NCBI RefSeq assembly: GCF_030530745.1
Contig: NZ_JAUMUI010000017.1
Location: 1 to 45,466, forward strand
DNA: 45,466 nucleotides
Origin: Neisseria sp.
GTDB taxonomy: Bacteria > Pseudomonadota > Gammaproteobacteria > Burkholderiales > Neisseriaceae
Direction: 5' to 3'
Shown: positions 1-45,466 of the stretch, piece by piece
Numbering within the stretch: position 1 is the first letter of the stretch
Layout: each line of letters starts with the position of its first letter
The notes under the pieces: model-generated
What the model was told of the DNA's origin: nothing
The model's input: only the letters and a program-made list of their open reading frames with translations
Databases searched by the model: none
Made by a program: the position numbers and the translations under genes

Positions 1-92
1 CGCTGGTTCCCAAAAGAAACGTCCATAAAAAGATTTTGATGTTTTTCATCGGTAAGGTTCCTGTTACGGCTTTTTTTAAAGTTTTAGAAGAT

Positions 93-157
93 TATAATAC
101 AAAGCTTTGCACAAGCGGTTTTTGCCTGACCGGGCAGGGAAAAGCCGCTTTAAGGAA
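93..157 (+). promoter_or_regulatory. promoter and leader hairpin of the Bcr-type exporter gene
   Basis: A TATAAT box lies at 93-98; no good -35 is visible. The leader then holds a strong stem-loop (arms about 113-128 and 135-150, loop ACCGGG, one internal mismatch). Its 3' foot directly abuts the ribosome binding site AAGGAA at 152-157. The hairpin could limit access to the ribosome binding site; that is inference. Confidence 0.5.
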
Positions 158-163
158 AAATTT

Positions 164-1393
164 ATGAACCACTTCCGAACTGTTTCTGCCGATAGGAAAA
201 CGGCCTTTCTGTTGGCTATGCTGGTGGCGCTGATGCCGTTTTCAATCGATGCCTACCTGCCTGCAATTCCCGAAATGGCGCAAAGCCTGGGGGCGGATAT
301 CCACCGCATCGAGCAGAGTTTGAGTATTTTTTTGTTTGGTGTGGCGGCGGGACAGGTTGTAGGCGGCTCGCTTTCCGACATCAAAGGCCGCCGCGTCATC
401 GCACTGAGCGGGCTGCTGGTATATATTGCCGCCGTGGCGGGGTTGGCCGTTATTCAGACGGCAGGCCAACTGCTGCTGCTGCGGCTGATACAGGCATTCG
501 GCGCGGGTATGACGGTGGTGGTGGTGGGCGCCATTGTGCGCGACAATTACGAAGGGCGTAAGGCCGCACAAATGTTTGCCTTGATCGGCATTATTATGAT
601 GGCCGCGCCGCTGCTGGCGCCGATGACGGGCGCGCTGCTGACGGGTATGGGCGGCTGGCGGGCGGTGTTTGTGTTTTTAGGAATTTATGCTGCCGTTGTG
701 TGGGGGCTGCTCTACCGCTTTCTTGCCAAACCCGTGAAAACCGATCCGATAAACGGCCGTGTTTTCATTGTGGCGGCGGGGCGTTACAAACGGGTTCTTG
801 CCACAAGGCCTGCGCTGGGTTATCTGTTTTTTCAGGCATTTAGTTTCTCTTCGATGTTTGCGTTTTTAACCGAATCGCCGTTTGTGTATATGGAGCTTTA
901 CGGCATTTCGGCTCACGCTTATGCCTGGGTGTTCGGCATGAACATCATCACTATGGGCGTGTTCAACCGCATCACCGCATGGCGGCTGAAGTGCGGCACA
1001 CACGCGCAAGATATCCTCAAATGGGGGATTGCCATCCAGCTTGCCGCCAATTCGCTGATGCTTGTTTCGGTGTTGCTGTCAGGGTTGCCGCCGATGTGGT
1101 GGCTGGTGTTTTGTGTGATGCTGTCGGTAGGCACCCAAGGTTTGATTACCGCCAATACGCAAGCCTGCTTTATGTCGTATTTCCGGGAAGAGGGTGGCAG
1201 CGCCAATGCCGTATTGGGCGTTTGCCAGTCGGTTATCGGTGCGCTGGCGGGTATGCTCACCACATGGCTGCACAACGGCACGGCGGCGGTGATGCCGGGC
1301 ATGATGCTGTTATCGACGGGGGCCGGTATCTCCCTGCTGTGGTTGTGTTCGCGTGAAGCCTGGACGCAAAACAAAGGCAGCGAAATGAAATAA
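164..1393 (+). CDS. Bcr/CflA family multidrug efflux MFS transporter
   Basis: This is a 409-residue integral membrane protein of the major facilitator superfamily, drug:H+ antiporter type. The N-terminal segment reading MPFSIDAYLPAIPEMA is typical of the Bcr/CflA branch, which exports compounds such as bicyclomycin, sulfonamides or chloramphenicol. The loop GGSLSDIKGRR after TM2 is the MFS motif A (G-x-L-S-D-x-x-G-R-R). About 12 hydrophobic segments are visible over the whole length, as expected for the family. I chose the ATG at 164 because AAGGAA precedes it; the frame is open upstream to a TTG at 107, but that start would lie within the leader hairpin. The gene is monocistronic and ends in an inverted-DUS terminator. 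The family is secure; the substrate is not known from sequence. Confidence 0.9.
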   Translation: MNHFRTVSADRKTAFLLAMLVALMPFSIDAYLPAIPEMAQSLGADIHRIEQSLSIFLFGVAAGQVVGGSLSDIKGRRVIALSGLLVYIAAVAGLAVIQTAGQLLLLRLIQAFGAGMTVVVVGAIVRDNYEGRKAAQMFALIGIIMMAAPLLAPMTGALLTGMGGWRAVFVFLGIYAAVVWGLLYRFLAKPVKTDPINGRVFIVAAGRYKRVLATRPALGYLFFQAFSFSSMFAFLTESPFVYMELYGISAHAYAWVFGMNIITMGVFNRITAWRLKCGTHAQDILKWGIAIQLAANSLMLVSVLLSGLPPMWWLVFCVMLSVGTQGLITANTQACFMSYFREEGGSANAVLGVCQSVIGALAGMLTTWLHNGTAAVMPGMMLLSTGAGISLLWLCSREAWTQNKGSEMK

Positions 1394-1399
1394 AACATA

Positions 1400-1437
1400 A
1401 GGCCGTCTGAAACGGGAAATGTTTTCAGACGGCCTTT
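1400..1437 (+). terminator. inverted-DUS terminator after the exporter gene
   Basis: AGGCCGTCTGAAA and TTTCAGACGGCCT face each other about 12 nt apart, followed by a short T-rich run. This is the usual Neisseria arrangement in which two uptake sequences form a rho-independent terminator. Confidence 0.8.
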
Positions 1438-1500
1438 GCCTTTGCATATTAATGTTAAAATCAGCTTCCTTAAATATTCTTAAGCCGCAACGGAGACATT

Positions 1501-2583
1501 ATGCCTGCCGACGACAAACTCTTACCGCACCGCGACGCCATTGATGAGATCGACGCTACCATTCTGCGCCTCTTGAACGAGCGGGCGGGGCACGCCCGCG
1601 CCATCGGCGAACTGAAAGGCACCGGTACGGTTTACCGCCCCGAACGCGAAGCCGCCGTGTTGCGCCGCATACAGGATTTAAACGCCGGCCCGCTGCCCGA
1701 CGAAGCCGTGGCGCGGCTGTTTCGCGAAATTATGAGCGAATGTCTGGCGGTGGAGCGCCCGCTCACCATCACCTATCTCGGTCCTGCCGGCACATTTACC
1801 CAGCAGGCCGCCGTCAAACATTTCGGCCATGCTGCCCGCACGCAGGCCTGCGCCACCATAGACGAATGCTTCCGCCTGGTTGAAGCGCGCCAAGCCGATT
1901 ATGTGGTTACGCCGGTGGAAAACTCCACCGAAGGCAGCGTCGGCCGCGCGCTCGACCTGCTTTCCGTTACCCCGCTGCAAGCCTGCGGTGAGGTGGTATT
2001 GCGCATACACCACCACCTGCTGCGCAAAAACAGCAGCAGCACGCAGGGCACCGCCAAAGTTTACGCCCACGCCCAAGCGCTTGCCCAATGCCACGACTGG
2101 CTGGGGCGCAACCTGCCCGGAGCCGTGCGTATTTCCGTATCGAGCAACGCCGAAGCAGCACGTTTGGCCGCCGAATCCGGCGACGAACCGGTGGCCGCCA
2201 TCGCCGGCCAAACCGCCGCCGAACTTTACCGTTTAACCAAAGTGGCCGACAGTATCGAAGACGAGCCCAACAACACCACCCGTTTTTTGGTGTTGGGCCA
2301 CCAAGCCACCACACCCACGGGGCGGGATAAAACTTCGCTGGTGGTTTCCACGCCCAATAAGGCCGGTGCCGTCAGCGCCCTGATCCAACCGTTTGCCGAG
2401 TCGGGTATTTCTATGACTAAGTTCGAAAGCCGTCCCAGCCGTTCGGGTTTGTGGGATTATCTGTTTTTTATCGATATCGAGGGCCACAAAGACGACGCTG
2501 AAGTGCAGGCGGCACTTGCCGCGCTGGAAACGCGTGCTTCGTTTGTGAAAGTGATCGGTGCTTATCCGGTGGCGGTATTGTAA
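1501..2583 (+). CDS. pheA: bifunctional chorismate mutase / prephenate dehydratase
   Basis: This 360-residue P-protein converts chorismate to prephenate and then to phenylpyruvate in phenylalanine synthesis. Residues 1-90 are an AroQ-type chorismate mutase helical domain (IDEIDATILRLLNERA). The prephenate dehydratase domain follows from about residue 91 (TYLGPAGTFTQQAA) and carries the catalytic TRF motif at 260-262. The C-terminal ACT domain has the ESRP phenylalanine-binding motif at 309-312, so feedback inhibition by Phe is expected. Length and domain order are normal for the fused enzyme. The ATG at 1501 follows a purine-rich CAACGGAGACATT leader. The window also holds aroG, which feeds the same pathway, but far away and not as an operon. 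Confidence 0.96.
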   Translation: MPADDKLLPHRDAIDEIDATILRLLNERAGHARAIGELKGTGTVYRPEREAAVLRRIQDLNAGPLPDEAVARLFREIMSECLAVERPLTITYLGPAGTFTQQAAVKHFGHAARTQACATIDECFRLVEARQADYVVTPVENSTEGSVGRALDLLSVTPLQACGEVVLRIHHHLLRKNSSSTQGTAKVYAHAQALAQCHDWLGRNLPGAVRISVSSNAEAARLAAESGDEPVAAIAGQTAAELYRLTKVADSIEDEPNNTTRFLVLGHQATTPTGRDKTSLVVSTPNKAGAVSALIQPFAESGISMTKFESRPSRSGLWDYLFFIDIEGHKDDAEVQAALAALETRASFVKVIGAYPVAVL

Positions 2584-2601
2584 GGGTAGGCCGTACCGGA
2601 G

Positions 2602-2797
2602 TTTTCAGACGGCCAGACCGGACCTTTGCAAAATTCCTTTCAGCATCTTAAAAACCTCTGCGTCATGCCCGGGCCTGACCCGGGCATCTTTTGTTTCAAA
2701 AGAAATAACAGATACCCGAGGCAAGCCCGGGTATGACGAAACATAAATAAATTCAGGGTGAAAGCGTATTTTTGCAAAGGTCTCAGGCCGTCTGAAA
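2602..2797. repeat. composite repeat inserted between two DUS arms
   Basis: After pheA comes TTTTCAGACGGCC (2602-2614) and, about 170 bp later, AGGCCGTCTGAAA (2785-2797). These would form one inverted-DUS terminator. Between them sits an element bounded by GGACCTTTGCAAAA (from 2620) and TTTTTGCAAAGGTCT (to 2783). Inside it is a second inverted repeat of about 29 bp with five mismatches: CGTCATGCCCGGGCCTGACC from 2662 and its partner ending at 2740, of the CCCGGGC/GTCATGCCCGGG type common in proteobacteria. The outer ends match those of the MITE at 22174-22314. No protein gene is present. Confidence 0.7.
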
Positions 2798-2827
2798 CCG
2801 GGCCCTCCCAATCTTCAGGGCAAACAA

Positions 2828-2857
2828 AACCCCCAAACCGTGTTCGGTTTGGGGGTT
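2828..2857 (-). terminator. rho-independent terminator of the lut-lldP operon
   Basis: On the minus strand, AACCCCCAAACCG and CGGTTTGGGGGTT form a 13-bp stem with a tiny loop, followed by TTGTTTTG. It sits about 17 bp after the lldP stop codon. Confidence 0.85.
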
Positions 2858-2873
2858 ATCCGTTATCCGGCCG

Positions 2874-4634
2874 TCAGGCTTTGCCTTTGGCCGCCGACAT
2901 AACCGCAAAGAAAACCAGCGGGCAGGCAACGGCAACAATCCACCAGCCGATGCTGCCGGTAATCAGCGCTTGGGCGATAAAGCCGGCTTGAATTACGTAG
3001 TAAGTCATCGGAATCAGTGTTTTGCGTATTACCTCGCCCTCTCGGTTGAGCAGCCCCACCACGGCGGCGGCGGCCACCACGTTATGCACGGCAATCATAT
3101 TGCCTGCCGCGCCCCCGATGGCTTGCGCAGCCACCACAATCGAAGACAAATCCGCATTCAGGCCGATTTGCTGGGCGGTTGAAAACTGGAAGTAGGAAAA
3201 CATCATATTGCTGATGGTGTTTGATCCCGCAATAAACGCACCCAGTGCGCCAATCCACGGCGAGATGTTCGGCCAGAAGTCTGCGAATCCGGCAGCGGCA
3301 CTTTGCGCCAGCACCATCGGCATGGAAGGCAGTGCGCCTGCCATTTCCATATCGGCAGACTGCGAATTGATGAAAACCTGTACCATGGGCACGGCAAAAA
3401 ACATTGCAGGTGCGGCTGAAATCAGGGTTCTGCCGGCATCGCCCCAGCCGCGTTTGAAGTTTTTGATGTCCATTTTGAAAATGAAAATACACGCAATGGC
3501 CACCAGAATCAGAATGGTGCCGGGCGAATAGCCGAACTGTACGCTGCTGGTAATTTTAGTGCCGAACAGGTTGGCCAGTTTGATAGTGGTCATGTCGCCG
3601 GTGAGGAAGGCTTTCAACGGTGCAATCACACGGGTCAGCACCAGCAGCACAATCACAATCATATAGGGTGCGAAAGCGCGGAATACTGAAAAAGTCGGTT
3701 TGCTGTCGTCGCTGTGATCGGTTTCGAGCGAGCCGGTCCAATGCGGATCCCAGCTGTTGCGGCCGGGAAAGTCGAACACTTCTTTCGGCACAAACAGGCC
3801 TTTTTTAGCGGCAGGCACCACCACCAGCAGACCGATAAAGCCCCCTACCAGCGAAGGGAATTCGGGTCCCATGAAACGGGCGACCAAGAAATACGGGACG
3901 GTAAAGGCAACACCGGCAAACAAGGCGAACTTCCATGCTTTCAACCCTTCTGAAAACGAGCGTTTTTCACCGAAGAAGCGGGTGAGCATGCCGCACAGGA
4001 TCAGCGGGATCAGAAAGCCGACCAATGTGTGCAGCAGGCCGACGTTGCCGGTAATCTGCAGCAGGTATTGTTCGACTGTGGCCGGTTCGATGGCTGCTGC
4101 CACGTCGGCCTTGTTGCTGATGCCGGAGTTGACGCCTAAAAGCAGAGGCGTACCCACCGCACCGAACGATACCGGTGTCGACTGGATAACCAGTACAGAC
4201 ATCACCGCCGCCATGGCGGGGAAACCCAAAGCCAGCAGCAGCGGTGCCACCACGGCCGAAGGCGTGCCGAAACCCGACGAACCTTCAACCAGCGAGCCGA
4301 ACAGCCAGGCAGCGATAATCACCTGAACGCGGCGGTCGGGCGAAATATCCATAAAGCCTTGGCGGATGGATTTCAGCGCACCGCTCTCTTTCAGCGTGTT
4401 CAGCATCAGAATCGCGCCGAACACGATATAGAGCACGGTTAATGCCACGATTACTCCGTTAACGGTGGCGGCGGCTACTGTGTTGAAAGCCGCGTTCCAT
4501 ACAAACAGCGCCAGTGCCGCCGTAACCAGATACGCCGCCAGCATGGCGGTTTTTGCGGGCAGGCGCATAACCACCAACAGCAGGAATACTGTCAGAATCG
4601 GCAAGAGTGCCAACAAAGGATTAAGCAGACTCAT
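2874..4634 (-). CDS. lldP: L-lactate permease, LldP/LctP family
   Basis: This is a 586-residue polytopic inner-membrane protein that imports L-lactate (and probably D-lactate and glycolate) with protons. The family signature [16 protein letters not shown] near residues 112-127 and the later motif with [11 protein letters not shown] are both present. Many hydrophobic segments run along the whole length, and the N-terminus ([14 protein letters not shown]) is typical. It is somewhat longer than E. coli LldP (about 551). The ribosome binding site GAGGAGC lies just upstream. It is the last gene of lutA-lutC-lutB-lldP, so uptake and oxidation of lactate are probably co-transcribed, although the 224-bp gap to lutB contains a possible hairpin. 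In pathogenic Neisseria this permease is called LctP and is needed for growth on host lactate. Confidence 0.95.
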
Positions 4635-4858
4635 TTTTAAAGCTCCTCACGTTGATGAGTGTGTTTAAACAGGCGGTTGTACGCCGTTTGTTTTCAGGTT
4701 TGCAGATGCTCGGCTTTGCCGAACTTCTTGTTTTCAGACGGCCTTCCAAATCAGATTGGCGGGCAGCAGCTTTGACAGGCCGTCTGAAAATTTCTACCGG
4801 CAGCCGGAAAAACGGTTTTTGAAAGATACCGGACGCGGCGGCAGGACATTCCGGGTTT
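4635..4858. other. lutB-lldP intergenic region with inverted DUS
   Basis: There is no gene here. CAGACGGCCT (4735-4744) and AGGCCGTCTGAA (4777-4788) form an inverted pair with a 32-nt loop. This could act as a weak terminator or processing site between lutB and lldP and lower permease expression relative to the lut enzymes. A separate promoter for lldP is not obvious. Confidence 0.45.
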
Positions 4859-6310
4859 TCAGCCCGAACGGGTTTGCTGCCGCTCGGCAATCATTTGGTG
4901 TAGGGTTTTTGCCGCAGGTTTCAAGGGAATATGGTTTTGCGTCCAGCCCATCTGCCGGGAAGGGGTCAGCATACGGAATCTGGCGGCCGCCCAGCCGAAA
5001 GCGCGGTAGGCTTTTTTTCCGCCGAAAATACCGTTGAAGGTGCGCCATGCAAACTGCTCTCCGAAACTGTGCGACGCGCCTTGTCCGCGAACAGGGTTTG
5101 CCACTTTCTCATTGGGCGGGCGCTGTGCCTCTTCGCGCAGGCGTATCAGCAGTTCCGGAATCGGAATCCTCACAGGGCACACTTCGGCGCACGCACCGCA
5201 CAGCGAAGAAGCGGTAGGCAGGTCTTTAGTGTTTTCCAAACCCATCAGGTGCGGCGAAATGATTTCGCCGATGGGGCCGGGATAGGTGGTTCCGTAGGCC
5301 GCGCCGCCGATGCGGGTGTAAACCGGGCAGTGGTTCATGCACGCGCCGCAGCGGATACATTGCAGGGTTTGGCGCATCTGCTCGTCGGCATAGGCCTGGC
5401 TTCTGCCGTTGTCGAGCAGCACTAGGTGCATTTCCTGCGGGCCGTCGAGTTCGGCGCTTCTGCGCGGGCCGGTAATCATGTTGAAATAGGTGGTAACCGG
5501 CTGGCCGATGGCACTGCGCGGCAGCAGACTGTAGAGCGGAGGAATATCCGACAATTTCGCCACCACTTTTTCGATGCCGGTGATGGCGATGTGCACGGGC
5601 GGCACGGTGGTGGTCAAACGGCCGTTGCCTTCGTTTTCCACCAAACACAGCGTGCCGGTTTCGGCCACGGCAAAGTTCACGCCGGAGAGGCCGACGTCGG
5701 CGGTGCGGTAAATATCGCGCAGGGCGCGGCGGGCGATGCCGGTGAGTTCGTCCACATCGTCGGTGGGCGCGGTGTTCAGGTGGTTGTGAAAGAGACCGCT
5801 CACCTGCTCTTTGGTTTTGTGAATCGCGGGCATCACGATGTGGGTGGGCTTTTCGCCGGCCATCTGCACGATATATTCGCCCAAATCGCTTTCGATTGCG
5901 CTGATACCTTTTTCTTCAAGGTAGTGGTTCAGCTCGATTTCTTCGCTCACCATCGATTTGCCTTTAACCATCAGGCGGCCGTTTTTTTCGGCCATGATGC
6001 CGTGGATAATGCGGCAGGCTTCGTCGGGGGTTTCCGCCCAATGCACTTTCACGCCCAAGCGGGTCAGGTTGGCTTCCAATTCTTCCAACAGTTCGGGCAG
6101 GCGGGCGAGCGAGCGCTGGCGGATGTGTTCGCACAGGGTGCGCAGGGCTTGCAATTCGTGCTCGTCGGACAACACGCCTTTGCGGCGGGTCATCAGCATA
6201 TCCATCGCGGTGCGCAGGCTTTTGCGCAGCGGGGCGTCGGCCAGCGCGCCGGCAGTATTTTGCTTGAAGGTTTCCGGCTTGGGGTGGAAATGAATCGTTT
6301 GCGTATTCAT
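4859..6310 (-). CDS. lutB: L-lactate utilisation iron-sulfur protein LutB
   Basis: This 483-residue cytoplasmic protein is a subunit of the LutABC complex, which oxidises L-lactate to pyruvate. The N-terminal two thirds form the LUD domain. Two [4Fe-4S] ferredoxin-type motifs follow: Cys318-x2-Cys321-x2-Cys324-x3-Cys328 and Cys371-x2-Cys374-x3-Cys378, each ending in CP. The C-terminal part (MGWTQNHIPLKPAAKTLHQM) is the DUF3390-like tail usual for LutB. Length is normal. The start codon has only a weak ribosome binding site (AAGAAC). It lies 84 bp after lutC, with an inverted DUS pair between. The order lutA-lutC-lutB differs from Bacillus lutA-lutB-lutC. Confidence 0.95.
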   Translation of the reverse strand: MNTQTIHFHPKPETFKQNTAGALADAPLRKSLRTAMDMLMTRRKGVLSDEHELQALRTLCEHIRQRSLARLPELLEELEANLTRLGVKVHWAETPDEACRIIHGIMAEKNGRLMVKGKSMVSEEIELNHYLEEKGISAIESDLGEYIVQMAGEKPTHIVMPAIHKTKEQVSGLFHNHLNTAPTDDVDELTGIARRALRDIYRTADVGLSGVNFAVAETGTLCLVENEGNGRLTTTVPPVHIAITGIEKVVAKLSDIPPLYSLLPRSAIGQPVTTYFNMITGPRRSAELDGPQEMHLVLLDNGRSQAYADEQMRQTLQCIRCGACMNHCPVYTRIGGAAYGTTYPGPIGEIISPHLMGLENTKDLPTASSLCGACAEVCPVRIPIPELLIRLREEAQRPPNEKVANPVRGQGASHSFGEQFAWRTFNGIFGGKKAYRAFGWAAARFRMLTPSRQMGWTQNHIPLKPAAKTLHQMIAERQQTRSG

Positions 6311-6326
6311 AGTGTTCTTTTGTCTG

Positions 6327-6366
6327 TTTCAGACGGCCTGCCCGAGTGGCTGGGGCCGTCTGAAAA
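6327..6366 (-). terminator. inverted DUS pair between lutC and lutB
   Basis: TTTCAGACGGCC and GGCCGTCTGAAA are separated by about 15 nt inside the operon. The stem is strong but no clean T-run follows on the minus strand, so it is more likely to attenuate or stabilise transcript ends than to stop transcription fully. Confidence 0.45.
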
Positions 6367-6394
6367 TATCGTGTGGTTGGTGGGGAAAGCCTGA

Positions 6395-7087
6395 TTAGTC
6401 GGACAAATCCGCTTCGGCTATATGCTCGGGCAGCACGGCCAGTACCACCATATCGCGCGGGCCGTGCGCGCCGTAGGCCAGCGTGAGCTGGATATCGGCG
6501 GTTTTCGACGGGCCGGACACCAGCACCATGTTGGCGGGCATGCCGGCGGCCATGTTTTCGCCCTGCATGGCGCTGTAGAAATCGTTATACATTTTGGCCG
6601 TATCAAACAGGCAGATATGCACGGGCGGCACCAGGCTCTGGCTGCGCGGCTGGCTTTCAGACGGCCACAACACCAGCGTGCCGGTGTGGGCGATGCCGCA
6701 GCGCACATCGGTGAAACCTGCGTCGATGCCGGCGAAAAACTCGTCTTTCCAGTCTTCGATCGGCCGCTCAAAAGCCTTCACTTCGATGCCGGCGGCTCCT
6801 GCCGCGGCGGCTGCCGCGCGGCCGTGTTCGGTTTGCAGGGGCAGCAGAATGTTGCGCAGGCCTTTTTCCTGCGCCACCTTCACCAGCATCTGCGCCCAGT
6901 TGTCGGCGCGTACCCAATGGATTTCGGTTTTCACCGCCCGCATGGCTTTCGCCCAATGTTTCAGACGGCCTGCTTCGTTTTCCCACTGCGGCGTCATTTC
7001 CTGATAATAAGCCGCAGTTTCAGGATCTTTCATCGGCGCGGCGGCCGCACGGCGCAGCTTGGCCAGAATATTTTCGCGTGCGCTCAT
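6395..7087 (-). CDS. lutC: L-lactate utilisation protein LutC
   Basis: This is a 230-residue LUD-domain protein, the third part of the LutABC lactate oxidase system. It starts MSARENILAKLRRAA and contains the family block GIAHTGTLVLWPSESQPRS followed by PPVHICLF, and GPSKTADIQ near the C-terminus. The reading frame is open upstream to 7312, but the ATG at 7087 is preferred: it overlaps the lutA stop in an ATGA arrangement (4 bp, 7084-7087), and the upstream extension only overlaps lutA in another frame. Translational coupling to lutA is therefore likely. A DUS copy lies inside the gene near 6658. Confidence 0.94.
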   Translation of the reverse strand: MSARENILAKLRRAAAAPMKDPETAAYYQEMTPQWENEAGRLKHWAKAMRAVKTEIHWVRADNWAQMLVKVAQEKGLRNILLPLQTEHGRAAAAAAGAAGIEVKAFERPIEDWKDEFFAGIDAGFTDVRCGIAHTGTLVLWPSESQPRSQSLVPPVHICLFDTAKMYNDFYSAMQGENMAAGMPANMVLVSGPSKTADIQLTLAYGAHGPRDMVVLAVLPEHIAEADLSD

Positions 7088-7875
7088 GCTTTGCCTCCCG
7101 TGCGCTCCAGCAGGAATGTGGCGATGTGTTTGGGTTTGGGCATACCGGGTTCGTCTTTGGCGATTTTGCCGCCGATATTGAGCATGCAGCCACCGTCTGC
7201 GCTGATGATTTCGGCCGCCCGGCTTTCTTTCAGGGCGGCTACTTTGTCGCTGACCATCGCGCCGGAAATGTCGGGGTGCTTCATCGAAAATGTGCCGCCG
7301 AAGCCGCAGCATTCGCTTTCGTGGTCGTGCACCACGCGCTCTACGTTGGCCAGTTTGTCGACCAGTGCCCAGCCCGAAAGGTGTACGCCCATTTCACGGC
7401 GCGCAGAGCAGGAAGTGTGCACTGCCACTTTGGTATGCCCGCCTTGGTCTTGCGGTTCGTAGCCGATGGCAAGCAGAAAATGAGTGAATTCCACTACGCG
7501 GGAGGCTATGTCGCCGGCCAGGCGCTCGTAAACGCTGCCTTTGAACAGCCGGGGCCAATGATGTTTCATCATGCCGCCGCAAGAACCGGAAGGAACAACC
7601 ACCGGCCACGGGTTGGGAAACAGATCCAGTTGTGTTTTAGCTACTTCAAACGCATCTTTCGGATGCCCTGAAGAAAAGGCAGGCTGGCCGCAGCAGCTTT
7701 GCTCCATCGGAAAATGTACGCGTATGCCTTGCTGCTCTATCAGGGTAATCGCGTCCATACCTGCTTCGGGCATGAAAATATCCAAGAGGCAGGTACCGAA
7801 AAAATAAACGTCGGCAGGTTTGCTGCCGTAAACGGGGGTATGGTCTGTGTGATGCATGATTGGTTTAGTGGTCAT
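7084..7875 (-). CDS. lutA: L-lactate utilisation Fe-S oxidoreductase LutA
   Basis: This 263-residue protein of the CCG-domain family (GlcF/HdrB-like) is the first gene of the lactate operon. It carries the paired cysteine motifs CCG at 61-63 and ECCGFGG at 188-194, plus GSCGG near 97-101, which bind iron-sulfur clusters in this family. The first ATG (7875) lies inside a perfect TGGT-N3-ACCA palindrome. A second in-frame ATG six codons later (7857) is possible, but neither has a clear Shine-Dalgarno sequence. The gene is driven by a good promoter at 7899-7927 and couples to lutC by a 4-bp overlap. Confidence 0.94.
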   Translation of the reverse strand: MTTKPIMHHTDHTPVYGSKPADVYFFGTCLLDIFMPEAGMDAITLIEQQGIRVHFPMEQSCCGQPAFSSGHPKDAFEVAKTQLDLFPNPWPVVVPSGSCGGMMKHHWPRLFKGSVYERLAGDIASRVVEFTHFLLAIGYEPQDQGGHTKVAVHTSCSARREMGVHLSGWALVDKLANVERVVHDHESECCGFGGTFSMKHPDISGAMVSDKVAALKESRAAEIISADGGCMLNIGGKIAKDEPGMPKPKHIATFLLERTGGKA

Positions 7876-7927
7876 ACCAATTCGGTTAAACTAACATTAC
7901 TTTACGTAATGCCGTGTAGTCGGTCAA
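7869..7927 (-). promoter_or_regulatory. lutA promoter with two FadR-type operator candidates
   Basis: On the minus strand TTGACC (7922-7927) and TAAAGT (7899-7904) are spaced by exactly 17 bp. Downstream of the -10 lie CGGTTAAACTA (7883-7893) and the perfect palindrome TGGTCATACCA (7869-7879), which overlaps the lutA start codon. Both resemble the TNGTNNNACNA consensus of FadR-subfamily GntR repressors. A further palindrome, CATTAC-N5-GTAATG (7895-7911), covers the -10. The adjacent divergent GntR gene is the obvious binder; that is inference. Confidence 0.65.
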
Positions 7928-8182
7928 GTGCCGCATTCAAAAATAAATGCGCCAATGTGCAATGCTGCCGCTTCGGAGCGGTTTGTTTGATGCTGAAAAA
8001 GGCTGCAAACAGACAAAACGGCCGGAAACGGGCGGATTGGGCGTATATGGCGCAGCGGCATTCATACCGGAAGTTTGCGTTACAATCTCATGCCCGAAGG
8101 AAGCCGAATAACAAATATTATGTTCCAAACCCCGGTGCCGCATCTGTGCAAACGGGAAGGAGCAAACAGATGAGGTACGGAC

Positions 8183-8989
8183 ATGACAAACCAGGCCGCC
8201 AACATTAAAACACCCGCCATCGGTATGCAGATTGCCGCCGTTTTGGAGGAAAGGATTCTGCAGAACGTGTATCAGATAGGGGGCAGGCTGCCGCCCGAGC
8301 GCCGTTTGGCCGAGGAATTCGGCGTGTCCCGCCAGTCGGTGCGTGCCGCACTGCATATTCTGGCCGCCCGCGGGTTGCTGTATGCGCGTCAGGGCGACGG
8401 GCATTATGTTTCGGATCATGCCGGTGCGGGATTTCATTACGGCTGGGAGAACCTGCTCGACACCCGTGAGGGCATGGAGAATGAAGTGTTGGATTTCCGC
8501 CGCGGCATTGAAGGCATGTTGGCCGCATTGGCGGCACAACGGCGCACCGTGGCTGATTTGGCACGCATGAAAAACTGGCTGGGCAAATTGGGCGAAGCGT
8601 ATGCGCAAAACAATCTTGATTTGCAGTCAGCCGCTGATGTGGCTTTTCACCAGGCCGTGGCCGAAGCCGCACACAATATTTTGTTCACCCGCCTTTCAGA
8701 CGGCCTGTTGCGCCTGCTCACCGGCCAGACCAAACGCAACCTGGGCAATATGTTCGGCGTGCCCGATGTGCATTCGCAACTGATGGCGCAGCACGAAGCA
8801 ATTTTTTCAGCCATTGAAAAGCAGGATGCCGCTGCTGCCGCACAGGCTGCCCACAACCATTTGGATTATGTGGAAAACTGTCTGACCTACCGCCGCCAGC
8901 GGCAGAGCCGCGAAGTTGTGTCGAATGCGTTGGCTGAAGGCGACAAACTCAAACCTGCGTTTAATCATTCCAAATCAAATGGCAGATAA
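8183..8989 (+). CDS. GntR-family (FadR subfamily) regulator, probable lactate repressor
   Basis: This 268-residue DNA-binding protein has an N-terminal winged helix (GGRLPPERRLAEEFGVSRQS, then VRAALHILAARGLL, about residues 33-67) and a helical FCD ligand domain (DFRRGIEGMLAALAAQR to about 230). Metal-binding His and Asp residues expected for FCD (DVAFHQAV, VHSQLMAQH, AAHNHL) are visible. It is divergent from lutA, with about 300 bp between, and is most likely the LldR-type repressor of lutACB-lldP, released by lactate. In pathogenic Neisseria a GntR protein named GdhR represses lctP; orthology to GdhR is possible but cannot be decided here. ATG at 8183 follows GAGGTACGG. The 255 bp upstream (7928-8182) hold no other gene; a possible -10, TACAAT, is at 8081-8086. 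Confidence 0.88.
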   Translation: MTNQAANIKTPAIGMQIAAVLEERILQNVYQIGGRLPPERRLAEEFGVSRQSVRAALHILAARGLLYARQGDGHYVSDHAGAGFHYGWENLLDTREGMENEVLDFRRGIEGMLAALAAQRRTVADLARMKNWLGKLGEAYAQNNLDLQSAADVAFHQAVAEAAHNILFTRLSDGLLRLLTGQTKRNLGNMFGVPDVHSQLMAQHEAIFSAIEKQDAAAAAQAAHNHLDYVENCLTYRRQRQSREVVSNALAEGDKLKPAFNHSKSNGR

Positions 8990-9019
8990 ATATGTTGTTT
9001 TTTTGGTTTTGGCAAAATG

Positions 9020-9078
9020 CCGTAATATACGGACAAGGTTTACATTTGCCTTGTGAAAAAATGAAAATGCTTTACAAT
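9020..9078 (+). promoter_or_regulatory. porin promoter with upstream inverted repeats
   Basis: TTGTGA (9051-9056) and TACAAT (9073-9078), spaced by 16 bp, form a plausible sigma-70 promoter. Just upstream are the palindrome CCGTA-ATA-TACGG (9020-9032) and the inverted repeat ACAAGG-N10-CCTTGT (9033-9054), the latter running into the -35. These may be operators. Alternatively, the second could help terminate the preceding regulator gene. Confidence 0.5.
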
Positions 9079-9137
9079 ATCCGGCAATCAGACTGTATCA
9101 GGTTGATTATTTTGAAAATATAAAGAAAGGGATTATT

Positions 9138-10256
9138 ATGAAAAAAAGCATTGTTGCCGTTGCCGTAATGGGCGTTTCTTTTCCGGCGGCCGCCGAAGTG
9201 TCGCTTTACGGCCAAATCAGGACAACCGTATCGGTTGCCCAAACCCAGATTAAAGGTGCTGCAGGAACCGAAAAAAGCCATACCGAAACCAAAATCAACG
9301 ACAACACTTCGCGTTTGGGTTTCAAGGGCAGCGAGCGTTTGGGCGGCGACATGAAAGCCATTTGGCAGGTAGAGCAGCGTATTTCTACCGTAGGCGACAA
9401 CAATGGCCGCTGGGGTTCGCGTGATTCGTTCATCGGTTTGGAAGGCAGGTTCGGTAAAATCCGTGCCGGTAACATGAACAACCAGCTCAACGAGATGGAT
9501 ACCATCGACAGTTGGATTTACGGCAACAATGCTTTGGGCTTGGGTATCTTCACCCGTACCGGCAGCCGCAAAGTATCGGCACGTTACGACACTCCGTCGT
9601 TTGCCGGTTTCAGTGCCAATGTGCAGTATGCGCCCCGGGACAACCAAAACCCCGACGATAAAGGCCTGCACGAAGAGCCGACCCGTGCGCAGCTGGATAC
9701 GGGCTTGAACTACGAAGCCGACAAATATTTCGTAAAACTGGGCTATAACCTGCGGAAAAACAATTATTCGGATAACGGCGGCAAAACCAAAGACGCACAC
9801 ATCGGCCGCTTGGAAACCGCATATGACGGAAGCAAACTGTTTCTCGGCGCGGGCGTGCAATACGCCAAAGGCTTCGAAACAGGCAACCGTTACCTGGCAC
9901 GGTTCACCAATGACTTCAATACCTACAACGGCAGCAGCATTACCTCGGGATCGGCCAAGTCGGAATCTGTAAAAGTAGTGGATGCCGCCGTTACCGCAGG
10001 TTATAAAGCAGGCAACTGGCGTCCGAAAATCAGCTATGCCCACGGTTGGGCGGCAAAAGGCGTAAACAGCGGTGATGTGCTGGTCGACAAATTTGATCAA
10101 ATAATCGTAGGCAGCGACTACCGGTTCAGCAAACGCACCGCTGTACGCGGCCAAGTCGCCCATATGCGTGTCGGCGGAAAAACCCGCCTGACTGCCGACA
10201 CTTCCGGCAAAGTGGAGCAGACCGCAGCGCAACTCGGCCTGCACCACCGTTTCTAA
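9138..10256 (+). CDS. trimeric outer-membrane porin, Neisseria PorA/PorB type
   Basis: This 372-residue precursor has a signal peptide cleaved after about residue 19 (VSFPAAA then EVSLYGQI). The mature protein is a 16-stranded general porin of the beta-proteobacterial family. Diagnostic segments are EVSLYGQIR at strand 1, SRLGFKGSERLGGDMKAIWQ, and RDSFIGLEGRFGKIRAGN around the constriction loop. The last residue is Phe (LGLHHRF), the BAM-dependent assembly signal. Length is normal for PorB-like porins. The ribosome binding site AAAGGG lies 8 nt before ATG. The gene stands alone, with its own promoter and DUS terminator. Exact class (PorA versus PorB) cannot be assigned. Confidence 0.93.
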   Translation: MKKSIVAVAVMGVSFPAAAEVSLYGQIRTTVSVAQTQIKGAAGTEKSHTETKINDNTSRLGFKGSERLGGDMKAIWQVEQRISTVGDNNGRWGSRDSFIGLEGRFGKIRAGNMNNQLNEMDTIDSWIYGNNALGLGIFTRTGSRKVSARYDTPSFAGFSANVQYAPRDNQNPDDKGLHEEPTRAQLDTGLNYEADKYFVKLGYNLRKNNYSDNGGKTKDAHIGRLETAYDGSKLFLGAGVQYAKGFETGNRYLARFTNDFNTYNGSSITSGSAKSESVKVVDAAVTAGYKAGNWRPKISYAHGWAAKGVNSGDVLVDKFDQIIVGSDYRFSKRTAVRGQVAHMRVGGKTRLTADTSGKVEQTAAQLGLHHRF

Positions 10257-10273
10257 TGCAGCCTTGATTTGCA

Positions 10274-10313
10274 CAAAGGCCGTCTGAAAATATATTGATT
10301 CAGACGGCCTTTG
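10274..10313 (+). terminator. inverted-DUS terminator after the porin gene
   Basis: CAAAGGCCGTCTGAA (10274-10288) pairs perfectly with TTCAGACGGCCTTTG (10299-10313), a 15-bp stem with a 10-nt loop. Confidence 0.85.
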
Positions 10314-10430
10314 CGGTTTTGCAGCCGTATACGGGTATGCGGTGCAAAATATCACCGCAAAATTTCAAACCCGCATCCGAATCGTTTAAAATCAAAACTT
10401 CCGGAAAAATACCAATCGAGAGACCCGACC

Positions 10431-12269
10431 ATGACTTTACAACGCACACTCACGTTTGCGGCCACCGCGCTTGCCGCCGCTGCTCTGGCTGCCTGTTCTT
10501 CGCACGAGCAACCTGTGGAGCCGGTTAAAAAAACTGCTGAAAAACCGCGCCCCTCCGTGCGTGCGGCCGAAACCCCCGCTAAAGTGCTGGCTGATTACAG
10601 TCTCTACCAAAGTGCGCTGGCTGCCGCCAAGCAGGATAACGACACCCTGCCTGCCCAATTTCTAGAGCAGGCCGCCGAAAGTGCCATGGCGGAAGACGTG
10701 CGCAACGAGTGGCTCAAAAGTTTGGGCAAACGCAGCCAATGGGCGCTGTTCAACCAACAATACGCCAAACTTGATCAGGCAGGCCGTGCGCAGGAGGTGC
10801 GGTGCTACGCAGAATTGGGCAGCGGCAGCCATACTGCGCTGGCTGCCGAGCTGGTTAGAGAAACCGGCCGCCTGCCCCAAGGCTGTACACGCCTGGTGGA
10901 AGCTGCCGCCGCTTCGGGCCGTCTGAATCAAAAAGATGCATGGAGGAGGGTGCGCGGCTTAATCAGCAACAATCAGATTACCGATGCCCGCAATCTTGCC
11001 GCCGCACTCGGCAGCCCGTTTGACGGAGGAGGCCAAGGTGCGCAGGAGTACAGCCTGATCAGCGTTATCGGGAACAATGCCAAACGCAACACCGCGTCAG
11101 CGGCCCGTTTGCAAGCCATGCAGGGCAGCCTTTCACGCGAGCAGGCAGGGTTTGCATGGGGGGTGCTGGGCCACATGCAGGCTTGGAGCCAAAATATGGC
11201 AACCGCCTTGAATTATTTCAGCCGGGCCGATCGCAGCCAGTTGAGCAACGAGCAGTTCGAATGGTATGCACGAGCCGCACTGCGCCTGCAACGTTGGAAC
11301 GAATTGGCGGATATTATCGAAGCCATGCCGGCCAAGCTGCAAAATGATCCGGCATGGCAGTATTGGCTGGGGCGCAGTTATGCCGCACAGGGCAACCGCA
11401 GCCGTGCCGAGCCTTTATATAAAAAGGCAGCTTCCAGCGGCCGCAATTTTTATGCCGTGATGGCGGGCGAAGAACTGGGACAGCGCGTGAACACCCGCAA
11501 CAATGTGGGCGAGGTTTCAAAAAGCGATGTGAAGCATCTGGCCAAAGACGGTGCCATTGACCGCGCCCTGACCCTTTTTAAAGCCAGTCAGAACAGCGGC
11601 GATTGGAAAATGCGCCGCCAATCTCAGGCCGAATGGCGTTATGCGACCCGCGGTGCCGATGAAGATATGCTGTTAACCGCAGCCCAGCTGGCTTTCGACA
11701 ACCAGTTCTACGAAATGGCCATCAACAGTGCCGAACGCACCGACCACAAACTCAACTACAACCTGCGCTATATCTCGCCGTTTAAAGAAATCACTATCCG
11801 TTATGCCAATCAGGCCGGTGTAGACCCTGCTTGGGTTTACGGTCTGATTCGTCAGGAAAGCCGTTTTATGCTGGGTGCGCAATCCAGTGTGGGGGCACAG
11901 GGGTTGATGCAGGTGATGCCGGCTACCGCCCGTGAAATCGCTTCGAAAATCGGTATGAGCAGCAGTGAACTTTATACTATGGACGGCAATATCCGTATGG
12001 GTACGTGGTATATGGCCGATGCCAAACGCCGTCTGCAGAACAACGAAGTAATGGCCACGGCAGGCTATAACGCAGGCCCCGGCCGTGCACGCAACTGGCA
12101 GGCGGCCAACGCGCTTGAAGGTGCAATTTATGCTGAAACCATCCCATTCAGCGAAACCCGCGATTATGTGAAGAAGGTTATGACCAATGCCACCTATTAC
12201 GCCAGCCTGTTCAATGAACCGCAAACTTCGCTGAAACAGCGTATGGGTGTAGTACCGGGGCGGTATTGA
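10431..12269 (+). CDS. ltgA: soluble-type lytic transglycosylase lipoprotein (Slt70/LtgA-like)
   Basis: This 612-residue enzyme cleaves peptidoglycan glycan strands to 1,6-anhydro-muropeptides. The N-terminus (TLTFAATALAAAALAAC) is a lipoprotein signal with lipobox LAAC, so it should be anchored in the outer membrane. A long alpha-helical superhelix (about 40-430) precedes the C-terminal SLT domain, which has the catalytic Glu476 in RQESRF, then GAQGLMQVMPATA and AGYNAGPGRARNW. This architecture matches E. coli Slt70 and Neisseria LtgA, which releases cytotoxic peptidoglycan fragments. The frame is open upstream to 10311, but ATG 10431 gives the lipobox at the right place and is preceded by GAGAGACC. 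The gene symbol rests on similarity of type, not a database match. Confidence 0.92.
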   Translation: MTLQRTLTFAATALAAAALAACSSHEQPVEPVKKTAEKPRPSVRAAETPAKVLADYSLYQSALAAAKQDNDTLPAQFLEQAAESAMAEDVRNEWLKSLGKRSQWALFNQQYAKLDQAGRAQEVRCYAELGSGSHTALAAELVRETGRLPQGCTRLVEAAAASGRLNQKDAWRRVRGLISNNQITDARNLAAALGSPFDGGGQGAQEYSLISVIGNNAKRNTASAARLQAMQGSLSREQAGFAWGVLGHMQAWSQNMATALNYFSRADRSQLSNEQFEWYARAALRLQRWNELADIIEAMPAKLQNDPAWQYWLGRSYAAQGNRSRAEPLYKKAASSGRNFYAVMAGEELGQRVNTRNNVGEVSKSDVKHLAKDGAIDRALTLFKASQNSGDWKMRRQSQAEWRYATRGADEDMLLTAAQLAFDNQFYEMAINSAERTDHKLNYNLRYISPFKEITIRYANQAGVDPAWVYGLIRQESRFMLGAQSSVGAQGLMQVMPATAREIASKIGMSSSELYTMDGNIRMGTWYMADAKRRLQNNEVMATAGYNAGPGRARNWQAANALEGAIYAETIPFSETRDYVKKVMTNATYYASLFNEPQTSLKQRMGVVPGRY

Positions 12270-12290
12270 TTCTGGATGCGGATGTCAAAC

Positions 12291-12318
12291 GGGGCGGAAG
12301 AGACCGCCCTGTTTTTTT
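12291..12318 (+). terminator. rho-independent terminator after ltgA
   Basis: GGGCGG (12292-12297) pairs with CCGCCC (12304-12309), and a run of seven T follows at 12312-12318. Confidence 0.8.
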
Positions 12319-12386
12319 ATCGTGATAAAGCCAGTATGCCGGAAAGTGTGCAGTGTTGTTCCAAGCCGGCAGTTTTAATGGCAGAT

Positions 12387-12456
12387 TATAGTGGCTTAAA
12401 TTTAAAAAAGGATAAGGCGGCTTGCTGCCTTGTATCGAAGTAATTAATCCGCCATA
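12387..12456. repeat. 70-bp Correia-like miniature element
   Basis: The left end reads TATAGTGGCTTAAATT, and the right end read backwards is TATGGCGGATTAATT. These closely resemble the TATAGTGGATTAA ends of Correia repeats. The inside contains the hairpin AAGGCGGC-TTG-CTGCCTT. At 70 bp it is shorter than the usual 100-155 bp forms. It lies between the convergent ltgA and trkH genes and may help end trkH transcripts. Confidence 0.55.
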
Positions 12457-12483
12457 GGTCAAATAACCCGACGGTTTCTGGTT

Positions 12484-13941
12484 TTATTTTTTCCAATAAG
12501 GCGGGGTAAACAGAATCAAAACAGTGAAGATTTCCAAGCGCCCAAGAAGCATTACTGCTGTGCACAGCCATTTTTGGATATCGGTTAAGGCCGAATAGTT
12601 ATATGCCGGGCCGACCGAACCCAAACCCGGCCCCGAATTGGTGATACAGGCGATAACGGCGCCAAAGGCAGAAATAAAATCCATGCCGGCAATCATCATA
12701 AAAAAGGTAAACAGTACCACTGTCATAAAATATACAAACACAAAAGCCATAACCGTGAGTGCGGTGCGTTCTGGAATGGTGCGGCCGTTTACCTTAACGT
12801 TGCGCACAGCGTTGGGGTGCAGCAGCAGCAGCATTTCGCGCAGGCTGAATTTGGCCAGAATAATGGCGCGCACGTTTTTAATGCCGCCGCCCATTGATCC
12901 CGAGCTGGGCAGTATATTGGCAAGGAAAAACATCCATAATGTGGTGATCAGGGGCCATGCTCCGAAGTCGGTGTTTGAAAATCCGCTGGAGAGGCCTATC
13001 GAAATAAAGTTGAATGCCGTGTAGCGCAGAGATTCTTCGAAAGAGGCATAATACTGTCTGTGCCAAAGGTAGAGGCTTACGGCTGCAATGCTGGTAAAGA
13101 GTACCCCGATAATGATGCGGAATTCTTCATCACGCCAATAGCGGCGGGGCGAGCGTGTGCTGAATGCCGAAAAATGGGTAACAAAATTGACGGCACCGAA
13201 TATTGTCCCCCCCATCACAATCAATTCGACGGCGGGTGAATTGAAATATGCGATGCTGTCGTTATGGGTAGAAAACCCGCCCAACGACATTGTCGACATG
13301 GCATGACAGAGTGCGTCAAACCAATTCATGCCGGCCAGGCGTAGGGCAAAGAGTATGATGCAGGTGCCGCAGGTATAGGTGAGCCAGAGCTTTTTGGCCA
13401 CCTGCGAAATGCGCGGTGCCATTTTACTGTCTTTGTCGATGCCGGGAATTTCAGCCTTGAACAATTGGGTTCCACCCACACCGAGCATGGGTAGAATGGC
13501 TACAGCCAGCACGATGATCCCCATGCCGCCCAGCCAGTTGAGCATATGCCGCCAAAAATTGATGGAAGGGGCAAGTGTATCCAGGCTCAGGATAACGCTG
13601 GCACCGGTGGTGGTTAAGCCCGACATGGCTTCAAACAGTGCGTCAGTATAACTCATGCGCGGAAAATAAAGATAAAACGGCATGGCGGCCACCAGCGCAA
13701 AACCCACCCATAGCATAAATACCAAGGTAAAGCCGTCGCGTACGCGCAATTCGCGGTTATGCCGTAGCGTCAGCAGCCAAATCGTGCATGAGGCAATAAT
13801 GGTTACCATTGCAGTAGAGCCAAATGCGTTTAAAGCGGCATCTAGAAACAGATACGACACAAAAGTGGGCACCAGCAGCAATATCGAAAACAATACGCCG
13901 AGCTTGGACAGAATATGGACAATGGGAATGATTTTATACAT
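12484..13941 (-). CDS. trkH: Trk potassium uptake system membrane subunit TrkH
   Basis: This 485-residue inner-membrane protein is the K+-translocating subunit of the Trk system. The four pore-loop repeats of the family can be seen as SGLTTTGASV (near 106-115), MSTMSLGGFST, FISIGLSSGFSNTD and ITNSGPGLGSVGP. The conserved loop SSGSMGGGIKNVR is also present. About ten or more transmembrane segments surround them. Length is standard. The regulatory subunit TrkA, which the channel needs, is not in the window. It is convergent with ltgA and separated from the next upstream gene by a repeat-rich gap. Confidence 0.95.
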   Translation of the reverse strand: MYKIIPIVHILSKLGVLFSILLLVPTFVSYLFLDAALNAFGSTAMVTIIASCTIWLLTLRHNRELRVRDGFTLVFMLWVGFALVAAMPFYLYFPRMSYTDALFEAMSGLTTTGASVILSLDTLAPSINFWRHMLNWLGGMGIIVLAVAILPMLGVGGTQLFKAEIPGIDKDSKMAPRISQVAKKLWLTYTCGTCIILFALRLAGMNWFDALCHAMSTMSLGGFSTHNDSIAYFNSPAVELIVMGGTIFGAVNFVTHFSAFSTRSPRRYWRDEEFRIIIGVLFTSIAAVSLYLWHRQYYASFEESLRYTAFNFISIGLSSGFSNTDFGAWPLITTLWMFFLANILPSSGSMGGGIKNVRAIILAKFSLREMLLLLHPNAVRNVKVNGRTIPERTALTVMAFVFVYFMTVVLFTFFMMIAGMDFISAFGAVIACITNSGPGLGSVGPAYNYSALTDIQKWLCTAVMLLGRLEIFTVLILFTPPYWKK

Positions 13942-13949
13942 GGCAAACA

Positions 13950-13997
13950 GTTTCAGACGGCCCTGAACCTATGGCATACACGGGATCGTCTGAAACG
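13950..13997. repeat. degenerate inverted DUS pair upstream of trkH
   Basis: TTTCAGACGGCCCT and GGGATCGTCTGAAAC face each other around the trkH leader. The second copy has a mutated core (ATCGTCTGAA), so it is a decayed uptake sequence. Confidence 0.5.
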
Positions 13998-14077
13998 GTA
14001 GAAGGTTCAGGATACGGCTGCAGCCTGAGGCAGCCGCCTGCATTCTAACAAAAACAGATGGGACACAAAAAGCCTTC

Positions 14078-14174
14078 TATAACGGATAAACTTACTCCGA
14101 TACCGGACAACAGGCGGTATAAACAGTGCGGCAAATTGCAGTAACGTTGTAGCAGAGTAAGTTTATCCGTTACA
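14078..14174. repeat. 97-bp Correia-like element
   Basis: TATAACGGATAAACTTACTC (14078-14097) faces TGTAACGGATAAACTTACTC read from the right end (14174): 20-bp terminal inverted repeats with one mismatch, starting with TA. The ends resemble diverged Correia ends (TATAGTGGATTAACTT), and the inside is unlike the standard Correia core. It lies between ldt and trkH on their shared strand. Confidence 0.65.
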
Positions 14175-14191
14175 GGAAACCTTGAATAAAC

Positions 14192-14226
14192 AAGGCCGTC
14201 TGAAAACTGTATTTTCAGACGGCCTT
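14192..14226 (-). terminator. inverted-DUS terminator after the L,D-transpeptidase gene
   Basis: AAGGCCGTCTGAAAA pairs with TTTTCAGACGGCCTT with a short loop. It lies 30 bp beyond the stop codon of the minus-strand gene. Confidence 0.8.
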
Positions 14227-14255
14227 CCGATGCAGGATTATGCTGCGGTTTGAAG

Positions 14256-15242
14256 TTAAAACAGCATATCAGTCGGTTCTTTATGTTCCCGATATTGGTC
14301 GGGGGTAGGACGGGCGGGTTGGTAGGGCGCTTTCGGTTGAGGAGCGGCAGCCGGTGCCGCGGGAGCGGCCGGCGTAACGGGTTTGTCGGCTCCCGCATCC
14401 ACTTCGATTTCGGTGCCGGCCGGCAGCACTTCGTCTTTAACCGGTGCAGGCGGCGGCGCCACTTTCGGTTTGGTGTGGACTGCCGAACCGCTGTTCCAAG
14501 CCAGCGATTGAAGCGGACCTTTCACTTTCACACCTTTGGCACAGGTCAAACAATTGATTTGGCCGGTGCGGTTTTTCAAAATTGCGTCCACCCGTTTGGG
14601 GTTGACGGTTTTGCCGTGTGCTTTCGCCCAAGCGTTGATGCTTTTACGCAATGCTTCGGTGTTGAGGTTTTTCTGGTTATAGGGGTCGCGGTAGGCGGCC
14701 AGCCAGAGATTATTGTTGGCATCGGTGTTCAGCGCGGCCATCTGATAGATAACCGAAGCAGGCGAGCCGCTGGTAATGGTCTTGGCGAATTCCAGTGCAT
14801 CGGGCGATTTCATGCGCACGCAGCCGTGGCTGCGCACCCCGGGTACGCTGGCCGGGGCGTTGGTGCCGTGAATGCCCAAACCGAGCTTGGGATCGCCCAT
14901 ACGCACAAACACAGGACCCAACGGATTGTTCGGGCCGGGCGGAACGGTTTTCACACCGTCGTTACGTTCTTTTTGGATGCTTTTGGGAATATGCCATGTG
15001 GGGTTAAATGCTTTCGCACCGATTTTGTGCTCGCCCAAATTCGTTTGCGTAGCCGCCTTGCCCACTGCGACGGGATAAACTTTGGTTAGTTTGCCGTCGG
15101 TATAAAGAAACAGGCGCTGCTGAGGGATGTTGATGACAACGTGTTGTCCTGCCGACACAGGCCGGTGGTCGGGTACCGGTGTGTTGGCCGCTGCGGCGGT
15201 ACAAAAAGACGCGGCAATGAGGCCGAAACTGATTTTTTTCAT
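14256..15242 (-). CDS. L,D-transpeptidase (YkuD / ErfK-YbiS family)
   Basis: This is a 328-residue exported enzyme. Signal peptide is about 1-19 (KKISFGLIAASFCTAAAA). The YkuD catalytic domain spans about 34-165, with His125 in GIHGTN and the motif S-H139-G-C141-V-R143-M; Cys141 is the nucleophile. Such enzymes form 3-3 peptidoglycan cross-links or attach proteins to peptidoglycan. After a middle helical region with CLTCAKG, the C-terminus (about 270-328) is rich in Pro and Ala, ending KEPTDMLF; such tails are often flexible spacers. A start at 15242 gives the proper signal peptide. Two other periplasmic functions are possible (cross-linking or anchoring), and sequence does not decide. Confidence 0.9.
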   Translation of the reverse strand: MKKISFGLIAASFCTAAAANTPVPDHRPVSAGQHVVINIPQQRLFLYTDGKLTKVYPVAVGKAATQTNLGEHKIGAKAFNPTWHIPKSIQKERNDGVKTVPPGPNNPLGPVFVRMGDPKLGLGIHGTNAPASVPGVRSHGCVRMKSPDALEFAKTITSGSPASVIYQMAALNTDANNNLWLAAYRDPYNQKNLNTEALRKSINAWAKAHGKTVNPKRVDAILKNRTGQINCLTCAKGVKVKGPLQSLAWNSGSAVHTKPKVAPPPAPVKDEVLPAGTEIEVDAGADKPVTPAAPAAPAAAPQPKAPYQPARPTPDQYREHKEPTDMLF

Positions 15243-15388
15243 CGTTAAATAGCTGTGTTGTTATGATTAAAGGGGTAAAACTTGCATGAATCATACCGTA
15301 ATCCGCAGATTTTTGTGAGAAAATACACCGTTTTTGGATAAGGGCGCGCCGAAAACGGCATTCCGGCCTGTATTTTACGGTGCAGAAA

Positions 15389-16717
15389 ATGAAACAGGCA
15401 GTTGAATTAAATAATACGGCCGACGTGTTTTCGATAGATTACGAGGGCAGGGGAGTTGCCCGCGTAAACGGCAAAACGGTTTTTATTAAAGGCGCCCTGC
15501 CGACCGAGCGGGCGGCATTCCGCATTACCCGCAGCAAAAAACAGTTTGACGAAGCGGAGGCAGCAGACATCATCAGGCCGTCTGAAGAACGGGTTGTGCC
15601 CAAGTGTTGTTATTTTAATACATGTGGCGGCTGCGTATTGCAACACGCTTCGCACGGTGCGCAAATCGCCTTTAAACAGAGAATATTAGAAGAGCAACTG
15701 TTACGGATAGGCAAAGTATTTCCCGAGCAAATCCTGCCGCCGGTTTACGGCAGCGCATGGGCATACCGGCACAGGGTACGCTTCAGCGTGGCCGCAGATA
15801 AACAGGGGCGTATCGGCGTGGGTTTTCAGGCAAAGCAAAGTCATGATGTGGTGGCGGTAGAGAGCTGCCCCGTGTTGCCTGGTCATGTTTCCGGCATATT
15901 GCCCGGCCTGAACCGGCTTATAAGAGATTTTGTTAAGATAAACGAGCGGGTTAACTATATAGAATGTGCTGTCGGGGAACGGCTGACGGTTTTGAATGTC
16001 TGTATGCAGGAAGCGCCGGATAAAGCTGCCCGCGAACTGCTTGAACGGTTTTCAGACGGCCTCAACCAAAGCGGTAGAAAATGGCAGATATGGATACAGC
16101 ACAGCAACAAAGCCGCTTATCCGCTTTACCCTGAAAGTGCGCCGCAATTGGCCTACCGCCTGCCTGAATTTGATGTGGAAATACCTTTCCGCCCCGGAGA
16201 TTTCACCCAAATCAACGCCGAAATGAACGCACTGATGGTGGGGCGCGCCTTAAGACTGCTTGATGTTCGGCCCAACGAGCGTGTGGCAGATTTGTTTTGC
16301 GGGCTCGGCAACTTTGCCCTGCCCATTGCAAAAAGCGGTGCGGCAGTTGTTGGTTTGGAAGGCGCGGCGCATTTGGTGTGCCGCGCCCGTGAAAATGCGG
16401 TATTGAACGGTTGTGTCCATGCAGAATTCCGGCAGGCCGATCTGTTTGAAACCACCCCTGAGGCAGTGGCGCAATGGGGGTATTTCGATAAAATGTTGCT
16501 CGATCCGCCCCGAAACGGGGCTTATGCCGTCGTGCAGGCTTTACATGCACCCTATTTACCGAAGAGGATAGTTTATGTATCTTGCAATCCGTCTACGTTG
16601 GCCAGAGATGCCGCTGTATTGACCGATAAGGGCTACCGCTTCAAAGCGGCAGGTGTGATAAATATGTTTGCCCAAACAGCGCATATAGAATCGATAGCTT
16701 GGTTTGAGTTGCATTAA
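15389..16717 (+). CDS. rlmD: 23S rRNA (uracil-C5)-methyltransferase RlmD/RumA
   Basis: This 442-residue SAM-dependent enzyme methylates U1939 of 23S rRNA. An N-terminal TRAM domain (about 5-62) is followed by the [4Fe-4S] cysteines (Cys74 region, Cys79, Cys82 in CGGC, and Cys160 in ESCP). The methyltransferase fold has ADLFCGLGNFALP as SAM motif I, LLDPPRNGA as motif IV, and SCNPSTLARD carrying the nucleophilic cysteine. The ATG at 15389 is chosen; a GTG three codons earlier (15380) is the alternative, and neither has a strong ribosome binding site. The gene stands alone, divergent from ldt. The related RlmC/TrmA enzymes lack this combination of TRAM plus Fe-S. Confidence 0.94.
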   Translation: MKQAVELNNTADVFSIDYEGRGVARVNGKTVFIKGALPTERAAFRITRSKKQFDEAEAADIIRPSEERVVPKCCYFNTCGGCVLQHASHGAQIAFKQRILEEQLLRIGKVFPEQILPPVYGSAWAYRHRVRFSVAADKQGRIGVGFQAKQSHDVVAVESCPVLPGHVSGILPGLNRLIRDFVKINERVNYIECAVGERLTVLNVCMQEAPDKAARELLERFSDGLNQSGRKWQIWIQHSNKAAYPLYPESAPQLAYRLPEFDVEIPFRPGDFTQINAEMNALMVGRALRLLDVRPNERVADLFCGLGNFALPIAKSGAAVVGLEGAAHLVCRARENAVLNGCVHAEFRQADLFETTPEAVAQWGYFDKMLLDPPRNGAYAVVQALHAPYLPKRIVYVSCNPSTLARDAAVLTDKGYRFKAAGVINMFAQTAHIESIAWFELH

Positions 16718-16882
16718 TCCCCACATTAATGACGTATTGATACGATTTGATGTAATAATCGGTTAAATCATGTTATCATAATGCACTTAAGGGGACAGTA
16801 TTACTTTATGTATGCCCGTTTTTAATTTGAAATCCGTTTTGAGTTAATCTGTTCGGGCTGCAACACGTATCGGGAGATATTC

Positions 16883-18340
16883 TTGGATTATTCACTTTTA
16901 ATCATAGTAATGCTTTCGACTTTGTTCGTTTTATTGTTTGTTCGATACAGACAAAGCACGGGCAATGCAAAAAAGCAAAAAACAGGTAGGCCGTCTGAAT
17001 CCGTCCGCCGTGCGGAAAGCGGGGAGCGCGCTTCAGACGGCGGGGATTGGATGAGCCAGGTTTCCCAGTCGGTATCGGAAACTGCAAACAACGACTGGGG
17101 GTGGGACAGCATAGGCCAAACCGAAGCATCGACTGCGGCAGTGTCTGCTCAAGAAGTCGATCCGCTGACGGAATACCAAGTTTACAAACAATTTGGTTAC
17201 GAAAGTAAAGCAGCCGCTTCTTTGGCGGGTTATCTGAACGGATTGTCAGACGGGGCGCCGGAAAAACTCGTGCACGAACTGGCCGGATTAAGCCTGCGTA
17301 CCGGCGATATTGATTTATTGGCAGACACCTTGGAGCGTCACGGCAATGTCCTGCCTGAAGAAAGTGTGGCTGAGTATGTAAAAGCGGGCTTGGTTGCCAA
17401 TTCCACGCACCTCCAATTACGTGTTATGGCAGAACGCCGTTTGGGCTGGAGTATGCAGGAGGTTTCGCGCCAGATTGGTGAAAAAACCGGTTTGGATGAA
17501 ATCCAATCGGCGGCATCCGAGCCCGCCCTGACAGTCAATACCTCCGGCATGGTTCGTGCAGGCGAGGCGGGTACTGACGCCCGGGCGCCGATTGTCATCG
17601 GCCGCAACGCTGACTTGGACGGTGTAACAGAAGAAGAAATGGGCGCGGTTATCGGCTTCGTTAAGCCGGAAAAGAGCGCTAAGATTTTAAGAGGCAAAGT
17701 GGATTACGAAACTGCTTTACGTCAATATAATAAAGCCATTCAAAAATCGGCTAAACCCGCAAGTCTGATTATCGACGCGTTGAAGCTCGATTATCAAAAC
17801 GAAGAAGTCAATCAGTTTGCAAAACACTTGTGGAAATTGTATTACACATTAGGACAATACGGTCGTCAGGTAAAAGAGCGTATGCTGGGCTGGGGTTACA
17901 GCCTGGGATACCACGAAGTATTCGACGATTTGGAAAAGGGGCCGTCTGAACAGAAAGTTCGTGAAATCGGACTGGCAAGAGGTTATTTACAACCAACTTC
18001 CCTGCAACTGAAATCCAAGTACCGTGATTTGGTGCAAAAAGACGATTCGCTTATCAGCGCAAATTCCTCGCCGGCCGAAGAGGCAATCAAAGAAGTGGAA
18101 TCTTTGCTGATGTACGGCCAATTGGATCAGGCCATCGGCACTTTAGAGCAGGCAGTATTGCAATATCCGCAAGAATCCCAGCTGTATGTCATGCTGTTTG
18201 ACCTTTACGAGCGCGCAGAAGATTGGTCCCGTTTGGAACAATTCTTGCGCCTGCTCCGCGAGCGTGTGGCAAGCCTTCCTGAGGAAGTTGTTTTGGCGAT
18301 GAGCCGGTTGTTACGCCGAGTGAATCAACAGTCTAAATAG
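16883..18340 (+). CDS. membrane-anchored FimV-like / TPR-like protein, first gene of GTPase operon
   Basis: This 485-residue protein is not of a firmly known function. Residues about 3-20 form one transmembrane helix (YSLLIIVMLSTLFVLLFV), followed by a basic, low-complexity linker (about 24-55) and a large, presumably cytoplasmic, helical region. The segment DPLTEYQVYKQFGYESKA resembles the FimV motif DPLAEADVYLAYGRYEQA. The C-terminus (about 400-475) looks like TPR helices (MYGQLDQAIGTLEQAV, LYVMLFDLYERAEDW). FimV-type proteins organise cell poles and type IV pili. The start is TTG at 16883 with GGGAGA upstream; the next in-frame ATG (16910) would cut into the membrane helix. An inverted DUS pair is embedded in the linker. 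It is the first of five same-strand genes and is separated by 27 bp from the next. Confidence 0.7.
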   Translation: MDYSLLIIVMLSTLFVLLFVRYRQSTGNAKKQKTGRPSESVRRAESGERASDGGDWMSQVSQSVSETANNDWGWDSIGQTEASTAAVSAQEVDPLTEYQVYKQFGYESKAAASLAGYLNGLSDGAPEKLVHELAGLSLRTGDIDLLADTLERHGNVLPEESVAEYVKAGLVANSTHLQLRVMAERRLGWSMQEVSRQIGEKTGLDEIQSAASEPALTVNTSGMVRAGEAGTDARAPIVIGRNADLDGVTEEEMGAVIGFVKPEKSAKILRGKVDYETALRQYNKAIQKSAKPASLIIDALKLDYQNEEVNQFAKHLWKLYYTLGQYGRQVKERMLGWGYSLGYHEVFDDLEKGPSEQKVREIGLARGYLQPTSLQLKSKYRDLVQKDDSLISANSSPAEEAIKEVESLLMYGQLDQAIGTLEQAVLQYPQESQLYVMLFDLYERAEDWSRLEQFLRLLRERVASLPEEVVLAMSRLLRRVNQQSK

Positions 18341-18367
18341 TAAATACTTTTTTAAAGAGTGCCGATA

Positions 18368-19465
18368 ATGGACAACCTGTTACCGAAAGTAAAAACCGTA
18401 CGGATTATGCTGCAAGAGATGGGCGAGCAACAAGAAGCCGTTTTCCGTATGGCATTTAAAATGCACAACACCACCAATTATGAAATCGTTACTGCCGAAT
18501 CGGCAGAACAACCGGATTTGGTTTTGGTGGATACCGATACCGAGCAGGGTATTGCCGGATGGAAAAAAGCAAAAGAAGCCTATCCCAACGTTCCGGTGGC
18601 TATGTTTTCGGCGAAAGAGCCAAACGTTACCACGCCCTATCTGGCCAAACCGATTAAATTCGATACCTTGTTCCCGATTTTGAGAAGTTTGTCGCAAGGA
18701 GGTGGGATTTTTGAATTCTCCGAGCAGAAACAGCAGGAACGTTCGGGTGATGTAGGAGCGGACGGTGCGCGCAAGGCAACCATCCACCGCTTCAATCCGC
18801 AAAAAGGCTTACTGGGCGCTTTAAGATTTGCCAGTCAAGGCAGTCAGGATATCGCCGTTTTGCATGAAGGCAAGCCTGTATTGATTGTGTTTCCCAGTAT
18901 CCAACGCGTATTGCTGACGGTAAGTGCGGCCGAGCTTGAAAAGTTGAGCAAAGACGACAATCTTGCAGTAGTTTGCAAAGCGGTGCCGGATAATCCCCAG
19001 TGGAAAGAAAAAGCCAAAGTAACGATTATGTCGTGTTTGTGGCAAATGGCTATCTGGACGGCACAGGGGCGCCTGATTTATCCGATGACGCCGCAAACCG
19101 TATTTACGCTCAAACGCTGGCCCAACCTGACCCGTTTGGCCCCAGTGCCGGAGTCCATGCGGTTGTCGGCATTTCTGACCAAAACATCAGTTAACCTGAA
19201 CATTCTTTATAAAGTTATGCCCTTGGAAATGCCGGATATCCTCAACTATCTGGCCGCAACCTACGTTACCGGCTTTTTGGCTACCGATGCCGAATTCACC
19301 AATCAAGACAAGTCGGCCAATGTATCCGCAGAAGGCATGAAAGTAGGAGGCGAAGTTCCTGACAACCAAATGAGCAAAGACGCCCAAAAAGCAGTCAGTC
19401 CGTCTGCCGAGCAGCCACGCAGTCTGTTGCAGCGCTTGATGCGCAAACTTATCGGCAAGAAATAA
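18368..19465 (+). CDS. receiver-like protein of the GTPase operon, function unknown
   Basis: This is a 365-residue cytoplasmic protein. Residues about 10-115 look like a CheY-type receiver fold: a central strand with VLVDTDT (candidate phosphorylation Asp), MFSAK at the Ser/Thr position and LAKPIKFDTLF at the conserved Lys-Pro. The N-terminal acidic pair normal for receivers is missing (VRIMLQEMGEQQ instead), so it may be a pseudo-receiver. The remaining part (about 135-315) has alternating beta and helix segments that I do not recognise, then a disordered stretch and a basic tail (LLQRLMRKLIGKK). ATG 18368 is preferred over GTG 18359 because AAAGAG lies at a proper distance. Position between the FimV-like gene and the GTPase suggests a regulatory or adaptor role. 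Confidence 0.65.
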   Translation: MDNLLPKVKTVRIMLQEMGEQQEAVFRMAFKMHNTTNYEIVTAESAEQPDLVLVDTDTEQGIAGWKKAKEAYPNVPVAMFSAKEPNVTTPYLAKPIKFDTLFPILRSLSQGGGIFEFSEQKQQERSGDVGADGARKATIHRFNPQKGLLGALRFASQGSQDIAVLHEGKPVLIVFPSIQRVLLTVSAAELEKLSKDDNLAVVCKAVPDNPQWKEKAKVTIMSCLWQMAIWTAQGRLIYPMTPQTVFTLKRWPNLTRLAPVPESMRLSAFLTKTSVNLNILYKVMPLEMPDILNYLAATYVTGFLATDAEFTNQDKSANVSAEGMKVGGEVPDNQMSKDAQKAVSPSAEQPRSLLQRLMRKLIGKK

Positions 19466-19480
19466 TTTAAGGGGTTATAA

Positions 19481-20017
19481 ATGAAAGAGAATAAAATTAT
19501 TTTTACCGGCCCCGTGGGCGTGGGTAAAACAACGGCTATCTCCGCATTGTCCGACGAACCGCCGGTACAAACCGATGCTGATGCTTCTGATATGACCTTG
19601 GTACGCAAAGGCTATACAACGGTTGCTATGGATTACGGCGTTATCCGTTTGGACGAAGAAACCAAAGTCCACCTATACGGCACGCCGGGGCAAGAGCGTT
19701 TTAACTTTATGTGGGAGATTTTGAGCCAAGGGAGCATGGGTTTAATTTTGCTGCTAGACAACACAAGAACCAATCCTCTGAAAGATTTGCAGTTTTTCTT
19801 GGATGCTTTCCGAGGATTGCTGAAAACGGCCCCGTTGGTTGTGGGTGTTACCAAAATGGATATCCGTTCCTTGCCGGGAGTGGATGTATATCAAAAATAT
19901 TTGGCGCAGAATAATTTTAATGTACCGGTATTTGAAATTGATGCACGCCGAGAAGATGATGTCAAACAATTAGTCAGTGCAATGCTCTTTTCAATTGACC
20001 CGGGATTAGAGGTATAA
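19481..20017 (+). CDS. Ras-like small GTPase (MglA / COG2229 type)
   Basis: This is a 178-residue single-domain GTPase. The P-loop is G10-PVGV-G15-K16-T17. The switch II region is YGTPGQERF at 66-74, where the usual G3 aspartate is Gly67, as in the bacterial COG2229 family. The G4 base-recognition motif is T124-K-M-D127, and DAR at 154-156 is in the G5 place. Ribosome binding site AAGGGG lies 8 nt before ATG. Bacterial GTPases of this kind pair with Roadblock/LC7 proteins, which act as activators or effectors (MglA-MglB in Myxococcus sets cell polarity and pilus activity). Here two Roadblock-type genes follow; the next starts 1 nt after the stop. The GTPase identity is secure; the role is inferred. 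Confidence 0.88.
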   Translation: MKENKIIFTGPVGVGKTTAISALSDEPPVQTDADASDMTLVRKGYTTVAMDYGVIRLDEETKVHLYGTPGQERFNFMWEILSQGSMGLILLLDNTRTNPLKDLQFFLDAFRGLLKTAPLVVGVTKMDIRSLPGVDVYQKYLAQNNFNVPVFEIDARREDDVKQLVSAMLFSIDPGLEV

Positions 20018-20018
20018 G

Positions 20019-20660
20019 ATGGAATCCACACTTTCTTTACAATCGAATTTGTACCCTAAAATCACGCCGGCCGGTGCATATTATGCTGTTTCAGGGGATA
20101 CGCCCAGCGCCAGCCGGACACTGTTATACGGTTTGTTGCGGGCGAATCCTTCCGAAACCATTAGCAGCGAAAAACTTTTGGCTTGGGCGGACACCAGCGA
20201 TATCGACAGCGCATTAAACCTGCTTTACCGCCTTCAGCGCTTGGAGTTTTTATATGGTGACGAGAATGTCGGCAGTGAAGACACCAACCTGACCGACGAA
20301 GAGTTGCCCGATCTGTTGGCCAAGTTGTCGAATTCAGGCAAGGCCTTGTTGGCAGACGAAAACGGTTTGTATTTTGCCAATGCCGGCTTCCACCACGAAG
20401 CGGCGGAAGAAGTGGGTATTCTGGCCGGTGAAATTGCAGCCGTTGTTGACAAACACCAGCTGTTGATTAAGAACAACCTGCATATCCACCACAGCGCGTG
20501 GGGCATTTGCGACCCTTCCGGCCAAAGCGAATTAACTTTCTTCCCCCTCTATATCGGCATGAGCAAACTGATTTTGGTTATCGGGGGGCTGCCCGATTTG
20601 AATAAAGAAGAGTTCGTTACTTTGGTGAAAGTATTGCATAACCGTTACGGGCGGCATTAA
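20019..20660 (+). CDS. Roadblock-like C-terminal domain protein of the GTPase operon
   Basis: This 213-residue protein starts one base after the GTPase stop codon, with AGAGG inside the GTPase end as ribosome binding site, so translation is probably coupled. The N-terminal part (about 25-80) looks like a small winged-helix or helical domain (SRTLLYGLLRANPSETISSEKLLAWAD). The C-terminal part (about 90-213) has a pattern compatible with a divergent Roadblock/LC7 fold: a long helix, strands with NGLYFANAGF, and LTFFPLYIGMSKLILVIGGLPD. I cannot assign a named family with certainty. The order and coupling suggest that it binds the GTPase. Confidence 0.6.
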   Translation: MESTLSLQSNLYPKITPAGAYYAVSGDTPSASRTLLYGLLRANPSETISSEKLLAWADTSDIDSALNLLYRLQRLEFLYGDENVGSEDTNLTDEELPDLLAKLSNSGKALLADENGLYFANAGFHHEAAEEVGILAGEIAAVVDKHQLLIKNNLHIHHSAWGICDPSGQSELTFFPLYIGMSKLILVIGGLPDLNKEEFVTLVKVLHNRYGRH

Positions 20661-20734
20661 GCCAATACTGTAAACATTCACCCGGCAGGCTGGTTTTCAG
20701 ACGGTCTGTCCACTTTAGTGAGATAGGATAAAAA

Positions 20735-21097
20735 ATGCGTGAACAATTATTGATTTCTGTGTTAAGTGATTTGAACAATACATCTACCGATATTACCGCC
20801 TCTGCGGTAATTTCAACCGACGGTTTGCCGATTGCCACCTTGTTGCCCAGCAACCTGAATGCAGATCGTGTGGGGGCTATGTCTGCTACTTTGCTGGCGT
20901 TGGGTAACCGAGCTGTGCACGAGCTGGCTTGCGGCGATCTTGATCAAGTTATGGTAAAAGGCTCGAACGGTTATGTTTTGCTGAGCCAGGCAGGAAGCAA
21001 TGCGGTTTTGGCTTTGATGGCTCGGGAAAGCGGAAAATTGGGATTGATTCTGCTGGATGCCAAACGTGCGGCTAAGCACATTGCCGATATTTTGTAA
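20735..21097 (+). CDS. Roadblock/LC7 domain protein (MglB-like)
   Basis: This is a 120-residue protein made of a single Roadblock/LC7 domain: N-terminal helix (LLISVLSDLNN), strand turn ITASAVISTDGLPIATLLP, a long central helix (DRVGAMSATLLALGNRAVHEL), strands GYVLLSQAGSNAVLALMAR and a final helix. Proteins of this size and fold regulate small Ras-like GTPases, as MglB does for MglA. It follows the previous gene after 74 bp that include one variant uptake sequence (CAGACGGTCT), so it may be expressed partly on its own. It is the last gene of the cluster. Confidence 0.85.
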   Translation: MREQLLISVLSDLNNTSTDITASAVISTDGLPIATLLPSNLNADRVGAMSATLLALGNRAVHELACGDLDQVMVKGSNGYVLLSQAGSNAVLALMARESGKLGLILLDAKRAAKHIADIL

Positions 21098-21363
21098 GAA
21101 AACGTCGGTTTTTGTTGCAATGCGCCTACTGTTTGATTGCGATGGGTTTTGGCTGTTGTAATCTATATTTATTTAATGAAGTGGATTGTGCTCCATTTGA
21201 TATGAGGTAGCATACACACGTACCGCTTTAAGTAGCTTGTAACATCGTTTTCTTCAGGCTGGGATTCGGCTGCTTTGTAGTAAAAGTTTGGTGAATCCAT
21301 CATGTCTGATAAGGTTTCAGTGAAAATACTATTCACGATGGTGGACTTATTTAATGAAAATAT
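21098..21363. other. AT-rich intergenic region with a 12-bp direct repeat
   Basis: I see no gene in this stretch. TTATTTAATGAA occurs twice, at 21169-21180 and 21347-21358, 166 bp apart. No convincing inverted ends lie inside the repeats, so an element cannot be claimed. Confidence 0.35.
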
Positions 21364-21393
21364 TTGACAGAATTTTATTAAAGCAAGTATAAT
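21364..21393 (+). promoter_or_regulatory. tRNA-Asn promoter
   Basis: TTGACA (21364-21369) and TATAAT (21388-21393) are both perfect consensus boxes, spaced by 18 bp, about 16 bp before the mature tRNA. Confidence 0.85.
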
Positions 21394-21409
21394 TTATTCC
21401 TTTAAATTT

Positions 21410-21485
21410 TCCCCGATAGCTCAGTCGGTAGAGCGACGGACTGTTAATCCGCAGGTCCCTGGTTCGAGCCCAGGTCGGGGAGCCA
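21410..21485 (+). tRNA. tRNA-Asn (anticodon GTT)
   Basis: The 76-nt sequence folds into a complete cloverleaf: acceptor TCCCCGA/TCGGGGA, D arm GCTC..GAGC, anticodon stem ACGGA/TCCGC (its closing pair is an A-C mismatch) around loop CTGTTAA, and T arm CCTGG-TTCGAGC-CCAGG. The anticodon GTT is at 21443-21445. CCA is encoded. Its 3' side borders a decayed integrase, so it was probably used as a phage or island attachment site. Confidence 0.97.
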
Positions 21486-21494
21486 AATTTCCTA

Positions 21495-21521
21495 AGCCTA
21501 AACAACCGTTTAGGCTTTTTC
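21495..21521 (+). terminator. tRNA-Asn terminator
   Basis: AGCCTAAAC (21495-21503) and GTTTAGGCT (21508-21516) form a 9-bp stem with loop AACC, followed by TTTTTC. Confidence 0.85.
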
Positions 21522-21526
21522 TTTGT

Positions 21527-21940
21527 CTACCGCCTATTTTTGGTATGCCAAATTTGTGCCGAAACCAAGACTGGTACCGTCCAACAAAGCAGCGGGTCCG
21601 TGCAAATACCCGGAGCAAGATGGGCATACCGCTGCCTATGCTGATGATTTCTCAACCGTCCATTTCCTGCAACGCCGCCAACAGCACATCGGTCTGAAGT
21701 CAGCTTGCCCCTGTATGGTGCAAATCATGCCAACGGAAATCGGATATGCCGGCTTTTTCCAAAGCATTTTTCCAAATGCGGGAATTGATGCTTTTCATGG
21801 GGCGGTCGATCGGTTCCAATTTTCCGGCGGTACTCTCCCTAGGCGCGGGCGTATTGACGGGCTTGTCGTCCAGCAGCAAATAGCGGTCGCCGTTTTTTCC
21901 CTGCCGACAACCAAATAAACATCACGGATATGGTGGTTTT
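21527..21940 (-). pseudogene. decayed phage-type tyrosine integrase (C-terminal part)
   Basis: Read on the minus strand with frame changes, this stretch gives HHIRDVYLVVGRE, then GDRYLLLDDKPVNTPAP, then WKNALEKAGISDFRWHDLHH followed by TGAS and a stop, then LLAALQEMDG, and further on LLDGTSLGFGTNLAYQK. This is the C-terminal half of a phage integrase. A frameshift occurs in the A-run after VVGRE. The conserved HDLRHTGAS motif has its Arg changed to His, and a stop follows directly. The catalytic tyrosine region is not readable. It points towards the tRNA-Asn 3' end, as integrases next to their attachment site often do. Certainly non-functional. Confidence 0.75.
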
Positions 21941-22166
21941 ATGCCGAAGCACCGTACCGGGTTGAAAACCAGAATCGTTGGTGGCTGGTGCGGAGGGATT
22001 TTCAGACGGTGAAGATGCTTCGGCGGAAACACCGGTGCCCGGTACCGTGTTTCGTTCTTCCGTTACGGCTGCCATGGATTCGGGGGGAGGGGGGGGCGTA
22101 CTTGGTCGTGCAGGATACGGATTTTGCCGTAGGCCGCCTTAAACAAAGGCTGCTGCTCCGACGGCA
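21941..22166. other. relic DNA next to the integrase remnant
   Basis: No intact gene is found. A minus-strand frame (about 21960-22140) reads AAYGKIRILHDQV, then a proline-rich stretch from a G-rich tract, then VTEERNTVPGTGVSAEASSP. It may be a remnant of another accessory gene, which I do not recognise. The tract holds G6-A-G8 at 22082-22096. Confidence 0.35.
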
Positions 22167-22173
22167 TATTCTG

Positions 22174-22314
22174 AGATCTTTGCAAAACCCCCATCTGAGG
22201 CGCATTTCTGCGTTGTGCGCTGCCCGCTCGCTTGCCTAACTCTATGTTATGTCTACGCTCACTGCGCTGCTACGCCTTGAACTGCATCCACATCTGGGGG
22301 TTTTGCAAAGGTCT
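22174..22314. mobile_element. 141-bp MITE with terminal inverted repeats and 7-bp target duplication
   Basis: AGATCTTTGCAAAACCCCCA at the left end matches AGACCTTTGCAAAACCCCCA read from the right end (19 of 20). The element is flanked by perfect direct repeats TATTCTG at 22167-22173 and 22315-22321. There is no coding capacity. The ends resemble those of IS5-type elements seen in Neisseria, so a full-length IS elsewhere in the genome may mobilise it; that is inference. Confidence 0.8.
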
Positions 22315-22321
22315 TATTCTG

Positions 22322-22544
22322 TATATGGTTGTAACCGAATTTCTGTTTGTCTTCAAACCATATGATGAATTTGTTGATATAAAATTCCAATATTTGTTAA
22401 ATCGAAAAATTTAAATTCTCGTAAAAACGAAAATCATAGATTTACACAATAAAATAGCTGAAAAAGGGTTTTTGTGCTTGCCATGTCCCGTATGAGCCGT
22501 TAATCTTTGCAGCCTGATTCATTATTATATAGAAAAGAACAATC
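22322..22544. other. aroG upstream region
   Basis: No gene is seen. The AT-rich segment about 22380-22460 probably contains the aroG promoter, but no pair of boxes stands out. The aroG start has AAAAGAA as a modest ribosome binding site. Confidence 0.3.
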
Positions 22545-23591
22545 ATGACTCCGCCACGCTACCAAACAGACGACGTTAAAATCAAAGAAGTTAAAGAACT
22601 GCTGCCGCCGATTGCTCATCTTTACGAGTTGCCTATTAGTGAGGCCGCCGCTGATTTGGTTTACCAAACCCGCCAAGAAGTTGCCAAACTGGTTCACGGG
22701 GAAGATAACCGCCTGCTGGTGATTATCGGCCCCTGTTCGATCCACGATCCCAAAGCTGCGCTTGAATATGCCGGGCGGTTGCTGCCGCTGCGCAAAAAAT
22801 ACGAAAAAGAATTGTTGATTGTGATGCGCGTGTATTTTGAAAAACCGCGCACTACCGTGGGCTGGAAAGGGCTGATTAATGATCCGCATTTAGACGGCAC
22901 GTTCGATATCAATTTCGGCCTGCGTCAAGCCCGCAAGCTGCTGCTTACACTGAACGATATGGGCATGCCTGCCTCCACCGAGTTTCTCGACATGATTACG
23001 CCGCAATACTATGCCGATTTGATTTCATGGGGCGCCATCGGCGCGCGCACCACCGAAAGCCAGGTGCACCGCGAGCTGGCCAGCGGTTTGTCGTGCCCGG
23101 TCGGCTTTAAGAACGGCACCGACGGCAACCTGAAAATCGCCATTGATGCCATCGGCGCGGCTTCGCATCCGCACCACTTTTTGTCGGTTACCAAAACCGG
23201 CCATTCCGCTATCGTGCATACCAGCGGCAATCCGGATTGCCATGTGATTCTGCGCGGCGGCAAAGAGCCGAATTACAGCGCCGGGCATGTGAAAGACGCC
23301 GCCGCCCAGCTCGAAAAAGCCGGCGTGCCGCCCAAACTGATGGTGGACTTCAGTCATGCCAACAGCCGTAAGGATTACAAACGCCAAATGGAGGTGGCTG
23401 AAGATGTGGCGCAGCAAATCCGCAACGGCGAAAACAATATTATGGGTGTGATGGTGGAAAGCCATTTGGTGGAAGGCCGTCAGGATAAGCCCGAAACTTA
23501 CGGCCAAAGCATCACCGACGCCTGCATCGGTTGGAACCAGACCGAAGAATTGCTGGCGTTATTGGCCGAGGCAAACCGCAGCCGTGTATAA
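22545..23591 (+). CDS. aroG: 3-deoxy-7-phosphoheptulonate synthase (DAHP synthase, class I)
   Basis: This 348-residue enzyme condenses phosphoenolpyruvate with erythrose-4-phosphate in the first step of the shikimate pathway. Family blocks are IIGPCSIHDP (about 61-70), RVYFEKPRTTVGWKG, GARTTESQVHRELASG, GFKNGTDG and the metal/substrate block MVDFSHANS, with VESHLVEG near the end. This is the AroF/G/H type; Neisseria has a single Phe-sensitive enzyme of this kind, but allosteric specificity cannot be read here. Length is normal. The gene is monocistronic with its own DUS terminator. Confidence 0.96.
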   Translation: MTPPRYQTDDVKIKEVKELLPPIAHLYELPISEAAADLVYQTRQEVAKLVHGEDNRLLVIIGPCSIHDPKAALEYAGRLLPLRKKYEKELLIVMRVYFEKPRTTVGWKGLINDPHLDGTFDINFGLRQARKLLLTLNDMGMPASTEFLDMITPQYYADLISWGAIGARTTESQVHRELASGLSCPVGFKNGTDGNLKIAIDAIGAASHPHHFLSVTKTGHSAIVHTSGNPDCHVILRGGKEPNYSAGHVKDAAAQLEKAGVPPKLMVDFSHANSRKDYKRQMEVAEDVAQQIRNGENNIMGVMVESHLVEGRQDKPETYGQSITDACIGWNQTEELLALLAEANRSRV

Positions 23592-23641
23592 ATACCGTCC
23601 GGGTTGAAATATAATTTTTTTGAATAAGTGTTTCACCATGA

Positions 23642-23671
23642 CAGGCCGTCTGAAAGTTTCAGACGGCCTGT
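23642..23671. terminator. inverted-DUS terminator between convergent aroG and rarD
   Basis: CAGGCCGTCTGAAA and TTTCAGACGGCCTG form a perfect 14-bp arm palindrome with a minimal centre. It serves aroG (+) and probably rarD (-) from the other side. Confidence 0.85.
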
Positions 23672-23696
23672 TGCCTTTTCATTCGGAATCGGGCGT

Positions 23697-24611
23697 CTAA
23701 ACCTTATGCCCTGCCGCACGATACTGCCGCCACACGGCCAGCAGGTACAGCACCACGCCCAGCCACACCCAGCCGTAGCCGATCAGGCGGTTGATATCAA
23801 AGGCTTCGCCGAACAGCAGCAAGCCAGCCAACAATTGCAGCACCGGCGAAAAATATTGCAGCATACCGAGCATCGAAAGCGGAATCCGCCGCGCACCGGC
23901 GGCGAACATCAATAAAGGCACGGTGGTAATCATGCCCGAGCCGAGCAGCACCGCCAGTGGCAACACGCCCAGTTGGGCAAACTGCAAACTGCCTGCCGCG
24001 TAATGGTGCGCCAGATAGCCCAGAGCAAACGGCAGCAGGATCAGGGTTTCCCAAGTCAGCCCCACCAAAGCACCCACCGGCGCGAGCTTGCGGATAAAAC
24101 CGTAGAATCCGAAAGTCAGCGTCAGCAGCAGCGCCACCCACGGTATCTGCCCGGCCGGCACCGCCAGCCACAAAATTCCCGCAAATGCCAGCGCCACCGC
24201 AGCCGCTTGCAGCTTATCCAGCCGCTCTTTCAACACCACACGGCCGAGAAACACGCTAAAGAGCGGCGACATAAAATAACCCAAACTGGCATCGAGCACA
24301 TGATTATTGGCAATCGCCCACAAATACACCAGCCAGTTCATGCCGATACAGAACCCGCTCAACACCAGCGCCGCCAGAACCTTCGGATGTTTGAGCACGG
24401 CGGCAAACGCGTCCTGCCGGCGGATGAACAGCAGCACCGCCACGGCAAACAGTGCCGACCACACAATCCGCTGCGCCAACACCTGATCGGCCGCCATACC
24501 CGCCTGATTGATGGGATACCAATAAATCGGAAACAGCCCCCAAACGGCATAACAGCCGGCGGCATACCAAATGCCTTTGCGGGTTTCTTGGGCGGAATAC
24601 GCGGAATTCAT
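23697..24611 (-). CDS. rarD: RarD-type EamA family permease
   Basis: This is a 304-residue protein with about ten transmembrane helices. The N-terminal helix and loop (RKGIWYAAGCYAVWGLFPIYW) and CIGMNWLVYLWAIANNHVLDAS, followed by LGYFMSPLF, are hallmark segments of RarD (chloramphenicol-sensitivity protein family), within the drug/metabolite transporter superfamily. The second half repeats the EamA fold. Substrate is unknown for this group, despite the historical name. It is divergent from priA, whose promoter lies within about 100 bp of the rarD start. Confidence 0.92.
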   Translation of the reverse strand: MNSAYSAQETRKGIWYAAGCYAVWGLFPIYWYPINQAGMAADQVLAQRIVWSALFAVAVLLFIRRQDAFAAVLKHPKVLAALVLSGFCIGMNWLVYLWAIANNHVLDASLGYFMSPLFSVFLGRVVLKERLDKLQAAAVALAFAGILWLAVPAGQIPWVALLLTLTFGFYGFIRKLAPVGALVGLTWETLILLPFALGYLAHHYAAGSLQFAQLGVLPLAVLLGSGMITTVPLLMFAAGARRIPLSMLGMLQYFSPVLQLLAGLLLFGEAFDINRLIGYGWVWLGVVLYLLAVWRQYRAAGHKV

Positions 24612-24673
24612 AACAGATCGGCCGGGTAAAGACGGCGATTATCCGCCTGAAGCCGCGCCGCCGCAATGCCGCA

Positions 24674-24702
24674 TTCAGCAATGTTTCCATATCCCTTATA
24701 AT
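24674..24702 (+). promoter_or_regulatory. priA promoter, probably giving a leaderless mRNA
   Basis: A perfect TATAAT is at 24697-24702, with TTCAGC (24674-24679) 17 bp upstream as a weak -35. The expected transcription start is within a base or two of the priA ATG (24709). No Shine-Dalgarno sequence precedes the start, which fits a leaderless transcript. Confidence 0.5.
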
Positions 24703-24708
24703 GCTCGC

Positions 24709-26877
24709 ATGATTTTGCACCACATCGCACTCAACGTGCCGGTTTCAGACGGCCTCTTCACCTACCGCCACCCGACTGCGCTGCCCGCAGGTTGCCGGGT
24801 GGCGGTGCCGTTTCGCGGCAAAACGGTGGCGGGCGTGGTGTGGGCAAGCGGCGTGGAAAGCGGCATAGCAATTGAGAAAATCCTGCCCGTGCAAACGGTT
24901 TTTACCGATGAAGTGCCGCTGCCCGAAAGCTGGCGCGCACTGCTCGACTTTACCGCCCGCTATTATCATTACCCCACCGGCCAGGCCGTATTCGCCGCGC
25001 TGCCGGCAGGGTTGAAAGAGCCGAAGCCCGTTGAAATGCCGAAGCCGCCGCTGTTTTACACTTTGAACGAAACCGGCAGGGCGCAAACGCCGCCGCCGGA
25101 GCGGTTTCGCAAACAACACGCATTATGGCAGGCGCTGTTTTCAGACGGCCTCGAAATGGCGGCCTTGAAGCGCATCAACAACCAAGCGCCCAAGCTCGTG
25201 CAAGAATGGGCCGACTCGGGCTGGATACGCACCTTAAACGCCGCCGCGCCGAAGCTGAATCCGTCCGAATATACGCTCAACGCTGCCCAGCAGGCTGCAT
25301 CGCAGGCCGTACAGGCCGCCCGCGGCACTTTCCAACCGTTTCTGCTTTACGGCATCACCGGCAGCGGCAAAACCGAAGTGTATTTCGACGTGATGGCCGA
25401 AGTGTTGGCCGCAGGCAAACAGGTGCTGTTTCTGCTGCCCGAAATCAACCTTACACCGCAACTGCTCAAGCGGGTGCAGGCACGGTTTGCCGACGTGCCC
25501 GCCGCTGTGCTGCACAGCCAAACTGCCGCCGGACAGCGCACGCAGGATTATCTGCGCGCCATGCTCGGCCAAGCCAAGCTGGTTATCGGCACGCGGCTCT
25601 CGGTGTTCACGCCGCTGCCCGACATCGGCCTGATTGTGGTGGACGAAGAACACGACGGCTCGTTCAAACAAGACAACGAATTGCGCTACCAAGCCCGCGA
25701 TTTGGCCGTGTGGCGCGCCAAGCAGAGCGGCTGCCCGATTGTGCTCGGTTCCGCCACGCCCAGCCTCGAGAGCTGGCACAAAGCGCAAAACGGCGCCTAC
25801 CGGCTGTTGGAACTGGCCGAACGCGCCCGAACCGCCGCCAAACTGCCGCAGGTGGAGGTTTTAAACGTAGGCCGTCTGAAACTAGACAACGGCTTCTCAC
25901 CGCAAGCGCTCAAACTTTTACAACAAAATTACCAACAAGGCGGTATGTCGCTGGTTTACCTCAACCGCCGAGGTTTCGCCCCCGCCCTGTTTTGCGGCGA
26001 CTGCGGCCACACTTTCGGCTGCCCGCGCTGTTCGGCCAAAATGGTGCTGCACCAGCGCGCCCGCCAATTGCGCTGCCACCATTGCGACTACCGTCAAAGC
26101 GTGCCCTACAAATGCCCCGATTGCGGCAACCAAGACCTGACCGCCGTCGGCCAGGGCACGCAGCGCGTTGAAGAAACTTTGCGCGCGCTGATGCCGCAAG
26201 CCGCCGTTGTCCGTGTCGACCGCGACAGCACCGCCCATAAAAACGACTGGGCCGATTTATACCGCCGCATCGCCGGCAACGAAATCGACGTACTGGTCGG
26301 TACCCAGATGCTTGCCAAAGGCCACGACTTCGCCCGCCTGAACCTCGTGGTGGTGCTCAATGCCGACGGCAGCCTTTACAGCGCCGACTTCCGCGCGCCC
26401 GAGCGCCTGTTTTCCGAGTTGATGCAGGTGTCCGGCCGTGCGGGGCGTGCGCAAACCGCGGGCAAAGTGCTGATACAGACCCGGCTGCCCGAACACCCCG
26501 TATTCGCCGCCGTGAAGGCGCAAAACTACCGCATTTTCGCCGAAACTGAACTGGCCGGGCGCAAGCTGCTGAATATGCCGCCGTTTGCCTTTCAGACGGC
26601 CATCCGCGCCGATGCCGCCACAGTGGCCGACGCGATGGATTTTCTCAACAACATCAAAGCCGTAACCGGGCCGTTAACCGGTGAAAACGTATCTGTGTTC
26701 GGCCCCGCCCCGATGTTTATGGTGCGGCTGGCCGAACGCGAGCGCGCGCAAGTGTTTTTAGAATCGCCCGACCGCCGCAGCCTGCACCGTGCCGTGAGCC
26801 TGTGGGTGCAGGTGCTGCAGCAATACCGCGACGGCAAAATCAGATGGTCGGCGGATGTGGATCCTCAAGAAATGTAA
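24709..26877 (+). CDS. priA: primosomal replication restart helicase PriA
   Basis: This 722-residue 3'-to-5' DNA helicase recognises stalled forks and reloads the replisome. The N-terminal DNA-binding domain begins MILHHIALNVPVSDGLFTYR. The helicase core has Walker A GITGSGKTEVYF near residue 215-226, Walker B/DEEH in IVVDEEHDGSF, and GSATPSLES as motif III. The zinc-binding insert has eight cysteines (CGDCG, CPRC, CHHC, CPDCG). Motif V/VI follow as LVGTQMLAKGHDF and QVSGRAGR. The open frame extends upstream to 24571, but ATG 24709 gives the family's normal N-terminus; the upstream part overlaps rarD in antisense. Confidence 0.97.
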   Translation: MILHHIALNVPVSDGLFTYRHPTALPAGCRVAVPFRGKTVAGVVWASGVESGIAIEKILPVQTVFTDEVPLPESWRALLDFTARYYHYPTGQAVFAALPAGLKEPKPVEMPKPPLFYTLNETGRAQTPPPERFRKQHALWQALFSDGLEMAALKRINNQAPKLVQEWADSGWIRTLNAAAPKLNPSEYTLNAAQQAASQAVQAARGTFQPFLLYGITGSGKTEVYFDVMAEVLAAGKQVLFLLPEINLTPQLLKRVQARFADVPAAVLHSQTAAGQRTQDYLRAMLGQAKLVIGTRLSVFTPLPDIGLIVVDEEHDGSFKQDNELRYQARDLAVWRAKQSGCPIVLGSATPSLESWHKAQNGAYRLLELAERARTAAKLPQVEVLNVGRLKLDNGFSPQALKLLQQNYQQGGMSLVYLNRRGFAPALFCGDCGHTFGCPRCSAKMVLHQRARQLRCHHCDYRQSVPYKCPDCGNQDLTAVGQGTQRVEETLRALMPQAAVVRVDRDSTAHKNDWADLYRRIAGNEIDVLVGTQMLAKGHDFARLNLVVVLNADGSLYSADFRAPERLFSELMQVSGRAGRAQTAGKVLIQTRLPEHPVFAAVKAQNYRIFAETELAGRKLLNMPPFAFQTAIRADAATVADAMDFLNNIKAVTGPLTGENVSVFGPAPMFMVRLAERERAQVFLESPDRRSLHRAVSLWVQVLQQYRDGKIRWSADVDPQEM

Positions 26878-26878
26878 C

Positions 26879-26909
26879 GAGGCCGTCTGAAAATTTTTCA
26901 GACGGCCTC
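26879..26909 (+). terminator. inverted-DUS terminator after priA
   Basis: GAGGCCGTCTGAAAA and TTTTCAGACGGCCTC form a perfect stem directly after the priA stop codon. Confidence 0.85.
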
Positions 26910-26917
26910 AAGTATGA

Positions 26918-26985
26918 GTAGGTTGGGTCGAAGACCCAACAAAACTTCAAAAGAATAATCATGTTGGGTTTTCAACCCAACCTAC
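26918..26985. repeat. GTAGGTTGGGT inverted repeat element
   Basis: GTAGGTTGGGTCGAAGACCC on the left and GGGTTTTCAACCCAACCTAC on the right form a 68-bp nested inverted repeat; each half is also a small hairpin. This type of repeat is widespread between genes in many proteobacteria. It lies right after the priA terminator. Confidence 0.65.
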
Positions 26986-27038
26986 GCTTGCTTTATTAAC
27001 CAATCGGCAGTCGTTTTTTACGCCGGTATGGGCAGGTT

Positions 27039-28298
27039 TCAGACAAACCGGCTAAATACACCATAAATCAGGGTGGAAACTGCTGCCATTATCAAGCCGA
27101 TTGCACTTTCGTATGGAATCAGTTTTAAACGTTCTACGATTTCCATATTTACACTGCCGCCTGTAGCATGGAAAAAGGAACCGTGCGGCATATGATCAGC
27201 AACTGTTGCACCTGCATGGATCATGGCTGCGGCTGCCAGTCCGCTTACGCCCAGCTCCAATAATGTGCCGCTGAATACTCCGGATGCCACTGCCGTGCCT
27301 GCCGTTGTGGAAGCTGTCGCCGCCGACATCAAGATACCTGAAAGCGGCGCAAGTAAATAAGAGGGCAAACCTGAGGCGGCAAGTGAATCAATCAGCACAT
27401 CTTTTAACTCGGAATCGGCGATGATTCCCGCCAACGCACCTGTGCCGAGCAGCATAATGGCGACAGGTGCCATTTTATTCAAACCCACTATAGCGTATTG
27501 ATTGATATGCCTGAACCGGCCCATTGCAACCGCTCCTGCCAGACCGCCCGCAGGCAGGGCAATCAAAGGATCAACGGCAATACCGGCAATGGGACGCAGC
27601 GCCAGCAATATAATCGCAATTAAAGGTGCGGTTATGGCTGCGGCAAAAGACGGCAGGGGCTGATTACGATGGGCAATAATTTCCAACTCCTGAACTTTGC
27701 TGCCTGATTTCAAACGTTTTGCCAAAAAGTAAGTCAGTGCCAGGCCGAATGCGGCAGGGATAACGCCGGCCGACATCACAGATGTGAGCGGCACATGAAA
27801 TGCATCGGCAGCTGCAATGGCATTGGGATTGGGCGACATCAGGTTGCCTGCCTTGCCGCCGCCGATCATTGCCAGCAAAACGGCAGGTTTGAACAAATCG
27901 GTGCGTTTTGCCAATGCCAGCGCAATCGGCGATACGGTAATTACTGCAACGTCGACAAACACGCCGACAGCCGTTAAAACCATGGTTGCAATCGCCAGTG
28001 CCAATAATGCGCGTGCTTCACCCAATTTTTTTACAATAGTTTCTGCGATAGTATTTGCCGCGCCGGATTCGATTAATACACCGGCTAATATGCCGGCTGC
28101 CAAAATACGCATAACAGCCGTGGTGATGCCTTGTGCTCCTTTTATCATCAATGAGACGGTTTCCACCAAATCCGCTCCCCCCAGTAATCCGCCGAGCAAC
28201 GCGCCTGCAATCATGCCGTAAGCAGGCGGTACCTTTTTCAAAATTAAGCCGATTGATACAATCAGGGCAATGATTGCGCCTAACGCCGAAACACTCAT
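27039..28298 (-). CDS. GntP-family permease, probable glycerate transporter
   Basis: This is a 419-residue inner-membrane protein of the gluconate:H+ symporter family. Glycine- and alanine-rich hydrophobic segments run throughout; typical blocks are GGGKAGNLMSPNPNAIAAAD and SAATASTTAGTAVASGVF, and HMPHGSFFHATGGSVNM close to the C-terminus. It follows glycerate kinase after 68 bp on the same strand, with ribosome binding site AAGGAG, so glycerate (or a related sugar acid) is the likely substrate. Gluconate remains possible because family members share the fold. Confidence 0.88.
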   Translation of the reverse strand: MSVSALGAIIALIVSIGLILKKVPPAYGMIAGALLGGLLGGADLVETVSLMIKGAQGITTAVMRILAAGILAGVLIESGAANTIAETIVKKLGEARALLALAIATMVLTAVGVFVDVAVITVSPIALALAKRTDLFKPAVLLAMIGGGKAGNLMSPNPNAIAAADAFHVPLTSVMSAGVIPAAFGLALTYFLAKRLKSGSKVQELEIIAHRNQPLPSFAAAITAPLIAIILLALRPIAGIAVDPLIALPAGGLAGAVAMGRFRHINQYAIVGLNKMAPVAIMLLGTGALAGIIADSELKDVLIDSLAASGLPSYLLAPLSGILMSAATASTTAGTAVASGVFSGTLLELGVSGLAAAAMIHAGATVADHMPHGSFFHATGGSVNMEIVERLKLIPYESAIGLIMAAVSTLIYGVFSRFV

Positions 28299-28366
28299 TG
28301 TTTTACTCCTTGATATTGAAACGCTGCACTTCGTTGCCGAGCCTCAAAATGTAGAATGAATAAATA

Positions 28367-29515
28367 TTATTTCAACTGCCTGTTTATTTTTATTACGCGC
28401 GCGATATTTTGTGCGGTTGAAACCAAATTAGCGTATCCGCCCGCCAAGGTTTCGGGCAGCGTGGCAATTTGGCGGATAATCGGAAACACCGCATCGATAC
28501 CGTGTTCGTACACCACCTCATAATCTTCGCGCAGGCTGCCGACAACTGCAATTACGGGTTTGTGAAACCGCTTGGCGGCACGCGCCACGCCGATCGGTGT
28601 TTTGCCGGCGATACTTTGGGCGTCCATACGCCCTTCGCCCGTAATCACCCAGTCGGCATCGCACACCTGTTCGGCCAGTTTTACCGTGTCGATCACAATC
28701 TGCACCCCGGCTTTTAACTGCACGTTCGGTAAAGTCAGCAAACCGCCGCCCATGCCGCCGGCCGCGCCCGCCCCTGCCGGAGCGGCGATGTCGATATTCA
28801 AATCATGCCGGATAATATCGGCATAATGTTGCAGGTTTTTGTCTAAAGCGGCGATCATTTCAGGCGTTGCGCCTTTTTGCGCCCCAAAAACGGCGGATGC
28901 GCCGCGCCCGCCGCATAAAGGGTTGTCTACATCGCACGCCACTTCAAGCGCCACATGATGCAAACGTTTGTCCAGCTGCGAAAAATCCGCCCGTGCAATG
29001 TCTGCCAGATCGCCGCCTGCCGCTCCCGCTGCAATCAAACTGCCTGCCCGATCGAAAAAACGTGCCCCCAAGGCCTGCAGCATACCGGTGCCGCCGTCGT
29101 TGGTTGCGCTGCCGCCGATGCCTAAAATGATTTTGTCCACTCCGGCATTTAAAGCGGCCCGAATCAATTCGCCCGTGCCGTAAGAAGTTGTGGTTAAGGG
29201 ATTTCTTTTTTCATGCGCCACCAAGTGCAAACCCGATGCCGCCGCCATTTCGATAATGGCAGTCTGCTCGTCGCCCGATACACCGAAAAATGCCGCCACG
29301 CGGTTGCCGAGCGGAGCGGTTACTTCGGTGTGGACAAGCTTGCCCTGCGTTGCATCAATCAGTGATTGGACGGTGCCTTCACCGCCGTCTGCCATCGGGA
29401 TTTTGACGTATTGCGCGTGCGGGAAAACGGTTTTCAAACCTGCTTCGATGGCGCCCGCCACTTCCATTGCGCTTAAACTCTCTTTAAACGAATCGGGGGC
29501 AATCACGATTTTCAT
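28367..29515 (-). CDS. glxK: glycerate kinase (GlxK/GarK family)
   Basis: This 382-residue cytoplasmic enzyme phosphorylates D-glycerate to 2-phosphoglycerate (or 3-phosphoglycerate in some members). The N-terminus KIVIAPDSFKESLSA, the block MADGGEGTV, LGIGGSATNDGGTG and ITGEGRMDAQS are the family signatures. Length is normal. AAGGA is 8 nt before the ATG. It is the first gene of a two-gene operon with the GntP-type permease, and is divergent from a CdaR-type regulator. An 18-bp DUS hairpin lies in its leader. Confidence 0.95.
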   Translation of the reverse strand: MKIVIAPDSFKESLSAMEVAGAIEAGLKTVFPHAQYVKIPMADGGEGTVQSLIDATQGKLVHTEVTAPLGNRVAAFFGVSGDEQTAIIEMAAASGLHLVAHEKRNPLTTTSYGTGELIRAALNAGVDKIILGIGGSATNDGGTGMLQALGARFFDRAGSLIAAGAAGGDLADIARADFSQLDKRLHHVALEVACDVDNPLCGGRGASAVFGAQKGATPEMIAALDKNLQHYADIIRHDLNIDIAAPAGAGAAGGMGGGLLTLPNVQLKAGVQIVIDTVKLAEQVCDADWVITGEGRMDAQSIAGKTPIGVARAAKRFHKPVIAVVGSLREDYEVVYEHGIDAVFPIIRQIATLPETLAGGYANLVSTAQNIARVIKINRQLK

Positions 29516-29541
29516 GATTTATCCTTCTTTCTGATTTTCGG

Positions 29542-29589
29542 TTTTCAGGCCGTCTGAAAAGAGACGGCTGCTTTCAGACGGCCTGAAAA
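29542..29589 (-). promoter_or_regulatory. DUS hairpin in the glxK leader
   Basis: TTTTCAGGCCGTCTGAAA and TTTCAGACGGCCTGAAAA form an 18-bp perfect stem with a 12-nt loop, 27-74 nt upstream of the glxK start. No same-strand gene ends here, because the upstream neighbour is divergent, so this cannot be an ordinary gene-end terminator. It could attenuate glxK transcription if the promoter lies upstream of it. Confidence 0.5.
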
Positions 29590-29742
29590 CCATTTTAAAC
29601 GGCTTGAATTATCGGTTTTGCAGGCTGTAAAGTCTTTGTGCATATGCCTTAAATTTCATGCAATCTATAACGGATTTTTATAAAATATTCCTAATCCTGC
29701 CTTCAGACGGCCTGAAAGCCTTTCAAACAGGAACCCCCCGTT

Positions 29743-30894
29743 ATGTCTTTCTTTGTTTTCAATCACGATTTGGCGCGGCAAATCGTTGAACGCACCATGG
29801 CCATTATCGGCTGCAATATCAACATCATGAACGAAAAAGGCGAGATTATTGCCAGCGGCGATCCCGGCCGCATCGGCGAAATCCACGACGGCGCGTTGCT
29901 GGCGTTGTCGCAAAACCGCGTAGTGCCGGTTTACGAGCAAAAAGTGCAAAGCATGATGGGGGTGAAGCCGGGCATCAATTTCCCCCTGCGTTTGAACGAC
30001 AAAATCGTCGGCGTGATCGGCCTAACGGGCGACCCGGCGCAATTGAACGAATTTGGCAAACTGGTGTGCATGACCGCTGAAATGATGCTGGAACAGGCGC
30101 AATTGTCCGGCATCATCGCCCAAAACGAGCGGCTGAAAGAAGAATTGATTTTGGATTTAATCCACTCCGATGAGGTTTCGCCCAGCCGGCAAGAATGGGC
30201 TTTGCGCTTGGGGGTGGATTTGAACATGCCGCGCGTGGTGTGCATTATCGAAATCGACGAACACAATCTGAGCGTGGAAGAAGTCCGCCAAGAGCTGCAA
30301 AACATGCAGATTTTGTTGAAAAAACCCGAACGCGACAATCTGGTGGCGATTTTGTCGCTAACCGAACTGGTGATTTTAAAACCGGCGCTTATCCGCGGGC
30401 GCTGGGACGCTGCCGACCATATGGAGCGCATCAAGGCGCTGTTGTCGCGCATGGACGAAGCGTCCAAACTGCATGTGCGCATTGCGCTGGGCAATTATTT
30501 CCCCGACAGCAAAAATAATATTTCTTTGTCGTACCACACCGCCAAAACCACGCTTGCTGTCGGCAAAACACGTTTTTCCAAACAGCGCGTATTCAATTAT
30601 CAGGATTTGATGCTGCCGGTTTTGCTGAACCGACTGAAAGACGGCTGGCAGAAAGAAGAACTGTCGCGCATTTTCCACCGGTTGGAGCGTGCCGACAAAA
30701 ACGGTTTGTTGCGCAAAACCTTAACCGCATGGTTTGAACACAATATGCAGACCGGCGCCGCCGCGCAGGCATTGCACATCCACCGCAACACCTTGGAATA
30801 CCGCTTGAACAAAATCGCCGGATTGACCCGTTTGGATTTGATGCGCACCGACGACCGTTTTCTGCTTTATATCGCGATTCATATGACGGCATAG
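29743..30894 (+). CDS. cdaR: CdaR/SdaR-type sugar-diacid regulator
   Basis: This is a 383-residue transcription activator. The N-terminal sugar-diacid recognition domain (about 1-135, LARQIVERTMAIIGCNINIM and GVIGLTGDP) is followed by a GGDEF-like middle part and a C-terminal PucR-type helix-turn-helix (GAAAQALHIHRNTLEYRLNK, about 340-360). In E. coli CdaR activates glucarate, galactarate and glycerate genes and responds to glycerate. Here it is divergent from glxK and the permease, so it is probably their activator. AGGA lies upstream of ATG 29743. The intergenic gap also has the imperfect inverted repeat TTGTGCAT..ATGCAA near 29636-29663 as a candidate site. Confidence 0.9.
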   Translation: MSFFVFNHDLARQIVERTMAIIGCNINIMNEKGEIIASGDPGRIGEIHDGALLALSQNRVVPVYEQKVQSMMGVKPGINFPLRLNDKIVGVIGLTGDPAQLNEFGKLVCMTAEMMLEQAQLSGIIAQNERLKEELILDLIHSDEVSPSRQEWALRLGVDLNMPRVVCIIEIDEHNLSVEEVRQELQNMQILLKKPERDNLVAILSLTELVILKPALIRGRWDAADHMERIKALLSRMDEASKLHVRIALGNYFPDSKNNISLSYHTAKTTLAVGKTRFSKQRVFNYQDLMLPVLLNRLKDGWQKEELSRIFHRLERADKNGLLRKTLTAWFEHNMQTGAAAQALHIHRNTLEYRLNKIAGLTRLDLMRTDDRFLLYIAIHMTA

Positions 30895-31034
30895 GTTTTC
30901 AGACGGCCGGCAAGGGCTTCGGCTTTTTATTGCTTTGAATAAACACTGTTTTTTCAGCCTTGATTTTTGTCGGTCGGCAATGCCAAGCCTTATCGGTGTT
31001 CAACCTGGCGGCGGCAATTTGAACGGCAGCAAAA

Positions 31035-31062
31035 CAGCCGGAACCTTGTAAAGGTTCCGGCC
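31035..31062 (-). terminator. rho-independent terminator after rhlE
   Basis: On the minus strand GCCGGAACCTT and AAGGTTCCGGC form an 11-bp stem with loop TACA, followed by TGTTTTG. It lies about 20 bp past the rhlE stop. Confidence 0.8.
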
Positions 31063-31083
31063 GTTTATGCTGGTTTCGTAATT

Positions 31084-32460
31084 TTACGCGCCGTAGTCGG
31101 GTTGCAGCAGGGCGCATTTCTGCCGTTCGCGGCGGCTGCGGCGGGAGCGGCCGGCAATTTTGCTGCAGGCGGCGCCGGGATCGTTGCGGTCGGCCTGGCG
31201 TTCGTTGCGGTTTTCGCCGCGGGCGTATTTGCCGTCGCGGTTTTGCGGCTCGCGGGTGTTGCGCCCGCGTTCGCGTGCAGCGTGCGGTGCGGCACCGTTT
31301 TGCGGCCACCAGCCCGGTTCGAAGCCTTCGATGCGCTCCACTTCCACTTGGCTGCGGGTCAGCTCTTTGATGGCTTCAAACATTTTCTGTTCGTTTTCAT
31401 CCATCAATGAAATTGCCACGCCGTCGGCGCCTGCGCGGCCGGTGCGGCCGATGCGGTGCACATAGTCTTCGGGTTGGGTGGGCAGCTCGTAGTTGATCAC
31501 AAACGGCAGCTCGGCGATGTCGAGGCCGCGGGCGGCTACGTCGGTGGCCACCAGCACGCGCAATGCGCCTTCTTTGAACGCACCTAGGGTTTCGAGGCGG
31601 GTTTGCTGCGATTTGTCGCCGTGGATGGCTTGGGCAGAAATTTGGCGGCGCTGCAAATCGCGGGTTACTTGGTCGACACTTTGTTTGGTTTTGCAGAACA
31701 CGATAACCTGGTTCATGTTCAAATCGACAATCAGGCGCTCGAGCAGGCTGCGTTTGCGGGCGGTGTCGACGGCGATAACGTGCTGTTCGATGTTGGCGCT
31801 GGCGGCGTTTTGGGCGGCCACTTCCACTTGCTCGGGGTTGTTCATGAAATCCTGCGCCAGTTTGCGGATGGGCGGGGCGAAGGTGGCGGAGAACAGCAGG
31901 GTTTGGCGCTGTTTGGGCAGCATGCGCATGATGCTGCGGATGTCGTCGATAAAGCCCATGTCGAGCATGCGGTCGGCTTCGTCGAGCACCACGATTTCGA
32001 CTTTGCTGAAATTGATGTTTTTCTGTTTGACATGATCGAGCAGGCGGCCGACGGTGGCGACGACGATTTCGCAGCCTGCGCGCAGGTCGGCGGTTTGCTT
32101 GTCCATATTCACGCCGCCGAAGAGCACGGTGTGGCGCAGCGGCAGGTTTTTGATATAGCCCCGCACGTTTTGGTCGATTTGGTCGGCCAGTTCGCGCGTG
32201 GGCGTGAGCACCAGCATGCGAACGGGGTGCATGGCGGGCGAGGTGCTGGGGGTGGCGTAGCGTTTCAGGCGCTCGAGGCTGGGCAGCATAAAGGCGGCGG
32301 TTTTGCCGGTGCCGGTTTGGGCGGCGGCCAGAAGATCGTGCCCGGCCAATGCTTTGGGAATGGCGGCTGCCTGAATCGGGGTGGGCGTTTCGTAGCCCTG
32401 TTCGGTGAGGGCGGCGACGATTTCGCTGCCCAGGCCGAGTGATGAAAAGGTCGGATTCAT
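31084..32460 (-). CDS. rhlE: DEAD-box RNA helicase, RhlE type
   Basis: This 458-residue ATP-dependent RNA helicase acts in ribosome assembly and RNA turnover. Core motifs are in order: Q motif (PTPIQAAAIP), AQTGTGKT (motif I), PTRELA (Ia), LDEADRMLD (II), SATF (III), VATDVAARGLDI (V) and HRIGRTGRAG (VI). After about residue 370 there is an Arg/Asn-rich tail (RERGRNTREPQNRDGKYARG), typical of RhlE and probably RNA-binding. The tail ends QPDYGA. The neighbouring frame in the tail is also open, but there is no need to assume a frameshift. It follows recC on the same strand after 171 bp with a DUS hairpin between. Confidence 0.94.
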   Translation of the reverse strand: MNPTFSSLGLGSEIVAALTEQGYETPTPIQAAAIPKALAGHDLLAAAQTGTGKTAAFMLPSLERLKRYATPSTSPAMHPVRMLVLTPTRELADQIDQNVRGYIKNLPLRHTVLFGGVNMDKQTADLRAGCEIVVATVGRLLDHVKQKNINFSKVEIVVLDEADRMLDMGFIDDIRSIMRMLPKQRQTLLFSATFAPPIRKLAQDFMNNPEQVEVAAQNAASANIEQHVIAVDTARKRSLLERLIVDLNMNQVIVFCKTKQSVDQVTRDLQRRQISAQAIHGDKSQQTRLETLGAFKEGALRVLVATDVAARGLDIAELPFVINYELPTQPEDYVHRIGRTGRAGADGVAISLMDENEQKMFEAIKELTRSQVEVERIEGFEPGWWPQNGAAPHAARERGRNTREPQNRDGKYARGENRNERQADRNDPGAACSKIAGRSRRSRRERQKCALLQPDYGA

Positions 32461-32474
32461 AATGTTTGCTTTCG

Positions 32475-32520
32475 TTTCAGACGGCCTGTGCGGGCGGTGA
32501 AAATATAGGCCGTCTGAAAA
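32475..32520 (-). terminator. inverted DUS pair between recC and rhlE
   Basis: GTTTCAGACGGCCT (left) and AGGCCGTCTGAAA (right) with a 19-nt loop. It would terminate recC or act in the rhlE leader, since it ends only 15 bp from the rhlE start. Confidence 0.55.
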
Positions 32521-32631
32521 AATATCGGGGAAAAATAAGGCAGGGCTGTGGCCTGCCTGACGGATATACAGCTTCTATTATGCCATAAATCGGGTGTTGG
32601 GGCAGGCGGGAGCACGGCTCGTTTGCCGGTG

Positions 32632-35600
32632 TTATTCCGCACTTTTTTGATCGGAATATTTCAGCAGCGGCGCGAGCAGCTGTTCGGCCATGTTCCAAAA
32701 CAGCGGGGTTGCTATCGGCGGGGTTTCATCGTTGCCGAACACCAAAGCGACTTCGGTGTAGTCGCACTGCCCTTTGCTGTTTTTATTGCCGTAGTAGGCA
32801 TTTTGAACGGCTTTGGCGGCATCTTCCCTGCTTTTGTTTTGCGCCAGTTCTTCGGCTGCTTTCAGGGTGGTGCGGGCGAAAAACGGTAGCGGGCGGGTTT
32901 GGCCGATATGGTAATAATCCAGCCATTGCCGCAGCAGTCCGATCGCTTCCGGCTGCGGGATTTCCGGCAGGGTTTCGGGGTGGGCGGGCAGCAGCAGGTG
33001 GGTTTGGCGGTTTGGGGTTTCAGGCGGCCCCACGGCGCAGAAAATCAGGTGTTCGAGCAGGATGGCGATGCGGTCGGGATTGTTTGGTTCGTCGCCGAGA
33101 AAGTGAATCTGCCCGTGTCGGTAGAGGTGGTTGAGGCTGCCCGACAGGGTGGTGCCGTCAAGCTCGAGCGTGTAGGGCAGGGCGGGCAGTTTGGGGCTGG
33201 AAACCAAGGTGCCGTCGAGCGATTTGGCGGCCGCCTGAAAACGGTTTTGCCACAATATGCCCAGCTCTCCGGCGGGCAGCAGGCTTTCGGCTTGCAGGCG
33301 GGCTTCGGTTTGTTGGAAGTTTTCGTTGCTGCGGCGCGCGGCGGTATATTCGGCGGCGATGGCGGCGGCCTGCTGTGGCTCGAACGGTTCGGCGGCGTCC
33401 CAAGCGGTGTCGCGGTAGGGTTCGCGCCAGTTGAGGGTGTGTTGCAGCCAGCTTTTGACGGGGTTTTTCCAGAAGCGGACAAATTCGTGGTGGCTGACGG
33501 TTTGGGCGGTGTTTCCGGCCTCGCCGGGCGGTTCGCTGAAAAAGGGTGCGGGGGCTGCGGCGGGGGCGTTCAGGGCGGCGGCATAGTCGCGGCGGGTGCT
33601 TTGCAGGCCGTCTGAACGCGGTTGGCCGGTGAAGTAGCTGCGTGAAAACGGTTGCAGGGGGTGGTGTTCTATGTGGTTTTCGTACCGGCTGCGTGTGCTG
33701 CGGCCGGTCATGGCGGCAAGGGTGTCGGCCAGCTCGTTCAAAAGGGCGGAGGGCGCCAGTTCCTGATTGTTGCGGATATCGCGCCCCACATACGATAAAT
33801 ACAGGATTTCGCGTGCGCTCATGATGGCTTCGAGAAAGAGGTAGCGGTCGTCGTCGCGGCGGGCGCGGTCGCCTTTTTGGGGGTGGCGGGCGATGAGGTC
33901 GAAGGCGGCGGCTTTGGTGTTGCGGGGGAAGTCGCCGTCGTTGAGGCCGAGCAGGCAGATAACTTTGAACGGCAGGCTGCGCATCGGCACCATGCTGCAA
34001 AAGGTGATGCCGCCGCGCAGAAAGCCGGCCTCGCTTGCGCTGTCGAGAAAGCGGCCTATGTGGCGGATAACGGTGTGCTGCGGCAGGGGGCTTTCAAAGC
34101 CTGCCAGCGCGGCTTCTTCCTGCCAGCGGGCGAGCGACTGGCTCAGTTGCTGCCAGGCGTATTGGCCGCTGCTGCCGGGGGCGGTGAGCGCGGCCAGCAG
34201 GTTGCGCACGCGTTCGGCCCATTCGGCCACGGTGGCGGGGCGCTGCCACTCCCGGGCGGCGGCGGAGAGCGTGCGCACGAGGGCGGTGAAGCGGCCGAGT
34301 ACGGCGGTTTGGCCGGGGTTGCCGTGCCAGGCGCTGATGTTGTGCCACAGCGGGTTGCCGTTTTCGGGCAGCAGCCAGCCGAGCGCCAAACGTTCCAAAC
34401 CCTGCTGCCAGGTGAACAGGTTGTCGCTGCCGCCGCGCATTCCGTTATCCAGCCCCCAATGCACGTTGAGCGCGGCAATGGTGTCGTGCAGCAGCGGCAG
34501 GTCGTCGCGGGTGAGTTCGAAACGTTGCAGCACCAAGTCGTTTTCCAGCAAGGGCAGCAGCAGATCGACTTCAAAACGGCTTTCCAGCAGCGCGAGTGTT
34601 TGCGAGAGTGCCTGAAAGAGCGGTTGGCGGCGGCTGATTTTCACGTCCGACACCGAATAGGGCAGCGCCTGCGCGCCGGCTTGTTCCTGCCCGAACACGG
34701 CTTCGATAAACGGGCTGTAGGGTTCGATATTCGGGGTGAGCACGGCGATATCGTGCGGCTGCCATTCGGGGTGTTCGGCCAAAACGGCGAGCAGGCGGTT
34801 TTTCAGAATCTGCAATTCGCGCAGGGGGCTGTGGGCGGAAACGATCTGTATCGAACGGTCGTTTTCGACGCCATCGGCGGTATAGCAGCTTTCAGACGGC
34901 ATGGTTAAGGTTTGGATATCGTGTTGCAGGCAGCGCAGCAGGGTGGGCGGGGCCGTCTGAAAAGGTTCGTCGTCGAACACGGGGATTTCGTGTTTGGGCA
35001 CTTCGGCCAGCGCGTCGAAAAAATCACGCCCCTGCTTGCCAAGCGAGGCAAGAAGCGGGTGGCCTGCCTGGCTCAGATCGATATCGCCTTCCTGTTGCAG
35101 CACTTGCGCCGCTTCAATTACGTCGCCCCAATAGGCGCTGCTGGGGTTGAGGGCGAAAATATGCACGTCGCAATGCTCGGCAAGCGCTTGCAGGAGTTGC
35201 AGATACATCGGTGCCATGGTGGCGATGCCGAACACACAGTAGCGTTCGGGCAGCTTGCTTTTATCGAGCGCGCCGAGAAGCTGCTGCCATAATGCGACGC
35301 GGTGCGGCGTTTGAGCGCTGCCGTCGTCGAGATAGCGCCACAGTGCCGCCTGCCAGTTTTCGCCGCTGCCCAAGCCTAAGGTTTTGCCCTGCTGCCAAGC
35401 GTCTATCCATTGCGGGCGGTACACCAGATATTGGTCGAAAATATCCGCCAGCTGCCCCGCCAGCTGGTAGGCGGCCGAACCGCCGCTGCCCAAATAGCTT
35501 TGCAGCGCGTCGCGCGCGTTTTGGTATTCGGAGGCCGTCTGAAAAAGCCGGCTTTGAAACAGCCCCAGCAAACGCCAGCGCATCACTTCGGGCGAAAACG

Positions 35601-35853
35601 GGCTGAGTGCGGGAACGCCCGGTATCAGCCCGCGCATCAGCCGCCAAGCCAGCCCGGCGGGCAGGCTGAAACGCAGGTTGGCCGCCACGCCGGTTTCGCG
35701 CGCCAGATAAGCATTGAGATAGCGCCGCATGCCCTGGCTCTGCACCACGATTTCTTCCTCCGCAAGCGGGTCGGCGGGCGGTTGCAGGCGGTGCACCTGA
35801 TTGAACAGGGCGGCCAGGTCTTCCAAACGGTTGGATTGGTAGAGGTAGAGCAT
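32632..35853 (-). CDS. recC: exodeoxyribonuclease V gamma subunit RecC
   Basis: This 1073-residue subunit of RecBCD recognises Chi and takes part in double-strand break repair. The N-terminus (MLYLYQSNRLEDLAALF, then VVQSQGMRRYLNAYLA) and blocks such as RYCVFGIATMAPMYLQLL, CSMVPMRSLPFKVICLLG and LNDGDFPR are typical. Length fits the family (E. coli 1122). The ATP-binding residues are inactive in RecC generally, and none are expected. The gene has four internal uptake sequences; one near 34890 is of the AT dialect (ATGCCGTCTGAA) while all others are AG type. recB and recD are not in the window, as is common in Neisseria, where the genes are scattered. Confidence 0.95.
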   Translation of the reverse strand: MLYLYQSNRLEDLAALFNQVHRLQPPADPLAEEEIVVQSQGMRRYLNAYLARETGVAANLRFSLPAGLAWRLMRGLIPGVPALSPFSPEVMRWRLLGLFQSRLFQTASEYQNARDALQSYLGSGGSAAYQLAGQLADIFDQYLVYRPQWIDAWQQGKTLGLGSGENWQAALWRYLDDGSAQTPHRVALWQQLLGALDKSKLPERYCVFGIATMAPMYLQLLQALAEHCDVHIFALNPSSAYWGDVIEAAQVLQQEGDIDLSQAGHPLLASLGKQGRDFFDALAEVPKHEIPVFDDEPFQTAPPTLLRCLQHDIQTLTMPSESCYTADGVENDRSIQIVSAHSPLRELQILKNRLLAVLAEHPEWQPHDIAVLTPNIEPYSPFIEAVFGQEQAGAQALPYSVSDVKISRRQPLFQALSQTLALLESRFEVDLLLPLLENDLVLQRFELTRDDLPLLHDTIAALNVHWGLDNGMRGGSDNLFTWQQGLERLALGWLLPENGNPLWHNISAWHGNPGQTAVLGRFTALVRTLSAAAREWQRPATVAEWAERVRNLLAALTAPGSSGQYAWQQLSQSLARWQEEAALAGFESPLPQHTVIRHIGRFLDSASEAGFLRGGITFCSMVPMRSLPFKVICLLGLNDGDFPRNTKAAAFDLIARHPQKGDRARRDDDRYLFLEAIMSAREILYLSYVGRDIRNNQELAPSALLNELADTLAAMTGRSTRSRYENHIEHHPLQPFSRSYFTGQPRSDGLQSTRRDYAAALNAPAAAPAPFFSEPPGEAGNTAQTVSHHEFVRFWKNPVKSWLQHTLNWREPYRDTAWDAAEPFEPQQAAAIAAEYTAARRSNENFQQTEARLQAESLLPAGELGILWQNRFQAAAKSLDGTLVSSPKLPALPYTLELDGTTLSGSLNHLYRHGQIHFLGDEPNNPDRIAILLEHLIFCAVGPPETPNRQTHLLLPAHPETLPEIPQPEAIGLLRQWLDYYHIGQTRPLPFFARTTLKAAEELAQNKSREDAAKAVQNAYYGNKNSKGQCDYTEVALVFGNDETPPIATPLFWNMAEQLLAPLLKYSDQKSAE

Positions 35854-36028
35854 GATGGGTTTTTGATGGGGAGAGGGGGCGGTTATGTTTCAACACACAG
35901 GACGACACATAAAGCGCCGCCCTACGTGTTGCCCTGATTGGGAAGGGGTTACACCCCTACCCGATAAACCCAAATTCTACCGCCATAAATGGCGGGGTCT
36001 CAACCGAAAAGGAAACTTGATGAAGGTA

Positions 36029-36056
36029 GGCCGTCTGAAAACGGTTTCAGACGGCC
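36029..36056 (-). terminator. inverted-DUS terminator after pilR
   Basis: GGCCGTCTGAAA and TTTCAGACGGCC with loop ACGG lie about 65 bp past the pilR stop. The rest of the 267-bp gap to recC (35854-36120) holds no gene that I can support. Confidence 0.75.
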
Positions 36057-36120
36057 GGAGGTTTTGGTTTGGGAACAGCCGCCCCACCGAAACGGCGGCA
36101 CAGCCGTTACCGAAGGGGCC

Positions 36121-37767
36121 TCAGTTGATATTGAGGCGCTCCATGCGGTAGCGCATCGAACGGAAGCTGATGCCCAGCAGCTTGGCGGCCTGCGTGCGGT
36201 TGAAGCGGGTTTGCTGCAGAGCTGTTTCTATGATTTCGCGCTCGACTTGGTCGAGATAATCCTGAATCTGCATCTGGCCGGGCACGAAACGGGCAAGTTT
36301 GCCGTTATCCGGTGCGGGTGAGCCGGAATCCGGCTCAGGTTCGGCAACCGGCGCATCGGCGGTTTCGGGGAGTGCGGAGAGCGACAAGGTGTGGCCGGTG
36401 TTGATTTGCAGATCGTCGAACTGGATTACCTGCCCCACGGTGAGGGCGACGGCGCGCTCGAGTATGTTTTCCAGCTCGCGGAAGTTGCCCGGGTAGCTGT
36501 AATGCAGCAGGGCGTCTTGCGCTTTGGGGCTGAGTTTGTAGGTTTCGTTGCCGCTGCGGTGTTTGTGGAGCAGGTGCATAATCAGGCCGCCCAAATCTTC
36601 GCGCATCTCGCGCAACGGCGGCATGTTCAGCGACACCACATTGAGGCGGTAGTATAAGTCTTGCCTGAAAGCCCCGCTTTCCACCAGCGCTTCGAGATTT
36701 TTGTGGGTGGCGCACACAATCCGCACGTCCACAAAGGTTTCGCGGGGGTCGCCTATGCGGCGCACGGCTTTTTCCTGAATGGCGCGCAGCAGTTTCACCT
36801 GCATGGCCAGCGGCAGATCGGCCACTTCGTCGAGAAACAGTGTGCCGCCGTCGGCATGTTGGAAAAAACCCAAACGGTCGGTGTCGGCGCCGGTGAAGCT
36901 GCCTTTTTTGTAGCCGAAAAATTCGCTTTCCATCAGGTTTTCGGGAATCGCCCCGCAGTTGACGGCGATAAAGGGCTTGCCGGCACGGTCGGACAGTTCG
37001 TGTATGGTGCGTGCGGCCTGTTCCTTGCCCGTACCCGATTCGCCCGATATGTAAACGGGCACGCCGCTTTTGGCAAGGCGGCGGATTAAGTGGCGCACTT
37101 CCACCATCTGCGGCGACATGCCCAGCAGGCGCGGCATATCCGATTCGCCGCCCGGTTCGGTTTCGGGCAATACGCGTGCGGTCAGTTCACCGCTGGAAAA
37201 GCGCTCTTTCAGCGAACGCAGCCCCTCGGGCACGCCTGCGGGGCGGGTGAGGGCGGAACCGCTTTTGTGCGTAGCTGCAGGCGGGGAGGAAGGAAACGGC
37301 GCGCGTGCGGTATGCGGCGCAGAAGGCTGCGGTTTGGCGGGCGGCGGTTCGGCAGGCTGCGGAGCGGCCGGTGCGTATTCGGTCGGCTCGCTGATTTTCA
37401 CCGCCGACTTCACCAGCGAGCGCAGTTGCGACAGGGTAATCGGTTTTTGCAGATAATCGAATGCGCCCGCACGCAAAGCTTCTACGGCTTGGTCGGCATT
37501 TCCGAAAGCGGTAATCACGGCAACGGGGGTGTCGAGCGCCAACTCGTCGATGTATTGCACCACTTCCAGGCCCGAACCGTCGGGCATGCGCATATCGGTC
37601 AATACCAGCGAATAGTCGTTGTTGTCGAGCTTGTCTTTGGCGTCTTCCACGCCCACGGCGGTTTGTACCCGCAACCCCATTTTCATCAGGGTCATTTCCA
37701 TCAGGTCGCGGATATCGGCTTCGTCGTCCACCACCAATACGGGGTCTTGCAGGTTATGGTTGCTCAT
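36121..37767 (-). CDS. pilR: sigma-54-dependent response regulator PilR
   Basis: This 548-residue regulator activates RpoN-dependent promoters, classically pilin. The receiver domain (about 8-120) has acidic D14-D15 and phospho-acceptor D58 in LTDMRMPDG, and the Lys in LQKPI. A long Pro/Ala-rich linker (about 130-175) leads to the AAA+ domain with Walker A GESGTGKEQA, the sigma-54 contact loop as GSFTGA, and Walker B GTLFLDEVADLP. The C-terminal Fis-type helix-turn-helix reads NRTQAAKLLGISFRSMRYRM. Sequence and pairing with pilS point to PilR rather than NtrC. It overlaps pilS by 14 bp. In gonococci this system is degenerate; here all motifs look intact. Confidence 0.92.
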   Translation of the reverse strand: MSNHNLQDPVLVVDDEADIRDLMEMTLMKMGLRVQTAVGVEDAKDKLDNNDYSLVLTDMRMPDGSGLEVVQYIDELALDTPVAVITAFGNADQAVEALRAGAFDYLQKPITLSQLRSLVKSAVKISEPTEYAPAAPQPAEPPPAKPQPSAPHTARAPFPSSPPAATHKSGSALTRPAGVPEGLRSLKERFSSGELTARVLPETEPGGESDMPRLLGMSPQMVEVRHLIRRLAKSGVPVYISGESGTGKEQAARTIHELSDRAGKPFIAVNCGAIPENLMESEFFGYKKGSFTGADTDRLGFFQHADGGTLFLDEVADLPLAMQVKLLRAIQEKAVRRIGDPRETFVDVRIVCATHKNLEALVESGAFRQDLYYRLNVVSLNMPPLREMREDLGGLIMHLLHKHRSGNETYKLSPKAQDALLHYSYPGNFRELENILERAVALTVGQVIQFDDLQINTGHTLSLSALPETADAPVAEPEPDSGSPAPDNGKLARFVPGQMQIQDYLDQVEREIIETALQQTRFNRTQAAKLLGISFRSMRYRMERLNIN

Positions 37768-39346
37768 CGGTTTCCCTCGGTAAAATCAGTTCGAACCCGT
37801 TCATTTCGGGATGGTAGTGCAGTTGGCCCAGATTGGCGTGCGCCAGTTCGCGCGCCACATAAAGCCCCAGGCCGGTGCCCTGTTTTTCGGTGGTGAAGAA
37901 AGGCTCGAACAAATGGTTGCGCACATCGGGCGGCACGCCGGTGCCGTTGTCGGCCACCACGATAGAGATATGCATGCGGCCGCTGGGCTTGATCAGCACG
38001 GTGATGGCGTGCTGGTCCCGGCGGCTGTGCCGCCAGGCGTTGTTGCACAGGTTCCACATAATCTGCTGCAGGTGCATGGAATCAACCAAAACGCTCAAAT
38101 TGCTGCCGTCCATATTCATGCGCAGGCAGCCGACGGCATCAGGGTTGTTGAGGGTGAATTCCTGTTTGAATTCCAGCCAAAACTTCATCAGGTTGACGGG
38201 GGCGCGGCTGACGCTGTCGCGCTTGTTGATGAGCGACACGTCTTCGAGCATTTTGTCGATACGCTGGATATTGGTGTCGATGATGTTGTGCAGCTTGGCC
38301 TTGGTGGCATCGGCATCGTCGCCGTCGTGCAGCAGGTCGCTGGCGTGGCGTATGGCCGACATGGGGTTGCGGATTTCATGCGCCAGATTGGCGGTAAGCT
38401 GGCCGAGCGAGGCCAGCTTGGTGGCCAGCGCTTCGGCGGCCACTTCGCGCAGCGAGCGCACGAACAGCATCAAGAGTTCGGTTTTTTCCTGAATCAGCGG
38501 CACGGCGCGGACGTGCATGGAGTGTTGGAAAATGTGGATGTCGGTTTCAAAGTTTTTATCGGGTTGGTATTGCCAGCGCGACACCAGTTCGGCAAATACG
38601 GTTTCCTGTTTGTCGACTTCCAAACCGGGGAAATAGGTTTTGGCCTGGCGGTTGAACAGCCACACGCGCTGCGAAGCGTCGATTACGATAACGGCTTCCT
38701 GCACGCGGTTGAGCACCAAACGGTTCAGCCCGCTTACGCGGCGGTAGGCCAGCTGGTGTTTTTCGGCCGATTCCGTGGCCGCCTGCAGATAGGTGGCGGA
38801 AAACGCGGTTAAGGCGGCCACCAGATAGCAGGCGCCTGCGAGCAGCGCGGCAGATACGATGGAGCGGCTTTCCCACTCGAACGGATGGAGTTTGATCTGG
38901 CCGGCCAGAAACATGCTCAGCAAAATCAGCAGGAAGGCATAGCTGGCATAGAGCATGGGATAGCGGCCGTGGCTGAGCAGGCACGAGGTGGCGATAAAGG
39001 GCAGCACAAGGATGCCGAAGCCGGAATCTATACCGCCGGTGATGAAGGTGAGCATCAGCATCATGCTGATGTCGACCACCGCGCTGGCATTGGGCAGGTC
39101 GAGCGACTGCAGCTGCCAGTCGGGTTTGAAGATGGTGAGCAGGATTAAAACCGCGTAAACCGCCGCCCAAGTATAAAACTCCAGCGGCGGGAACAGGTTT
39201 TTGGTTTCATCGCCCGAATACACGCTTACCAAGTGGAATACCAGCAGCGAGAGCACGATGGCGATACGGGCGATGTTGATCAGGCCGGGAATGCGCTCGT
39301 TCAGCGTTTCCCAGTCGTGTTTGAGGAATAATCTGTTTACACTCAT
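37754..39346 (-). CDS. pilS: sensor histidine kinase PilS
   Basis: This 530-residue membrane kinase partners PilR. About six transmembrane helices fill residues 20-190, followed by a PAS-like sensor (NRVQEAVIVIDASQRVWLFN). HisKA has the phospho-acceptor in NLAHEIRNPMSA, and HATPase_c has NLCNNAWRHS (N box), VVADNGTGVPP (G1) and GTGLGLYVARE (G2). The frame extends to a GTG at 39373, but the ATG at 39346 gives MSVNRLFLKHDWETLNERI, the usual PilS beginning. Neither has a good ribosome binding site. The stop overlaps the pilR start region, so the two are translationally linked. Confidence 0.91.
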   Translation of the reverse strand: MSVNRLFLKHDWETLNERIPGLINIARIAIVLSLLVFHLVSVYSGDETKNLFPPLEFYTWAAVYAVLILLTIFKPDWQLQSLDLPNASAVVDISMMLMLTFITGGIDSGFGILVLPFIATSCLLSHGRYPMLYASYAFLLILLSMFLAGQIKLHPFEWESRSIVSAALLAGACYLVAALTAFSATYLQAATESAEKHQLAYRRVSGLNRLVLNRVQEAVIVIDASQRVWLFNRQAKTYFPGLEVDKQETVFAELVSRWQYQPDKNFETDIHIFQHSMHVRAVPLIQEKTELLMLFVRSLREVAAEALATKLASLGQLTANLAHEIRNPMSAIRHASDLLHDGDDADATKAKLHNIIDTNIQRIDKMLEDVSLINKRDSVSRAPVNLMKFWLEFKQEFTLNNPDAVGCLRMNMDGSNLSVLVDSMHLQQIMWNLCNNAWRHSRRDQHAITVLIKPSGRMHISIVVADNGTGVPPDVRNHLFEPFFTTEKQGTGLGLYVARELAHANLGQLHYHPEMNGFELILPRETDEQP

Positions 39347-39526
39347 GTAATGTAGAATCTGTTGTTTTGGCACGGCTGATGCTGTTTTGTTTATGCCGCC
39401 TGCCTGTTTTATTGTTTGATAATGAGCCCGTTGCGGCGGCAGACGCGGCAGGCCGCGCGCCGGCTGCCCGTATCTGCCGCCGTGTTTTATGTTGACTGTT
39501 TCGGCCGTGAAACAGTAATCAAGTGA

Positions 39527-41839
39527 TTATACCGAATCCGCGCCGGATAATCCTTTCAGACGGCCTGAAATCTCTAAAATTTTGCCTTTTCGGCCGCGTT
39601 TGTTGTTTATATCTTGAATCCGCAGTTTTTCTTTGTGTGCGGCACCGCGCTTTCCGGTGCTTTCAACTACGAATTCCGGCGATGAAGTTACGGCGGTGTG
39701 CTCCAGCTTGGCACCGTCCGAAAGGCTTATCAGTTGAAGGCCGCGGCCTTTTGCCATTACTTCCAGTTCGCCGATGGGGAAGGCAAGCAGCCGGTTGTCG
39801 CTCGAGGCCAGCAGCACTTTGCAGTCGGGGTTGATAAGCGATACGGCGAACACGGGCACGGGCGGCAGCGTTTGTTCGCCCGCTTTGAGCGTCATCAGCA
39901 CTTTGCCGGCTTTGACGCGGCCGGTCATGTCGCCGAGTTTGGCGATAAAGCCGTAGCCGCCGCTGTTGCTCAAGAAGTAGTGCCGGTCGGGCAGGCCGGT
40001 CATCACGGCGGTGATGCGGGCGCCGCTCTGCAGTTCGATAAGCGAGGCCACCGGCACGCCGTCGCCGCGTCCGCCGGGGATGTCGGCGGCATCAAGCGTG
40101 TAGGTGCGTCCGTGCGAATCGAGCACTACCACCGGCCATACGGTGCGGCCTTCCACCACTTGTTTGAGGCCGTCGCCTTCTTTAAAGGAAGTCTGGCTCA
40201 AATCGAGGTTGTGGCCGGAACGGCTGCGTATCCAGCCTTTTTCCGACAAAATCAGCGTAATGGGTTCGTCGGCGGTGGTTTGGGTGAGCACGGCGCGGCC
40301 TGCTTCTTCCACCAGCGTGCGGCGTTCGTCGCCGTATTGCTTCATATCGGCCTGCATCTCTTTGATAATCAGCTTTTTCTTTTCGTTTTCGTCGCCGAGC
40401 AGGGTTTTCAGACGGCCTTCTTCTTCGCGCAGTTCGTTTAGTTCTTTTTCGAGTTTGAAGCCTTCCAGGCGGGCGAGCTGGCGCAGGCGGATTTCGAGGA
40501 TGTCTTCGGCTTGGATTTCGGTAAGTCCGAAGGCGGCCATCAGGTCGGGTTTTGGGTCGTCGGATTCGCGGATAACCTTAATCACTTCGTCGATGTGCAG
40601 AAACGCAATCATGCGGCCGTCGAGGATGTGGATGCGTTTTTCCACTTGGCCCAAGCGGAATTTCAGACGGCGCGTAACGGTTACGGTGCGGAATTCCAGC
40701 CATTCGGCCAAAATGGTTTTGAGGTTTTTCTGGGCGGGACGGTTGTCGGTGCCCATCATCACGAGGTTCATCGGCACATTGCCTTCGAGCGAGGTTTGCG
40801 CCATCAGCGTGTTGATGAAGTTTTCAGGCTCGATGCGGCTGGATTTCGGCTCGAATACCAGCCGCACAGGCGATTCGCCGTCGCTTTCGTCGCGCACGCG
40901 GTCTAAAAGCGAGAGCATCAGCGCTTTGGTGTTTTGCTGCTCCTGCGTGAGGTTTTTCTTGCCCGACTTGGGTTTGGGGTTGGTTTGCTCTTCGATTTCG
41001 GCCAGTATTTTCTGCGCGCCGGTATTGGGCGGCAGTTCGGTTACGATGATGCGCCATTGGCCGCGCGCCAGTTTTTCCACTTCGTAACGCGCCCGCACGC
41101 GCACGCTGCCTTTGCCGGTTTCGTAAATCTGCTGCAAATCGGCGGCGGGGGTGATGATTTGGCCGCCGCCGGCAAAATCGGGCGCGGGAATATACTGCAT
41201 CAGTTCGGCGGTGGTGAGTGAGGGCTTTTTCAAAAGCGCAATCGCGGCCTGCGTTACTTCGGTGAGGTTGTGCGGCGGGATTTCGGTGGCCAGCCCCACG
41301 GCGATGCCCGATGCGCCGTTGAGCAGCACCATCGGCAGCCGCGCGGGCAGGTGCAGGGGTTCTTCAAATGCGCCGTCGTAGTTGGGCACGAAATCCACCG
41401 TGCCTTGGTTTATTTCACTCAACAGCAGTTCGGCAATCGGCGTGAGGCGTGCTTCGGTGTAGCGCATGGCCGCCGCGCCGTCGCCGTCGCGCGAGCCGAA
41501 GTTGCCGATGCCGTCGATTAACGGATAGCGCAGGGTGAAATCCTGCGCCATGCGCACCATTGCGTCATATGCCGAAGCGTCGCCGTGCGGGTGGTATTTG
41601 CCGAGAATCTCGCCCACCACGCGCGCCGATTTCACCGGTTTGGCACCGTGGGTAAGGCCCATGTCGCGCATGGCATACAGAATGCGGCGCTGCACGGGCT
41701 TCTGGCCGTCTGAAACTTCGGGCAGGGCGCGGCCTTTCACCACGCTCATGGCGTATTCGAGATAGGCACGCTCGGCATATTGGCCGAGCAGCAGGTAATC
41801 GCTGCCCACGGGGGCGGCGGAAGTGCGTTCTTCAATCAT
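39527..41839 (-). CDS. parC: DNA topoisomerase IV subunit A
   Basis: This 770-residue subunit decatenates daughter chromosomes with ParE. The catalytic tyrosine is Y127 in [10 protein letters not shown]. The quinolone-resistance region reads [17 protein letters not shown]: position 88 is Ala where E. coli has Ser80 and gonococcus Ser87, and position 92 is Asp in place of Glu84/Glu91. The rest of the breakage-reunion domain and the C-terminal beta-pinwheel repeats ([18 protein letters not shown]-type blades) are complete; length is as in other Neisseria. ATG 41839 is preceded by a weak GGAA. GyrA was considered but the C-terminal GyrA box is absent. Confidence 0.95.
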
Positions 41840-41937
41840 TGCGGCAGAAATTCCGGTGCAGGTAAAAGGGCGTATTGTAAAACAAATCAGGCGGCTGCGC
41901 TTTTATGCGGGCGGCCGGTTTTTCAGACGGCCTTTCC

Positions 41938-42103
41938 TAGGGGCTGTCGACATTTAACCGACGAAGCGGTTTTTTGAGGCAAAAACCGCGTATGCAAGAC
42001 AAAAAGCGCAGCAAGGTTGAACACCTTGCGAGCATTTTTAACGATGCAGACGGGGTATTTTGGCCAAAAATACCGCCGTTGCGTTGAATGTCGACAGACC
42101 CTA
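41938..42103. mobile_element. 166-bp MITE, copy 1
   Basis: The ends are TAGGGGCTGTCGACATTTAA on the left and TAGGGTCTGTCGACATTCAA read from the right (18 of 20 match). The element lies at a CTAG on both sides; TA is the minimal duplicated target. Inside are two hairpins (GCGGTTTTT..AAAAACCGC and GCAAGGT..ACCTTGC). No coding capacity. The ends look like IS5-family ends. It follows a DUS copy at 41921-41933. Confidence 0.8.
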
Positions 42104-42168
42104 GTTGCGCCGCCTGCGGCGGCCTGATAAAAAAATCTAACCCGAACCGTCAGAAAAACAGGCGCCCT

Positions 42169-42177
42169 TGCTATAAT
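42169..42177 (+). promoter_or_regulatory. extended -10 promoter of the Nudix gene
   Basis: TGCTATAAT is an extended -10 (TG-N-TATAAT) 31 bp before the start codon; no clear -35 is needed. It lies 65 bp beyond MITE copy 1, so the promoter is not supplied by the element. Confidence 0.6.
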
Positions 42178-42207
42178 TCCGACAGCTTATTTTCCGGAAG
42201 CCGCACC

Positions 42208-43098
42208 ATGATTCCCCAGCCCCGCTTTAACTGCCGTTTGGGCGAAACCGAACAAAACCGCCTGCTGGCGCGTTTGGAAAACCATTTCGACTGGCGCGCC
42301 GACGCTTGGCGTTATTTGTGGCTGAACGGCGTGCGTTTGGGCCGTCTGAACGAAAAATGGCTGGAGCGGGTGGAGCAGGACTGGCCGGGGCGGTTGGAAG
42401 AAAAGCCCGACGGTGTTTATCTTTTTACCGACAACTGGCTCTCGATGGGCGACAGCCTGCAACACATGGCGCAGGGTTGGCACCGGCTCGGCTATCTGGG
42501 CGGCTGGCGCAACGAAAAGTTTGATGCCGCCGATGATGCAGGCAATGTGTTGTTCGCACTCGAGCGCGCCGCTTTCCGCCCGCTGGGGTTGCGCAGCCAG
42601 GCCGTGCACATCAACGGTTTGACCGAACACAACGGCGAATGGGTGTTCTGGATAGGCCGCCGCAGCCCTTTCAAAGCGGTTGATCCCAACAAGCTTGATA
42701 ACTTGGTCGGCGGCGGCGTAGCCAGCGGCGAGGGCATATGGGAAGCCATGCTGCGTGAGGGCGGCGAGGAGGCCGGGCTTGCCCCCGGACTGCTGCAAAA
42801 TCTGAAACGGCAAAGCCTGAGGTTGAGCGTGCGCCCCGTATCGCGCGGGCTGCACAACGAGCTGCTGCATATTTTCGATGTGGTACTGCCGCCCGGCGTG
42901 ATTCCCGAAAACCAAGACGGCGAAGTGGCAGAGTTCAAACGCATGGGCGCAGCCGAACTTGCCGCCGCCATGTGCGACGGCCTGCTGATGAACGACGCCA
43001 TGATCGCCACGCTCGACGCTTTTGCCCGCTACGGCCTGCTCGACGAAACGCACGGTTTGGCGAAATGGCTGGCGGCCACGCAGAAGGTGCGGCCTTAA
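42208..43098 (+). CDS. DUF4743-type Nudix hydrolase
   Basis: This is a 296-residue protein. The N-terminal 110 residues (FDWRADAWRYLWLNGVRLG) form a DUF4743-like domain found in front of Nudix domains that resemble the C-terminal part of fungal thiamine pyrophosphokinase. The Nudix box is complete: G-x5-E-x7-R-E-x2-E-E-x-G in NLVGGGVASGEGIWEAM and LREGGEEAGL, with the metal-binding REGGEE. Substrate is unknown; oxidised thiamine diphosphate analogues have been suggested for related eukaryotic enzymes. The frame is open to 42088, but ATG 42208 has GGAAG 7-11 nt upstream. It is bracketed by two copies of a 166-bp MITE in the same orientation. Confidence 0.85.
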   Translation: MIPQPRFNCRLGETEQNRLLARLENHFDWRADAWRYLWLNGVRLGRLNEKWLERVEQDWPGRLEEKPDGVYLFTDNWLSMGDSLQHMAQGWHRLGYLGGWRNEKFDAADDAGNVLFALERAAFRPLGLRSQAVHINGLTEHNGEWVFWIGRRSPFKAVDPNKLDNLVGGGVASGEGIWEAMLREGGEEAGLAPGLLQNLKRQSLRLSVRPVSRGLHNELLHIFDVVLPPGVIPENQDGEVAEFKRMGAAELAAAMCDGLLMNDAMIATLDAFARYGLLDETHGLAKWLAATQKVRP

Positions 43099-43132
43099 CG
43101 GTTTTCAGACGGCCTGCCACGTTTAAAAGCTG

Positions 43133-43298
43133 TAGGGGCTGTCGACATTTAACCGACGAAGCGGTTTTTTGAGGCAAAAACCGCGTATGCCAGGCAAAAA
43201 GCGCAGCAAGGTTGGACACCTTGCGAGCATTTTTAACGCCGCAGACGGGGGATTTTGGCCAAAAATACCGCCGTTGCGTTGAATGTCGACAGACCCTA
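43133..43298. mobile_element. 166-bp MITE, copy 2
   Basis: Same length and orientation as the copy at 41938-42103, with about six base differences. TA flanks both ends (GTAG on the left, CTAG on the right). It has inserted between TTTTCAGACGGCCT (43102-43115) and AGGCCGTCTGAA (43300-43311), which would otherwise form the Nudix gene terminator. Confidence 0.8.
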
Positions 43299-43362
43299 GA
43301 GGCCGTCTGAAATATTTATTCTCCAGCCTAGGCGGATTTTGCAAAGATTCCTATATGCCGAA

Positions 43363-43406
43363 AAACACCGAACCGCCGTATTAACGGCGGTTCGGTGTTT
43401 CGGTTT
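43363..43406. terminator. strong hairpin with T-run
   Basis: AAACACCGAACCGCCG (43363-43378) and CGGCGGTTCGGTGTTT (43385-43400) make a perfect 16-bp stem with loop TATTAA, followed by CGGTTTT. It could terminate in either direction. Just upstream, GATTTTGCAAAGATTCC (43334-43350) resembles a broken end of the TTTGCAAA element family. Confidence 0.75.
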
Positions 43407-43748
43407 TGAGTATTTGATGTAAAGGGAACGGAATCTTTCGTATACGCACTCTCCGGTATCGTTGAATGATTTAAGGGAATTCAGCTGTTTGGTGTTTAAC
43501 GGCCCGGCATTGGGATGACTACCGAGTGTCTTTATCTTAATTCAAATAAAAACTATTATCAATAGCAAAATTAAAATATAGAGCGAATTATTTTTAATTT
43601 ATTGATTATAAATAAAATAAAATATGTTCTGCCGGTGATGGGAAAGGAAGGTTGAGGCGCATCCTTCCCATTTCACCCAAAGGCTCTCGCCCGTAAATTC
43701 CGCCCATAGCCAAAATCAAACCACATATCAACGGCAGGGCAAATCCCG
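43407..43748. other. AT-rich intergenic region before tldD
   Basis: I see no gene. The segment about 43540-43625 is very AT-rich (AATAAAAACTATTATCAATA and following). It may be a relic promoter or a regulator site; a Fur box was considered but not supported. Confidence 0.3.
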
Positions 43749-43809
43749 TATAATTCCGATTCCCAACATTTTTTCATATCAGGCCGTCTGAAAACGTTTC
43801 AGACGGCCT
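43749..43809 (+). promoter_or_regulatory. tldD promoter and DUS hairpin in its leader
   Basis: TATAAT is at 43749-43754; the -35 is poor. Between it and the tldD ATG (43826) lies the perfect inverted DUS pair AGGCCGTCTGAAA / TTTCAGACGGCCT (43781-43809). If this -10 is used, the terminator-like hairpin is transcribed in the leader. Confidence 0.5.
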
Positions 43810-43825
43810 CAACAAGCCGAATACC

Positions 43826-45268
43826 ATGCCGCAAACCTATCAAACCGTACAACGCGACTTACTCGAAGCCAACGGCCTCTCGCCCGGGCAGCTTGCCCGC
43901 AGCCTGAGCCTGATTGGCAGCCGCCATGTGGATTATGCCGATATTTATTGCCAGCGCACCGCTTTTGAAAGCTGGCATCTCGAGGAGGGGATGGTTAAAT
44001 CGGGCAGCTTCCAAATCGATCAAGGCGTGGGCGTGCGCGCTGTTTCGGGCGAAAAAACCGCCTTCGCCCATGCCGACAGCCTTAGTGAAGAATCGATTAA
44101 CCGTTCGGCGCAGGCCGTGCGGGTAATCGGTGCGGCAGGCGCGGCCGGCAGCGTGAAAGCCGCTGTGCCGGCCCGCAGCCTGCAAGTGCACACCACGCAA
44201 AACCCGATAGCCGGTTTGGATTCGGCCGCCAAAGTCGCCCTGCTCAATAAAGTTGAGGCGCTGGCCAAGGCCGCCGACCCGCGCATCGTGCAGGTGATGG
44301 CGGGGCTGACCTGCGAATACGATTTGGTTTACATCGCCCGTTTGGACGGCCGCCACGCCGCCGACATCCGCCCGATGGTGCGCCTGAACGTTACCGTTAT
44401 CGCCAAACAGGGCGATCGGCGCGAGCAGGGCAGCGCGGGCGGCGGCGGGCGTTACGGCTTGGATTATTTCGACGAAAGCCGTGTGGCGCAATATGTGAAC
44501 GCTGCCGTAAAACAGGCGCTGACCAACCTCGAATCCCGCCCCGCGCCCGCAGGCGCGATGACCGTGGTGCTCGGCAGCGGCTGGCCGGGCGTGCTGCTGC
44601 ACGAAGCGGTGGGGCACGGCCTGGAAGGCGATTTCAACCGCAAGCAAACCAGCGCGTTTTCCGGACGCATCGGTGAGCGGGTGGCCGCCAAAGGCGTTAC
44701 CGTGGTCGATCGGGGTGATATAGCCGACCGCCGCGGCTCGCTCAATATCGACGACGAAGGCAACGAAACCCGCCGCACCGTTTTAATCGAAGACGGCATC
44801 CTCACCGCTTATATGCAAGACGAAACCAACGCCCGCCTCATGGGCATGCCCGTAACCGGCAACGGCCGCCGCGAAAGCTATTCTGCCACCCCACTGCCGC
44901 GCATGACCAACACCTTTATGGAAAACGGCAGCCGCTACCCCGACGAAATCATTGCCTCGGTCGATAAAGGCATTTACGCCGTCAACTTCGGCGGCGGCCA
45001 GGTCGACATTACCAGCGGCAAATTCGTTTTCAGCGCATCCGAAGCGTGGTGGGTAGAAAACGGCAAACTGCAATACCCCGTTAAAGGCGCCACCATTATC
45101 GGCAACGGCCCCGAAGTGCTCAAACACGTTTCGATGATCGGCAACGATACCGCACTCGACAGCGGCATCGGCGTGTGCGGCAAAGAAGGGCAGAGCGTGC
45201 CGGTGGGCGTGGGGCAGCCTACCCTGCGCATCGATGAAGGGCTGGTTGTGGGCGGCAGCGAGGTATAG
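43826..45268 (+). CDS. tldD: metalloprotease TldD
   Basis: This 480-residue cytoplasmic zinc protease works with TldE/PmbA to degrade unfolded or modified peptides, including microcin and CcdA precursors in E. coli. The metal site is in LLHEAVGHGLEGD (His-Glu-x3-His). Other family blocks are GVGVRAVSGEKTAFA, DDEGNETRRTVLIEDG and GGGQVDITSGKFVF. Length equals E. coli TldD (481). The start ATG 43826 has no strong ribosome binding site. pmbA is not in the window. A DUS terminator follows. Confidence 0.95.
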   Translation: MPQTYQTVQRDLLEANGLSPGQLARSLSLIGSRHVDYADIYCQRTAFESWHLEEGMVKSGSFQIDQGVGVRAVSGEKTAFAHADSLSEESINRSAQAVRVIGAAGAAGSVKAAVPARSLQVHTTQNPIAGLDSAAKVALLNKVEALAKAADPRIVQVMAGLTCEYDLVYIARLDGRHAADIRPMVRLNVTVIAKQGDRREQGSAGGGGRYGLDYFDESRVAQYVNAAVKQALTNLESRPAPAGAMTVVLGSGWPGVLLHEAVGHGLEGDFNRKQTSAFSGRIGERVAAKGVTVVDRGDIADRRGSLNIDDEGNETRRTVLIEDGILTAYMQDETNARLMGMPVTGNGRRESYSATPLPRMTNTFMENGSRYPDEIIASVDKGIYAVNFGGGQVDITSGKFVFSASEAWWVENGKLQYPVKGATIIGNGPEVLKHVSMIGNDTALDSGIGVCGKEGQSVPVGVGQPTLRIDEGLVVGGSEV

Positions 45269-45325
45269 CCGGAACCCGGCGGGATAGCGTAACCGGCAAG
45301 CCTTTTTCTTTGCAAAAAATATTTC

Positions 45326-45358
45326 AGGCCGTCTGAAACAATGTGTTTCAGACGGCCT
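45326..45358 (+). terminator. inverted-DUS terminator after tldD
   Basis: AGGCCGTCTGAAACA and TGTTTCAGACGGCCT with a 3-nt loop, then TTCATTT. Confidence 0.85.
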
Positions 45359-45431
45359 TTCATTTGAGCCCGTCCGGCGCCGTTTTTATGATATTTAAAA
45401 TTATCCCTTTCAAATAAAGCATTTAACAATC

Positions 45432-45460
45432 TTGACGGAGCGTTTCCTTTACGGTAAAAA
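45432..45460 (+). promoter_or_regulatory. promoter candidate at the window end
   Basis: TTGACG (45432-45437), 17-bp spacer, TAAAAA (45455-45460). It would serve a plus-strand gene beyond the window. Confidence 0.4.
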
Positions 45461-45466
45461 AATTAA

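What the first reader, a model, noticed from the sequence alone, without database searches (positions are those of the whole stretch)
16883..21097. Five-gene operon: FimV-like anchor, receiver-like protein, Ras-like GTPase and two Roadblock-type proteins
Seen: five same-strand genes with gaps of 27, 15, 1 and 74 bp. The third is a clear small GTPase, the last a single-domain Roadblock/LC7 protein, the fourth a divergent Roadblock candidate, the first a single-pass membrane protein with a FimV-like motif and TPR-like helices, the second receiver-like. Known: MglA GTPases with MglB Roadblock proteins set cell polarity and pilus activity in Myxococcus and Thermus; FimV proteins act as polar hubs for pili. 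Inference: this is a membrane-anchored GTPase switch, perhaps controlling type IV pili, DNA uptake or cell polarity in coccoid or rod-shaped Neisseriaceae. I know of no full description of such a system in Neisseria.
Basis: partly seen in the sequence, partly recalled or inferred. Interest (0 to 1): 0.85.

Follow-up and report, generated by a model that had tools for sequence, protein, structure and literature searches.

The report
Five-gene MglA-type switch for pili
This Neisseria operon encodes a small on/off protein (a GTPase) with two likely regulators, a membrane anchor and a signal-receiver protein; it belongs to an already catalogued but unexplained family and tends to vanish together with parts of the grappling-hook pilus motor, so it probably controls pili.

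The parts
16883..18340 (+). P1: single-pass membrane protein, helical region, C-terminal TPR-like stretch (residues about 405-461); constant first gene
   Evidence: FimV label not supported
18368..19465 (+). P2: receiver-like domain (9-112; D55, D57, K94, P95 invariant), variable linker, alpha/beta plus helical C-terminal domain, conserved C-terminal helix (LLQRLMRKL)
19481..20017 (+). P3: MglA-type GTPase; P-loop GPVGVGKTT at 10-18, TPGQ at 68-71, TKMD at 124
20019..20660 (+). P4: small N-terminal domain (strand, four helices, strand; winged-helix-like by element order only) plus divergent Roadblock domain (89-212)
20735..21097 (+). P5: single-domain Roadblock/LC7 protein, candidate MglB-like regulator
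15380..16717 (+). rlmD, usual upstream neighbour in Neisseria; marks the site in genomes without the operon
14256..15242 (-). L,D-transpeptidase gene paired with rlmD; used as query to fetch named loci with and without the operon

Best explanation
The operon encodes a Group 3 MglA-type GTPase switch that works at the inner membrane and acts on the type IV pilus machine. P3 cycles between GTP and GDP forms. P5, and P4 as a second, divergent Roadblock subunit, bind P3 and set its state (which of them is GAP or otherwise is unknown). P1 is a membrane-tethered TPR-like scaffold or effector, in the place that SgmX has in Myxococcus. P2 is a receiver-type input or adaptor that may also sit on the membrane by its C-terminal helix. 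GTP-bound P3 would promote or position pilus extension and retraction. Shown here: gene content, folds of single chains, synteny, and joint absence or divergence of the operon and the PilB/PilC/PilD/PilT set. Inferred: every binding step, the GAP role, membrane binding of P2 and the direction of control.
For: Five-gene order in 19 of 20 family loci and 17 of 28 named loci. GTPase in 71 of 84 genomes. At least two PilT-family genes in 62 of 63 near-complete genomes with the operon and 1 of 9 without (Fisher 6.7e-9, not corrected for kinship). About seven changes on the RpoB tree, bootstrap range 6-7, five forced by well-supported branches; in pairs of rows PilT reduction goes the same way in 4.5 of 5 on average and never the other way. 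PilC distance over CoaE distance is 0.83-2.52 in 10 genomes without and 0.36-0.56 in 27 with the operon, no overlap, while RpoB and CoaE do not differ (RpoB scores). P-loop residues and Q71 invariant in 44 of 44. Roadblock fold of P4. A Snodgrassella strain with a mutated orphan Roadblock gene spreads differently on soft agar (PMC11112851 section 19). In Myxococcus MglA-GTP binds the TPR protein SgmX, which matters for polar PilB (PMC7519303, passages).
Against: The kinship-aware test on well-supported branches reaches only p 0.06-0.125, 0.25-0.5 on the first tree. Joint absence may reflect lifestyle change and not a direct link. G009 lacks the operon but keeps 2 PilT-family genes; G043 has it with 1. 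N. gonorrhoeae DSM 9188 has a broken operon and open PilB, PilT and RpoB. PilC over RpoB overlaps between the groups. None of the ten neighbours annotated in the window is a pilus gene. Wuichet et al. proposed transcriptional output.
Confidence: 0.6

Rival explanations
1. The operon is a signal-transduction system whose output is gene transcription: P2 (receiver plus helical C-terminal domain) and the winged-helix-like start of P4 bind DNA under control of the GTPase.
For: Wuichet and Sogaard-Andersen predicted receiver plus winged helix in the conserved protein and proposed this (PMC4316618 section 18). Element order in the P2 and P4 models is compatible with winged helices.
Against: P1 has a membrane segment in 36 of 36 examined and P2 ends in a conserved hydrophobic-basic helix. 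No fold match was obtained for the P2 C-terminal domain or the P4 start. Winged helices also serve protein contacts (recalled). Genomic link to pilus genes.
Confidence: 0.2
2. The operon has no direct link with pili; both are lost or relaxed independently in lineages that changed lifestyle.
For: The kinship-aware test is weak. The gonococcal genome has open pilus motor genes with a broken operon. G009 keeps 2 PilT-family genes. Other accessory genes were not tested as controls.
Against: RpoB and CoaE are not more diverged in the same genomes. Snodgrassella mutant phenotype. In genus g8 a GTPase paralogue (about 50% identical) lies next to a gene of a cluster whose tested member is an Hpt/HATPase protein with a weak, below-cut-off PilJ match.
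Confidence: 0.25
3. P1 is a FimV-family polar hub that anchors the system at the pole.
For: Single membrane pass and TPR-like stretch.
Against: No FimV model among the hits of 23 orthologues at E up to 0.1, FimV_Cterm finds another gene, profile comparison 2%, no room for a periplasmic domain before the membrane segment.
Confidence: 0.08

Closest known systems
Group 3 MglA systems (Wuichet and Sogaard-Andersen 2014, PMC4316618)
   Same: Conserved receiver-like protein, MglA homologue and one or two MglB homologues, in beta- and gamma-proteobacteria including Neisseria
   Different: Their typical content in section 18 does not name the membrane TPR-like gene P1 (their supplementary table was not seen); P4 is shown here to carry a Roadblock domain after an extra N-terminal domain
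Snodgrassella mgl operon (Meng et al. 2024, PMC11112851)
   Same: Family Neisseriaceae, one mglA with two coupled mglB genes
   Different: A third, orphan mglB carries the mutation studied; no third Roadblock gene was found in the window genome, though one search also misses P4, so a divergent one could be missed
MglA-MglB-SgmX of Myxococcus xanthus (PMC7519303)
   Same: Ras-like GTPase, Roadblock regulator, TPR protein, type IV pili
   Different: Group 1 GTPase; SgmX is 1,060 residues without a transmembrane domain; response regulators are not encoded near mglA
Actinobacterial conservon (CvnA-D)
   Same: GTPase plus Roadblock plus signalling protein in one operon
   Different: Has a histidine kinase and no response regulator; no TPR anchor described there

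Membership tests
Group 3 MglA system | Gene neighbourhood: receiver-like protein, MglA homologue, one or two MglB homologues | tested here: met
Group 3 MglA system | GTPase falls in the Group 3 clade of the MglA tree | not tested
   No MglA-wide tree was built; the paper names Neisseria spp. in Group 3
Group 3 MglA system | Extra residues between G1 and G2, typical of bacterial MglA | tested here: inconclusive
   K16 to Q71 is 55 residues in P3; Ras K16 to Q61 is 45 (recalled). The place of the insert was not aligned
MglB / Roadblock-LC7 | Roadblock domain in P5 | tested here: met
MglB / Roadblock-LC7 | Roadblock domain in P4 | tested here: met
   the window protein alone has no family hit
MglB / Roadblock-LC7 | GAP activity on the partner GTPase | not testable with these tools
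   needs biochemistry
FimV/HubP | FimV C-terminal domain (TIGR03504) | tested here: not met
   the match over the cut-off is another gene; none among 23 orthologues at E up to 0.1
FimV/HubP | Periplasmic LysM-like domain before the membrane segment | tested here: not met
   the hydrophobic segment starts within the first few residues of the window protein, so no domain precedes it
Response regulator | Receiver fold | tested here: met
   (predicted model)
Response regulator | Phosphorylation residues: acceptor Asp, Lys, acidic pair | tested here: inconclusive
   D55, K94 and P95 invariant in 26 of 26; I saw no acidic pair after the first strand

The most novel reading that the evidence does not exclude
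A complete membrane-tethered MglA-type switch licenses the retractile type IV pilus motor across the Neisseriaceae and related families; it is lost each time that motor decays and has recently broken in the gonococcus, which then runs its pili without a spatial switch.
Probability: 0.3. Interest if true: 0.75.

Novelty: new variant of a known kind. Interest (0 to 1): 0.55.

Why it matters
How cells of Neisseria and its relatives decide where and when to extend and retract pili is not known to me as solved. A dedicated GTPase switch, present in most sampled genomes of the family and absent or broken in some, would make that question testable in harmless commensals. It would extend MglA-type control of pili from Myxococcus and Thermus to a family of coccoid and rod-shaped bacteria, and gives two unexplained proteins (P1 and P4) to test as effector and regulator.

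Tried and rejected
FimV membership of P1: rejected. PilB as sole target: dropped, since PilC and PilD diverge as well. PATAN domain in P2 (cyanobacterial PATAN regulators bind PilB1; PMC12288463, passages): no such Pfam hit for four C-terminal pieces at E up to 10, where HMMER's filters drop most weak hits, so it stays a lead. P4 start and P2 C-terminal domain as winged helices: element order only; most rows of the structural second looks span residues 89-212 of P4 and 8-112 of P2. Foldseek search of P2 was never accepted. PDB sequence search gave only weak hits for P4 and P2 and a TPR hit (HsiE1, E 0.001) for P1. Promoter and terminator counts in the operon do not exceed shuffles. Searches for published work: open-licence papers only. 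Moraxellaceae was not examined separately.

Rows dropped or to be corrected: L143 (distant hit) left out. G005, G042 and G082 left out (a gene or RpoB missing). G051 left out of the pair test. 27 near-copies or poor rows left out. Ten of 84 genomes without a complete RpoB are in no tree, among them 3 of the 13 without the GTPase (G005, G007, G042). G061 (58% complete) counts among the 71 GTPase genomes, but its match is a 47% paralogue; one search labelled it as having the operon, and the near-complete table do not hold it. Genomes with 2 or 3 PilT-family genes were all entered as 3 (G009 as 2); the at-least-2 state is unchanged. In one search eleven of the gene rows, all from operon-bearing genomes, had a stop written as X: six PilB rows before the gene's start, four CoaE rows near the end, one PilD row inside; one search repeated the test on the longest X-free piece and well-filled columns, and its numbers are the ones used.
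Full report
What is there. Five same-strand ORFs at 16883-21097 have gaps of 27, 15, 1 and 74 bp. A tRNA-Asn lies at 21410-21485 downstream; rlmD and an L,D-transpeptidase gene lie upstream.

P3 is a Ras-like GTPase. G10, G13, G15, K16 and T18 of the P-loop and Q71 are invariant in 44 of 44 aligned sequences, distant ones included. Solved MglA structures match by sequence at E 6e-5 to 2e-4, behind many eukaryotic Rab-type proteins. P5 is a Roadblock/LC7 protein; its best PDB matches are archaeal Roadblock proteins (E 1e-19 and 7e-18), then more weakly Rv3364c and CvnB5, and MglB at E 0.07 (organism names).

P1 has a strongly hydrophobic 20-residue segment near its start in 36 of 36 open orthologues or fragments, once possible upstream starts are allowed, and TPR_14 in 22 of 23 at E up to 0.1. 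It is not FimV by the tests made.

Distribution. The GTPase is found in 71 of 84 Neisseriaceae genomes (in one of them, G061, 58% complete, only as a 47% paralogue). P5 is found in 71 of 84 and P1 in 74 of 84, the extra three being fragments or partial relatives (G009, G056, G057). The five genes stand in one order in 19 of 20 loci read; the other, G009, has only remnants of P1 beyond rlmD. In three of the 19 there are interruptions: one TGA in P1 of G010, P1 split in G012, several genes in G023. Of 28 named loci, 17 hold the operon, three of them with split genes (N. gonorrhoeae, N. polysaccharea, N. weixii); in the other 11 it is absent or the contig ends soon. In the order-wide sample 37 of 399 genomes have the GTPase at E up to 1e-30, and loci of several other families show the same neighbours. 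In a phylum-wide sample 54 of 398 have a match at E up to 1e-25; P2 and P4 were not found beside most of those examined outside the order.

Names. This is inference. The window's nearest named locus is N. dentiae (94-99% in P1-P5).

Broken copies. In G023 the GTPase, P2 and P4 are each split over two frames, P1 holds stop codons, P5 is open, and rlmD matches there only over 30 residues. PilB, PilT and RpoB of that genome are open and the transpeptidase gives one unbroken match, so the lesions look local and not a general assembly fault. Intact copies exist in its near relatives. In N. weixii (85% complete) neighbouring genes are split as well, which points to assembly errors. One gonococcal genome was seen; others were not.

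Link to pili. PilB is found in 82 of 84 genomes (missing in G007 and G074); the 12 without the operon that have it hold the lowest scores, except that G082, with the operon (786.8 bits), scores below G009, without it (791.4). Among genomes at least 90% complete and at most 5% contaminated, 62 of 63 with the operon and 1 of 9 without have two or more PilT-family ATPases at E up to 1e-60 (Fisher 6.7e-9, no correction for kinship). The exceptions are G043 (draft, with operon, 1) and G009 (without, 2). B. denitrificans has none. RpoB scores do not differ visibly.

On an RpoB tree of 74 genomes the operon label needs 7 changes, 3 forced; on a more careful tree of 47 it needs 7, bootstrap range 6-7, 5 forced. 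Changes cannot tell gain from loss, but the remnant in G009 and the same order in other families speak for loss. In pairs that share no branch, on well-supported branches, PilT reduction goes with operon absence in 4.5 of 5 pairs on average, never against it; p is 0.06-0.125, so this is suggestive only. One of the losses rests on G039 (68% complete) and one on G041 (85%).

Rates. On the fixed RpoB topology, 37 genomes (10 without the operon), median distances to operon-bearing genomes are, without against with: RpoB 0.26 and 0.25; CoaE 1.30 and 1.53; PilD 1.72 and 0.93; PilC 1.65 and 0.68; PilB 1.41 and 0.52 (a cleaned repeat, which gave the same picture). The PilC/CoaE ratio does not overlap (0.83-2.52 against 0.36-0.56). 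PilB/CoaE (0.50-2.24 against 0.28-0.55), PilD/CoaE and the ratios over RpoB overlap. The rank tests ignore kinship, and one gene tree may misplace some rows: G045 has inflated distances in four genes. G023, with a broken operon, has ordinary ratios, as expected if its loss is recent.

Prior work. PMC4316618 (passages, sections 13 and 18) describes Group 3 MglA with highly conserved neighbourhoods and proposes control of transcription. PMC11112851 (abstract, passages and section 19; [quoted passage not shown] It also states, from revisited Tn-seq data, that all three mglB genes are beneficial in the gut; the Tn-seq paper itself is not held. I found no report of P1 as part of the system or of the co-absence with pilus ATPases in the searches listed under Tried and rejected; most subscription papers are not held.

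Reading. The best account is an MglA-type GTPase switch at the inner membrane acting on the pilus machine. Gene content, single-chain folds and correlations are shown; binding, GAP role and direction of control are inferred. The largest doubts are the modest number of independent losses, the gonococcal exception, and the rival of transcriptional output.

Noticed in passing
L282, L284, L285, L288, L290, L294, L295, L296: The orphan Roadblock gene of other Neisseriaceae and of G011 lies in a recurring cassette with a PAS-domain gene (Pfam on L282, L290, L296) and a phosphonate-binding-type gene (PF12974 on L282, L295); the other loci by sequence clustering only. In L300, from another family, two genes of the latter cluster follow the operon's own P5 (one tested: PF12974).
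   Followed up: partly
L292, L293, L297, L298: Genus g8 genomes carry GTPase paralogues: one near an Hpt/HATPase protein with a weak PilJ match and a CheY-like protein (L292, part of that output was cut), in L297 next to a protein of the same cluster and a CheX protein; another beside an unknown 328-457 aa protein and a short Roadblock-like protein (L293, L298).
   Followed up: partly
L102:6912-7520 and L103:6014-6616: Genus g6 lacks the GTPase but keeps a gene of about 200 aa like the N-terminal part of P1 (about 25% identical), beside the L,D-transpeptidase gene.
   Followed up: no
window 16990-16999, 17032-17041, 17941-17950: The 10-mer GCCGTCTGAA (Neisseria DNA uptake sequence, recalled) occurs 55 times in the window against 0.14 expected; an inverted pair and a third copy lie inside the coding region of P1.
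   Followed up: no
window 21364-21393: A 12 of 12 sigma-70 promoter match just upstream of the tRNA-Asn gene.
   Followed up: no
L037:9195-10010 (G012): P1 is split over two frames in G012 while the other four genes give single full-length matches.
   Followed up: no
L140 (N. weixii complete genome): Several neighbouring genes are split over frames and the matching genome G051 scores 85% complete, which suggests assembly errors.
   Followed up: no
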